Assembly (NCBI GenBank): GCA_947568835.1
Contig: OX387603.1
Coordinates: forward strand, 15,648,651-15,712,650
Reading direction: 5' to 3'
Origin: Protonemura montana
Lineage: Eukaryota > Arthropoda > Insecta > Plecoptera > Nemouridae
DNA length: 64,000 nt
The translations under genes were made by a program, and so were the position numbers. Under the pieces are notes generated by a model. That model was given only the letters and a program-made list of their open reading frames with translations. It made no database searches and was not told where the DNA came from. Below, one piece after another: positions 1 to 64,000 of this stretch; position 1 is the first letter of the stretch, and each line of letters begins with the position of its first letter.

Positions 1-720
1 ACCAGCTGATAGCAGACAACCACTTCATATGTTGCTAGCAGCCTTGTTTCTTTTAGTTATGGGTCTAGTTGTGCAATGGTTGGTTACGTTTTTACTGGAA
101 GTCAAGAAAGATTGCACCTGATTGCCTTTAGAGACCGATGTAACCGAACGATGACTTCTGAACCAAGGCACTGGCCAGGGTAACGTCGCTGCGAAACAGT
201 TGGCCAGGGAGAGCTGTCATCCATATTCTGGAAATGGGGCTTCATGAGTCCTTCACTCCTGATATGTATTCTATAAAGTATTTTTAACCCGAACCTGTAA
301 ACCATAATTCCTAAAGATATGATTAATGGGGTTTAACGACGCGCTGTTTTGACAACTGGTCTAGTGGCGTCTGAGAATGCGTGGACTATGATGAGAGTGA
401 TGATAAATCTAGCCTAGCCTAGAAGAGAGGAGGAGAAACCAGGTGGCGAGATGCAGCCTACTCCTGTCGAATAGTACCCAAGGGGACCACTGGTTTAACG
501 TCCCTTCCGAAAGACTTTACTACTCGAATAACAGGATTCCTCCACAAATCCATGTTGTCGAGAGGTTGATAAGCAATTCGAATGCAGTTGCTGTACTAAT
601 TTTCATACCTTCGACCTCTCTCCCAAACAGAACTGGCCTTGTGTGTGTGATGGTACCCCAAACAATACCTAGCCCAGCGCAGTGTTGCTTAACTTCAGTG
701 ATCTCATGAGAACCAGTGTA
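1..720. repeat. Non-coding relic of a dispersed repeat
   Basis: No supportable coding frame is present. The block at 333-362 (begins GTTTAACGACGCGCTGTTTT) recurs with few changes at about 47550-47582 (begins GTTTAACGACGCCCTATTTT), inside an intron of the ionotropic receptor gene. A related start, GTTTAACGTCCCTTCC, occurs again at about 493. The shared core indicates a decayed member of a dispersed family; its class and true limits cannot be set from this window. Confidence 0.35.
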
Positions 721-3216
721 TCCAACTTAACAAACCATTTTGGTCCTTTCAAAGGACTACGTTCGTTCTTTCACTAATTTTGCAGGACTTCTCCTGTTTG
801 TTTCCAAGTTCCTATGTCACAAGTTTGTGTTTCAATTTAAGTATATTTTCCAAGCCCTTATTTGCTGTCCTTCCTTTATCTTACCATGACTAGCTACAGC
901 ATCTGCAGTTGTTGCCCTAAGTAATTGTGTAAGGATTTGGCGGATGTCAGGTGTTTCATATTTCTAGTCTTGCTATGCACATGTCTACCAATTTTAGCAA
1001 ATGACTGCCAATTTATGCAAATTTGTTGTACAAATTAAACAAAATAAACAGTTCCGACATCTTTTGAGTTGTGACTGATGGAAAGTTCACCGCACTCTTG
1101 GAGTCGCCACAATCGAATTGGCTTTGAGATCGGATCTTATCACAAGTATATTGCAATCAGTTTCAATCTGTCCTAGTATCTATACTGTCTCGTGGGTGTA
1201 TTTCCGTGTATTATTTATTAACAAATAAAGAGTATCGTTCATTTGACCAATTTCTTTGTAGATTTTCGTTGAATGTAGACATCGATTAAGTATTGTAATC
1301 AATAAGGGGTTTATAGTTAATGAACTTGGAAAGCAAGTTAACGTCAATGACACGTTTTAATTTTTTAAATTTACTGTTCAAGTGCTATTCAACTTCCTAC
1401 CTTGATAAAGCTGCCAGGTGGCGATCTCAAGTATTTAATCTAAAAAAAAAAACGAATTGTTCTCATCGTTTCAATTGTGCTGTCCTGCAACTTTTTGGTT
1501 GCAAATTCCGATAGCTACTTTATGGCAATAACGCCTAAGATCTGTATAAGAAGTTTAGCTCAGTACACCCGGCATGGCCAAGTTGTCAAGACGTTCAGCA
1601 GTGCTCGCTGCTGCCCAATTACGGATAGGTAGGAACACAAAATAATCTCTTTAAGATGATTGCTGCCGATGTGAGACGATGTCCTCTTAAACATCTAAAG
1701 CTTTATGGGGAACATTTTGGTAACAAAATACAATTATTGCTCACGTGAATATGACACTTGGTGTAATATTAGTAAAATAACAAAAATAAATAAAACTCGT
1801 GTTGTTGTCTGAACTGGAAAGTATAAGGGGGAGATTCACTTTCTTTATAATAAAATTTCAGAAGGCTATTCACGATGTTGATAAATTTAAATTCTATCTG
1901 TTATTATGTGTTGTTAAATGTTGTATTATGTATTATGTATCAATATGTAGCAATTACATTGTTTGACATTACATTGAACAGATCATTAAGATACATGAAG
2001 ATAAAGGTCCTTTAAAATAAAACATAAAAAAATTAAAATCAGTTAAAAAAAACACACTATTATTTACATTTGGTCGTGATCCCTTTAAAATAAATATAAA
2101 AAACACCCGTACTAAACTCCATTCTAAATTTTCTACCTAGATACATTTCAGCGTCTAATTTTTGTTAATGAAAGGAAAAACAGCGGATAATTGAAAAATA
2201 ACAGCGAAAAAAGGAGCTGTACGGTATCTCTGTACCTGGGTTCATGGGTACATAAAACCACTCAATACACTTTAGTATAGAAATATGGATTCATATGCAC
2301 ACATAACTAATAAGAAATGTGCCAGTTTACAAAAGAACATCGAAAAAAATCTGTAGATCTAATCAGTCTCAAGTGGTTCTTGATTTTTTCAAATGTACCC
2401 TAAAGCTATTGTATGATTAAATTATCGATCGTGCTTTATCTTGATTGATTGACTCTCCACTGTATGGTCCAGGTGTCTGAGGTCAGGTCTACACATCGCG
2501 TGTCCAATGATAATTCGCGATTATGATGGTCATCGATCTCATCAACTCTTAGACCTTTGCTGTGAAACTATTTAAACACTTGTCAAATCCATAGTCTCCT
2601 TTAGCTTCCTCAATCAATAAGACAAAAGAAACAGAAGAAAACCTCGCATGGCTTGGTAATCTATCGCCGAAACTCTAATTTATTTGGGGGGAATCCAAAG
2701 CGCAGGCTTCTCGTGTACATAGTCGGTACGGTTTGGTTACAGATAACCAAGTAAAAGTCATATTTTTCTGTGATTGTATAACAGTTACCTAATTGCTGAC
2801 AATGGGCTGAGCAAATTGTAGTTGTCAACCTCTGCAGCTAAGTGGCAACAACGACTTGTAATAAATCAAATCGAACAATTATTGTATGTCTTTCATGTTT
2901 CGTTTCCAAATTAAATTGTTGCTATTGTCAACCAATTTTAGCTTAGCTACGAGAATTTCTGTGATGAATATTCGATTGTGTACCCGAAAAAAAATATTTT
3001 AAACTTAACCAAAATTGTGCCTTGCTCAGCATGGGCTTACATGAAATCAATTTTACCATTTGCTCGAGCAAGTGATGTTCCAAATAAAAAACTTGAAATC
3101 ATGAAGAACCAAAAATGACTTACTTCCGAGTTATGTAACGACCCTTTGCAAATCTCAATTGAAAATCACTCTACCTAGGTTCTGAACTGTACCATAATTC
3201 AACAAATAAAAAAAAA

Positions 3217-3240
3217 TGTAATGTATACATGTACATTACA
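3217..3240. repeat. Short inverted repeat in a TG/CA-rich tract
   Basis: Perfect 9-bp arms TGTAATGTA and TACATTACA flank the 6-base centre TACATG. The next 60 bases repeat the same TGTAATG and TGTGTG themes, so this may be simple-sequence drift rather than a functional hairpin. Confidence 0.5.
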
Positions 3241-4426
3241 TGTGTGTAATGTAATAATGTATGTGTGTACACGTGTGTAACACATTCAAAAAAAAATTTG
3301 AACAATAACTAAACCAGCTGTCACATAAGAGAGCAGATTTGAGAGGCTCTGTCTGACGACCTCAACATCTCTGTTTCTACCAAAACATTTAAGCTACCAT
3401 TCCGAATCCACCAATTAACCTCATATGCTTGATAGAACTTCCGTTTACAAAGTTGGCAACGAAAATTACTTCTTTTTTAGTTTATTGACTACCAGAGAGT
3501 TCTGTAACTTTTCAGGGACATATATTTATTTTATATGCGCCAAGGGGTTGCATACATTCTAGGCGTCAGCAGCTATGGATATGTTGCTCATGTATTTCCA
3601 TAGCTAGCTGTCATTACTGTTGTAAGACTCCCAGCTCGAGCGTGTCACTGCGAAAGCGACCCGCCACGGCTCACGCTATTCTAGAAATGCTCGGACGAAA
3701 TTGATACATATTTTATTAATACTGTTTCGTACAGTTTGAATTCAGTGTGGCACAACTAGTTGACTGGCGTGCACTCTCTGAAGGTAGAGTGTGTCATTTC
3801 GAACGCTAGGTAAGCCGGAGATATTCGTTTTGAGTAAAAATTGTATACAAATTTTGAGTAATATGGTTCAAGTAGTTTTCAAATGTTCAACAGGATTTCT
3901 AGATGCTATTTTTGTTCAAATCAACGAAACCACTTGTGATTTTTGCCCTTTCTGTTCTAAATTTTGTCAGATTACCAAGCAATTTGTTAACACGACACAG
4001 ATTTCTGCGTGACGTACAAAGAATCTTTAAAATTCAGTGTGCCTTAATCCCATGCGACTTTTTTTTACAATGTGCGTCGTGCAATTAGTGACAAAAACTC
4101 AATTAGGACATTTAAAAACATATCACATAGTGTACTGCAAAAGTGCGCTGCTTGTACATAACGTTTGTGTTGGTATTTTACCATATTTGGCCCACTAGCG
4201 TCGAAGTAGTTGATGATAAGAGATAGCCTTTGACACAGGCCTTACTTCTGTCATACCTCTCCCGTTACCAGGACATGAATACTTGATGCTTCTAGCAGTG
4301 ATATGGAGCTCCCGCCGGCAGAAATTGATCGTTATTTCGTAATACATTATTTAACCTTAGTAACCTGGAAAAGTTTAAGCCTTCTTAATGCTTAAATTTA
4401 TGAAGCTACTTTTGTGAGCCCGTGAG

Positions 4427-4446
4427 GCACATCGATATCGATGTGC
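4427..4446. repeat. Perfect 20-bp palindrome
   Basis: The sequence GCACATCGATATCGATGTGC equals its own reverse complement over all 20 bases. It contains two overlapping ATCGAT cores and resembles the Drosophila DRE motif (TATCGATA, 7 of 8 bases on either strand). Function unknown. Confidence 0.6.
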
Positions 4447-5341
4447 ACTTTATAAAATTCTGTTACAAACGGAGACAATATTTTAGAAGCGCAGAGAGGA
4501 ATTTGCTAACTGATTGTGAAAAGAGACGACACTTTATAGTAATTGGCTTAGAGCATGTATGTTTTTGTCTAAAACTACGTAAAAAATATAAATTAATTAT
4601 AGTGTTTCTCGTTTTGACCTTGAAGTACGCTGAATACCAACATTACATAATGCTATCATATTAGTGTACTTTGCCTGTAGCAGGTCCAAACATTCCACCT
4701 CACTCTCTAAATAAATTATTCACTTACTTAATTAAACATTTTGAATTTCGACCGTTATTGAAGTGCTGAAATTGGTTTCCATATTTTAAAACCGATTAAT
4801 ATTTCATTTTCTTGAACGAAATGGCACAGGTTCAACGAGTACCATTTTCGTTGTCGTCAATAACAGCTTTTGACAGCTGTAGACATGGCTAAACCGCAAT
4901 AAATTATGAATAAATCGATGAAATTGATAAGGTACACCATAGGACCAGTTTAACAAAAATTTAGGTATCTAAACACACACAATTTTCCACAAACATTTAA
5001 AGGACTTTCAATGGACAGACTGAAAACTCGAAACAATTAAAAGTCTTGGATCCCAAGTAATTTAACCTCACAAGTCGCAACGCACAACTTCTTACTTCAG
5101 AGCGAACCCTAGATCGACTCTGCGCGCACTGTAGAAAGTTCCCGGAGGAGATCCTCATTCGCGACACCACCAACTTTCTAAACATTTGTTCAAAACTAAA
5201 AATTGCAAGCGGCAAGCAGTCATTGACACGACGATGCCCAACGTGGTGCTCTCGTAGCTAGCCGGCCATGTGTCAGGAAGCGTATGTCATCACCCACGTG
5301 TGGGGAGCGACGCTCAACATCTGCTGCAGTGGACGTCGTCG

Positions 5342-5688
5342 TCAGTGTTTGACGGAACTCACTAGAGAGTAGACTCTCTGATTCATTCTAACTGTGACTA
5401 ATGTGTTTAATGTGCAGCTAGAAGCATTTCATTGCTGTTGTTCTGTGAGTTAAGTGGTGTTTGTGCTCTCTAGTATAGGATGACTGCGTTATCGTGCAAA
5501 TTGTAATAGGTTTGAGCAGAATAGTGCGTGATTCGATGATTGAGAGACGATCAAAGTGTGTTGTATAAGCTATCTGACTGTTGTTTTGAGTGTTAGCGTT
5601 AGCTAATGGCTGAGAGAACTGAGCCATGAAGTAACAGGCAGCATTTTAATATTTCCGCCGGATGAATTTTGCTTCCTGAAAACCCCAA
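5342..5688 (+). promoter_or_regulatory. Candidate core promoter and 5' exon
   Basis: TCAGTG at 5342 fits the arthropod initiator. With A5344 as +1, AGAC lies at +28 to +31, where a downstream promoter element would sit (fifth base mismatched). The local sequence is richer in CpG than its surroundings. A good splice donor (CCCCAA|GTGAGT) follows at 5689. This could be an untranslated first exon of the DHCR7 gene, whose first coding exon begins at 19463 behind a splice acceptor, which would put the Helitron array inside a 5' intron. The link is inference only; transcript data would decide. Confidence 0.22.
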
Positions 5689-6031
5689 GTGAGTGTCCGC
5701 TACTGAGTTGGGAGGAAGGAGATTGATTTTGATGACGATTCGAATGAGCGTGATCAGCACAGAATTCGTGGCGTTTTGGATATAAGTCCATTAAATATTT
5801 CTTGTGAATGTCGAATTAAATCCCACTGGTGAGAGTGTGTTTAGAAGCGATTATAGAAAAGGACGCATGATCCAATAACATATATACACAAATGCTCAGT
5901 ACCGTACTAATCATCTTCAAAACGAGCAATTCAGATTTACCGGATGTAAATGTCCATCGCTTCCTGGTTTCTCTCCCTAGACCCTTAGTCCAGGAGACCG
6001 AGACACAGTGAAGCTAAAAAAGGAAAAAGTA

Positions 6032-8492
6032 TTAACCTTATATAAAAGCCTTAATTTAGCGATGTTCAACTTTTTAGTTTGTATCTGGCTGGGATGTATG
6101 TGACGTTAGCTGAAATGGTGATAGAAATTGCGAAATTTGGTCAAAAACGTGTGCAATTGGGTTATATTTGTTCGTAATTCTGCTCTCCATTGCTGGATGA
6201 CATTTTGACGGCGATTTGAGAGCGATCTCATGGTGAAAAGTTGCTAAATATGACGGCAAGATATCTCAGAGCCAGGCGATACAGCTCGATTTTTATAACT
6301 CTTTTAATACTCAAGTTTTGCTAGCCTCGAGCTCCACGGTGATTTTTCATGCATTCGTATTAAAGTTGTTGATGTAATTGAGCGAAAACACATTTAATTG
6401 CGATCGTTTTACGTGAAAAAGAATTAATTTTGCTAATAAACTGACAGCTTTGATCATTTGTTTGCTTTTTTGACACCACGGCAAGGTGTACGATATCGTG
6501 AATGTATCTTTTCGGCAGTGAACCTAGGATTTTCAAACGTCAAATTCAAACGTCAAAGTCAACGTCAAAGTCAACGTCAATGCAAATTCTTTTCAAAATC
6601 TCCAGAACTGAAGGAAAAACGTGTGATTATTTTGGTTCTTTATTCAGGATTTAATCCCGCTACGTCACGGTGATTTTAAAGTGCATTATTATAGTAAAGT
6701 TTTAAAAATATTGTTGGTGTCTTAGCTAACAAGATGAAAAATAGCCACTTGACAAGCCCGTGGCATTCTTGTGGAGGTTATTTACACGTCAAAAAGGTTT
6801 GGAAAGTTAAACAATCTATTAACACAACTATTGGAATCTTTTGTAAATATATATAAATATATTTATTGTAAAAAGTATACGAAAGACGAGAAATTTCTTA
6901 AAATACGACGATTTTTCTCCATCCCCAGCCTAGACAAGATCACACAGTTGATTCCAAGCCAGCAATGATATTTGTGACAATTATGTAAATCAATAACAAT
7001 CCTAACTTTCTTTGCAGATCTTTAAGACATTATAATGGGGTTTTTAAACAAACAAAACACACCTGATTAGTTTTTAATTGATAATTTTGCCAAAACTAGA
7101 TTTAAAGTGACATTGACAGATCAAAGATAAACATTTGACAGATATCTTTCATCGAATCAGGACGCCGTGGATATTTATTTTATTTTCGAGAATGCCGTGA
7201 TCATTCAACAGGTATTTAAATTCAAAACGTCATTAATGACAGAGTGCAGTTTTATCAAATCTAATCCAAATGCGCAATCTAAGTTTAATATGGTTTTCTC
7301 TGGAATTGTATGGTATTGTATAGTACTTTATGGTGTTATATGGTAGTCTATGGTATAAGGTGATATTGTATGATATTGTTTGGTATTCTTTGGTATTTTA
7401 TGGAGTTCTATAGTATTCTATGATATTCTATGGTAATCTATGGTATTCTATGGTATTCTATGGTGTTCTATGGTATTCTATGGTATTCTATGGTATTGTA
7501 TGGTATTGTATGGTATTGTATGGAGTTTTATGGTATTCTATGGTATTCTATGGTATTCTATGGAGTTCTATGGCATTCTAAGATATTGTATTTATTCTAT
7601 GGTATTCTATGGTATTCTATGGTATTCTATGGTATCTTATGGTATTCTCTGGTATTCTATGGTATTCTATGGTATTCTATGGTATTCTATAGTATTCTAT
7701 GGTATTCTATGATATTTTCTGGTATTCTATGGTATTCTATGGTAATCTATGGAGTTATTTGGTATTGTTTGGTATTCTATAGTGTTCTATGGTATTCTAT
7801 GATATTGTTTGGTATTCTATGATATTGTTTGGTATTGTATGGTTTTCTATAGTATTCTATGATTTTCCATGGTATTCTATTGAGTTTTATTGTATTTTAT
7901 GGTATTCTATGGTATTCTATGGTATTCTATGAATTTCTATGGTATTCTTTGATATTGTTTGGTATTCTATGATATTTTATGGTATTGTATGGTATTGTAT
8001 GGTATTATATGGTATTGTTTAGTATTCTATGGTTTTCTATGGAGTTCTATGGTATTCTATGATATTGTATGGTATTATGATATTATATGGAGTTATATGG
8101 TATTCTATGGTATTCTTTAGTATTCTATGGAGTTCTATGGTAGTCTATGATATTGTTTGGTATTCTATGGTATTCTATGATATTCTATGGTATTCTATGG
8201 AGTTCTATGGTATTCTTTGGTATTCTATGGTATTCTATGGAGTTCTATGGTATTATATGATATTGTATGGTTTTCTATGGTATTTTATGATATTCTATGG
8301 TATTGTATGGTATTGTTTGGTATTGCATAGAACTTTTAGCTGTGGTCCTTTTTAGAGAATTTCGATAGGGCATCAAAGAAAACTCGAGAAAGTTGTCGAT
8401 GTTGTGTGGATTGTTTATAATGTGGAGAGTTGAAACCAAAATGCCCACACCCTCGACATCAACTGCAGCCGTTAGGCAGCGGGTACTGCTAG
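6032..8492 (+). mobile_element. Non-autonomous Helitron, array copy 1
   Basis: The 5' end reads TTAACCTTATATAAAAGCC and the 3' end reads GGCAGCGGGTACTGCTAG. The 3' end has a short GCC-GTTA-GGC hairpin and the CTAG terminus typical of Helitrons (CTRR). The left flank is A6031, as expected for A|T insertion. The first 530 bp match copies 2 and 3 closely, and about 6590-7330 also matches copy 3. No transposase is present. The body holds a GTCAAA-rich patch near 6540-6590 and about 1 kb of decamer minisatellite. The open frames across that minisatellite (repeating MVFYGILWYS-type text) are artefacts. It presumably relies on a Rep-helicase such as that of copy 3. Confidence 0.85.
7290..8330 (+). 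repeat. Decamer minisatellite (TATGGTATTC)n, long allele
   Basis: Roughly 100 imperfect copies of the 10-mer TATGGTATTC run for about 1.04 kb. Common variants are TATGGTATTG, TATGGAGTTC, TATGATATTG and TTTGGTATTC. The same satellite occurs at the corresponding place in array copy 3 (10687-10990) but is only about 0.3 kb there, and it is absent from copy 2. It is therefore an internal component of this Helitron family that has expanded in copy 1. Confidence 0.92.
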
Positions 8493-9412
8493 TTAACCTT
8501 ATATAAAAGCCTTAATTTGGCGATGTTCAACTTTTTAGTTTGTGTCTGGGCGTCTGGGATGTATGTGACATTGAGCTGAAATGTTGATAGAAATTGCGAA
8601 ATTTGGTCAAAAACGTGTGAAATTGGGTTATATTTGTTCGTAATTCTGCTCTCCATTGCTGGATGACATTTTGACGGCGATTTGAGAGCGTTTTCATTGT
8701 GAAAAGTTGCTAAATATGACGGCAAGATATCTCAGAGCCAGGCGATGCAGCTCGATTTTATAATTCTTTTAATACTCGAGTTTTTCTTGCTTGGAGCTCC
8801 ACGGTGATTTTTCATGCATTCGTATTAAAGTTGTTGATGTAATTGAGCGAAAACACATTCAATTGCGATTGTTTTACGTGCAAAAAGAATTAATTTTGCT
8901 AATAAACTGACAGCTTTCATCAATTGTTTGCTTTTTTGACACCACGGCAAGGTGTACGAAATCGTGAATGTATCTTTTCGGCAGTGAACCTAGGATATTC
9001 AAACGTCAATGTCAATGTCAACGTCAATGTCAAATTCTTTTCAAAATCTCTAAAACTGAAGGGAAATAATTGACAGAACTGAAATATTGTTGGTGTCTTG
9101 GCTAGCAAGATTGGCTAGCCCAGATTGTAAAAGGTATTTCACAAGTTTCACTCTTTAAGAAATATTTCAAGAAATCATACACGGAAATCTTTTGACAGCC
9201 AACGTCGTTTGTTTTCGAAATTGTCATCGTGGTCACTTTGGAATACCACAGAGTCTCCACAATGCAGTGACCCCGAGTGACATAAGTGGCAAATTTCAAA
9301 TTCAATTCATGGGGGTACTTTTGGTTGTGGTCCCATTAAAGGCTTTACAATTGAAATCAAAATGCCCACTTCCTCAAAATAGAAAGCGGCCGTAGGCAGC
9401 GGGTTCTGCTAG
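8493..9412 (+). mobile_element. Non-autonomous Helitron, array copy 2 (internally deleted)
   Basis: It starts directly after the CTAG of copy 1 with the same TTAACCTTATATAAAAGCC end, and stops with GGCAGCGGGTTCTGCTAG. About 530 bp at the 5' side is nearly identical to copy 1. Beyond 9060 it lacks the middle section and the decamer satellite of copies 1 and 3, and retains only fragments such as TATTGTTGGTGTCTTGGCTA, so it is a 920-bp deletion derivative. No coding capacity. The TGTGGTCC and AAAATGCCCAC words near its 3' end recur in the 3' end of copy 1. Confidence 0.83.
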
Positions 9413-10686
9413 TTAACCTTATATAAAAGCCTTAATTTGGCGATGTTCAACTTTTTAGTTTGTGGGTAGGTAGGTGGGTCTCTGGGATGTAACCGGCCGC
9501 TCTACTGGTTATGGAAATTGTGAAATTAGACTCAAAACGTATGGAAATGGGCTAGAATTTTTCAGAATTAACTTTTACATTGGCAGGCGACATTTTCACA
9601 GCGATTTAAAATCGTTTTCATGGTGAAAAGTTGCTAAATATGACGGCAAGATATCTCAGAGCCAGGCGATGCAGCTCGATTTGATAATTCTTTTAATACT
9701 CAAGTTTTTCTAGCCTGGAGCTCCACGGCGCATTTTCATACATTCGTATTAAAGTTGTTGATGTAATTGAGCGAAAACATATTCAATTGCGATCGTTTCA
9801 CGTGAAAAAGAATTAATTTTGCTAATAAACTGACAGCTTTGTTCAAATGTTTGCTATTTTGTCACCTCGGCAAGGTGTACGAAATCGTGAATGTATCTTC
9901 TCAGCAGTGGATTATCAGGCCAAATTAAACGTCAAATTCAAACGTCAAAGTCAACGTCAATGTCAAATTATTTTCGAAATCTCCAGAACTGAAGGAAAAA
10001 CGTGTGAAATTGGCTTACATTGGTTCATAATTCAGGTTTACATCCCGCTACGTCTTTTTCACGGTAATTTCAAAGTGCATTATTATAGTAAAGTATCAAA
10101 AATATTGTTGGTGTCAATTGGCTAGCAAGATGAAAAAGAGCCACTTGACAAGCCCGCAACATTCTCGTGGAGGTTATTTACACGTCAAAAACGTTTGGAA
10201 AGTTAAAAAATCTATTAACACCACTGTTGGAATCTATTGTAAATATATTTAAAGATATTTTTTGTAAATAGTATACGAAAGACGAGAAATTTCGTGAAAA
10301 TACGACGATTTTTCTTCATCCCCAGTCTAGACAAGATCACACAGTTGATTCCAAGCCATCAATGATATTTGTGACAATTATGTAAATCAATAGCAATCCT
10401 ATAAACTTTCTTTGCAGGTCTTTAAGACATTAAATAGGGTTTTTAAACAAACAAAACACACTTGAATTGTTTTTTATTGAAAATTTTACCAAAACTAGAT
10501 TTAAAGTGACATTGACAGATCAAAGATAAAAATTGACAGATATCTTTCATTGACTCAGGACGCCGTGGATATTTATTTTATTTTCGAGAATGCCGTGATC
10601 ATTCAACAGGTATTTAATTCAAAACGTCATTAATTACAGAGTGCAGCTTTAAAAAATCTGATCCAAATACGCAATCTATGGTTTAA

Positions 10687-10990
10687 TATGGTTTTCTATG
10701 GAATTGTATGGTATTGTATAGTACTCTTTGGTGTTATATGGTAGTCTATGGTATTACGTGATATTATATGGTATTGTTTGGTTATTTACGGTATTCTATG
10801 GAATTGTACAGTATTTTATGGTATTGCATGGTAAAGTATGGTATTTTACGGTATTCTATGATATTCTATGGTATTGTATGGTATTGTTTGGTATAATATG
10901 GAATTGTATGGTATTTTATGGTATAATATGGTATTGCATGGTATTGCAAGCTAAAGTATGGTATTCTATGGTATTCAATGGTTTTTTACA
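10687..10990 (+). repeat. Decamer minisatellite (TATGGTATTG/C)n, short allele
   Basis: About 30 imperfect copies of the TATGGTATTN decamer lie in the autonomous Helitron, at the position matching the 1-kb satellite of array copy 1. The preceding sequence (about 9970-10686) aligns with 6590-7289 of copy 1. The repeats are more degenerate than in copy 1. Confidence 0.88.
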
Positions 10991-11234
10991 GGCGTAAAAA
11001 TTGTATGTTTATAGAACATTTTGTGTTCAATTGTGTTTCTTTCATGAGTTTTCAGATAAATTTAGTAGTGATTTAACCCGTAATTAATAAGCTAACCTCT
11101 AAAGACACATTATTACGATCACTGTCCGCAATAATTTTACTTCTGACTTCATTCATTTACAGCGTGTAGCATCGACAGCTTCTTATGGCACGTAATTTAA
11201 ATCGTCGCGCGTGGTGTAAAAGTTTGAATTTGCG

Positions 11235-11823
11235 TGACGTCATTTTACGTAGCGGGATGATGGTTTAGCGCTTTTTGATCGGCATCTACGCTCGGCAATT
11301 AGTCACACTCCCAAAGCCCGCCAGCCGCCATTTGCTATAGCAGTTAGTCTAGCATGAGAGTGCGGATTACCTACACGGCGAAACACTCTTGTGGGGAAGA
11401 ATTTCGTCGCTATTCAAGGTAATCTTATTTCAGATTTAATTTGCATGTCACAATATCCTCTAATAGTCAACCCCTAATATCATCAAGTGATTCAATTATT
11501 TATAGTGATTTTATAGCGTTTAGCTTCTAAATTATTCTTAAAATTATCGTTCATCATCAAGACTGGAAAGCATACATTTTGCCCGTCTTGTGGATATTTC
11601 CATGACGTCATTTTTACGTAACATGATGCAATCGCTCGACGCGATTCTCATCCCCCTCCCCAACCCTCCCATGCCCTACGTTCCAACAATTAGAAGTGTG
11701 TTCAACATGGCGTCCAAGCTCGCATTCGAAGCAAATTAGCATATTTCTTTGTAAAGAAACTGAAGTGATTGTTGTGCATATTAAAGCATACATTTAGCCT
11801 GGCATGATATTTGCATGAGGTCA
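11235..11823 (+). promoter_or_regulatory. Probable Helitron promoter region with repeated CRE-like sites
   Basis: The palindrome TGACGTCA, the consensus of CREB/ATF-type bZIP sites, occurs at 11235-11242 and 11603-11610. Both copies continue into ATTTT(T)ACGTA. A degenerate third copy, TGAGGTCATTTTTACAAAAC, begins at 11816. Around the second and third copies an AAAGCATACATTT word also recurs about 215 bp apart, so a unit was duplicated. This block lies just upstream of the Rep-helicase gene and is GC-richer than the element's 5' half, which fits a promoter. Its activity is inferred. Confidence 0.4.
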
Positions 11824-11915
11824 TTTTTACAAAACATGGCGGTTGGTTCGCGCTCAGCCACGCTCCGCTTCAGCTCGGCGACGCTAGGCACTAAAGCATC
11901 GTTTTCTTTACACAG

Positions 11916-14900
11916 ATGCCACCTAAGAAGCGTGTAAATCTGACGTCTCGGAAAGGCGGAAAAGGTGCAACGGCAAGAGCAGAGAGCGCGGCGGCGAAGA
12001 AAAGGGCTGCTGCTGACGAGAGGGCGAGGACGAGAGAGACGGCCGAGCACGCCGACCATCAGGCAACTGCTAGCCCGTCGACGTCGACGCTCGACGAGCA
12101 GCGTCCTTTTCTTTCCGCTATTCTCGAAGAAGCCCCGGTGAGTGTCTTAAAGCATGATTCATTATTAGAACAGGCCGCCCCCGCTTCTCTTCCAGCTTTT
12201 TATGATCAACCCTCTACAAGCCGCTATATGCATTCATTTCCCGACAATGTGCCATCTGTACTACCATCCCTTGACCAAACTCAGATCCTGGAAAATTCAG
12301 TTGGCCAGCTCCATGAGGACAAGAAAGTGCAAGTAGCAGCAAACGAACGGAGTGCCCGACTAGCGGAAAAAGCTAGAAATGCTCGCCAGCGCAGAAAGGC
12401 TGAGGATGAGGCCCAGCGTCTTCTGCGTCTGGCCCAGGTTGCCGAGTCGAAGCGTCGACGACTAGACGAAGCTTCTGAGGGACGACGCCTACAGCTTCTT
12501 GCTGAAAAGGCTGAGTCTGAGCGCCTCCGCTTGACAAAATGTACCGAAGAACAGCGCCTTCAGCGACTAGCCCTTCAGGCAGAGTCAAAGCGTCGCCGCT
12601 TGAGTGACGAAGCTGACAAACAGCGCCTCCAGCGACTAGCCCTTAAGGCAGAGTCAAAGCGTCGCCACTTGAGTCACGAAGCTGACGAACAGCGCCTTCA
12701 GCGACTAGCCCTTATGGCAGAGTCCAAGCGTTGCCGCTTGAGTGATGAATCTGACGAACAGCGCCTTCAGCGACTAGCCCTTATGGCAGAGTCAAAGCGT
12801 CACCGCTTGAGCGACGAAGCTGAGGAACAGCGCCTTCAGCGATTAAGCCAGAAGGCAGTTCAAACGCAGTGTGAAAGGCAGCATGAGACTACAGAGGCGC
12901 GCGAGAGCCGATTAGTCGCCGCGCGGGAGCGATCTCAGCAGCGTCGAAATGCCGAGACCAGGGATAAGCTCGCGGCGTTCGAAGTGGAAGTCTCTCAGCG
13001 CGCTGAGGAGGAGGCGTCTCAACGCGCCCAAGAGGCTGAACTAGAGCAAAGCCAGCGAGTCGCGGTCGAGGCTATTGACGTGGCAGACGATCAGTTCGAA
13101 CCTGATCTTGCTCCAGTGAACCTTCATCCTTTCCACTTGGAGGCTGCACGGCAAGACGTCGCTGACGTCGCCCTCTTTCACTGCGGCAGCATGGACGAAG
13201 TATGCAGGGTGTGCGGCGCTCTGTACTTCGCAGGAGAGCGTCCATCTGACAAAATTTACAAACTCTGTTGTCACTCGGGCAACGTAATCCTCGAGCCTCT
13301 CCTCGCGTATCCCGATTTAATGCATGCGTTGCTGACCGGAGATCATTGCGAGTCTAAGAACTTCCGCAAAAACATCCGGTCGTACAACAGTTCGCTCTCC
13401 TTCGCTTCAGTCGGAGTTAAGACGGACATCCCCCAGGGCCGTGGCACATACTGTTTTCGTGTCCATGGCAACATCCAGCACAGGATCGGCCATATGGGGC
13501 AGGCGGTGCAGAAGCCCCTCTATTCGCACCTGTACTTTCTTGACGCGGAACAAGCGAAGACGCATCGAATGGACAGGCGCCAGAATGCTAATCTGCTACC
13601 CAACCTGCTTCATGAGCTGGACGCGCTGGTTCGCGAAATAAATCCTTTTGCCCAAGGGCTTAAAACGTTAGGTCAGGTGGAGGCCGACGACAGGATCCGT
13701 GCAGCTGCCGAGGGGCGACCCGAGGTCATGGCCGAACTGCGTTTCGTGGATGACCGACGGCGGCTGTACGAAAATCCTACGGCCCACGAGGTGGCCGTTG
13801 TCTATCAGAGCGTTGACGGTGGCATGCCTCCTCTAGGACGTGATATTCGTATCCATACTCGTGGCGGATTTATTGAGCAGCTGTCTGTCCTGTCGCCCAA
13901 CACGGATCCGCTCAGCTACGTGCTGTTGTTCCCGCGTGGAGAACCCGGCTGGCAACGAGGTATGCCGCACACCAGGCAATCTAAGCACAGCGTCGTCACT
14001 CTAATGGAGTTTTATAGCCATCGACTCCACGAGCGTGTCGGCGCCTTCCATCCAGTGCTGCACGCCGGCAAGCTGACGCAGCAGTTTATGGTAGACGCCT
14101 ATATCAAGGTTGAGGGCAATCGCCTTGAGTTCGTCATCAGGAACCAGAAAACGCTGCGCGCCGAACTCTACAGTGGGCTCATGGACCACTTGGCGAACCG
14201 TGCTGAGCGGCAGGGCTGCAATGTCGGGAAGATGGTGATTCTGCCTTCCAGTTTCATCGGAAGCCCCAGGCATTGCCAGCAGCTATATCAAGACGCTATG
14301 AGTATCGTCACCAAGTTTGGAAAACCCGATCTTTTCCTTACTATGACGTGTAATCCGAAGTGGCCTGAGATTCAGACGAGCCTAGCGGCGTACGAAAGGG
14401 CAGAAGACCGACCCGATCTCACCGCGCGAGTATTCCAACTTAAACTCAAGGAGCTCATGTCTGATCTCACCAAGAGGCACGTGCTGGGCGTTCCCATGGC
14501 TCACTTCCACGTGATCGAGTTCCAAAAACGTGGACTCCCTCACGCTCACATCCTGGTAATCCTTCGCGACGAGGACAAGATCCGCACTCCCGAGGAGGTA
14601 GACGCACTTATCTGTGCCGAGTTGCCCGATCCGGTGACCGAGGAGAGACTGCACAAGGTCATCGTGTCGTCGATGATCCACGGCCCGTGCGGCGCTCGGA
14701 ACATGTCCTCTGTGTGCATGGAGGACGGAAAGTGTAAGAAGAAGTTCCCCAAGTCGTTCACAGATGTGACTGTGGTCAACGAGGGGGGTTTCACCGTCTA
14801 TCGCCGTCGAGAGAGCGGGCAGACGCATAGCATCTCAGGAAGAGTGGTCGACAACCGAGACGTAGTGCCTTACAACAAGTACTTAAGCTCCAAGTTTGAC

Positions 14901-17459
14901 TGCCACCTGAACATCGAGCACTGTGGATCCGCGAAGACGGTCAAGTACCTGTGCAAGTACGTGTACAAAGGTCACGACTGTGCCAGGGTCCAGCTCCGCG
15001 TCTCTGTCCCCGCGGAGGGCGATCATGAGCCACGTCCAGCGCACGGTGCCCAGCAAGAGTTGGTGTGGGACGAGGTCTCACAGTTCATCGACTCTCGCTA
15101 CGTGAGTCCCCAAGAGGCTGCGTGGAGAATTTTCGGATTTGAAATGCACGAAAAGTCGCACACTATCATCCGTTTGGCGATCCACCTCGAGGGTGACCAC
15201 ATGGTCACGTTCCGTCCTGGAGACGAGGAAGCCGCAGCAGAACGCGGCAGGGCTGCGCTGACTACGCTGACGGCATGGTTTGCGCTGAATAGTAGCAACC
15301 CGGCGGCACGGCAGTACAAGTACATCGACATCCCGTACCACTTCCGTTTCGAGGGCAAAGCGTGGAAGCCACGAAAGCGAGGTGCCGGCTCCATCATCAG
15401 CCGAATGTACTCCGTGACGCCCCGGCAGATCGAGCGATACCATCTTCGTCTCCTTTTGCTACACGTCGCCGGCGCCACTTCATTCGAGGACGTGCGCACG
15501 TTCCAGGGTAGGGTTTACGCTACCTTCAAGGAAGCTGCCATCGCACGCAACCTGCTAATGGACGACGACGAGTGGCAGAAATGTCTGCAGGAGGCGGTTG
15601 CTATAAAGATGCCAAACGAACTTCGTCAGCTGTTTGCTATCATTTGCGCGTTCTGTCAGCCTCTTGACCCGCTGTCTCTATGGGAGCGTTTCAAGGGCGA
15701 TTTCTGCGAAGATTTCGCCCGAGAACACGACCCCATCGAGGCAGAACAGTTGGCCCTGAATTCCATCCAGTCCGTCCTTGCCCTACACCGCCTGACCAAC
15801 GCCGAAATCGGTTTGCCGGCGCCTCGAGTGCCAGTCATCGTTGCTGTCGACGAGCAGTTCGACCAGACCGCCGAAAGGGAAGAGGCCGAGGAGAACTTGG
15901 TGAAGCTCAACGGCAGGCAGCGCGTGGCATTCGACGCGGTGATGGCAGCAATCGACGACCCGAACGCCGAGCAGAGGTGCTTCTACCTGGACGGCCCGGG
16001 CGGCAGCGGGAAGACCTTCCTATACAACACCCTCATCAGCACGCTGCGAGCCCGAGGCGAGCGAGCCGTGGCCGTCGCGTGGACGGGCATTGCGGCGACG
16101 TTACTGAAGGGAGGGAGGACCTGCCACTCGCGATTTCGATTGCCTGTTCCGATTGTGGAAAACAGCACGTCTGGCGTGAAGCCCAACTCCGCCGAGGGCG
16201 CTTCGCTGAGGGCGGCCAAGGTCATCATCTTGGATGAAGGACCCATGGCGCCTCTGCTGGCCCTGAACGTGATCGAGCGGACGCTAAGAGACGTGACAAA
16301 CGATGAGCGTCCGTTCGGCGGAAAGGTGATCGTTATCGGCGGGGATTTTAGGCAGTGCCTCCCAGTCGTTCGAAATGGCAACCGAACGACCATTGTCGAG
16401 CAATGCATTAAGCGTGGCGCGCTTTGGTCGTTGTTCCGCACCCTCGAGCTGCGCGCGAACATGCGCGCCAACCCAGGCGAAGTAGAGTTCGTCGAGTGGC
16501 TCTTGCGTGTCGGAAACGGCGAGATTTTGAATGACTGCCACCTCCCGGATGACACCATCGCATTACCTGTCCAATGCGTCGTGGACTGCGTCATTGACGC
16601 CGTCTTCGGCACGAGCATTAGTGCTGCCGAGATGGCCGTGATGCAAGACCATGCCATCCTCTGCCCGAAGAACGTGGAGTCTTTGAACATCAATGACAAC
16701 GTTCTTGAGCGCCTCGAAGGTGACGTGTTCGAATACTGCAGCGCCGACACTGTCGATGTCAGTGAAGGCGAAGATGGCGACGTTTTGGCTACCGATTATC
16801 CCGTAGAATATCTAAATTCATTAACGCCATCCGGGATGCCACCGCACAAGCTTCGTCTGAAAGTTCATGCAATCGTGATGCTCATGAGGAACGTCGACGT
16901 GAGAGCCGGCCTATGCAATGGGACTCGACTCAGCGTTGTTGCACTCCACGAGCACGTGATCGACTGCAGGATCATCGGAGGGCGCTGTGCGGGACGACGC
17001 ACTTTCCTATGTAGAGTCAACCTAACTCCCTCGGACATTGGCATGCCCTTTACGATGACAAGGCGCCAGTTTCCGATCCGTCTGGCATTCGCCATGACCA
17101 TCAATAAAGCCCAGGGTCAATCTTTAAAGAGGGTGGGAATTAATTTAGAAAAACCAGTATTCGGACACGGTCAGCTATACGTGGCGCTTTCTCGGGCTCG
17201 CTCTTTGGACTCGATCTTCGTGGCAGTCGCCGGTAACGAGGCGCAGGGCAAGTTGATCGTCTCGAGCAACACCACCTTCACCAAGAACATCGTGTACCAG
17301 GAGGTGCTCGAGATTCATGCGCCGGACCACCAGGCAGCGGATCCTTCCTCGCGTAGTGGCTATCAAGAGGCTGACCAGCAGGCCCTTGAGCAGTCGCTTA
17401 GTCAACTCGCTGTATCGGATGCGGATGAAGAAGTTCCAATGGACGCCTCCTCCTCCTAA
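11916..17459 (+). CDS. Helitron Rep-helicase (RepHel), intact
   Basis: This 1847-residue rolling-circle transposase is expected to nick and rejoin single strands at the element's ends and to unwind DNA 5' to 3' in the nucleus. A basic, low-complexity N-terminus is followed by 23-residue alpha-helical repeats (about 169-312) and a Cys/His cluster (C430, C433, C451, C452, H453). The Rep nuclease follows, with the HUH-type motif GLPHAHIL (873-880) and the paired tyrosines of YLCKYVYKG (Y1011, Y1015). The SF1/Pif1-like helicase has Walker A GPGGSGKT (1360-1367), Walker B VIILDE (1436-1441), GGDFRQCLPVV (1475-1485), AMTINKAQGQSL (1726-1737) and YVALSRARS (1755-1763). No stop or frameshift interrupts it. 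The ATG follows a strong splice acceptor (TTTCTTTACACAG), so a 5' UTR intron is likely. The gene is clearly GC-richer than its surroundings. No endonuclease or RPA domain was seen. Confidence 0.95.
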   Translation: MPPKKRVNLTSRKGGKGATARAESAAAKKRAAADERARTRETAEHADHQATASPSTSTLDEQRPFLSAILEEAPVSVLKHDSLLEQAAPASLPAFYDQPSTSRYMHSFPDNVPSVLPSLDQTQILENSVGQLHEDKKVQVAANERSARLAEKARNARQRRKAEDEAQRLLRLAQVAESKRRRLDEASEGRRLQLLAEKAESERLRLTKCTEEQRLQRLALQAESKRRRLSDEADKQRLQRLALKAESKRRHLSHEADEQRLQRLALMAESKRCRLSDESDEQRLQRLALMAESKRHRLSDEAEEQRLQRLSQKAVQTQCERQHETTEARESRLVAARERSQQRRNAETRDKLAAFEVEVSQRAEEEASQRAQEAELEQSQRVAVEAIDVADDQFEPDLAPVNLHPFHLEAARQDVADVALFHCGSMDEVCRVCGALYFAGERPSDKIYKLCCHSGNVILEPLLAYPDLMHALLTGDHCESKNFRKNIRSYNSSLSFASVGVKTDIPQGRGTYCFRVHGNIQHRIGHMGQAVQKPLYSHLYFLDAEQAKTHRMDRRQNANLLPNLLHELDALVREINPFAQGLKTLGQVEADDRIRAAAEGRPEVMAELRFVDDRRRLYENPTAHEVAVVYQSVDGGMPPLGRDIRIHTRGGFIEQLSVLSPNTDPLSYVLLFPRGEPGWQRGMPHTRQSKHSVVTLMEFYSHRLHERVGAFHPVLHAGKLTQQFMVDAYIKVEGNRLEFVIRNQKTLRAELYSGLMDHLANRAERQGCNVGKMVILPSSFIGSPRHCQQLYQDAMSIVTKFGKPDLFLTMTCNPKWPEIQTSLAAYERAEDRPDLTARVFQLKLKELMSDLTKRHVLGVPMAHFHVIEFQKRGLPHAHILVILRDEDKIRTPEEVDALICAELPDPVTEERLHKVIVSSMIHGPCGARNMSSVCMEDGKCKKKFPKSFTDVTVVNEGGFTVYRRRESGQTHSISGRVVDNRDVVPYNKYLSSKFDCHLNIEHCGSAKTVKYLCKYVYKGHDCARVQLRVSVPAEGDHEPRPAHGAQQELVWDEVSQFIDSRYVSPQEAAWRIFGFEMHEKSHTIIRLAIHLEGDHMVTFRPGDEEAAAERGRAALTTLTAWFALNSSNPAARQYKYIDIPYHFRFEGKAWKPRKRGAGSIISRMYSVTPRQIERYHLRLLLLHVAGATSFEDVRTFQGRVYATFKEAAIARNLLMDDDEWQKCLQEAVAIKMPNELRQLFAIICAFCQPLDPLSLWERFKGDFCEDFAREHDPIEAEQLALNSIQSVLALHRLTNAEIGLPAPRVPVIVAVDEQFDQTAEREEAEENLVKLNGRQRVAFDAVMAAIDDPNAEQRCFYLDGPGGSGKTFLYNTLISTLRARGERAVAVAWTGIAATLLKGGRTCHSRFRLPVPIVENSTSGVKPNSAEGASLRAAKVIILDEGPMAPLLALNVIERTLRDVTNDERPFGGKVIVIGGDFRQCLPVVRNGNRTTIVEQCIKRGALWSLFRTLELRANMRANPGEVEFVEWLLRVGNGEILNDCHLPDDTIALPVQCVVDCVIDAVFGTSISAAEMAVMQDHAILCPKNVESLNINDNVLERLEGDVFEYCSADTVDVSEGEDGDVLATDYPVEYLNSLTPSGMPPHKLRLKVHAIVMLMRNVDVRAGLCNGTRLSVVALHEHVIDCRIIGGRCAGRRTFLCRVNLTPSDIGMPFTMTRRQFPIRLAFAMTINKAQGQSLKRVGINLEKPVFGHGQLYVALSRARSLDSIFVAVAGNEAQGKLIVSSNTTFTKNIVYQEVLEIHAPDHQAADPSSRSGYQEADQQALEQSLSQLAVSDADEEVPMDASSS
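12420..12851 (+). repeat. 69-bp coding tandem repeat in the RepHel N-terminus
   Basis: It encodes about six copies of a 23-residue unit of the form EQRLQRLALxAESKRxRLSD. The central four copies are nearly identical at the DNA level and the outer ones have diverged, the pattern expected from recent slippage or unequal exchange. Charged and leucine-rich spacing predicts a long helix or coiled coil. A role in self-association or DNA binding is a guess. Confidence 0.85.
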
Positions 17460-17763
17460 ATCCTATCATTGTACTATCCCTTACATTTGCAATAGCGGTA
17501 ACATTTCCTAGATAAATTTAAATTCAGTAAGGCTAGGTAGGGCAGACCAGGAACCGTGACTAGCACGGCAGGCAGCAACCCAATTCCCATATATTTCACC
17601 ATGCTGACACGCTTTTCTGCTGCAGGTATAAAGCACCGGACGCCGCATAGCCCTTTAACTTCACGACCATTGCGCTCGCATGTGGACACTCTAACGGAAC
17701 TGCTCCTCCCAGAGCTAGACAATTATGCATGTACATTAATTGATAGATTATATTGTACATACA

Positions 17764-18245
17764 TTTAGTAAAGTAGTTACTTCTAACTAATAGTATTAGA
17801 AATGCAACCTGCTGTTTTCCATCTGCATGTCATGCATGTTCAAAAAAACAAAAAATAAATAAAAAAACATATCATAGATTTAGTAAAGTAGTTACTTAGT
17901 AGTAAGTAGTAGTAGTTGGTAAGTAAGTAGTTAATTGTTATGCAACCTGCTGTTTTCCATCTGCATGTCATGCATGTTCAAAAAAACAAAAAAAACAAAA
18001 AAAAATATCGTAGATTTAGTAAAGTAGTTACTAAGTAGTAAGTAGTAGTAGTTGGTAAGTAAGTAGTGAATAGTTATGCAACCTGCTGTTTTCCATCTGC
18101 ATGTCATGCATGTTCAAAAAAACAAAAAAACAAAAAAAAATATCATAGATTTAGTAAAGTAGTTACTAAGTAGTAAGTAGTAGTAGTAGTTAGTAAGTAA
18201 GTAGGTAATAGTTATGCAACCTACTGTTTTCCATCTGCATGTTTG
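17764..18245 (+). repeat. About 115-136 bp tandem repeat downstream of RepHel
   Basis: Four units each begin TTTAGTAAAGTAGTTACT, at 17764, 17879, 18015 and 18150. Each continues through an AGTAGTAAGTAGTAGTAG stretch, the words ATGCAACCTGCTGTTTTCC and CATCTGCATGTCATGCATG, and an A-rich tract. The units differ mainly in the length of the GTA and A runs. They lie inside the 3' non-coding part of the autonomous Helitron, where they could affect transcript ending. No coding capacity. Confidence 0.88.
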
Positions 18246-19382
18246 CAATTTTTTTAAGGTCACAATCTTACTTTCGTGTCGGTCTTTTTACTGCATGTTT
18301 CTCTCTTCTTGATTCCATCTTGAAATGTCAAACCAACTAACAACCAAGCATGATAGCATTACACCAGTCTAAAAACTGAACAATGCATCCTACCTATCCG
18401 ACACAGTTGATCCTTGCATGAATCCTTGCACGTCCGCACATCAGAGATTCCTGTTGCTTGCAACGGGCTGCACAATCTTTGATAGTGTAAGGCAGAGGCG
18501 ATGTAGTGTGCGACGATCGCCATGCTGCCGGGGCGGGATGGGGGCCCCGGCATAACAATTATTTTTAAAATTCTCTCAATTAACAGCTTGAATACATTTA
18601 GAAACTTTTTATTTCTCCAAGAATGGTGCCTCTCTCTTGCCGTCTTTTTTATTTTGTTTTAGACCCCCTCCCCCTGCCAATCGTGGAGAAGGAACTTCTT
18701 CATGGCACCATTGCGGAGATTACTTTCAATTACGGATGAACAGTGGCGCTACTGCGACATGGCAGGTCTGCATTGACTGTTGCTTTCAAATGGTCAAAGT
18801 TTTCAACGCAAATCGTCGTAACCATGTGAATATTTCTTATATTTGTAAGAATGATCATAATATTGGCAAATAAAAATTACAATAATTAATAGGTACATTT
18901 TTTTTTGTTTAATCTTCAAAAAAAAACCTTCGTCACTGAAACCAAACCAAAAATATTTGTAATGATTCCTTTCTGTCCAAAAAGCACACCAAATGGTTGT
19001 GTCCTTATAAGCAATGCTGCTGGTTAGCCATCATCGTTGAAGGTACTGGCGGAAATCAGGTATAGTATGGTATATCAAGTCGTAAGGGCATAATACTTTG
19101 TTTTCTTGACATTTTCTCAGTACTTTATTTTGTTGTCCCATAAAAGTTTCTTAAATGTATGCGTAGAGGCTACATTAAGTGTAAAGTCTCGGTTCGGTCC
19201 CAGGGCTTAGGGACTAGATTTTGGCCTAGGCCCATATATTTTTGTCATGATCTATCCTATCGGCATATGCCCTATGGGCATAGGGTACTAGAAAAACATT
19301 AGTGAGCTTTTTGTTATTGCTAATCCAAGTTCAAAGACAATACTAATACTAAAATAAAACCACTAGGGATAAGAACAACAGG
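18246..19382 (+). other. Helitron 3' tail, non-coding
   Basis: AT-rich sequence between the tandem repeat and the terminal hairpin of the autonomous Helitron. No gene is seen. A 7-bp-arm inverted repeat (TATGCCC, loop TAT, GGGCATA) lies at 19266-19282, about 126 bp before the CTAG terminus. Confidence 0.6.
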
Positions 19383-19485
19383 TGCCGTTAGGCAGCGGGT
19401 ACTGCTAGTTTGTATAATATGTTCTACCTTCCAATCACGATAACAATTGTTTACACTTGCAGAGACGAGAGACGGAATTGCAAGA

Positions 19486-22400
19486 ATGGCACCTATCGGC
19501 AAGCCTCCAGCGTGGTACGACCTCGTCAGGTAAGTACCTTCCAAGGAGTTATGTTCAACGACGCAATACGGCTTCAATATTACAATCAATTTATGATTCC
19601 AATCTTAGAAAAACTAGCTCTGATTGTGTATGCTGGATAGGTGACCAAAATTTGTTGGAATACATTTTCCCTCATTTCTTCATGGGTTACTTCCTTAAAG
19701 GAATTGACTATTCAGATATCTGCAAGTTTACTTGGGTTTAAAATTTTAATCTTGGGGGTTGTTTACAAGAGCGAGTTTACTCACAGATGAATTATTGAGA
19801 TGATGATCCCAAGTGACGTCTCTTATTCGATTTCATCGCCAAGACATTATAAAGATTTTCGTACAAACTACCAGTGAAATGTGTGTTTATAGGTACCGCG
19901 TGATCCCCCCGATCTTCTTGGTCTTCTTCACGGGCGTCGCGCAATACCTGGCACTGGTAGGGCGAGGTGAGCTGCCCACTTGGGATGTCGCACTTTCCGC
20001 ATCGTTGGGCAACCGCTTCGCTTGGTCCACTATGGCCGTCTTCTGGGCATGGGCTGCACTCTGGCTGAAGGTGCCCTCCAAGGAGCATCTTGGACCTGCC
20101 ACCCTGTTCGGCTATCAGCCGAGATACCAGGTAAGGTATCACATGGCCATAGTTGAAGATAGATTCTTGAACTTTTCAACTAGATTGAATTTCATACATG
20201 CACTACCTGATTATGCAGATATTCATGCAGGAATTTCCTACCACTATAAATAGCGCCAGAGGTCTTTAATTTTTTTTGTATAAAATCTGCATGAGTTTTG
20301 AACCATCGCAAGTCCCTAGTCACGTTCATGATTCTAAAAATATGCACGATGCTTCCGATTGAATGATTATTCGCATGGGACCCACTATTAAAATACAATA
20401 TTTTATCGTCAACGGTTCAAATCCTCTACGGAGTTCAATTAATTTTCCGCCACAATGCACGGATTTTTGAGTCTGATCATTCTTGGAAGAGTGATCGACA
20501 TCTCTATGAGACATCTGTGACAGCCAGTAACTGGTGTGCCCTATAGACTTGGGGAGGTCACTGGGTCGATTAGGAAGGCCACGTCAAACTAGCCTGAGAT
20601 TGTGTTTGACTGGTTGTCGTGTTCCGTCCGAGCGGAGGGGGATTAGATGACAGATGAAATGCAACTGTCATGTATTGTGTTAATCTCGTATCTTGAGCAT
20701 CGCTTCCCTTGAATGGGACCGCAGAATCCATGGCCTTGGTGTGGTGGCATCCTAGAAAGTGAAATTGATATGTTCGCACGAGGACATGTCAATGTCAATG
20801 CCATTGAAATTTAAATCCTTATGCAATAGTATGAGCTCTTCGTTGCCCCTAGTCACTAAAAAATTGAAATGCCACTCTTTGGTCAGTACACCTCTAACAT
20901 ACGCCTAATCTTTTGGGATGTGTGTGCCCTGGGCACCATGGGCACCTACAGGATGAGGGTGACTTCCGGACATCCCTTGCTTTATTTGAGCCAATGCTGA
21001 CCCGAGAATCACATTTTGACTATTAGTTTCAAACCATATAACAACGCCTTTCTTCCGTTTCACCTTCAGGACAACGGCGTCCTGTACTTCTCAGTCAGCC
21101 TGATTGGGTTCCTCATCGTCCAGATCACGGTGCCCACGTTTTCGAGTGATATATATCGCAACATGCCGGAGATTCTCGGCTGCTGCAACATTGCAGCCAT
21201 CCTGCTCTGCACGCTCATGTTGATCAAAGGGAAACTCTTCCTGGACCATCCAGGAGACAGGTACGTCAGCAGATCCTCAGACGCTCGCTTGATGGGGCAA
21301 AAACGATTGCGATATGGTTATTAGGCAAACGCCACAGGAACAAGGACGAGGAGGCGACTAGGAAGCTACAAAGCGAAACGATTGCATTGAAAAGATGCGC
21401 TATGAAAAACGAGCTTAGAGCGAATTTGTATCTGAAGACTCATATAACATTAACAATAACAAGACGTCTAATAGAGAAAGGAGACAAAAATTGAGACCCA
21501 TAGCTAAAGCGATATCCTTGCTAAGAGACATGCGGAGGAACTTTGAAAAGAATTATACATACATCTTGATATGCCTATTCTAATTTACGCTTTTGATAGG
21601 TTTTTAGCAAGTCATATGAGACATTTTAAAGTATCAAAGCCCCTCAAAAATCCCTTCAATCAACTAGAAATATTTTCATTTTGTGCCCAGCCATCATACG
21701 CAGCGATAGTGCTTAACTTGTCGTTGTAATTTCAGACAAGAGCCCAAACCAATCCTGTACGAGTTCTACCGAGGAATGGAGCTGCACCCACGACTGCTTG
21801 ACGTTGACGTGAAGCAGTTCACCAATTGCCGCATCGGCATGATGGCCTGGCAGCTGCTGGTCGTTGCTTTCTTCTTTGCTGGCATCGACCGACATGGCTT
21901 CAACGCTGGAGCGGCGGTCAACATGTTGTTGCAGGTACCCTATAACCTCTTCAACCTCTCCAGGCATACGAATTCTGCTTCTAAGAAGTAGATTTGTAAT
22001 TTTGGGCACTTCAGATAGTCCAAAAGCAGGGAAAATGTACATTTTCGGGGAATTTAAAGACGAAAAATTATTGGAATTCCAGAGTATGATTGATAAAATC
22101 TCTAATGACCTTCCAGACAATCTACATCGGCAAGTTCTTCTACTGGGAGACCGGCTATTTCAACACACTAGACATAATCCTGGACAGAGCCGGCTACTAC
22201 ATCTGCTGGGGGTGCCTCGTTTGGGTGCCCTGCCTCTACACGTTCTCATCATACTACATCGTCGCCCATCTCCCTGTCATGACAACCTCCACTGCCATCA
22301 TCACCGGCGTCGCGGGCTTAGCAGCCATATTACTCAACTACCGTGTTGACGCCGAGAAGCAAATGTTTCGCAGTGACCCAAAGTGCACTCTTTGGGGCCG

Positions 22401-22710
22401 TCAGTGCCAATTTATATCGGCGTACTATCGTGACTTGACGGGTACACCGAGAGAGTCAAAACTACTCGTGTCGGGGTGCTGGGGAGTGGCCAGGCATTTG
22501 AACTATGCTTTTGAGTTGATGGCTGCACTAGCATGGTGCTTGCCGGGAGTTGGACTGAGTTTTTGGCCGTTTGCTTATTTCTTTTTCTTGGTTGCTTTGT
22601 TGGTGCATCGCACATTCAGGGATGAGGAGAAATGTGCGGCGAAGTACGGACAGGACTGGGATAAGTATTGCAAACGAGTGCCATGGCGGATCGTTCCTTA
22701 TGTGTTTTAA
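19486..22710 (+). CDS. DHCR7: 7-dehydrocholesterol reductase, five exons, complete
   Basis: An NADPH-dependent sterol delta-7 reductase of the ER membrane (ERG4/ERG24 family) that converts 7-dehydrocholesterol to cholesterol. Coding exons: 19486-19529 (exon from acceptor 19463), 19893-20130, 21070-21260, 21736-21934, 22117-22710. All junctions are GT-AG with matching phases, giving 421 aa (plant enzymes are about 430, human 475). Family motifs include YRGMELHPR, FTNCRIGMMAW, RAGYYICWGCLVWVP and SKLLVSGCWGVARHLNY (338-354). The C-terminus, RDEEKCAAKYGQDWDKYCKR, matches the family ending. The TLWGR and SKLLVSG context favours DHCR7 over lamin B receptor or delta-14 reductase. Two positions of the C-terminal signature differ from the usual pattern (SGC for SGW/F, NYAFE for NYxGD). 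The frame stays open upstream to 19463, so an earlier start in another exon is possible. Candidate poly(A) signals: ATTAAA 22895, AATAAA 23232. Confidence 0.93.
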
Positions 22711-23694
22711 GTTTTCGGGTGAGAGCAGTTCGTGTTTGAATTTTGGATATTCTAAAGGAAAATATGATAGTTGTAATTTTCTATTTACTTGTGTGTTGTA
22801 GCACTAAATTGAACAATATATTGCTGATATCTATAATCCTTTAATGTGTTACAAAATGATTTAGTAATAATGAGATGACCGGTAAGAAAATCTCATTAAA
22901 TGAGCGTTTCTAATATTATGTTTCAATGTGAAACCAATTGACTTTCCCTAGTATGTGTTTTTTATGTTAATTTGTTTAGGCATAAATCCATTGTCAATTA
23001 CCACCATTGACAGCCATAATCCTTTCCACTGTCTTTGCATGTTGTGATATAAAAAGTTATGTATTTATTACCTACGTTTTATTAATGTTTTTGATATTCT
23101 TTTTCAGAATGTCTCAACTTTTTAGTCGGTGTTAACCGTTTTAATACCACACTACCACTGAAAGGGGAAAGAGAATGATTTAGTTGATTTTTATTGACAA
23201 TTGGCACAATACTCAAATTACAAAAAGAGCTAATAAAGAGTATTTAAATATGAATACCTTCGATCAATTTCAATAGTATTTTGCCTGACTTGTGTGTGTG
23301 CGTACATTCCCGACATGAAGAGGAAGTAGTCTATCTTGATGCCCCTGAATGTAGGCATCACGCGTATCAGTGAAGACTACAAATATGCCTACCCAACAAG
23401 AAGAACCCGTTTTCTCAAATAAAAAGAAAAAAATATTTTTCTTATACTTTTACTTTTATACCCACCTTGTTCCTACTGTTGCCCTGCTCTAATAAAAACG
23501 AAATAAAAAAAATAATTTACCAGACAAAATAACATTTTAGTGATTTCTAGCTTACAATCAAATGTCGTCAAAAAACAATTACTTTTTTTAAATAAAATTT
23601 TGATTTTCGTATGTTCTATGAAACGATACGAGAAGTTAAATCAACTTGCACGGAAATAAATATTAATCTTCAAATATTGATAAAACAAAAAGGC
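22711..23694. other. DHCR7 3' region, no other gene
   Basis: AT-rich sequence with two candidate polyadenylation signals for the upstream gene (ATTAAA at 22895-22900, AATAAA at 23232-23237). Nothing else was recognised before the tRNA gene. Confidence 0.5.
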
Positions 23695-23766
23695 TTCCCA
23701 TGCCGGGAATCGAACCCGGGCCTGCTGGGTGAAAGCCAGCTATCCTAGCCACTAGACCACATGGGA
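23695..23766 (-). tRNA. tRNA-Glu (anticodon TTC)
   Basis: Read on the minus strand, a 72-nt cloverleaf begins TCCCATGTGGTCTAGTGGCT and ends CCCGGCATGGGAA. The seven acceptor pairs are intact (TCCCATG with CATGGGA) and the discriminator is A. The anticodon loop CTTTCAC gives TTC. The A box (TGGTCTAGTGG) and B box (GGTTCGATTCC) are perfect. A run of five T follows directly at 23691-23687 as a pol III terminator. No intron and no 3' CCA, as expected for a eukaryotic nuclear gene. Confidence 0.97.
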
Positions 23767-23984
23767 TGGTAGCAGTGAATGAGGAAATAACCAATAATGA
23801 TGGACAACAACCATTAATGACAAGATAGAAACGAAATTTAAAAGACTTTAACACTATTTTCGCTAAACCTCAATGGTAAATAAACAAGTTATTTCATATT
23901 ATATACAAAATTATGTTCAACCATGCCACAATTAACGAGCAGACATTGCCTGACGGCAGTGATACCGTTTGAATGGAAACTGGT

Positions 23985-24173
23985 TGTGCAGCTCGCACAA
24001 TGCGCCGGCGCCTACCACTTCGACGCTAGCACGACGCCGCAGACGACGTATAGATTTTCTATGCGTCGCGACGGCAATACGAGGCCGTGTCTCTGGGTCG
24101 ACGCCTCGCCCATCTGAGAACTACCCCCGTAGCGACAAGGAATATACACAGATTCGACTGATCGCGGACCACG
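23985..24173 (+). promoter_or_regulatory. CpG-rich segment ending in a splice donor, possible 5' exon
   Basis: A sharply CpG- and GC-richer patch in AT-rich DNA ends at the strong donor GACCACG|GTAAGT (GT at 24174). It has no long conserved reading frame. It may be a first, untranslated exon with its promoter for a plus-strand gene. The nearest candidate is FucTA, whose first coding exon sits behind an acceptor at 38251. That would need a 14-kb intron, so the assignment is tentative. Confidence 0.28.
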
Positions 24174-25890
24174 GTAAGTCTCCAGTTGGATACATAGCAC
24201 TAATGTTTATATAGTAATACACCATTGCACATGCATGCAATGACATTGACTTAGACTTGTAAACTAGAGGAGGCACTGTAAATAAGAAGACCTCTTTTGT
24301 TGCGTTATTTTACAGAATTAATGCAGGTTAGACGTTCACCTTTCAAATCGCAGAAAAACACAGATGGAAATCGATTAAATAAATCAAAATAATCTTTTGG
24401 GTTCAACACCTGCTTGTTCATTGAAAGCGTTTGTATTGTTGTGGTATATTCCTAATAATTTAATCGCTTTGTTATGACTACTTCTCTGTTTTACGACGAA
24501 TTGTTTTGCAGGGCATTTAAGTTGTAAATATTGAAAAGCAAAAAAAACAAACAATTAACGTGTTTGACCTAAATTGAACTATGTATCGAATGAGTTTGCA
24601 TTTTCCAAGAACGTATGTCAAGGTTTCTCGCAAAATAGAAAATAATTTCCAGTAATACTACAAGGAGATACTCAAAGAGATCCATTTCCTTGTCGAATTT
24701 AATTGTTTTTGATAGGATTTCAATACTTATTTTTAAATTATAAAATGTTTGCAATTCGGTACATTCGATTCCAATCGTCCTGCGAAGTTTTATCGGTAGT
24801 TTTTCATGTACGATCACACGCGCGAGTTGGCTCGCTGTACGAAACGTGGAGTGTAATAATTTATGCTAGGACAGGCACGCCAGTATTGTTCAGTGAGCAA
24901 ACAGAGCTGGATCCGCGAATGTGCGAACGTTCTATTTAGGAAAATATTTTTTTAGCTCTCCAGCAATGAACGAGTGCATGCAGGATTCACTCAGGTTGGT
25001 CTCACATGAAAATTGAATTATGATTTATAGTTTCTCTCATCTTTCGCATTTATTCGTCGACTAGCATTAATGTTACATTGATACCTTTGCCATTTAAATA
25101 TTGAAATGTGTGCAGTATTTTTCCTATTCAATTTTAAACTCATCGGCATTTATTTTAAATTAACAACCCACCTACTTACACAATTTAGAATCTACATAAC
25201 AACTTACAAGGTAAAACAAATACGTCAAATCAGCTATCTTGTCGAGGCTTGACAGTAAAAAAATTATGGTTTTTAAGCATTTCTCGCAAAATGTGAGGTA
25301 AAAAATTCTGGAGCGCAAAACGAATACCTAGCTCTTTTGATTCCCTAAATCTTATCAGGCCTCTGTAACCAAAACACCGTTGATTCTCAAGCTATGGGTG
25401 CACGTAACGGGAGCGGATGTATGTTCCAGAGAGAATGTTGTGTAATCAGCTTGCCAAATGGCAAATAAAAGTAATACATGACGGTGAAATATGAACATCT
25501 TCCAGTAATTAATTTACTTACACAAGTGGTATTCTACAGTAATTCATGTTGATTGTTATTTGTTAAACACTTTGGGGTGACTTTTGTTTGGATGTTTTGA
25601 ACTCAGAAATTATTATTATTCTATATTTTGGACCTAATTTTGAGAGAATTAACAATTTTGTTCACAAACTGCAAACCGTGATACGTTTTCAAGCTTGGTC
25701 TAACTCGATCGGATTGTTACAATGCTTATTTTTTTACCAATTAAAAAAAAACACCTCACTGCCTTGCACGCTAATTCATAATAATTTCTTTTGAAAACTA
25801 AACTAATACATACTGTTTACATTTTTTGGCGTGGTACCGGCTGGCGTTGTTGATCAACATTGTAAGCTAGGTGATACGGGAGCGGCTTTT

Positions 25891-25922
25891 TGCACCCACG
25901 CATAATTTAGTGCGTGGGTGCA
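25891..25922. repeat. Perfect inverted repeat, 12-bp arms, 8-nt loop
   Basis: TGCACCCACGCA (25891-25902) is exactly repeated inverted as TGCGTGGGTGCA (25911-25922) around TAATTTAG. Each arm carries a CACGC/GCGTG core like the sites of bHLH-PAS factors. The hairpin heads a CpG-rich stretch (25920-25990). A regulatory role is inferred. Confidence 0.7.
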
Positions 25923-28900
25923 TCCGTCGAACTGAACGTGCGTGTGCGTACCGGTACGACGTGCGTGTTTCGCGAACGGGTGGCGAATATTTTCGCTGGG
26001 AATTTTGACCCTCGTTTTCACATCGTACCGAACAGCATACGTGATAGGATCAGCATCATACAATGCAAATTATTTTCGCTAAATGAAATATTACTCTCGT
26101 AGCACTTTATATTCGTTCGTGATCAAACCGTGGAAATCGAGTGTACCATGAAGGCAGGACGTTTTCAAAATTGCAGGTTATAACGGCGTAAAGATGAGAG
26201 TTTATTGCTTGGCAAAACGACCCTTTTTTGGATCCGACGACATATTTCACGTTTGCATGGGTCGTTACGTGCTGTGCAGAAAAGAATTTAACGTTCCAAG
26301 GAATAATAATCTGCAGATAACATAGTGGGTGGCTTCGACCAGAACCAGCGTGGTCGAGAAAATACCTATAGGTGAAGGAAAGATTTTTCCTCTATTTGCT
26401 TCGTATTTCATTCGTTGATTCGCTTGTCGCAATGCAGTTTTCGGAGGAGAAAATATTATGTGCATAAGAGTACATGTAAGATGACTGCTTTTGGAGCATG
26501 GCTTTTGACTGTGAGTCAGAGTTCGTATTAAAACGTGCTTTGATACCTGTCAGTTATACCACACCTCCACTCATCGATTACCCCACCCCCCTACACAACC
26601 CCAATTTCTTAATCATCTCGCTAGCCTAATTAAACAGGGGGCTTGTCAGCTGACATTTCGCTCCCCCACTAGCCCCTTTCTGATCTACTGGCAATCTCTT
26701 TGCATGATTCACGACACCCTCTGGCACCCCCAAGCCCCTCACCATCGTGGTGTCGGTCTGTGCGGTGCTCCAAGGAGATGAATTGCTAATTGAATTTAGT
26801 TGTCATGAAGCGATCGACGTCGGAGATTTTGGCGCCTTGTCGGAGATTCGCATGGGTGCCTCTTCAAACGGGGTGGGTGCTTGGCTTGCGATGACGGAGT
26901 TTTGCTCCCCGTTTTGTTGCAAATTTTACAAAATATGAAAAGTTTTTGTGACCGTTTTGTCAGAAACGTTGGTAAAACGTGCCAACTCTAGTGTGGCCCA
27001 CTAAAAAAAGCTTAATTCGAGACACTGTATGGTGAATGGGTCCAACCATTGTTTGTCATGAGTTTAACTTAATTCGAAGATGAAGAATTCTACTGTCGTT
27101 TGAAATAAAGATAGCTGTGGCTCAAAGTTAAAATGTACCCAAGCAATATTGGCGAAAAGATAATTTGGGTCTTTTACTCCAAGCAGTTGATGTTAAGCCA
27201 CTGGGCGGACCGTGCCTATGAATAGAGCTAAATTAGCTTTTCTTGGTACACCTAAAGGTCTGCTATTTCTAATCTCGTAGGGTTAGGTTAGGTCAATTGC
27301 GTCATTATTGGTCACCCTCTTGAAAGCAGAATACAGGACATCGCCATTGGGTAGCTTATTCAGACCCATTTTTGATTAGAGGAGCACTCTGGCTGATTAC
27401 AGGGTGCAGTTCTATTAGTTCTATCTATGTGGTCAGTGGGGCAAAGTTTTGGGCAGCCAAACTCTGGATAAAGAAGGGATAGTGTTATCAGGTACAGAAA
27501 TCATAGTACAGAATTAGATTACTTGATCTTAGGACGGGGTCTTAGAAACGGAGACGGGGTCTTTGATACAGCGTCGTTCAAACATTTCGAAAACTAAGGA
27601 GGGGTAAAGAGTGCCCAACGGGGCGAAAACCCAAAGTTTCAAAGACAGACATGATTTACATACTTAACACCATTATCGAGGGAAAAGGTTTAAAAAGTTG
27701 GACAAAAATATCAAGGAAAACAAGTCCCAGACCGTCCATTTTAAGAAAACAACCTTTCAGCAGCACAGAAATTATAGCTGTCTTTTTCTGTCACTTATTA
27801 AGTACCGGTGCGTTTATCAAAAGTTTTACTGGTTTACAATCAACAACCACATGTGGTTGGTTACCATGGAGAGGCAGGTGCCAAATGAGACTTACCGATT
27901 CAAATCGTCCCGAATACCCGTAGAAGGAGGAGGACTGGCGGTCAAGTCAAGTAATTGACATTCGTTAGGAGACCAGCCGCAGGATGCCATAATATGCATT
28001 GACCACTCATTATTCACGATGCAACGTTAGTATATGTTATTCGCATTGTCGTGTTGACTGCACTGTGTCGGGGTGTTTAATAGTAGTGACACGCAAAAGG
28101 TTGTGTTTAGATCGGCATTCTCTGACTTCTTGGCAGATGAACACAGCGCGGTTTGCGAATCATGCATCTGCAAATGGAATTTGAAAGGTGTATGCATGAT
28201 AAAAGCATGATTGTAGAGTTGAGTACAGTTTTGCGGTTTCTTGTGATTGCATACACTGTAGATGATAGATGGTTGTCAAATCTATGTAACGATGGTTAAG
28301 GAGTAGGGACTGTCAACCATTAAAACCTTAGTATAGGGTGTTTATAGGGATAGTAGGTAATTTCAGACTTTTATGAGAGTTTTTCCAATAACGATGAAAC
28401 AAGGAACAAGAACAGGGTTTGGATATTGGAAATTAGATAAAGTTGGGGATGAAAGAATAACTGGAATTGAGTTTCAAAAAGAAGTTTTTCACAAATCACA
28501 AGAGGTCAAGGAAAACCACAAGGAAAACCATACAATTATCACAATGCTAATTTCTGGAAAAGGAAAGTAAATACCATGGAAAACATAATTAAGAATTGAT
28601 TGACTGTGATAAGTGGGATGGCTCATTAAAACCATATGCTATAGAGTTAGACAATGTGGCTCAAACCTACTGGTTGCATTATTTAGCGAAGACAATCCCG
28701 ATGTTTCTGATAACTACAATTATTATACCAAATACGAGGAACAAGATGTGCGCTAAGTTAGTTTGCTCTGACATTTCAACTGCGTCGGAAGCTGTGTCGA
28801 CATCTGTGGTTAATTGCATTTTGTAATTACAATGCATTTAAAACCACTGGATGAACAGCCGCCGAAACCGCAAACGCAAAATAATTGAGTCGATGAAGCC

Positions 28901-31900
28901 TAACTGTATGCACGTGAATGAACGAGGGCTACGAATATTCAAGAAAGAAATCACCCGCACATTGCACTCCGTACTCTCTAACTAGGCACATAAACATTAA
29001 TTGCCAAATATTCACTTACTTTTAAGCTAATAACTGCTTTTTAATCAACATCAAACAACCATAGTCGCACAAAACAGATAAAAAAAAATTAAATATTCTC
29101 CGCCTATTCCTATATCACCCCACATAATCCACACCACACGACGATTATAGGTATTCGATAACGCATCAGACAGGAAAATACTCGATAAGGTGCATATGGG
29201 TCTTTTTAGTTTAGTTACCAATAAGTTAGTAAGTTTAGTACCAATAAGTTTAGTTACCAATAGGAGCCAGGCTAGCAGGGGCGTTTCGCCGCTGCAATCA
29301 GCTGGCATGAAAGCACGCATGATCGTGACACCATGAAACTAAATGACAGTTTTGAACCAGTCTAGTCATGCGCGGACAGGCAGAGTGACCGTTTTGCTTC
29401 ACGAGTGACAGTCGGCGTTTTGCGTGCAAATATATTTAGAAGCACCCTTGTTTTGATGCTACGGGTGGACAAGTTGAACCCCTTTGAAAGGGTGGCGTGA
29501 TTTTTACGACATTGCGTGATATACGCGACACTTTGTGAAATTGAATGTAGCTTTTAAGTCAATGACAGTCGTTTAGACTGCAAAGAAGCAAATAAAGAGA
29601 CAGTAAATTGCCATAGAAACGTGTTTGTGCGTGTTAGGGTTTTTTTTTATCGTTTTTATCGGTTAGTTGTGGTAAAATTAAAAATGTGACACGTGCATCA
29701 ATCGATTGATATCGAACTGACGTGTATATGCATGTGAGTGTGAATAAAATGTGTACGTTGGCGTGAAACATAACTGTGATTTTGTTGAGTGTTTAGTTCA
29801 TTTGAATTTCTGCTTAAAATGGATGATGCAACAACATTCTGGAATGGTTTTGGTGAGTTCATACTTCTAACAATAACTCGGTACTGCAAGCGTGTATTTT
29901 CACTAAGGTGGGCTCGCCATTTTATATGTGAACTTATTATCTCTGCGTCAATTTCATTGATAAGGAGTTGCAAATTTGCTATAGCGGGGCCAGGTAAATA
30001 AGTGTCTTCTAAGACAGTGAATTGGGGGTGTGTCATTCATTCTTACCTAGCGTGTACTTTCAGGAGTGGGAACTGTGATAATATTTCCTGAGGATATTTT
30101 TATAATTTGCATCAATTTAAAAATTATTGTTATTTTTCCGCATACATAAAAGTTATCTTTTGGAACATAAAAAAAGAAATACATTATAGACGTCCCCGGA
30201 AATTATTCCCATGAAATATAACTTAACTGTCTTGGCGAAAACTGCAACTCAAACAGTGTAATGGTAAGGAATACCAATTCTCAATTCTAGCAACTTGATT
30301 TTCTGAAACATTTGTCTGACATGCATACATTATTTTAATCAATCATACGCTTCGATGTGCTATGCGTTTTCAATCAGATATCTGCTATCTTAAGCAGTCG
30401 AGTCACACCATTAAGTATACGCGTCATTGCCATGCCATGTACTTAGTACTAACCTGCGATGAAAACTTAAAGTAAATGCACAATAAAGCCTGGCAAATGC
30501 AAATTACGATTTTTTCGTTTGGCACATAAGAAATCATTTCGTAGAGAAATTACGATCGATTCTAAATTTCTTTTCACTTTCTGCGCTCTCTTCTGAGTCA
30601 TCTACCTTTTCTTCTCAAATGCCAGGTTAATACATATTTGATTTGAAAATGTACCTCAATCGTACACCCGATGGAGCAGCATGATGCCCTCGTATTACTG
30701 AATTACAGTTTATTTTGCTTATCAGAGCCCGATAAGGTCTAAACATTTTTTTCTAACAATCTTCTAACAAATGATTTTGAATTGAGCCATCCAGATACCG
30801 CCGCCTACAAAAACCCACCGCCTTCTAATATCGTTCTTCACTCGGCGGGGCAGTCTCTTAGTAGGCGGTGTACAATAGAAAACAATTGAGAGTGCGGTTG
30901 TGAAAACGATTGTTGAAACTTGAAATGTATGCTTGATGTGTCTTTTTAAATCGAATTTGATGATTTTCAAGCTAATTCTTCGACACTTGCAGGTGTTTGA
31001 TGGACAGAGCAAGAAGTATACGTGAAGTGAAGTGTTTTCTTCTCTACGAACGCAAAATACAGTTCAGTTTTACAAAGTAATTGGGGACCTAATTTCGAGT
31101 CATAATTGCAATGTTAATCGTTGGTTAATTGTTTATGCATCGCCTAAATTGGCTAATATATATCAAAAACTTACTCTGCTATCTTAACTCCTTCAAGAAA
31201 CATGACTGAACCACAGTTTTCTGAAAAGTAAGTCATTTAAAATATATGAAATCAATTGACTTACATCCTACCATTCATGAAAAGCGTAATTGAAGTAGAA
31301 AAATGTATTGCCATGGAAAAATCATGGAAATGAATATTTACAATCCCGGAAGTTGATTGCAAATAACTGACATGTCGTGTGAACTTATGTATCGAAGTTT
31401 TTATGTTTTGTTTCAATTATATTAACAATGCATAAAGTTTATAGGCACACATGCCATTATGATAACTAGGCCTGATAAGCATAATTATTTCGGATACCTA
31501 CCTACACATTTATAATAATATTTTCGCTATATTTATTAGATTTCGAGCTATATAACTGCATTCGCAATCAATCTAAACAAAAACGTAATGCATTGGAGAG
31601 ATCCCATGGAAAAATTAACATGAATTTCGTTCTCAAATTAATGCAAAATCGCAATTTCAATAAATAATTCACACATATTGTTTCAAACACATCCTATCGA
31701 TATTTATCTGAGGTAGCCAACATCCGTAAAAGAAGGAAACTGAGTTGTGTGACCTATGCCGATCACCATAGAAGCTCCAGCTGTGTTCATATGTCGTAGG
31801 TGGGGTAATAAAACAGCTAGGTGACTGTACATTCATATGAGCAACAGCTTTTGTCAGACGCACCGTAGTGCGTGTCATCATTAGCAAGCCAGATGGGTAG

Positions 31901-34815
31901 TCTGCTCACTTTGGCGGTCCAGAGTGGACGCGCGAAATGACTCCCGGCTGTCGGTAGCAGAAGAACATCACTTTCAGAGCAAAGAGGTTTGCTACATTTC
32001 AAGTGTATTTATTTATCGTGTGGATAAGAGTTCCTCATGTCAATAAGTTAATCAGTTTCCTCTGATTTTTCGTGTAGTTTTTATCTTCAAATGTCATTCG
32101 AGAAGGGTGCTAAGAAGAGAGAAGATCAATTATCGATAAAATCGATCGAATGTCAACTGAAAATGTTTGTTATTTTTATTTTCTTTGCTAAGATACGTTT
32201 TGAGTGGTATTTTACAACAATCTCCACACAGTTAGTTATGTGTACGGTTTGGTTTACCTTCTTTCAACATTAACACGTTTTCATACTTTTATTTCATTAA
32301 AATAAACAATTAATGGTGACTTTGTGCGATAATATATCATGCTGCTGATACATAAACTCGCAATTTTTAGAGTCAATTGGAGTCAACAGCAACACATAAT
32401 TCACAAGTGCTGCAGTGTGCCACATATATCTCACGCTGTTTGCGGCAAACAAGTGTAAAGCTATTTTAAATTTTCAAGCACAAATATTTTGCTGTGACGA
32501 GAAAACGAAAGTATAAGATTACCACAATAGGCTTTAGATAAAACAAACAACCAAGCTGTAGTATATATTATGGTAAAAATGGGTCTCGGTGGCTTTGAAA
32601 ATGGTAGTTTTTTGAAGATATAGACTAAAGTAGACTAAAGCATTACATCCTGAGCAAATTTGACGTATCTCCTCTCTCATTCTCTTTCAATGCAAGTTAA
32701 AACAGGCTTATCAAAAGTTTATTGGCATTTCATATCAAAAACGTAATTCACATCAAAAATTGGTAACGTTCACTGCATATTTTTTCCCGCTTTGGGTGAA
32801 AAAATGTCAGCCTTTTTATACAGCCACCATAAACATGAAATATGAAATAGTGGACAAGATTACCGTTAATAATTCAGGAAATAAATCATCATCTGTGGGA
32901 ATCGGTCTATGTACGAGTGACTAACCATCATTGAAATCGCCTAGAATGATCCACTTATCTCTAAGAGCTAAGTGATTTCAGCGTCTGTACCTTTTACAAA
33001 AAACAAACAAACCTGACCATACTGTGGTTTCAGTAACGTTCCCAAGTGTTCTCGCGTATACACGTGAGTGGAACTCATTGCCTTACCGAAAATTATTTCT
33101 AATCTAGGTCGCGTTTTACATTTGTATCACTCGATCGTTATCTTTCGTCATCGCCGCTCTTATCAGTTTACTGGCATGATAAAGTCTTCAGGTACACTTT
33201 GAAGAAGCCTAAGTAAAACATTGAAACACAACAATAAAGAAGAATGATGATATTATGTCACTACACAAACAAGATTTAGTGTACCTATGTCGCGAAGCAG
33301 CTGAACCTGGGGCTTTATTATTGTACATTTGATCTAAAATTTACTGGCATGTGAATTGCTATCATGAATTAGTCAACCTGCAAGCAAAGAAAGCTGTTGG
33401 GAAGATATTTATGCACTTCAAATGTGCTTTATATGGTATTTTGGCAGTCAGGTACCAGCAAGTCACAAGCAATGGTACCGCCATCTAACCGAGATGGGTT
33501 CAAATTACCCAATTTTCGTGACAATGAACTATTTGGTTTCAACACGAAGATACTTTTATGCGGCTCTAGTATTTTCAAAGTTGTTCATGTATGCAGTGCG
33601 ACAGCTATTGGAATGTCATCAAATTTGTACCAATCTGATTGATTGAAAAGAACAAATTCACAAAATAAATCATTAAAGGTGATACTGCTTTCGACCAAGA
33701 ATTCGATAAATCGACTCGATCGTATGATTTCGTTTACCGGGCTTTGCATAACAAAGCACTAATTAAACATGTATCTTGCTTTGAACTCCAGCAACAAGGT
33801 GCCTCGCCTAACGGTTACATCTTGAGATTATTTGTTATAATCACAAACACTGCATAGCTAGAAATACCTTTTCGCCAGCCCTACAAAAAAAAACTTTTGT
33901 CTGCATGAACTTTTTCGATCGAATTCATCTGTCGTGACATGGCTACCAGTTTTGAGAGAGCCGATTTACAGAAAACCAAAATCGAATGTTAAAACGTTAT
34001 GAAACGCGTATTCCAATCCTCGGTGGTCAGCCTCTGCGGCAAATTATCAAATCTGATCCCCCTCCCCTACCCCTGCCACACCTGCCGTCGCCACTTCCTG
34101 TGCCGATCACCGAGAGACATCCGGACTCGCGGGTTCACGATGAATTTACCACAATCACAGGCAGCGACACTGCTGCAGCGTACAATCCTAATAGTTTTAA
34201 TGCACCATGCCCTTTCAGCGGTAAAAGCTATGTCGCGCTATTGGGATCAATTTACACAAGCATTTACATTTTGTGGTAAGGTTTTCGAGATATCTCGCTC
34301 AAATTAAAAGGTATAGCGAGGGCCAAGGTTGCATTAGGCGAAACCAAAATTGTGTCCTTCCTTGGAAGCCCAAAAGTCAATTGTAGAGCGCCATTGTCAT
34401 TGAATCCCCACGTTCCCGCTGGCAGCATACAGTGACAATTTGTAATTGTTGTAACTTGGTACTCGAATGGTCGCAAATCTTTTGCTGTCTTACATTTTTT
34501 GTGTTTTATTTCGGTGACGCAACCGATTTTTTAAATGGTTGCATAATTTGTCGTTCCCTTGATTCCAAGCCCAAAAATTGTTACATTTTGAACCTGATTC
34601 GGTCGAACTGTATTCAAATGTCACTGCTTGGCAATCCGCGTGTAAACGAGTACACTGTCAGATTGCTGAAAATGCCAAAATGCTGAGCTTTGATTTATAT
34701 GGTCAGAGGACGCATTAAACAGTTGCTATAAACAATGAACAATCACAAGGAATAGTTGCATTTATGCTCACAATTAATTCAAAATATTCGACAAAAGTAT
34801 GAACATATGGCGCGT

Positions 34816-34838
34816 CCCCCCCCCCCCCCAAAAAAAAA
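34816..34838 (+). repeat. C14-A9 homopolymer tract
   Basis: Fourteen C residues are followed directly by nine A residues. This is simple sequence; length errors in the assembly are likely here. Confidence 0.9.
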
Positions 34839-37800
34839 CAGATGCATTGAATTTTCAATTTTTCAAGCTGCAATTAGGAGGGTATTTGTTTGATTCGTGT
34901 TAGTATTGTCCCTCAACCACCTTAGCCGTGTTGCTAACTCGTATACCTCCTCTTAACCCTTCCGGTTAGGTAAACACCGAAACTAGAATGCAATGCATTC
35001 GACAACGAATCCTAATCATCCAATTCTGACATTAAAATGTTGCAGAGTTAAACATTGATTTCTAAAAATGAGTTACCAATTATTGAAAATCAATTCACAC
35101 GTGTTTTTTTGGGATACTCTACAACCATTACTTTTAGTTGGTCACTGCGTTTTGAAGTTGAAAGTCAGAATAGGTTCGATTTCTGTTTAAATTTTTAACC
35201 AAATTATTTCGGAGGGTTCATGTCTTAAACCTACTGTGGTAAATACGTTGTAATAAGCATTTTAATAATTTTGAATACGCATTTATCACTTTGCCGATGT
35301 ACCTACCCAAATTATGCGTAAATTTTACACTTATACAGCTAATAATTAATCTGGCTAATTAATAGTTATAATTAATAACTAATTAATCTAATAATTAAAT
35401 TAATACGTTTGGCTTACCTCGTGAAAACATACACATTATGTATAAAAATCAGCAGTCGCAGCTGACAATTATCTAGCTGCTCTTTCCGACAAACAATCAC
35501 TCGAATCGTGTATTTATAGGAAATGTCTGACACATGGTCAATTGTTGAGATGACCAGCATGCACTACATCAATCGTGCAATTAGTCAACAACAGAAAAGA
35601 TATAATTGTGTGATCAGCAAACTCTGAATGGAGTAATTGAATTCAGCGATTGCAATTATACTTTGGCTTTGGAAGTGTCACGCTTTATCAACGGTTTTCA
35701 TTAGTTCACAAGGCACACGCCAGGTTGCGCTGAATTACGAACAAATATTTGAATGCGTTCGCAGTGTTTTCATGCCAATCAATTTTGATAGGATTTTCTA
35801 CGAACACCATGGCTTATGGAAAAGGAAGATACCCGAAGGTAAAAACAACATTTTTTTTAACATTCTAGGCATTCTCGCAATGGGTCGTGGTTTCAAATGA
35901 CTTTTAATAATTATCAACAAAACGTGCAGGAAACCGCGTGGCGTACAGTTTAAATCATTTATTTATCCGCACTTATAATGAATTTTGTGTAATTACTCGA
36001 GACGACCGTGGACGCATTCTGCCGGAGGTCCGCTAATGTGCAAAAACCTGTGCTTTCCGATCTGAATCTGCGATAACGCGGACACTGATTAAGGTGACTC
36101 GCACGTTGCTAGTTTCGCTCACTCTGACTTATTTTTCCCTCGGTTATCATTGAGTTCGCGTCTAGAAAACTCAAACGTGTGTTTTCTATCTGACTAACAA
36201 TAAAATCGATTTTGTTAAATTCAATGACACCAAGTCATATCCGCATATTCCCATTACACCGATTCTTAAATAAATGCTCGGCAATTATGAACTTTTTGAC
36301 CGGCATACTGACAAGAATGTTAATAGACAGAATTATGCGAAGTAATAATTCCCAGTTTTTCAACCAGGAGTGCTTCTATGCATTAAGATACTTACTTGAG
36401 TGCAATCCATTTCGGAATTCTACTGCACATTGCAATTTGGTGTGGACGAAAAACAAGTCTATTTCACTATAGTTTTACAATTTTCAACCGTCGTGAAAGC
36501 AAAATTTTAGCCATGAGAGTAAATACAGCGAGAAATCTGCCTCGTGGCATTTCAGAATAGCTCCTCAGGACCCTTACAAAAAAATCTTTCTGCTCAGGCT
36601 TCTTGTTCTCAAGTCGTGAGGCATGATTACTGGGTTCGTCTCTGAGTCACACTTCGTATACCAGCTCAGCGTCGGTACTCAGTACCCAAACACCTGTCCG
36701 TCAATTACTCGAGTTGACACAGCCACGGTAGCGCGCGCCAGTACACCAATTACAACGTAATTACATCGAAAAAGCTACGTGAAGGTGTCGCTCAAACACC
36801 CGGAAGTCACCTTGCGTGCGTGAAAAATACGAATCGTTATTCAGATTTGTTTTTTTTTTGAGTAAATTTAATCATCGCTTCACTGATGAACAGTTTTTTT
36901 TCATCAACCATGACAACAAAAGGTTTTTGACGGGAATTCGGATTCCATCGCTCTTTTGGCGCTCCTAGTTCCATGGTCGTATCCGGGATGTGGCTCACCA
37001 TTACTTACATTTGGGGACATTGCGAGATGGAATTCAAGCGCACTGAATGGCATTCTATTTCTATATATGTGACATTGCTGAAATTCATACCAATTATAGC
37101 TGCGATTGAGATGATTATGAGTAAAAACCGGAACAGGACATTGATAGAAAACCAAGTTTATCGCATTTCGGTTAGAGTGAGTAACATCGTGTAACATCGT
37201 GTTATCGTGTAACATCGTTAAGTTCGACGGTTATAGCACATTTACTCACAGAATGCCAGCGATGTGATGTATCAGTCTATTTCCTTGCAATAACTAAAGC
37301 TCGAGTAACACACCAGCATAGAATAAATCATTCTGTCTTGACTTCCTTTCAAAGGGTGCTAATCCACGTCTCCAGAATCCACATTTTTTTGGATGGATGA
37401 ATTTTCCATCCATCATCTGATGACAGCGGGTCTCCTACTCCCAACCTTATATTTCACAGTTCACGACATTGAAATACCTATTCCGCATTCCATTTTGAGA
37501 AAGATAACAATTTCGCGTGTTTGAAGAGAACTGCTTGCCAATACCGTGGGTTGTAAGAAACAATCATTGTGAATTAGCAACAAATCCAATATAACTCACA
37601 AGATGAAATACAGAAAAATTGAACCCTCTTTCAACTACAATTTCTTCACCTTACGTGAGGAAAAGAACTTCCTATCGTGAGCGCTGGCGCTACGTTTTCT
37701 TGGAAGTTATATAAAGAAATTTGTTTTATGTATCTAAAAATCCGGCCTCCAAACAAGTCAAAAAAGACTGTGAGAAGATACGAACTCAAAAGGAAAATAA

Positions 37801-38323
37801 TCTTTAAATGGTACAAGGGGTGACTTGGTTCATTTTTTTTTGCTGACAACTCCTTGAGCTTACTGGCGTACTTTTTAAATTTAAATTCACAGCTTGAAGA
37901 CATACCATGGAGAAATCATCGAGCAGTTTGAACAGAGTGTGATGAGATTTAATAAGAGAGCAGTAAACTCAACGATGCTGCCATGCAAGCTGAGAATAGA
38001 GCCAATTCGAAAGAGGGGTGGAGGAGCCGAGTTTGCTCTGCGGGTTGCGTTTATGAGGTTGACACGGATGAGCAAATACAGCTAATACCAGGTTTTTTAT
38101 TATAATTTTAATTACAGTTTATAAAAGACGTTTTTGGGAATCCGACCCAGAAAGATTAAATCGCGTTTGAGGGCAAGGAGCCTTATTTTCTTAGCGCTTG
38201 TGGTTTTGTCACTGGAAATGACAACGGAACTGTGTTTTGCTTGCTTGCAGATGGCACGATCGTGAAAATGTCAAAGTCGTACCAGCAACAGCGTCTTCAC
38301 CGGCAGGTAGCAGGCTGATCGCA

Positions 38324-41300
38324 ATGCTGCCCCGTGTTTCGCTTCGACGCACGTTCCTTTACCTGGTCCTGATCACGGGCTGCCTCTTCCTCGCCGTCAA
38401 CGTTCGACAGAGTAACGAACTATGGGGGCGGTCGGCGGCGCTCATTCCAGCCGATTCCCAGCCGCCCCCGGTGCCGCCTCCTGCGCACTCGTCGCCCCCT
38501 CTGTCCCCGGCGCTGGCCGCCGACAGGATTGAGCAGGAGCAGGCGCACAACAGGGTAGCGGTTAATGAGGCCGAGGAGGATGAGTTTCATGAAGACGCTC
38601 TTGAAGAAGATGACGTCAACTTGGTGAGTTATTTTTGAAGGGAGATGATGTTTTGGTGGTGTTTTATGTGTGTGATACTGGGTTTTCGTGGGCATTTTAT
38701 GTTTGACTGTGAACGTTGGAAAAAGGGGGTTCGATTTCCCTAGCGGTCGAACCTTTTTGAAAAACCGCTGATTACCACAAAATAAATATAAATATTTTCT
38801 TGGATATTCCGTCCAGCAAGAAAGCATACATTTCCGGAAGAGGCGCCACCGGTCGTTTTGAAATGACATATGGGTGATATGGGCCAATTGTCATTTTTTA
38901 AAACACAAAAAATCATCTCCGCTGGTGTCCGCCATTTTTATTTCGTTTTAAAGCTTTTGTAGCGCCAATGTGTGTTGTTTTTCGAGATATTTTAAGATTT
39001 TTCCTATCAATTTAAAAAAAAATGTTTATTCAATTTGCATATATAATAAGTGTTTTGAAATCCTGCCACTGAAACCAAAACAGACATTTCATTCGTGAGT
39101 TGGTAACAATGCTAGGCAGTGGGAGTCAGTCCTTGCGCGGGTATCTTCTCTCACGGCCTAGAATGCACATCAGGTATTCCCATAGAGGAGAACATTAAGG
39201 TTGTGCAAAATAGTAAAAAAACTACTTCTGTAGTTTATTATTACTGAACTATTTCGCACATATCTAGCGTAGGTAGCCTCACAGTATTTTCCCAACTAGC
39301 TAATGTTTGTGATATGCTTAGCGGAGTGCCAGAGATAAATCCCGGTCTATATCCTGCTCAGCTCAAGATGTTAGTTGAATTTTATGCTACCTATAAATCC
39401 AATATCGTTCAGTTTTCTCTACGGTCCAAGAAAATACTGCACGACTTTGAAACAAGGTAAGGGACTGATATCGAATTGTCAGACATAAAAAGCAGTGATT
39501 TACGGTAGACATGAGACGGTACATTTTCATTCTTGGCTTACCTGAATGGCAAGACTGAACCATTGGAACAAGCGAAAGGTAATTTGTCTCTATCTGTTGG
39601 CCAAACCAAAATTTAGGTGGAGCAGTGAACAATACAGGCACTCGCAGCAATTAAATAGATTACTTCGGTGTGTAGTGTATTGATGTACCTCAATTACCAG
39701 ACTTGCTGTAAAAAACACTCGATAGATTATGGGCTTTTTCTCATTACCGGCGGGAAGTTTCTTTTGGTCAAATATTCTAATTAGCTTAATGGCCAACTGG
39801 TAAACATTTACCGACAAACAAACAGGTGGAAACTTGTTTAAAAGTGTCCAACCAGATGAAATTCGCTAACGTGCTTATCGCTATATATACTATGTGTATT
39901 TAGGACCTCAACTATGTATAAAACCCAGTATAACACGTACGAAATTGGTAATTTTAACGATTAACACACTGAAATTTTATAGTGTAGCACTAAGTTGTCA
40001 TGTTTAAATTATCCTATAATCCGCTGAGAATCCTATATTTGTCCACTAACTGATTTTCCCTGCTAAATTCTGTGGTGGTCACCGAATGGAAGTAACATGG
40101 AAACTGAAATGTTAACAGAAATCCTAATACAAGCAGGTGCCTACTGAAGCTGAAATTAAACCATCGCTAAGAAACTTGTGCCCGCACTAACTATAACGTC
40201 TTCATGCGTAAAGTTTTCGGGCAGAACTTTGTTGAAAGTTTCAAGCTACATGGGACTTTGGCGTCATCTTGTGCTGAGAAATATTTGAAAGTCTAAAAGC
40301 GAGTTTGTTAGAATCGCAGACAAAAACTTTTGTACCATTCCTAAATGTTGGCTCTCTTGGAATATTAAGCAATAGTCTGGCACTCAACTGAGCTTAAAGG
40401 ATTTAGGTAAAGCTAACGCAGATGATTTAAAATCTTTAGCGAAAACGTGTACTATTGCTCCTGTTAGTAAAGTTCAATCTGAGATATGCAACAAACGAAC
40501 TTTCTTTGCCATTCTGGAATCTCTTATTTTGTCTCCAGCTTACGTCTATTCATGCAAAATTCCAGAAGGAACAACAGGAGCGTGAGAGACAAACTAACTA
40601 AATTACTAAACTAACGCACATCGCAGCGAAGACGTGTTTACAAGCTTGTTAGACTTAAAAAGTTGTACCCATTCTGCTTTCTCTCTGCCACTAAGTTTTC
40701 TCATTTAGATGACAGAGAGCGTACGGGTGAAAAGCTGAGATACATCCTTGAAATCTAACTACAAAGACGGCGCTTTAATCCATTCCAGTCGTTTTCATTT
40801 GCTGTTTTAATTCCGGGTGTCTTCGATATAAGTATCTTTCGAACCAATGAATTAGTTCGGTCAATATGCTCTTGTCGTCAACGCCAATTACATTTGGAAC
40901 ATGTTAAGGAAACAGAGTTATGCTTACAAATAAATAAGTCAGTACAAAAGGTAAACTTTTGAAATTCATTTAGCAAAAAGCTTCATTGACAACCAACGAA
41001 TGATCTCAAAGTGGCTCACCCACACTACATTTCTCTGAAAACTCTCGTTTTTCTGCCCCAAACCCAGGCTGTCGACCAGTCTGCAACGCCTACCCCTTCC
41101 GGCAGCGACGCTGACCGCCCTTGGTACATGTCAGGGGGTCGCCGTCAACCGCTGCCCGCCGCTCGCAGCCGCCGAACAGGACAGCGCGTGGCCAAACTTT
41201 GGCCAAACGAGCAGCCCGGTTCAGACCGCATCACAAATCAGCTGATGTTTGTGCCACCCCCACCCGCCCAGAGGGGGCTGGAAGCAGGGGCAGGCGATGA

Positions 41301-44300
41301 TGAGAGGGTCAAGAAGATCCTTGTGTACAACGGGCTTGGCTCGTGGGGTGTCAAGCCTGGGCGGGACTACTTCTTGCAGGCCAAGTGTCCTGTAGACTCT
41401 TGCGCCATCACGGCAGACAAAGCGGATGCTGCGAATGTGGACGCAATCTTGTACAAGGATCACTTTGTCAGTCCTGGAATCGTCAAGCCGGCGAAACAGG
41501 TTGGTAAAAAATCTCTTGGTGGGAAGGGAAGTTCCGGAGGATGATTCTTTGACCTTCATTCCTTTTTTAGTAATTGCAACATTATATAACTGAACCATAT
41601 ACACATATTTTTTCAATGATTACACTCTTATATTTTTCAATTTTTTTCATTTGTTTTACGACTCGTAATTTCATTCAAGTTTGCTCTGTTCAGCCATGCT
41701 TTTTCTTTATTTATTTTGACCTTGTCAACAATGAAAATGAAAAATACGATTTGGGAAGTAAAATGCGGAAAAGATTGCAAAGAAAACGCATTCTGTATTA
41801 GTCCATACGAAAAAGGACAAAATATATTTTTTTAGTAGTTTTCCGAGTAAAAATAACTGTAAGAACGTTCGTAAGCGTATTACCTGTTCTTTGTCACACA
41901 TTTTCGAAGCACAAGTATTTGCATGGATTTTTAAGGAAAATGCCCACGATCCAGAGCCATAAATCGAAGTCTCAGCAATTTGACCCATCTCAAGAATAGT
42001 CCGCGCTCTCAGCCAATTACCACATATCAGGCACATCGATCAGTCTCGGGTGTTGAACATTTCCCCTCAAGGAATTCACCACGATCGAAATCAGAACCCG
42101 AAACGTGCTACCTCTACCGACGTCGTCGGCGTAAGCCACACGCGGCGATAACAAATCCACCAAGCGTCACGACGCCGACATCCGACCGCAACGCATGCAA
42201 ATTTCTCGTCTCCCAGGAATGTCGAGGCGAAACGCGATATGAAAACTGGGAGGAATCCACCGCCCACCCCCTCCGTGACGTAATGAGGTCACGTGGGCGG
42301 CGGTGGGATCGAGTTTTGCGATGGTGACATGATATCGCTACGACCTTAGCACTCGTAGTTCATTCGATTTTGTGGTGGGCCAGATAGGACCGCGCATGCC
42401 AACCTGATCGATCGAAAAACAGTAGACGAGAATAAAAACAGCTGAAAGGAATCGATTGAAAACAATTTTGTAGATGTTTAAAAATAAAAATGGGTTACTA
42501 ATGCTTATACCATTTACAACTGTGAAAATAATGACCAGGTCAATTACATGCAATTACATGCAATTAAATAACTTGTGCACGAAACTTTCCTACACTTTTT
42601 GATGTGACATTACAATATCAGCTACAAACTTCAACTAAGTTTTTCTTCTTGGTTAAAGCCGGTAAAGCCGGCTTCATCTAGCGTTTATTAAAACCCAATT
42701 TGTTCATTGCCAAAGCATGAAAATCACTCTGAACTTTAATAGCGTTTTTGACTGGCCTGTACCAGGGCGGTTTAAAGCTTGCTCGACAACGTTATGCTCT
42801 CCATCTGACTCCGAGCGAGAGCTCTCCCACCCGAACACGTGATCAAAAGCTGTCAGTGCATTAATTTGTTTTCCAATTGCACCGTCAAAATTCTCAGAGC
42901 AAGAAAAGTGCACCGGGAATGACCCAAGAGCGAGAAACTCTGCCAGTCGAACTCGTGAAAGTTGCGCTGGAGCTGAGTCACATGCCCAATCGAACACGTA
43001 GATTACTGCCAGTGCACTCCCTCCGGGGCAGCCAGTCGAATACGCTATCAAAGTCAGTTTGAAATATGACCAGCTAAATAGATAACTGCCAGTTAAAAAC
43101 TCATGTCCATGGTCACAGCCAATCAGATACTTCTGCTTGCAGTTTTTTTTTTCACCTAAACGATGAAGTACTGCACTTTAAGTGACCAACCAAATGATGT
43201 AGGTGTCAGAAAAACAATTGGAACTTCCCTTCAGCACGGCCTCGTTGATTTCCAGGTATGGATCCTGTACTTTTTGGAGTGCCCGTACCACACACAGCAC
43301 GTCAAGTTCAACGACGTGTTCAACTGGACTGCAACGTACAGGCGAGACAGCGACATCGTTGCTCCGTACGAGCGGTGGGCGTACTACGACGACCGAGTCA
43401 AGCAAAAGATCCACCTCGACAGGAACTATGCTGCCAACAAGACCAAAAAAGTTGCTTGGTGAGATTTTTGCACACCTATGTAGTTTGATGACAATCTAAT
43501 TTTATTTTCTGGTCAAAAATCAATTTATATTTCCACAAATATCATAAGAGTTAGGAAATTTAATTACTTATCTATATAGTTTTAATATCATTAACTATTA
43601 CGAATGGTGTTTACGTTTTTGAAAGTACCGAAGTCTTTTCAAATGTAGCTTATGGTTTGATGCACCCTTAGTCGCGTTAGTGCGTTTTTTTGCTCGAGAA
43701 CCTGCATTATTAACATCTCAAGGTCTAACCGATACCATGCGCCCTGTTTGACAGGGACAATGCGTCGTCAAAAATCTTATCTCACTAGCCTAAAAGTTAT
43801 CTTACCTACCACCAGGTTTGTGTCTAATTGCGGCGCGCGCAACCAGCGACTGCAGTACGCACACGAGTTGGAGAAGCACATAACGGTGGACATCTACGGC
43901 GCATGCGGAACGAAGAAGTGTCCGAGATCGACAGCCAACGCGTGCCTCGACATGCTCGACCACGACTATAAGTTCTATCTCGCGTTCGAGAATTCCAACT
44001 GCAAGGATTACATTACGGAGAAGTTCTACGTCAACGGACTCGGGTAAGTATTTCCTTGGCAACTGGAGGCTGAGATTGCCAATGTTAAGCAACACTGCGC
44101 TAAGTTGGGCTTTGAATAGATTTATGAATGACTTTGAATCACTAAAGTGCACAATTGGTTGGTTCAACATCTTTCTTCGTAATTAGAAAAGATAATTGCC
44201 TGAAAGAAGCAATTAACTGGTCATCTTTAAAGTACCATGGTGTAGAGCACCACCTCAACAGCAATCACAGATCAAGATTCTATAACCTAAGAACATATTT

Positions 44301-44841
44301 CCTTGATATCTCGAAGCACTCGGAATCGGTGGCAAAGCAATAAAACTTCATAGAAAGTAGAAGCTCTCAAAAAAAAAAAACGTTATCACACGGAAGGTCA
44401 CATGTCCTAACTTTAAACCATCTTCTCCCAACCAGTCGCAACGTTTTGCCCATCGTAATGGGAGCGCGCCCGGAGGACTACGCACGCAACGCCCCATACC
44501 GCTCCTACCTCCACGTGGACGACTTTGACTCACCCCGTCACCTCGCCGACTATCTCCACCGACTAGACTCCGACGACGAACTCTACAACTCCTACTTCCG
44601 GTGGAAGGGTACCGGCGAGTTCATCAACACGTACTTCTTCTGTCGCCTCTGCGCGATGCTCCACGATGACTTTCCGGCAAAGTCATACCGGGACGTGAAC
44701 GACTGGTGGCGAGGTCCCGGAACCTGCACCGGTGGCAACTGGAAGAAGAAGTCGACAACGATTAAGAAAGCGTCTTCGGGAACGTTTGATGGGGTGGTGG
44801 CGGCTGAGACAGCAGTGATTGATAGTTTTGCGTTGCCCTAG
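38324..44841 (+). CDS. FucTA: Core alpha-1,3-fucosyltransferase A, five exons
   Basis: A GT10-family Golgi enzyme that transfers fucose from GDP-fucose in alpha-1,3 linkage to the innermost GlcNAc of N-glycans, creating the anti-HRP epitope of arthropod neurons. Coding exons: 38324-38623, 41068-41499, 43256-43458, 43816-44043, 44436-44841. Phases match throughout, giving 522 aa (Drosophila FucTA is about 500). Type II layout: a short basic tail, a membrane anchor at about 9-27, a Pro-rich and acidic stem to about 110, then the catalytic domain. Diagnostic motifs: KKILVYNGLGSWGVKPGRD, ECPYHTQHVKFNDVFNWTA, FVSNCGARNQR (313-323), FYLAFENSNCKDYITEKF (about 365-382) and DWWRGPGTC. The start is the first ATG in frame with the anchor. 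An acceptor at 38249-38250 implies an upstream UTR exon, and earlier ATGs at 38251 and 38267 hit stops quickly. AATAAA follows at 45035. Confidence 0.95.
41980..42330. promoter_or_regulatory. CpG-rich intronic block with CRE and half-site symmetry
   Basis: This lies within the second FucTA intron. At 42257-42306 a nested imperfect inverted repeat runs from CCACCGCCCAC to GTGGGCGGCGGTGG. Its core, CGTGACGTAATGAGGTCACG, holds a CRE-like TGACGTAA, an AGGTCA nuclear-receptor half-site and a CACGTG E-box within about 25 bp. This may be an intronic enhancer or an alternative promoter; the evidence is motif-level only. Confidence 0.3.
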
Positions 44842-47087
44842 GTGACGATGATGCCAGGATGGTTGAAGGTTGGCGACTGGTTGTTTTGAATGAATGTTGG
44901 GTGGGCTAGAAGGGGATGGTTGATATTGTGTTGGTATGTTTGATTTAATAATAGACCCGAAAGTGATAAAATAAGGAATAAGGGAAAGCCAAAGATCAAT
45001 TTTTCTGATTTTAATGTTAGTTTTGAACGAAACTAATAAACGCTTTCATAGTTTTCTAGATACCTAGACAACGTGGTAGCGTATAGAGACTGATGCATTT
45101 AGCATTTGAAGAAATTCAAATTTAAATGTTTTGTAAATAATACTTGGCACACAGAAAAAAAAACGAACATTTAAAGTGGCCAGCAAACTGGCTAGTTTCA
45201 ACTAGCAAGGGGACTACCAGCTGTTTTGTAGACGTGACACTGTTCATATGTTAACTGTGGATGTGTAAGTAGACGTTGGGTTAGTTTAGAAATAAATGTT
45301 TTGATTTCTGGAGCAGAAAATGCGATAGTTGTAAAATGTTTTGTGTCCAGCACATATTTTGTTATTGAAAGCAGGCTGTATTGCTTTGTTAATTTGATGT
45401 TCGTCCAGTCATGTTAATGTTCCTTTGTCCAAGCTGTGCATCAGCTGTGGTCACCTGATTTTGACATTCCAAATATGTTTCCTGGAAGCGGTGTAGCATG
45501 GTTGGCTGCTGTGATTTTATGACTTAACAAGTGTTCATTCCAATTTCCAAAGAATTTAGCAGGAAAATGTAACTGTGGGGAAATCGTAATGTTTTTCATC
45601 TAATGTACTTACCGAGTTGTATGATCTGATGAATTAGGTTGACTTGACGCGTGTACAAGAAGGTGGCCCACCTATTCACTTCACACAAAGTACAGTAACG
45701 AAATCAGACTGCTCAAAAAGTACCTTGTATTACGAGGTATTAATTGTAAACCAAACAAAATCCACACATGTTACGTGCTTTTTTATTTAATTGAATTCGC
45801 GAATTTTGGCGCAATAAGTTGTTTTAGTTAGTTTGAAAAGTAGCCTAGCTTTTATTGTTGTTGAAGTTGATGTTGTTGCTGCTGGCAAATACAATAGCAA
45901 TGGAACTTCAGGATGTTCAGGGCACCGACATCGAATGTTGTAAACTCTGTCGTTTTAAATAATGGCTTGATAAGATGTTTAACATCATTCAGAGGCCTCC
46001 GGGCGGCCATTTTATGTAAACGTTCTTAATAAAGAGGGGGTATACTTGGTATAACTACTGAGAGCGCACAATTCTCACAGTATTAAAAGCACTGCAGTTC
46101 CATTCTGATATGGAATCAATGCCAATTAATTACACTTAATTACTTACTAAAAACTGTTAATTGCTTTCAATTAATGTATGTACAAAGTAAAAACTTACAG
46201 GAAGTTTCCTGAGAATTGCACATTTGATGGAAAGATGCGATTACTCGAAGAAATTTATGACATTTCACAATATAATGAGTTAATTATTACGTAGGCAATG
46301 ATATGTAATACAATTATTAAATTTATGAAGAATGACGAAGTTTAAAATATACCTATTGGTTGTAATAATTAGTTCTTGAAGATATCACCTGTGATCGCAA
46401 TTACCTGATCCTTTTCCTAACATTTCTGCAACCTGCCAGTAAGCAATACACTGAAAAATGCCGAACGTCAAGGCGTATGATTGCAGTATGATTGCAGTTG
46501 GCAATTTGCCTGCAGGACATAGCCGCAGGATATATACTACAGACCAGTATGCAGGACATACCTTTGCCATTGCGATACAGGTATGGTAAAAATCGAACTT
46601 GCAGGGCCTGTCATCCAGTTTTTCTGTTAGTCTTGCTGTAGTTATTTAAATACGGCATCTAAAATTACATGAAAAACCCGAATTCAAAGTGTTGGTAGTA
46701 AGAAACCAGAAATTTCACCGATATAAGGAAATGCCTATGATGGGTTTTTATGCGCTAAAACAACCATTTTCACAGGGAAAAAGTGACACAAACTTACAAG
46801 TGATGACACTTTGAATATAATGGAAATAGGTTTTCATCTAACAGCATTAAAACTGTGCGTAACAACACATACAAAGTATTTATGAAACTTCAAAATATTT
46901 TCAAAAACAAATTTGATCTTTTTAGTTTTTTTTTAAGGGAGAATGAAGTACCACAAAATGTAGTGAAATATCTCGTCTCAACCATCTGTATTTTACTAAC
47001 TAAATCTATAGTACAGTGAAAATTAAAGTGACAGAGAAAATGCCGGAAAATACTATTATTAATGCAACCAGTTTCTGGTCATACGTC
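44842..47087. other. Space between convergent FucTA and IR genes
   Basis: AT-rich, with several AATAAA words on the plus strand (first at 45035-45040) that can end FucTA transcripts. No coding region was recognised. The two flanking genes converge here. Confidence 0.5.
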
Positions 47088-50000
47088 CTACAGTCGTCCA
47101 CGTCCTCGAACACCCTTGGCTGTGCGCTTCCTTATTCGCTTCAAAGAGTGCGTTACAATCGCCATTAGAAGCTGAGCAGTGGCTGCGCCTGCACCGAAGG
47201 CCAGCAAAGCCAGCACGGGCAGCACGGTGTCGATGTCGATCGCCACGGCGTCGCCAGGAGGCGTCGGCGTCGGTTCGTTCAAGGCAGCAAGGTGCAGGTA
47301 GCGCAGCACGCCTCCAGCGATCAGTTTAAGGAGGCTGCGTGCAAAGTCAAAGGCGATGATGAGCGATTATAAGTTAAATTTTAATATACAAAATTGCAAA
47401 CAGTTTATGATAACATCAGGGCCTGGTGGAGTCGAACACTTTATTTTGAGGTATCGGACCTGCATTTAAAAAAAATAATGCTGGCTTTTAACTTATGCTG
47501 ATTTTACTGTGTTTCGAAGCGAAATCATTTGCAAGTTTGAATATGTGTTGTGTTTAACGACGCCCTATTTTGACAACAGGTCCTAAATCACTGGTCTAAA
47601 ACCGTAGAATATTGGATAATACAATAAAATAGGAAATACATCAAAATTTCACGTGCTTGTGGGGAATTTTAAGGTCCTAGAAAGCACTTGGTTATGGACT
47701 AAGCACATACGTCGTAGGGGTGTTACTCTTAGGCTTATTGACTGACTTGTGATTGAACAGTCCACGGTACGGACTGTTCAGCGGAAACGCGAGTCCCGCG
47801 CTGAACTTTATGAAGTGCTGAGGCAGGGCGATGATAGAGCAGTTGAGATGGTCTCGGATGATGCTGAGGGACTCGGATAACGAGATGAATGCGAATGGAA
47901 CTTGACATGCTCGTTCGAACCCTTCCAGGTGCGTCGTTGGAGTGTTCTCTGGGCTGTAAAAGTACTTGTCGGCCAGATGCTTCAGTACCCCACCTCGTGA
48001 GTCCTGCACAATGACAGCTGATTTTAGTTACACTTAAGTTTGTTGCTAACAATGACTTATCTTCGAAATATTGTTATGAAATAAAACGTTTGATACCCTT
48101 GTCTATTTATCAAATGGTTTAGCAAAATATTGCCTACATTGAGTATTCGTGGTTAATCTTAAACACTTTTCCACTCGGTTTGGCTGTCTTTTCGGAATCA
48201 TATAAAAGAGGAGACAACAAACAAAGAAAATTCGAGTCCAATAAATTGGAATAGGTCATCTCGTCAGCAACTCTCTCGAAGGTAACCCCTGAAGCAACCA
48301 AATTGTGCTCAAAAGATAAATAATTCCGCAGGGGCGGCTTGTAAGGGAGGGCAACAGGGCTGGAGACCTCGTTTAGGAATCCTCTCACGAGCCACCACTG
48401 GGATAATTTGTCTTTATGGACTCACCATGAAACGCATGTGCACGATTGACTTGTTTGTGGTGCCGAGCTGGAACACACTTTGGGCATTGATATCGTCCAT
48501 GGTGTGAAAGGGCACCGAACTGCGCACAACTGCCAGATTGGAGAGCAACGCTGCACCGTAGCTGGCAGACACCAGGAGGCCCAATCCGTACATTATCACG
48601 TGTGTCATTCGACACCCTATGTGTCGTGAGCTGCTGTCGCATCCTAGCACAGAAACAGGTGTGATAAACAGGTAATCACGAATCGGTACGTTCTAGAGAT
48701 GCTCTGGAGCACCACGATTGAAGAGAACTTTGATATTTTACTATCCTTTTCGGAAAGTATTTTCTTCAAAAGCGTAACTAAACATCAGAACAAAAAAAAA
48801 ACTCAAAGAGAGAACTTATAGGGCGATATAATCAGGTGCCTATTTTAAAATTTGGCTTTAAAATTCAGTAACTTCGCAAAGTGAAAATTCTTCTCTAAAT
48901 CCTCCTGGCAAAAACGAACTCATAAAAAATAGTAAGGATGATCCTATTGGAGGTTATGTCTCACCCTGGTGACAAAGGATTACGGAGAACGATAGGAATA
49001 GAGCATCTTCAAACGACGTTCTAGTAGTGTCTCCCATGAACCGGCAAGAGAAATAGAAAATCAGCGTGAAGAACAAGATGGCTAGCAAGATGGTTATCCA
49101 GAGATGGTAGCTGAACGGGTTCACGAGGCTCTCCCACTTCCCGTGGAGTTCTTCGGGACGCGCGATGAAGACGCGAAACCTGTTGGAAGTTTGGACGCAT
49201 TGGCCTTGTGTGAGGTTTCCAGACGATACTTTCTACAGCATGGCAAAATCTTCTGTGGTTGCATTTTTCAAATATTCATCTATCCATAGAATCGCATTAG
49301 ATACAGACAGCCTTATTTTGGTAACTTAACTAGATTTGCCAAATGTATTTGCATTCTTCTTTCCGATTAAATATTTTAAACATGTTTCCAACGTGAAAAA
49401 ACTAGCAAAACAGTCTGCTGGTGTTTTAACTAAAATCATATCTTTGATATTATTGTGTAGACAGGCAAATAATCACTTCTAGGTAACTATGAGCGCTAAT
49501 GGTATCCAAAAACAATATAGTATCGCCCTTACGGAATCACGGCCAAGGGATGCGAGAAGTCTGTCCTGACCTCCCTGGGCCTGGTTTGCGCTATGTAAGC
49601 GGAACTGACTTCCGCCTCTCCAACGACGACGGCTTCTATAATGTCTTCCCAAGGGTTTCCGGTCACCACCGAAGCGACGCTGTGCAGGGATCTGCCGAAG
49701 AAAAAAGTTCGGTGGGGGAAAAATTGTTTTCAAAAATGCGTATTGATTATGGAACCTGACTTCTCACTGCATACAGTTGAGAAAAAAATATGCATGAACC
49801 TCAAAAAAGTTCAGTGTGAGTTGTTTTAATTTCTTGGAAAGAGTTCCTTACCGGAAGTGCATGTGCTTCTCAAGGATACTCCACACCTTTCCACAGAAGC
49901 CTCCTAGAACGATTGACTTATCCTGGTCGATGGAGAGAGTTGACAGTGGAGGATCCTGAAAGGATTGAAAAGGATATTTTAGTACCATTCTTTTAAATGC

Positions 50001-51357
50001 GCAGCTTAGAAAAACAACAAAGTACCCAAACCAATCAGATTTCCTGTATGTATCGACCTCATCTAAAGAGGCTTATCAGAACTTGGCAATAGTCAAGTAA
50101 TCAGAGATAATCTTTCCTCGGTAGCATCATTTGAGAAAATGTAACGTTCAGATTCTGGTTTCCTGGTGGAGCCATGTGCCGCCGTACTTAGGATGGAAGT
50201 TCTATGCCTAGAGCTTTATGGGGTCTTGGAACTATTACAGGGAAAAGACTTGTTTGAAATTTGAAAATTATTTTCTTCTCGACTAACATGTACACTGGAG
50301 GAGCGAATCGAAAGCCCTTCCAGAGAATTCCGTCGGTTGTAGAGTCTCAAAGATGGTGGCATTAAGCCCCCGTTTTGCGTCCAGGAGCCAAAGAAGGGCG
50401 CTTTCAGAGGTAGGTTGGCGGAAATCCTATACACCTGTTAAATCAAATAATTGAAAAATGACGGAAAACACAAAATATCGCTTAAGGGTTTTTTAAAAGA
50501 AAGTGTGTGGTTGTTAGAAGCATTCGAAGTTAAGAATGAGAGTTGGATTCCTTTGCCAGTGTGGTTCCAATTATTTATTTATTTATTTGCAGTGTGGTTT
50601 TCAAAGACTACAACCGAACGTACCTCGGTGAATGTCACTCCGTCAACATTTCCAGGGCTGGCAACAAGGACTTCGCGGTCAAAGGGGACATTTGTCCCTT
50701 CAAAGAGCTGACCGATTGTTTCATTTTCTTCACGGAAAAACACCCATTTAGGGCGACGCGAGTACAATTCCTTGTCAGTCTACACACACAACGTAAACAT
50801 TTAACAAAAATGGGTTGAGATCTGTAGCATGTTTTTGTGGTTTCGGGTATTTTATGATTTTCGCTTACATGAGTAAAATGGTTGGCAATGAAGGAAGATG
50901 AGTCTTGCAGCACGAAGAAAATGTGGTTGCTTGAATTTTCAAATTTCGAGATAGTGTTTTTAATAGTTTGTGTCGAAAGAACGCTAGTTGGTACTGGTAC
51001 ACTACTCAAATGCTTGCTTATTTGGACAGCCGCACGTTGACCATTCAAAGCTGAAAAAAAAATTTAGTCCGGGAAAGAATGTTTGATGAACACACAATCG
51101 GTGTCAGAAACGGATACCAATCGCCAGAATATGATATCAATATTAAAGTTAAAAATATTCAAAATATTTCCCTCTATTAGAGTTAGTTTTGTGTAACACT
51201 CACAGGATACAAGCTGTATTACATTTCTGCTTGAAAAGTAGCGACGAAGCGCAGCTAGAATGTTGGCCGTGGTGTGTGATGAACAAAACCCAGTGGCGTT
51301 TGTTGAAGTAATCAAAATGAAGAAGACTGTTAACAATGTTTTAGACTTTGCCAACAT
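47088..51357 (-). CDS. Divergent ionotropic receptor (IR), ten exons, complete
   Basis: A variant ionotropic glutamate receptor of the arthropod chemosensory IR class, acting in the plasma membrane of sensory cells. Exons (5' to 3'): 51357-51204, 51050-50869, 50779-50624, 50434-50294, 49955-49852, 49691-49533, 49179-48965, 48643-48426, 48003-47747, 47334-47088; all phases agree, 610 aa. A signal peptide (MLAKSKTLLTVFFILITSTN) is followed by a divergent N-terminal region and the S1 ligand lobe (LYNRRNSLEGLSIR; VLGGFCGKVWSILEKHMHF; IEAVVVGEAEVSSAYIAQTR; PREVRTDFSHPL, whose first Arg aligns with the iGluR ligand-binding Arg). Then come M1 (about 324-346), a pore loop, M3 ending SASYGAALLSNLAV (396-409), the S2 lobe (FAFISLSESLSIIRDHLNCS) and M4 (about 565-590). 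The second intron-exon cluster near 47.55 kb contains the dispersed-repeat core. The subfamily cannot be assigned; it does not read as a conserved co-receptor. Confidence 0.92.
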
Positions 51358-52544
51358 TTTCTTATGAGTTCCTCGTGCCGTTCATCGATCACGCACAGTT
51401 CTCGTTTGTTCGAAACCTTAGAGGGTGAAAGCTGGACTGTAAATCACAAAAAAAAGTATTTCAAATCTAGTCCACATCACAAGATGTGTCGCTGAGATTA
51501 TTTAAAACCTTTTTACTGGAGACTTATTCATTCCGTGATGGAGCGTTTTATCTTGTAACATCGTTTTGCAAACTAAAAAGCTTTGTTTGGTTACAAAAAA
51601 CATTTTAAGTTGTGATAACATAAACCACTCGGCGTAATGAAAACACTTTTCCTACAAGCCGCAGGAAAATTGTGCCATTTTGAAGAGATTTTATTTTTAA
51701 TATGTCTTGGGTGAAGAGAAATATTATGTTAGCAGCTCACTGTGCTCTGTGAGATTAATTCTGTGACTTCTGACGGGTTTTCTACTATATCAAACAAGCT
51801 TAGAGCTCCCTTTGGATATACAACAAGGAAAGATTGCCTATTTTTTGTGTGTATTGTCCTGTTGGCTATGTTTCCCAAAAAAGCTTTCCATTTTTGTGAC
51901 AATGGGGTGGGGTTGCAGTGTATCATTCCCGAAATGTACAAATTATTTTCATATTCCTTGAGTGCTTTTTTTGAATCAGTCCTGCTCGTTCATCAGCATT
52001 GCCATTTTTATCAAGATAAGATCTCAGAATTGCCGGAGTTTGAGAAATTGTACAGCCTTATCGACCAAACTATATGATTCAATAATAATGATTCAATCAT
52101 TGATGCTTATAGTAAATGTGAAGGAAGAAAAATGCAGAGTGTCTTTGGAGGAGAGTCAAGGAAAGTGAAAATAGAGGCAAAAAGTAAACATATATAAAAT
52201 ATGATAACATTAGTTAAATTAAATATATTAAAATATATTATATCTTATAACTAAGGATAATTTGCGATTAACAATATATTATTCAAGTCACTCTAAAGCA
52301 CACGTACACAACGCAAATAATCGTAATTTCTTATCGGTGGGATATAATCGTAGATAAAGCCATTTGTAACACCAGCTGAGTTAAATTTCTTATACTTAAA
52401 ATTAAATCATCCCTGACGATGAATGATGATATTATGGTACTGTATGGTATACTGTTTGCGATATTCTATCGAAACTTTCGCATGGTGAACTTTGAGTTCC
52501 ACAATCGATGGTGATGAGGGATGCAGAAATATATTTACATAACA
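51358..52544. other. IR 5' flank and Shade 3' flank
   Basis: AT-rich DNA between two minus-strand genes in tandem orientation (Shade upstream, IR downstream). It should hold the 3' UTR of Shade and the promoter of the IR. No clear TATA box or other gene was recognised. Confidence 0.45.
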
Positions 52545-55500
52545 TTACACCCGCTTTCTATCTCTGAAGACAAAATTTGACGAGACGTTCGGTACCAGCA
52601 TGAATTCAAATTGTGGCTCCATTTCTCCTCGGTACTCGATGTGAAACTCTCTAACCAACTGCAAACAAAAAAAAAATATATCAAAATTAAATTAAACAAA
52701 AAAAAACAGGTTAAATTGGGTAGCCATGTTAGATTACAGCATGTTATGGTTTTAATTAGCTGTCATGTACAACTAAACGAATGATAAGGCAGAATCACAT
52801 ATATCTGTGGCATAATGCAATATAACTTTGATATAAGAAGTAAGTCATGTTAAGTTCCGCTTAAAAGTCGAGTTTCGATTCAACCCCTTACTGTCTGAAA
52901 AGCGGTAACCAGTGATACATCAAAGCTGCGCCTGCTGCCAACCCAAAGGCTTGGAACATTTTGAGGTTCAACCCACTAACGGCAACCAGTCATACACCTA
53001 AGCAAGGCACAATACCAACATCTGGCATTTGAGTACCAGATCCGTAACTACTTCCCGAAATTCTACGACTGAAAACGTAACTCAGCTAAGAAATAGAATC
53101 CTTAGTGCTTTGATACTACCTGCCATTGTATAAAGTCGTTCGTATTGTTTTACCTTTGCTAAAAGAAGTTGCAGTTCCTGTTCTGAGAACCGTTTTCCGG
53201 GACAGGACCGCTTTCCGACGCCGAACGCGGCTATGAGCCAGGGACTACAGGTCATCTTGTTCTTGTTCTCTGGGAGCCAGCGCTCCGGTCGGAACGACTT
53301 GGCGTCTGTGAAGTTTTCCTCCTTTTGGCTGGCAAGCCAAGAGTGGCAAAGGACCACTGTCTGTCAACAAAAACACTCCGTGTTAAATCTTTGCTCCTCT
53401 ACTTTTCCAACGCTCCTAGTTCAGTGCCACTGAGCCCGAGTCAAAACAGTGCGTCTTTAAACAACAGAAATTACTGTGCAACGTTCGATGAGCATCAGAT
53501 TCACGCAAACAAATTTGGACAGTATATCAAAGTTTGTTTGCCTATGATGTAAAGAGCTAAATTATACAATATCCTGAACATTTAGAGTAAACAAGGTACA
53601 ACCTAAGGCCAACTTACCCCTGACTTTAAATCGTAGCCCCCAATGTCCAAGTCTTCTTCTAGGATCCTGGCAATGCACGGTGCCGCTGGTAGAACCCTAG
53701 AAAAAAATAAACCCATAATTTTAGTTACACTTAGTGTAAAACCAGCGCTGCTGTCTGCCGTCTCTAAATCGATGAATTATGAGAAAGACCAGAACGTGCA
53801 GTGCCAAAATTGAGTACACTAAAATTGATACTTAGACTCACCTATAGGACTCTGTGATGCACGCTTTAAGGTACTTTGCTCTGGGGAGATCCTCCAGTGT
53901 TAAAGAACAGTCTTCTGCCACCAGGCCGCTTAGCTCCTGGAAAAGTATCTCCTGCACCTCCGGGTGCTTGGCCATTAAGTATAGAAGAAAGGAGAGCGTG
54001 TTCGCCAGCTGAGGACAAAAGTAAAAAGTACATGACTGCAGTAGGTCGTTTATCCCAATATATTTTTCTGTCTCTACCTATATAGGGTTGATATTGATAT
54101 TTTTTATAATTTTAGGTAGATCTTGATCATTTTGCGCCTTAAAATATGCACAACTGAAATCCTTTTCGTGGCAGCAGTGTGTTCACATGCGAGTGAATGA
54201 GCTTGAAATAACTTGTAAATATTTTTTTCCTTGAAACTCTATGGAAGAGTCCTTGATTTTTACCGCGTGTATTCCTGCTGCAATGAAGTCGATCAACCCC
54301 GACTTTTTCTCCAACATGTGGAGCCCGTGGCCGTTAAGCACGGACAGAAAAACGCTCTGCCCTACGTCCACAGCGCATTCCTCGCCTTCCTGCCCTAGCG
54401 CCTGGTCCACGATGCTCGATACCACCCTGCAATCGTCGTCAAACGAATTGTTGGTGGGGAATTTTCTGTTCACTTTTACACCCATTCTCTAAGTTCCTTG
54501 CTTTATTCCGACATACGCTTTTCCGATTTTATCTCCTAGTCCATGTTAAGTTTATGGCATCGTCCTCATCATCACCCACTCATTCTCCGATGTCATTAGA
54601 CCAGTGCAACACGACCCGTTGCCAAAACAGTGCGTCTTTTAACACCACAAATCAACCACTTAACCAATCAGTTTGTTTGTAGGGAAGTATAATAGGTTGC
54701 AGCAGCAGTTGATAGACTGAGCTAACCTAGAAAGATTTTGGTTCTGTATGGGCTCCTTGTCTAACTGCCAGAATGGTGTAAATGCAATTTGCAGGTCATA
54801 CTAACTCCAGTCCCACAAATCTGAAACAAATTACGTAACCACCCAACCACCAACCAAAATTTAAACTTAAAAAAAAAGCTCACTCGTAAATCGTCTCCTC
54901 GCTTTTGACGTAAAGGTCGTAGGCCTTGCTGGGGAAGAACTTCCAGAAGGGAAAGCCGTAGACAGTGTCTCGGGAGGCGCGGAAAAAGCCATTTACAGCG
55001 TCGGCGAGCATCGTGACTCGTGGGTCGATGTCACCCCCGCTATTCAAGAAGCCCATTCTTCGTCCCAGGATAAACATACAAGTACCTGCGCAAAAAAACG
55101 GGGAAAATGAGTGAGTTTCATAAAGGCTATTAAACTAAAAAAAAAAAAACAGTTTTGGCTTATTTGGGAGACCTTGCTGTTGAAGTTTGAAGGACCATTG
55201 GACCACAGGTAGGGCCATCTATCAAAAGTGGTCCGAAAAATGTCTTAAAACTTCGTGGGGTACTACCAATTTCAGCCCATCTGATGAACTATCTGTGTAA
55301 GCTCAATCTGTGGCAGGACAGCTTACTTTCAAGCCCTATTCTCTTAGAGACGTTCTCGAACTCGGGGACCATGCCCGAGGGGTCGCGCAGTTCCCGAAGG
55401 ACTCGGCAGAAGTCCTCGGTCATCGCGTTGAGTTCGGGGAAGAAGGCGTACACGGTGTTCACTTTTTTCAGCTCTGGAGTGAGGTGATCTCTCAGACGTC

Positions 55501-58500
55501 CCCAAGCTGCACCTTGTCTGCATCGAGAAGATACACAGTGTGATTAAGAGGTTCTGTAGAATCTGTAGAACCACGAGATATTGCGATATTCAGGTTTTCT
55601 ATGTATTCCTACAGTACATTTCTCGAAAATTAAACCTTTCATTTGCCTGTGGTCATCGACAAACGACAAGTTATGTATGAGAAAGCCATTTTGGCTGAAA
55701 GAGAAATAAAATAACTCGTTAAGAAATTACAAATATGGATATAATTTAATTGATTTATTTACTTTTTAGTACTGCGCACATTTTAATTGGTTTTTTTATC
55801 GTCCTTGGGATCGAGTTAGACCTAAGACCATCTATAAAGTTTTCGAATTGGGATTTGAGGACTCGATTGATACTTGATTGGACTTCAATATTTAAGCAGC
55901 TTTGCTTGTAGCCAGTGGGTTGGGTTTTAGGTACTTGCTCTAGGGTTAGGGAAACCGTGTTTGGGGACTTCCAATGTACCTTTTGATTGGCTAAGCTAGC
56001 ATGCTATTATTCATACGGCCTCTGGCTTGGTGTTTGGGTCCTAAGTTTAGGGGACTTAGAAATTGGTCTACGGTTTGAAAACTCACTCGTGAACGATGCC
56101 CGAGTTGGGGTATCTATCGGGCCGACTGCTGCGGTAGTAGACCGCTAGCTCCGTGGGTGGACGCAGCGGAAACTTGCTAGGATAGCGGAACACGGTCTCT
56201 ATATCATCACGGTCCACAAGGCTGATCACAGGGATGTTGCCCAGGGCGTCCTCCCGCAAGACGGGTCCGTACTTGGCGAACATGTCTGCAAAGGTATGAG
56301 AAATCCTCATGAATTGTGTCTCCATGCGAATAGAAACACATAAGAAAAAACCTATAAAAAGGTCAGAACTTTTTTATCGGAGACGGTTATTGATGCCATC
56401 TGAATTCGAACTGTTTTCCCAACGTTCGGTTAAATAAGCTGTCTTTTATTATAAGCGTGCAGTACCTGTTTTGGAAAAATAATTATTTTATATTTTAGCT
56501 GAATAGCTAATGAGCAAAAAGCCTATGTGCTGACACACTGTGAAACTACAGAATCAATCAGTAAACAGGATGCTTAGGCTTGAAACAATGCGCATGTCTC
56601 CAAAAAATATTATTGGAAGGAGTGAAAGAAGTGAAAAGTGATATTAGCACGTATGTAAATATGTCAGACAAGGCACTACGGAGCATAGCGTAAATACGCA
56701 GAAAATGAATACAAGGCGACCAAGCAACAAACGCAGTTGAATTTGGCTTGCGAAGCATACACTATTCACTTGCAGTACTGGCTTACTAAGCAATTCGATT
56801 ATCAACTAGCTGTAAATCGCAAACAACGTAGCTAATTTAAGGGCTGGAAACTGGCCAATAACATCATGGTCAGAACTCGAACCCCACACCTCTAGATTAC
56901 ACTTCTTCAGCCTGACCACGGTCAAACGTGACATTTCTGTAAAGAAACTGCCTTTGTTTTTCTGTTGGCATCACGAATTGTTGTAATTTATCTGGCTAGC
57001 CGGCGCAGTTTGCTGTCCAAGTGAAGGCCTACCTCAACATAAAGCCTATTGAAACTGGCTTAAAAATACACGCGCCGGTTCATGGCTACGTGGACGCCCT
57101 CACAACGCCGCCGCCGTCGCGGCAATTTAAGCGTACTACGAGCAAATGCTGAGTGAAATGCTCTGATTCTTGTTTGTTATATCGGAAATAGGGTTCGGTT
57201 CGGTGGTGTAACATGCTGCTAATAACAAATGAATAGTTAGTTCTTGAATAGGGATTCGAACAAATTTCATCGTGAATGTACTCACATATAACGGAAACAA
57301 AATGAATGCGATGATATCTGATATAAGTTTTACCTCTGAAACCAGGAATACGTTTGCCACTTATTCAATATTCGGTCGTCAATATTCGAGGTCTGTTTCA
57401 AAATTAGAACGAATTGATTTAAACTTGAAACTTGATTTCCGATGTCAGTCACCTTCCTCGTCTGGAGGGGGGTGGAGGGGGATAACAATCAAAGAAACAA
57501 TAAAAAATAATGATATTGTCAAAAACAGCTTCGTTTCGTCCATATGATGCTAAACGTTACAGACTTTCTCAAGAATCTCCAATAACGTCAAGTCAAAAGT
57601 GTATCAATTCGCTATTTTTATACTATTTCCCTCTCGTCTTGCAGATGAGAAAAGTGATCCCCTTAATCTCTAGAACGCTCTCGAATGTTGAAGGGTCACT
57701 TACCTCCATATGCCTCGTGTATCTTGTTGGGCTTGTAGGTGCCTACGAACGGTGAGAAGATCCACTTGGTGCCGATGTAGGGCAGTCGTAGTGGACCGGG
57801 CACATCTTCCACCGTCTTCCTTCGCGCTGTCTTTGACGGAGACTCTGTCAGATGCCGCAGGGCTGCACAGAGGTCAGTATTATTGGGGGATGATACCTGT
57901 AGGTGTTTACTGTCTTATTGTTAATTTTAATATGGAGACCTGTCGATGCGGAGACGGCACCGAAGGGTTGACGGTAACAAACACAATCCTCGGTGAGGGG
58001 GTTGTAAATGTATTTATTAAATGAGAATAAGGTTTTCAGTAGTTTACCTAAAGCATAGTTGTCCGTTAACTTGTTATTCGGTTGACAGCAGAAAATTGGT
58101 CGCTGTTATTTGTGTAAACAGACTGAATTAATTCCAACTGAAAATTGAAACTTCTCGTTGGACTGCCACCGAAAAGCCGGAACCATTTACCTTTTCCTTG
58201 CTGTTTGTAATTTACCCTTGTAATTTACTGACTGACAGTTATAACTTAAAGGTATTCAATAAAGTAACAACTAACAAGCAATAAGTTTCAAACTCAAGCT
58301 TCCCATAATTTTGAAAAAGGTATGCCATTCCTAGAACGCTTACCGTTGAACGTTCTCATACTAAATTGCCAATACACATGCAAAACGAAAAAAGACCGAT
58401 TGAACCTTCATTTTTCTCTCTCCTTCCGATAATAATAGCACCTGCATGAATCTTAAGCGCCGCGTTGGAGTCATTACACTTTGTCAAAAGAGTTGTCAAC

Positions 58501-61500
58501 AACCCTCCCCCACCCCCGGGTCACGGGGGTGTATAGACACAGCCCACCTTGCGAACGGTTTTGACATCCCACTATTTCAAACCCCGGATATTTATTTTCA
58601 AGTGGACACTTTAAATGACAGCGTGACCGACCAGAAATAGAGCCAATTGTGTTACACCTTTGGTCTTACCTTGAGAACATATTGAACTCTTCTTAACTTT
58701 TGGGGAAAGATTTATGGGCGTGATAATTCGTTGAGTTGCGAAACATCATAAAATATCTATTGCAGTTTTAGACAAGAATATGTCAACTATTTTGAAACAG
58801 TTTGGCTGAAAGCTTCGATTCCCCCTTCCGTTTTCCAATGGAATGGTTTTAGGTTTTCTTTTCAGCTTCTGTGCGAAACACGCGGCGCTTGTGAGGGACA
58901 TTCGCTTTATGTTCTTTAAGTGCCTTCAATTTAACATTTACAACAAGATTTTTGGTTTAAAAAAAATGTGGTTGACCTTGCACTGAAAGAGCGAAAGAGT
59001 CAAATTTTGTCAAAAGTCTCTATTTTATTTCGAATGTTGAAGGTGTTTTTCTTTTTCAAAATACGATTTCTTTTCGCAAGGAGCGTATAAGAAACGTTAT
59101 GTGATGCTGAAAAAATTACCCACCTAAATTCCCTGTAACCGTTCTCGCTTGTTTAGCCCGTAAAGAAAGCTTGCCAACAAATTTAAGTCTTGTAAATACA
59201 CATTTATACTTTAAAAATAAAAATAAAATAACCGAAATTGGCTGTTGTATTTAATATTGACATCCTAGTATTCTTAGTGTTTCTCTGTATTTTCCATATC
59301 CGCTAAGCTGAGCTCGAAGCCTCTTGGTCAAAGGCAGTATACCATTATCCACACTTCTACCAAATAATCCGTTCTTGCATTAGATCAACTTATTCAAGGC
59401 CAAACCAAAACCAAACCAAAGTTGGGGAAGATCGTTTTGAAATCGATCTTTTAAAAAGATCAAGATCGTATTTTTTTAGTTTAAATTCAAATTCGTTTCA
59501 ATAAAAGATAAAGTTCATTTAAAAGATCGTTTTCGAAAAAAAATCGTGTGATCTCTGGAAAAAACGTATTTTTTAGCACCTTTAGGTGCTGGGAAATGCA
59601 ATACAAATATAAAATTAGTAGGAACACAATGCGACGAGGACTGTTTTATAGTCAAGAATACAAGAAGAAAATTAACATCCTGTAAACACTTAACAGGAAC
59701 AAAAATGCCTTGCATGTTGTCTACAACGGACAGTGGTCAGTGGAACATGGCAGAAAGGGGGACTCGAATCTCGATGAACCAATTTGAGAAAAGCTGTGGT
59801 CATGGACAGGCACGGCGGACATACTAGGCAGCATTTGCATGCATCAATAAAACTAATATAAGCAAAACTAATAACCGTTTGGAATCCTGGAAATGCTTTC
59901 AAGTCTTTGAAGGAAACTGAAAGCTATGGAAAATATTGCCATTTGCCACTTTCAAATTTTTATTGTCAAGTGTTGTACAACAACAAACACCAAAAAAAAT
60001 ACAGACTGTGCAAACGATCTTGATCTTTTAAAACGATATTTTTAAAAAGATCGTTCCCCAACTGTGCCCCAAACCAAACCATGGACAGAATTGAGAACTA
60101 CCGTTTGCTAGCGTTATATGGCAGTGTCCACCCTCATAAAAGGTAATATATAAGTATGCAATGTTTAACAATAAGATCGGATAGGTAGGTACCTGTAATT
60201 GCCCACGGTCTCCAACGAGGTGTATTCGAACAAAAATGACAAGCTCAGGTATATATTGATAGGTGCACTCTCACATAATAAGTCTTATAAAATGTATATT
60301 ATAGACATCTCAGGTTATGCTTATGCAGTCTTATTGTACAGGTGCAATAAACCTAAAGGTGCGGGCATCGGATTTCAAATGAAAGGAAAATTATCGTCGG
60401 TAAGGTACCCACTTTTACAGTAACCGATCGATGGTATGCCAGATATTTCAAGAGCAAGTGCTGCTACAGTTTCCAACGGTAATATTCTGTTTTACAATTC
60501 ATTATGCATTGAGCAACGTCGATACAATCAATGTTATGGTGATGCACAATTTACTATTTGTTGTTATTTTCTGCTCGTTGTAAACTTAACGGTAAATAGT
60601 ACACATTGATGTTTGGACGATTTTTGCTGTGAATGCATTACAGTTATGTTATGCAGCACGATTCAGACGGGCGTTGAGTTGCATGCACTCCTTTGACAAT
60701 AGGTATTATTGCAGCCAGGAGTACAATATTAGATGAGGAACTGAACGGTGATTGGTCTAGCTTTGTTGCATTTCCTGTTCGCTATCGAACTATAGCTGGC
60801 TTTTGTAACGGTAAAGGTATTTTGCAAAGATGTATTGAGAGTAACACTGTTTTTGGTTTACTGTTAGATGAAAAATTAGGACTACGAAAATATATAAATT
60901 TATTTGTTAGTGCACAAAGTTGGAGGAAAAGTCCACCAACTTCAACGCAAGGCGCAAAAAAAAATATATTTTATTTTTCAATGTATAGGTATCGTGATGT
61001 CCTGTCCAGATAAACCCTTTCGGCACCCAGTCCACTTTCACACTGCAGCAATATGGACAACTCATAAAAGTGCTGAAGGTAAAGATATTCGAAATTTTAC
61101 CTATCAAAACGCATTCCAAATTTGGATCACCGGGCAATGGTACCGTCGTGGCACTTTCATTTTCCCCAGACCAGTGCAGTAAAAACTGCGAAACATGAAA
61201 GGTGCCGCAGCCTGCACCGAGAACTAAATGCGTAGGGTCGCCGCAGCCCCCAAAAAAGGGAAAGTGGTACAGCCCTAAAAGCAGACTGCGAATTTTACAC
61301 AGGTGCAGAGCTATTGACATTTTTTTTATAAGGAACACTTTGTCCGTCTCAAAAATTGATGCCCACACGGGGACTCAAACCCCAATCTTCACCTATCGCG
61401 GGTGTTGCTCTAGCCCGTTGAGCTACTTGGACACTGGCCTTTTGAGACGATTTTAGTGTATTTGATGAGATGGGCATCAATTTGGGCGTCAATTTGATGC

Positions 61501-62809
61501 CAATTGACTGACAGCAATTTGGGCAACCGTCTGGGCATCCATTTTTGATACTGTTTTAGTGTTCATAATAATAAAATACCCCGCGAATTGCAAGCGTTTG
61601 CAATTTAAAGAAGATTTCATCCAAAAAAAGCTATTGACCTATTTGCGGGGTAAGTTGTCAGAAGTAAAATAACAAAATAATAGTGCCTGGACTATGAAAC
61701 ACACAATTGCTACATTTTATGAACCATTAGAATAAAGCGTTTTGATTAAGAAAGGGCTTAGTGTAAGTAAAACGGTACAAAAAAGAATACGATTATAAAA
61801 AATATAAAAAAATATGCTTTACAAGTTGTGAAACTTGATTTTAGATTGCAAACGCTTGCGATGGGCAGAATATGGAGTAACTTTTATCACGAAAAGGTGG
61901 AAGAATGGCCAAGAAGTTTGTGTGGTTATTAATTTCTATAAAAAGTGTACACTGAAATCTGAAGGCGTCTGACTTATTCCATTGTTAGGTTAACTTTATA
62001 CATATAAGATAAGTTTTTTAGTATGTGTTTTGGAAGGACGAGTATAAACAGACACTCAGCTCAAGTGAATCTTTCGTTGGCTTGAAAGGGGACCTAGATG
62101 AAGGTGTTTTGCTTTTTGGCAGGTTTCCAGTATAGAGAAGTATTCAAATCAGGGTGTATTCATTTTCACAGAGGTTCTGAATAACTGGCAACAAGCTGCG
62201 AATTATATGACATTGCCAAGGAAAGAACAGAATATCTTTAGTGGTTCTATCTATGCTGATATCAGTTTACCTGTCAGATCACGAAAGAAATATTCGCGAA
62301 GGGAATGCGTTTGTTTATTCAAACAAAACTAGAAGGAGATCTATAAGAATGATAATGGTGACCGGTTATCCTGACCAGTGAACTTGTAAACAACCTGAGA
62401 TTTATCGAATAGGTGCAGCCACACAATATATCTTTAAGTTCTTAGACTAAATTATAAGGATAGGCATACATACCCACTATGTGTCAAGCAGTAATTACAA
62501 ATGAAAACTCTGCTATTTAAAAACGAAGAACACAGAAGGTGATGGTCTCCGCCCTAGCACATTGGCTTCGAAGACTCAGATTTTTAAATATCTATGTTTA
62601 CATTGAACTTGATTGCACCCCCAAACTAAAATCTGGACACACTATGAACACATAACCCTGCTTAGTAAAGGCATCGTCAACTCACGTTTGTCGATCTTCT
62701 TGTCTCGGTTGAATCGCACCCACCAAACGGGCCGCAGTTCAGTGATGATGTACACTAGTGAGTAGAACACCAAGAAGACGTAATCCAAAGCACCGAAATT
62801 CATCGACAT
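52545..62809 (-). CDS. shd: Cytochrome P450 CYP314A1-like (Shade), ecdysone 20-monooxygenase
   Basis: A mitochondrial-clan P450 expected to hydroxylate ecdysone at C20 to give 20-hydroxyecdysone. Firm exons (5' to 3'): 57862-57704, 56285-56087, 55517-55327, 55085-54884, 54426-54264, 54008-53842, 53696-53618, 53360-53154, 52658-52545; with the probable first exon 62809-62686 they give 534 aa, the usual size. Landmarks: PGP hinge (64-66) then LPYIGTKWIF, the RPDRY motif, LGRRMGFL, helix I IDFIAAGIHALANTLSFLLY, ExxR ESYR (399-402), APCIARILEEDLDIGGY, TVVLCHSWLA, PERW (453-456), heme loop FGVGKRSCPG with Cys481, and GEMEPQFEFMLVP. The last blocks and RILEED identify Shade rather than Disembodied or Shadow. 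In helix I the acid and threonine usual in P450s (Glu-Thr in fly Shade) read His345-Ala346. The long first intron holds repeats. Confidence 0.9.
56868..56935 (-). repeat. Possible tRNA-derived SINE fragment
   Basis: On the minus strand a B-box-like GGTTCGAGTTC (close to GGTTCGANTCC) lies about 40 nt downstream of TGGTCAGGCTG, a weak A box. No complete cloverleaf forms. It sits in an intron of the P450 gene. Confidence 0.22.
59420..60063. mobile_element. MITE-like element with 50-bp terminal inverted repeats
   Basis: The left end 59420-59469 (AGTTGGGGAAGATCGTTTTG onward) matches the reverse complement of 60014-60063. Both start AGTTGGGGAA and end TCAAGATCGT, and most bases between agree. The 644-bp interior has no transposase frame. 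Both flanks carry CCAAACCAAA-type sequence, but no clean target-site duplication could be set, so the superfamily is left open. It lies in the long first intron of the Shade gene model. Confidence 0.65.
61366..61437 (-). repeat. tRNA-like sequence, SINE head or tRNA pseudogene
   Basis: On the minus strand there is a good A box (TAGCTCAACGG) and B box (GGTTTGAGTCC, one mismatch). The D arm (GCTC/GAGC) and T arm (GGGG/CCCC) are intact and the acceptor stem is imperfect. The anticodon-arm loop CGCGATA lacks the universal U33, so it is unlikely to be a working tRNA. TTTTT follows at its 3' side. Ten-base inverted repeats (CGTCTCAAAA at 61345-61354, TTTTGAGACG at 61440-61449) flank it. Confidence 0.5.
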
Positions 62810-62810
62810 C
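62686..62810 (-). CDS. Probable first coding exon of Shade
   Basis: A good acceptor (TTTTTGTTGTAG) precedes G-ATG, and the exon ends AAAC|GTGAGT. Only one frame is open. It encodes 41 residues: MSMNFGALDYVFLVFY, a continuing hydrophobic stretch, then a Trp- and Arg/Lys-rich end (RPVWWVRFNRDKKIDK). The donor phase (1) fits the acceptor at 57862, and the joined protein reaches normal CYP314A1 length. A hydrophobic, ER-like leader fits published reports that Shade can locate to microsomes as well as mitochondria. The alternative is an exon of another membrane protein with a later exon that I did not find. Confidence 0.45.
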
Positions 62811-64000
62811 CTACAACAAAAACAACCCGCGATGAGAATCTGCAGCCGATCTCTACTATACCCCTCAGCTGCAGCGTATCATCATTGCTGATTTTGCAAC
62901 CAATGTATTGAACTTCATATATTATTCGAGTGGTTAAAGCGGACAATAGCTATTGTGGAGCAAAAGAGTTCACCTTTCACTTTCCTACCAGAGCTGTCTG
63001 GCAACCATTGACCGCACAACTGCAATAGGTCGTCTTTAAAAAGAGGTTGTTTTGCTCAATTTTCGTGAACCCTCTTACCGCCCCCTCGTCGGCCTAGCCG
63101 GTCGCACTGCTACCCTATATAACCTTCGGCTATAGATGCAATCCGATATAACCATGTGTACCGACGGTGAATCAAAGGTGTACACAGACAAGAAATGCTT
63201 GTGCTGTTGTGTGTAAAACAAATACACGGCGATTTTGCTCGATTTACCGACCACCTATAGCCAGACCCACATCCGCTCCATACCGGCGCACCAGGTTTCG
63301 GAGATGAGAGGTTCGGACCACCACATGTCAGATCATCTTCATCGACCGCCCTTGCCGCAGAACAAAACCATTGATGGTTTTTTAACAATCGCTTCACAGG
63401 TTATTGTATTCTTCACCAAAATACAAGAATTTCATCGTCGTTTTTTTCCCCAAATTAAAAAAAAAAAAACATTTCATCGCGAGTTCCGGTATTTTGTCTG
63501 GGTGTGTTATTTATTTTTTGTACGAAAAAGATAACCTAACGGGCAGTCCTTTATAATCTCCTATAATTACTGTTTAGGCCTCCTTATTGTTGCCGTTTAA
63601 GATCCAAGTCCAAGGCCAAGCGACCAGTGGCGTGCGAATTTCGTTAACACATTTCTATCTTGCGTTATGCAACTCGATGCTCCTTCAATATAGTCAGCAG
63701 ATGTGTCCGTCGATTTTTCGAAATCTTGAAAAGATTTCAATTTTGGTAGATATCTGCCCCACTCACGGTCAGCTGCCCATTTCGACAACCCTAGCCCACT
63801 GAGCACACGCAACATGTGTTTGGGCAACCCAGGTGCATCTAATGAAGCAGAATGCAAACAAATCTGCGTGCAGACTTTCAAATTTAAAGCTGCAATCCAA
63901 AGTAATAATAATAATAATAATAATGTGGTGGTGGTCTTAACAACAACCTCTTTTGCACCCTTTTTGCTTCGATCGGAACACATGCCATCCGCAACGGACT
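62811..64000. other. Window end, no gene recognised
   Basis: Upstream flank of the probable first Shade exon. Because that exon starts at a splice acceptor, an untranslated exon and the promoter may lie here or beyond the window. A (TAA)7 microsatellite is at 63903-63924. Confidence 0.4.
63903..63924 (+). repeat. (TAA)7 microsatellite
   Basis: Seven uninterrupted TAA triplets followed by T. Simple sequence, likely polymorphic. Confidence 0.9.

Follow-up and report, generated by a model that had tools for sequence, protein, structure and literature searches.

Head-to-tail Helitron arrays in Protonemura montana: probable growth by insertion at the left end of a resident copy

We analyzed a 64,000-nucleotide stretch of the Protonemura montana genome (contig OX387603.1, positions 15,648,651 to 15,712,650), hereafter the window. 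Three complete units lie in it head to tail with no spacer between them, at 6032-8492 (unit 1, 2461 bp), 8493-9412 (unit 2, 920 bp) and 9413-19408 (unit 3, 9996 bp). The 5' end TTAACCTTATATAAAAGCC starts at 6032, 8493 and 9413 and the 3' end GGCAGCGGGTNCTGCTAG ends at 8492, 9412 and 19408; with up to three mismatches allowed, these are the window's only three matches to each (chance means 0.03 and 0.10), and the common termini described in a first-pass annotation are exact at all three positions. Inspection of the sequence shows A6031 and T19409 as the outer bases of the array and CTAG/TTAACC at both inner junctions (the slash marks the join). The features, all on the + strand, are as follows:

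6031, +: outer 5' target base A of a single A/T site (from sequence)
6032-8492, +: unit 1, non-autonomous, with a G-type 3' end (GGCAGCGGG), 2461 bp (shared termini; 97% relatives ending at the unit boundary)
7289-8324, +: 10-bp minisatellite TATGGTATTC in unit 1, about 104 copies (tandem repeat analysis)
8475-8492, +: unit 1 3' terminus (3' end match)
8493-9412, +: unit 2, non-autonomous, 920 bp (shared termini; 100% relatives elsewhere)
9395-9412, +: unit 2 3' terminus (3' end match)
9413-19408, +: unit 3, apparently autonomous Helitron, 9996 bp (shared termini, transposase frame)
10687-10975, +: 10-bp minisatellite TATGGTATTG in unit 3, about 29 copies (tandem repeat analysis)
11916-17459, +: Rep-helicase transposase, 1847 aa, uninterrupted (open frame, Pfam, Helraiser match)
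12549-12842, +: 69-bp tandem repeat encoding 23-aa STPR repeats at the transposase N-terminus (repeat analysis, PF21107)
19391-19408, +: unit 3 3' terminus (3' end match)
19409, +: outer 3' target base T (from sequence)

The sole match in the window to Rfam at gathering score is a tRNA.

As the first-pass annotation had recognized, two copies without a gene stand beside one with a gene, the 1847-aa frame of unit 3. Its product carries the Pfam domains Helitron_like_N (PF14214, aa 699-881) and PIF1 (PF05970, aa 1330-1538), giving the Rep (HUH) domain followed by a PIF1-type helicase in one protein that characterizes canonical Helitrons. The protein matches Helraiser (PDB 7lcc) with 1287 bits over aa 304-1799; its HAH stretch aligns with Helraiser, as do tyrosines Y1011/Y1015 with Y727/Y731, the residues of the Y727F/Y731F mutant named in a passage of PMC5876387. 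Pfam also places STPR (PF21107) at aa 248-309, and among openly licensed PubMed Central papers we found none with both Helitron and STPR. Near-identical copies with an uninterrupted transposase exist in the genome. Together with this Rep-helicase, the CTAG ends and the outer A6031 and T19409 bear out the assignment to Helitrons in one A/T target site. All three units end in CTAG, in agreement with the canonical CTRR, and sampled groups are flanked by A (30/33) and T (33/33), as expected for insertion between A and T. In place of the canonical 5' TC, all three begin with TTAACC, a start conserved in 96 sampled units that were chosen by that 5' end itself (at most three mismatches). We also considered a Helentron, with its T-rich target and extra endonuclease domain; neither the A/T target nor the unit 3 transposase, whose 8 Pfam matches at 0.001 include no endonuclease, fits that group.

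A genome search for the inner junction CTGCTAGTTAACCTTATA, suggested in the first-pass annotation, returned 384 + 263 = 647 perfect occurrences in the 258-Mb genome and 0 for the reversed control. Based on about 900 5' ends and 1105 3' ends, random use of A/T sites predicts about 0.01 junctions, and 0.14 with the target base preference included. The head-to-tail junction is far above chance in this genome, and the window array is not a one-off. Use of the edge is exact: two further A/T sites within this 5' end, 9 and 11 bp in from its edge, together hold 1 insertion, and the reversed control also gives 1. We rejected an A+T-rich target motif alone as the cause of arrays, since the family's own 5' end ranks only in the top 4.1% of A/T sites. 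Our sample comprised 33 groups with 103 units and 70 inner junctions. Thirty groups have A directly before their first unit, one of them being an inner junction that has lost its G, and the other three, all inner junctions, have G there; the base following the last unit is T in all 33, three of these being inner junctions.

These observations are probably best explained if Helitrons insert serially, one copy at a time, at the left end of a resident copy and so build up arrays, with unequal exchange and occasional movement of joined pairs on top. The target lies between A and T and the elements themselves start with T, so each insertion leaves a new A/T at the left edge. The edge of a resident copy, A followed by TTAACCTTATATAAAAG, would thus offer a fresh target, and the transposase may take its own left end, presumably the site it cuts to start transposition, as a strongly preferred one. 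The newcomer's CTAG would then join the resident's TTAACC and the newcomer would become the left-most unit, leaving A outside and G/T inside, so that arrays would extend leftwards from one original A/T site. On this account the window's oldest unit would be unit 3 and its youngest unit 1. The first-pass annotation had taken the G/T inner junctions to mean that the units are not independent insertions. That argument fails, since the element's first T regenerates the A/T site, and inner junctions of the G/T kind do not speak against independent insertion. The evidence at hand comprises the exact junctions, their number, use of the exact edge, neighbors that in the sample are mostly unrelated, and duplicate arrays that differ at the left edge.

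A different account holds that rolling-circle read-through or multimeric circles deliver several units per transposition, so that arrays are concatemers or travelling blocks. According to passages of PMC4778049 and PMC5876387, Helraiser circles have exact head-to-tail junctions, and PMC4778049 reports that Helraiser can bypass its own 3' end; in our 3' hairpin check the final 30 bases of each window unit show weak folding (z -0.27, -0.19 and -1.42), which might allow such bypass. The first-pass annotation had proposed read-through with template switching. Neighbors should be near identical in a rolling-circle concatemer made by read-through of one copy. The window units are instead of three types, with their closest relatives elsewhere. 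For most sampled units the closest relative is not a neighbor: with L030 and L032 omitted as duplicates, a short unit has its closest relative in the sample right beside it in 2/72 cases and at another locus in 57/72. Of 22 adjoining same-class pairs, 1 shows a difference of at most 1%, and units from different loci that match at 98.5% had alike neighbors in 0/40 bigram comparisons (0/21 at 99%). Both results speak against read-through, and the second also favors serial insertion. Other results count against serial insertion. At 98% identity, 2/73 bigram comparisons are shared, with about 1 expected. Adjoining units are closer than shuffled ones (p-distance 0.0375 vs 0.0683, P 0.0002, 22 pairs), also within class and subfamily (0.0346 vs 0.0511, P 0.01, 21 pairs), and one adjoining pair differs by 0.3%. 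Moreover, we found no age gradient along 20 arrays: the 3'-most unit was more diverged in 9 and less so in 11 (P 0.81). Age was gauged here by the distance to the closest relative in the sample, a poor proxy at this sample size.

Relatives of the window's units bear on whether arrays travel as blocks. Three 97% relatives of unit 1 located elsewhere all stop at its end. Unit 2 has relatives listed at 100% on C5, C4 and C3, the C3 copy being solitary at an A/T site, and these three closest relatives begin within 6 bases of the unit 2 start. Among the matches listed (53 rows, 14/1128 candidates scored), no other single match spans units 1 and 2, and the junction of units 2 and 3 recurs nowhere else above 98% among those listed for it (40/1683 candidates scored). 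Each window unit's closest relatives, among matches listed, thus lie elsewhere with other neighbors and lack the window's order, which argues against read-through and against the suggestion in the first-pass annotation that the array could move as one unit. In favor of that suggestion, and of read-through, a unit 1-like copy is again followed by a unit 2-like copy on C14 (95% and 95.8%); the same order occurs on C1 (88% and 97.9%) and apparently on C12. However, of the 15 sampled units that come after a 2.3-4.5-kb unit, 8 belong to the 0.9-kb class in any case. Copies of unit 3 on C4 and on C2 are preceded by the same junction (99.7% over 877 bp, 99.4% over 523 bp). Another junction, between a minisatellite-bearing unit and a 12.37-kb T-type unit on C4, is listed as 100% identical across 500 bp at four places and as 94-97% identical at nine others, among the matches listed (40/1842 candidates scored). 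This pair looks like a travelling block, and joined blocks can move or be copied. The recurring orders and the shared junctions weigh against serial insertion, and the four identical junctions speak for read-through, which overall we regard as unlikely to be the main source of arrays.

Two duplicated arrays, L029 and L030, supply directional evidence. They lie 167 kb apart on one contig, could be unpurged haplotypes, and share both flanks (5' 502/502; 3' 99.75% of 397). Units 4, 5 and 6 of L029 match units 1, 2 and 5 of L030 with 0, 0 and 1 mismatches and one 1-base gap in the second pair, and the three extra units of L029 are all at the left edge. L029 probably gained units rather than L030 losing them: L029 units 1 and 4 first differ at base 19, so that loss by one exchange between them needs a crossover in the first 18 bp.

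The same arrays bear on unequal exchange or replication slippage between copies, by which an array would arise from separate insertions or from one copy. Unequal exchange also acts in this genome: L030 carries a duplication of two units that includes a chimera, which opens with bases of L029 unit 6 and continues with those of unit 4, the crossover lying between about 57 and 151. L027 contains a repeated 1055+1083 pair, and L009-11 is a duplicated stretch, which we did not count as a second case of left-edge growth, its breakpoints being unclear. However, exchange multiplies or shuffles units already present and brings no unrelated one to an exact edge. The window array combines three different types of unit, and L030 unit 1 has the sequence of L029 unit 4 along its whole length. 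The exchange invoked in the first-pass annotation is therefore visible in another array and is not needed for the window, and as the origin of arrays we find it very improbable. We give marginally less credence still to a joined-end circle integrating into a resident copy by homologous recombination, which would give perfect inner junctions. Precisely joined circles are known for Helraiser, and a passage of PMC5148889 suggests them for FoHeli1, but this route predicts reciprocal chimeras, and L029 unit 4 and L030 unit 1 are identical over 923 bp with no mismatch; L029 units 1 and 4 show their first difference at base 19.

Returning to serial insertion, we see about even chances for a broader proposal: a Helitron family whose main landing site is its own left end, thousands-fold above chance, forming leftward stacks away from other sequence, some of which move as composites, with the left end perhaps read by the STPR repeats of the transposase N-terminus. 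This would be a self-targeting life style of a rolling-circle transposon. The findings suggest that one machinery recognizes both the donor cleavage site and the target site.

Head-to-tail Helitrons are already known, and opposing views on their origin have been put forward for bats and maize. In passages of PMC2267711, adjoining maize Helitrons likewise join CTAG directly to the next 5' end with a G/T junction and dissimilar neighbors, and the authors conclude consecutive insertion, naming the regenerated A/T as one route. That is one case with insertion order left open, whereas here there are 647 junctions and an array pair differing at the left edge. Three maize lines have only the left Helitron of the pair; this single-copy allele fits right-side insertion unless the right one was excised, and so counts against insertion at the left. 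Tandem Helitrons of Myotis lucifugus, as cited in parts of PMC2267711 and PMC4067079, show perfect head-to-tail junctions in several cases, attributed to rolling-circle replication or terminator bypass; they share these junctions with our arrays, where neighbors are mostly not mutual copies. Helraiser/Helibat, in passages of PMC4778049 and PMC5876387, resembles our family in its transposase, with relatedness along almost all of the Helraiser chain and aligned catalytic tyrosines, in the CTAG 3' end, in the A/T target and in an A+T-richness of the target that is strongest in the 3' flank, and differs in its 5' TC in place of TTAACC. These passages mention bat copies inserted directly beside another Helitron and report no preference of Helraiser for its own left end. 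The proto-Helentron of Phytophthora infestans shares 5' TT, 3' CTAG and insertion between A and T, unlike our family having a Rep-helicase said to be closest to Helentrons, in a passage of PMC4067079 that does not describe arrays. For FoHeli, part of PMC5148889 reports three tandem copies in Metarhizium acridum, a single case with the mechanism left open; FoHeli1/2 differ in inserting between T and A. Against this background, the new parts are the scale and the directional evidence. Overall, hundreds of junctions, near-identical copies with an intact transposase frame and an array differing at one edge make the question directly testable.

We confirmed the proposal of three head-to-tail Helitrons in one target site: complete units fill 6032-19408, and the outer bases of the array are A6031 and T19409. 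All three units start with TTAACCTTATATAAAAGCC and end with GGCAGCGGGTNCTGCTAG.

Units of the array (window coordinates)
6032-8492: unit 1, complete, 2461 bp
8493-9412: unit 2, complete, 920 bp
9413-19408: unit 3, complete, 9996 bp

Compared with the canonical Helitron form, these elements begin with TT rather than TC, and their 3' hairpins are weak. A 10-bp minisatellite, TATGGTATT[C/G], lies within units at 7289-8324 and 10687-10975, and more than five copies of TATGGTATT occur in 17 of the 20 sampled units that measure 2.3-4.5 kb. A tRNA gene is located at 23695-23766 on the minus strand (Rfam).

Unit 3 encodes a Rep-helicase of 1847 aa in an uninterrupted frame. The top PDB match of this protein is the bat Helitron transposase Helraiser (1287 bits, nearly the whole Helraiser chain), and its HUH stretch and two tyrosines align with Helraiser in an alignment seen up to the helicase part. 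Besides the window, 11 full-length, stop-free matches to the protein were found among the 25 of 2246 candidates scored, two of them listed at 100%. The family is therefore a Helitron with near-identical copies, and this near-identity suggests recent activity.

The genome search for the inner junction called for in the first-pass annotation returned 647 exact tandem junctions across the 34 contigs (258.5 Mb) of the genome from which the window comes, while the reversed junction pattern, as a control, gave 0 in the same 258.5 Mb. Three patterns for 3' ends followed by T matched 109 + 259 + 737 = 1105 times, with 77 junctions among the first 100 matches listed for the 737-match pattern. About half of these 3' ends adjoin another copy, a share that is only approximate because the patterns are strict, require T after the end and omit ends with G at the last place. 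Array matches are crowded on contigs C4 (60-740 kb), C7, C8 and C15, and some segments have identical flanks (for example, C4:316199 and C4:544386). Some CTAG ends abut variants of the 5' end, TTGACC... and TTTACC... (3' ends at C4:2115060, C3:2434214, C14:3455958 and others); related subfamilies may serve as additional landing sites. An array of ~22 kb (L035-37, C4:66001-92000) has two units with the 5' end TTAACCTAAAAGCC and one inner junction from which the last G is missing; units whose ends have changed still belong to this array.

The G|T inner junctions had been taken to speak against independent insertions, an argument that does not hold. Since an A|T site receives an element whose first base is T, every insertion recreates A|T at its left edge, and a further insertion at a resident's left edge (A to the left, TTAACC to the right) leaves a G|T inner junction between outer A and T. 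A maize paper names this regenerated-A|T route for the one case it describes, without fixing the order of insertion (PMC2267711); three maize lines have the left element only, which alone fits right-side insertion, and the authors also allow excision of the right element.

Across 211 different target flanks, sequence is A+T-rich from the 7th to the 12th position past the end; the search pattern itself fixes the T at position 1. Motif scoring places the family's own 5' end among the best 4.1% of 8240 background A|T sites, on a par with real targets, and since 47% of real targets score as high, this end is by that measure a good target and not a special one. Using about 900 5' ends (249 + 647), random A|T insertion would produce about 0.01 junctions, and insertion with the target base preference 0.14. 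A|T also occurs 9 and 11 bp into the same 5' end, and these two sites together hold one insertion, equal to the reversed control count. The exact left edge is what insertions use.

A joint query of units 1 and 2 gave 53 rows. Among the 14 of 1128 candidates scored, the sole single match across the whole query was the window; three 97% relatives of unit 1 stop at the unit 1 boundary, and three relatives of unit 2 listed at 100% start within 6 bases of the unit 2 start. One 100% relative of unit 2, on C3, stands solitary between A and T. Another, at C4:727948, is the first unit of a different array and is followed by a unit-1-like element (85%), the reverse of the window order. The window order itself recurs at lower identity on C14 (unit-1-like stretch, 95%; unit-2-like unit, 95.8%), is found on C1 (locus L012; 88%, then 97.9%), and is suggested by rows on C12. 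This recurrence possibly reflects an older shared pair; chance recurrence of the class order is also expected, since the 0.9-kb class is frequent (39 of the 96 units sampled, and 8 of the 15 that come after a 2.3-4.5-kb unit). A unit 3 copy with the same 9996-bp span lies on C2 at 28293598, identical over its first 523 bp, and another on C4 at 486078 matches at 99.4% over the same stretch. These two copies share their preceding junction, and the unit before them resembles unit 3's own tail over its last 877 bp (97%), not unit 2. The unit 2|3 junction appeared above 98% in no other place among 40 of 1683 candidates scored.

We compared neighbours in a sample of 33 groups (103 units, 70 inner junctions), picked at junctions on the contigs that were listed first and hence not random. 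With L030 and L032, each the second copy of a duplication, left aside, the closest relative of a short unit within the sample was the adjacent unit in 2/72 cases, another unit of its own array in 6/72, another array at the same locus in 7/72, and another locus in 57/72. One of 22 adjacent same-class pairs differed by 1% or less. Adjacent pairs were nevertheless closer than shuffled ones (0.0375 vs 0.0683, P 0.0002, 22 pairs), also within class and subfamily (0.0346 vs 0.0511, P 0.01, 21 pairs), which would agree with one-after-another insertion by lineages active simultaneously. Omitting pairs within one locus or between duplicated segments, cross-locus units alike at 98.5% had alike neighbours in 0/40 comparisons, those at 99% in 0/21, and those at 98% in 2/73, with 1 expected. 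Arrays showed no age gradient along their length (9 vs 11 arrays, P 0.81), a result that speaks against serial insertion.

Two array loci differ at the left edge:

C4:388001-394800: L029, array locus
C4:555501-561000: L030, array locus

Their 5' flanks are identical (502/502) and their 3' flanks match at 99.75% over 397; the two segments, both on one contig, might be unpurged haplotypes. L029 units 4, 5 and 6 correspond to L030 units 1, 2 and 5, with no mismatch in the first two pairs, one mismatch in the third and a 1-base gap in the second, and L029 has three extra units, every one at the left edge. In principle this difference could be a loss in L030, but loss by exchange between L029 units 1 and 4 requires a crossover in the first 18 bases. 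L030 also carries a two-unit duplication that includes a chimeric unit, with the crossover between about bases 57 and 151; this is a mark of unequal exchange.

One junction elsewhere also counts against purely single-unit growth. At L040 (C4:473401-473900), a minisatellite-bearing unit joins a T-type unit, which measures 12.37 kb at C4:473708. Among 40 of 1842 candidates scored, this junction over 500 bp reached full score at C4:473401 and C4:6185312, was listed at 100% at C11:2078574 and C11:2105287, and occurred at 94-97% in nine more places. The two C11 matches may stem from a single local duplication, given that another search gives rows there with the same 26.7-kb spacing. Judged by these matches, the two units probably move or are copied together as a block, and likely form a composite Helitron. 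The shared junction before the C2 and C4 copies of unit 3 points the same way. Overall, array growth seems to proceed mainly by single units, with some joined pairs that travel.

Use of the exact edge, its frequency, the mostly unrelated sampled neighbours and one left-edge difference are direct observations. To start transposing, the transposase would have to cleave its own left end, and we infer that it takes that end as a target too. Its N-terminus carries 23-aa STPR repeats (window 12549-12842, aa about 212-309). The DNA-binding domain of the silkworm factor FMBP-1 consists of repeats of this type, and FMBP-1 binds a 9-bp motif rich in A and T (PMC4821344); by analogy, our guess is that the transposase repeats could recognise both left end and target. 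In the passages covered from openly licensed PubMed Central papers we found no Helitron family that forms arrays in such numbers and shows evidence of direction; head-to-tail Helitrons as such have already been described there in bats, maize and other genomes.
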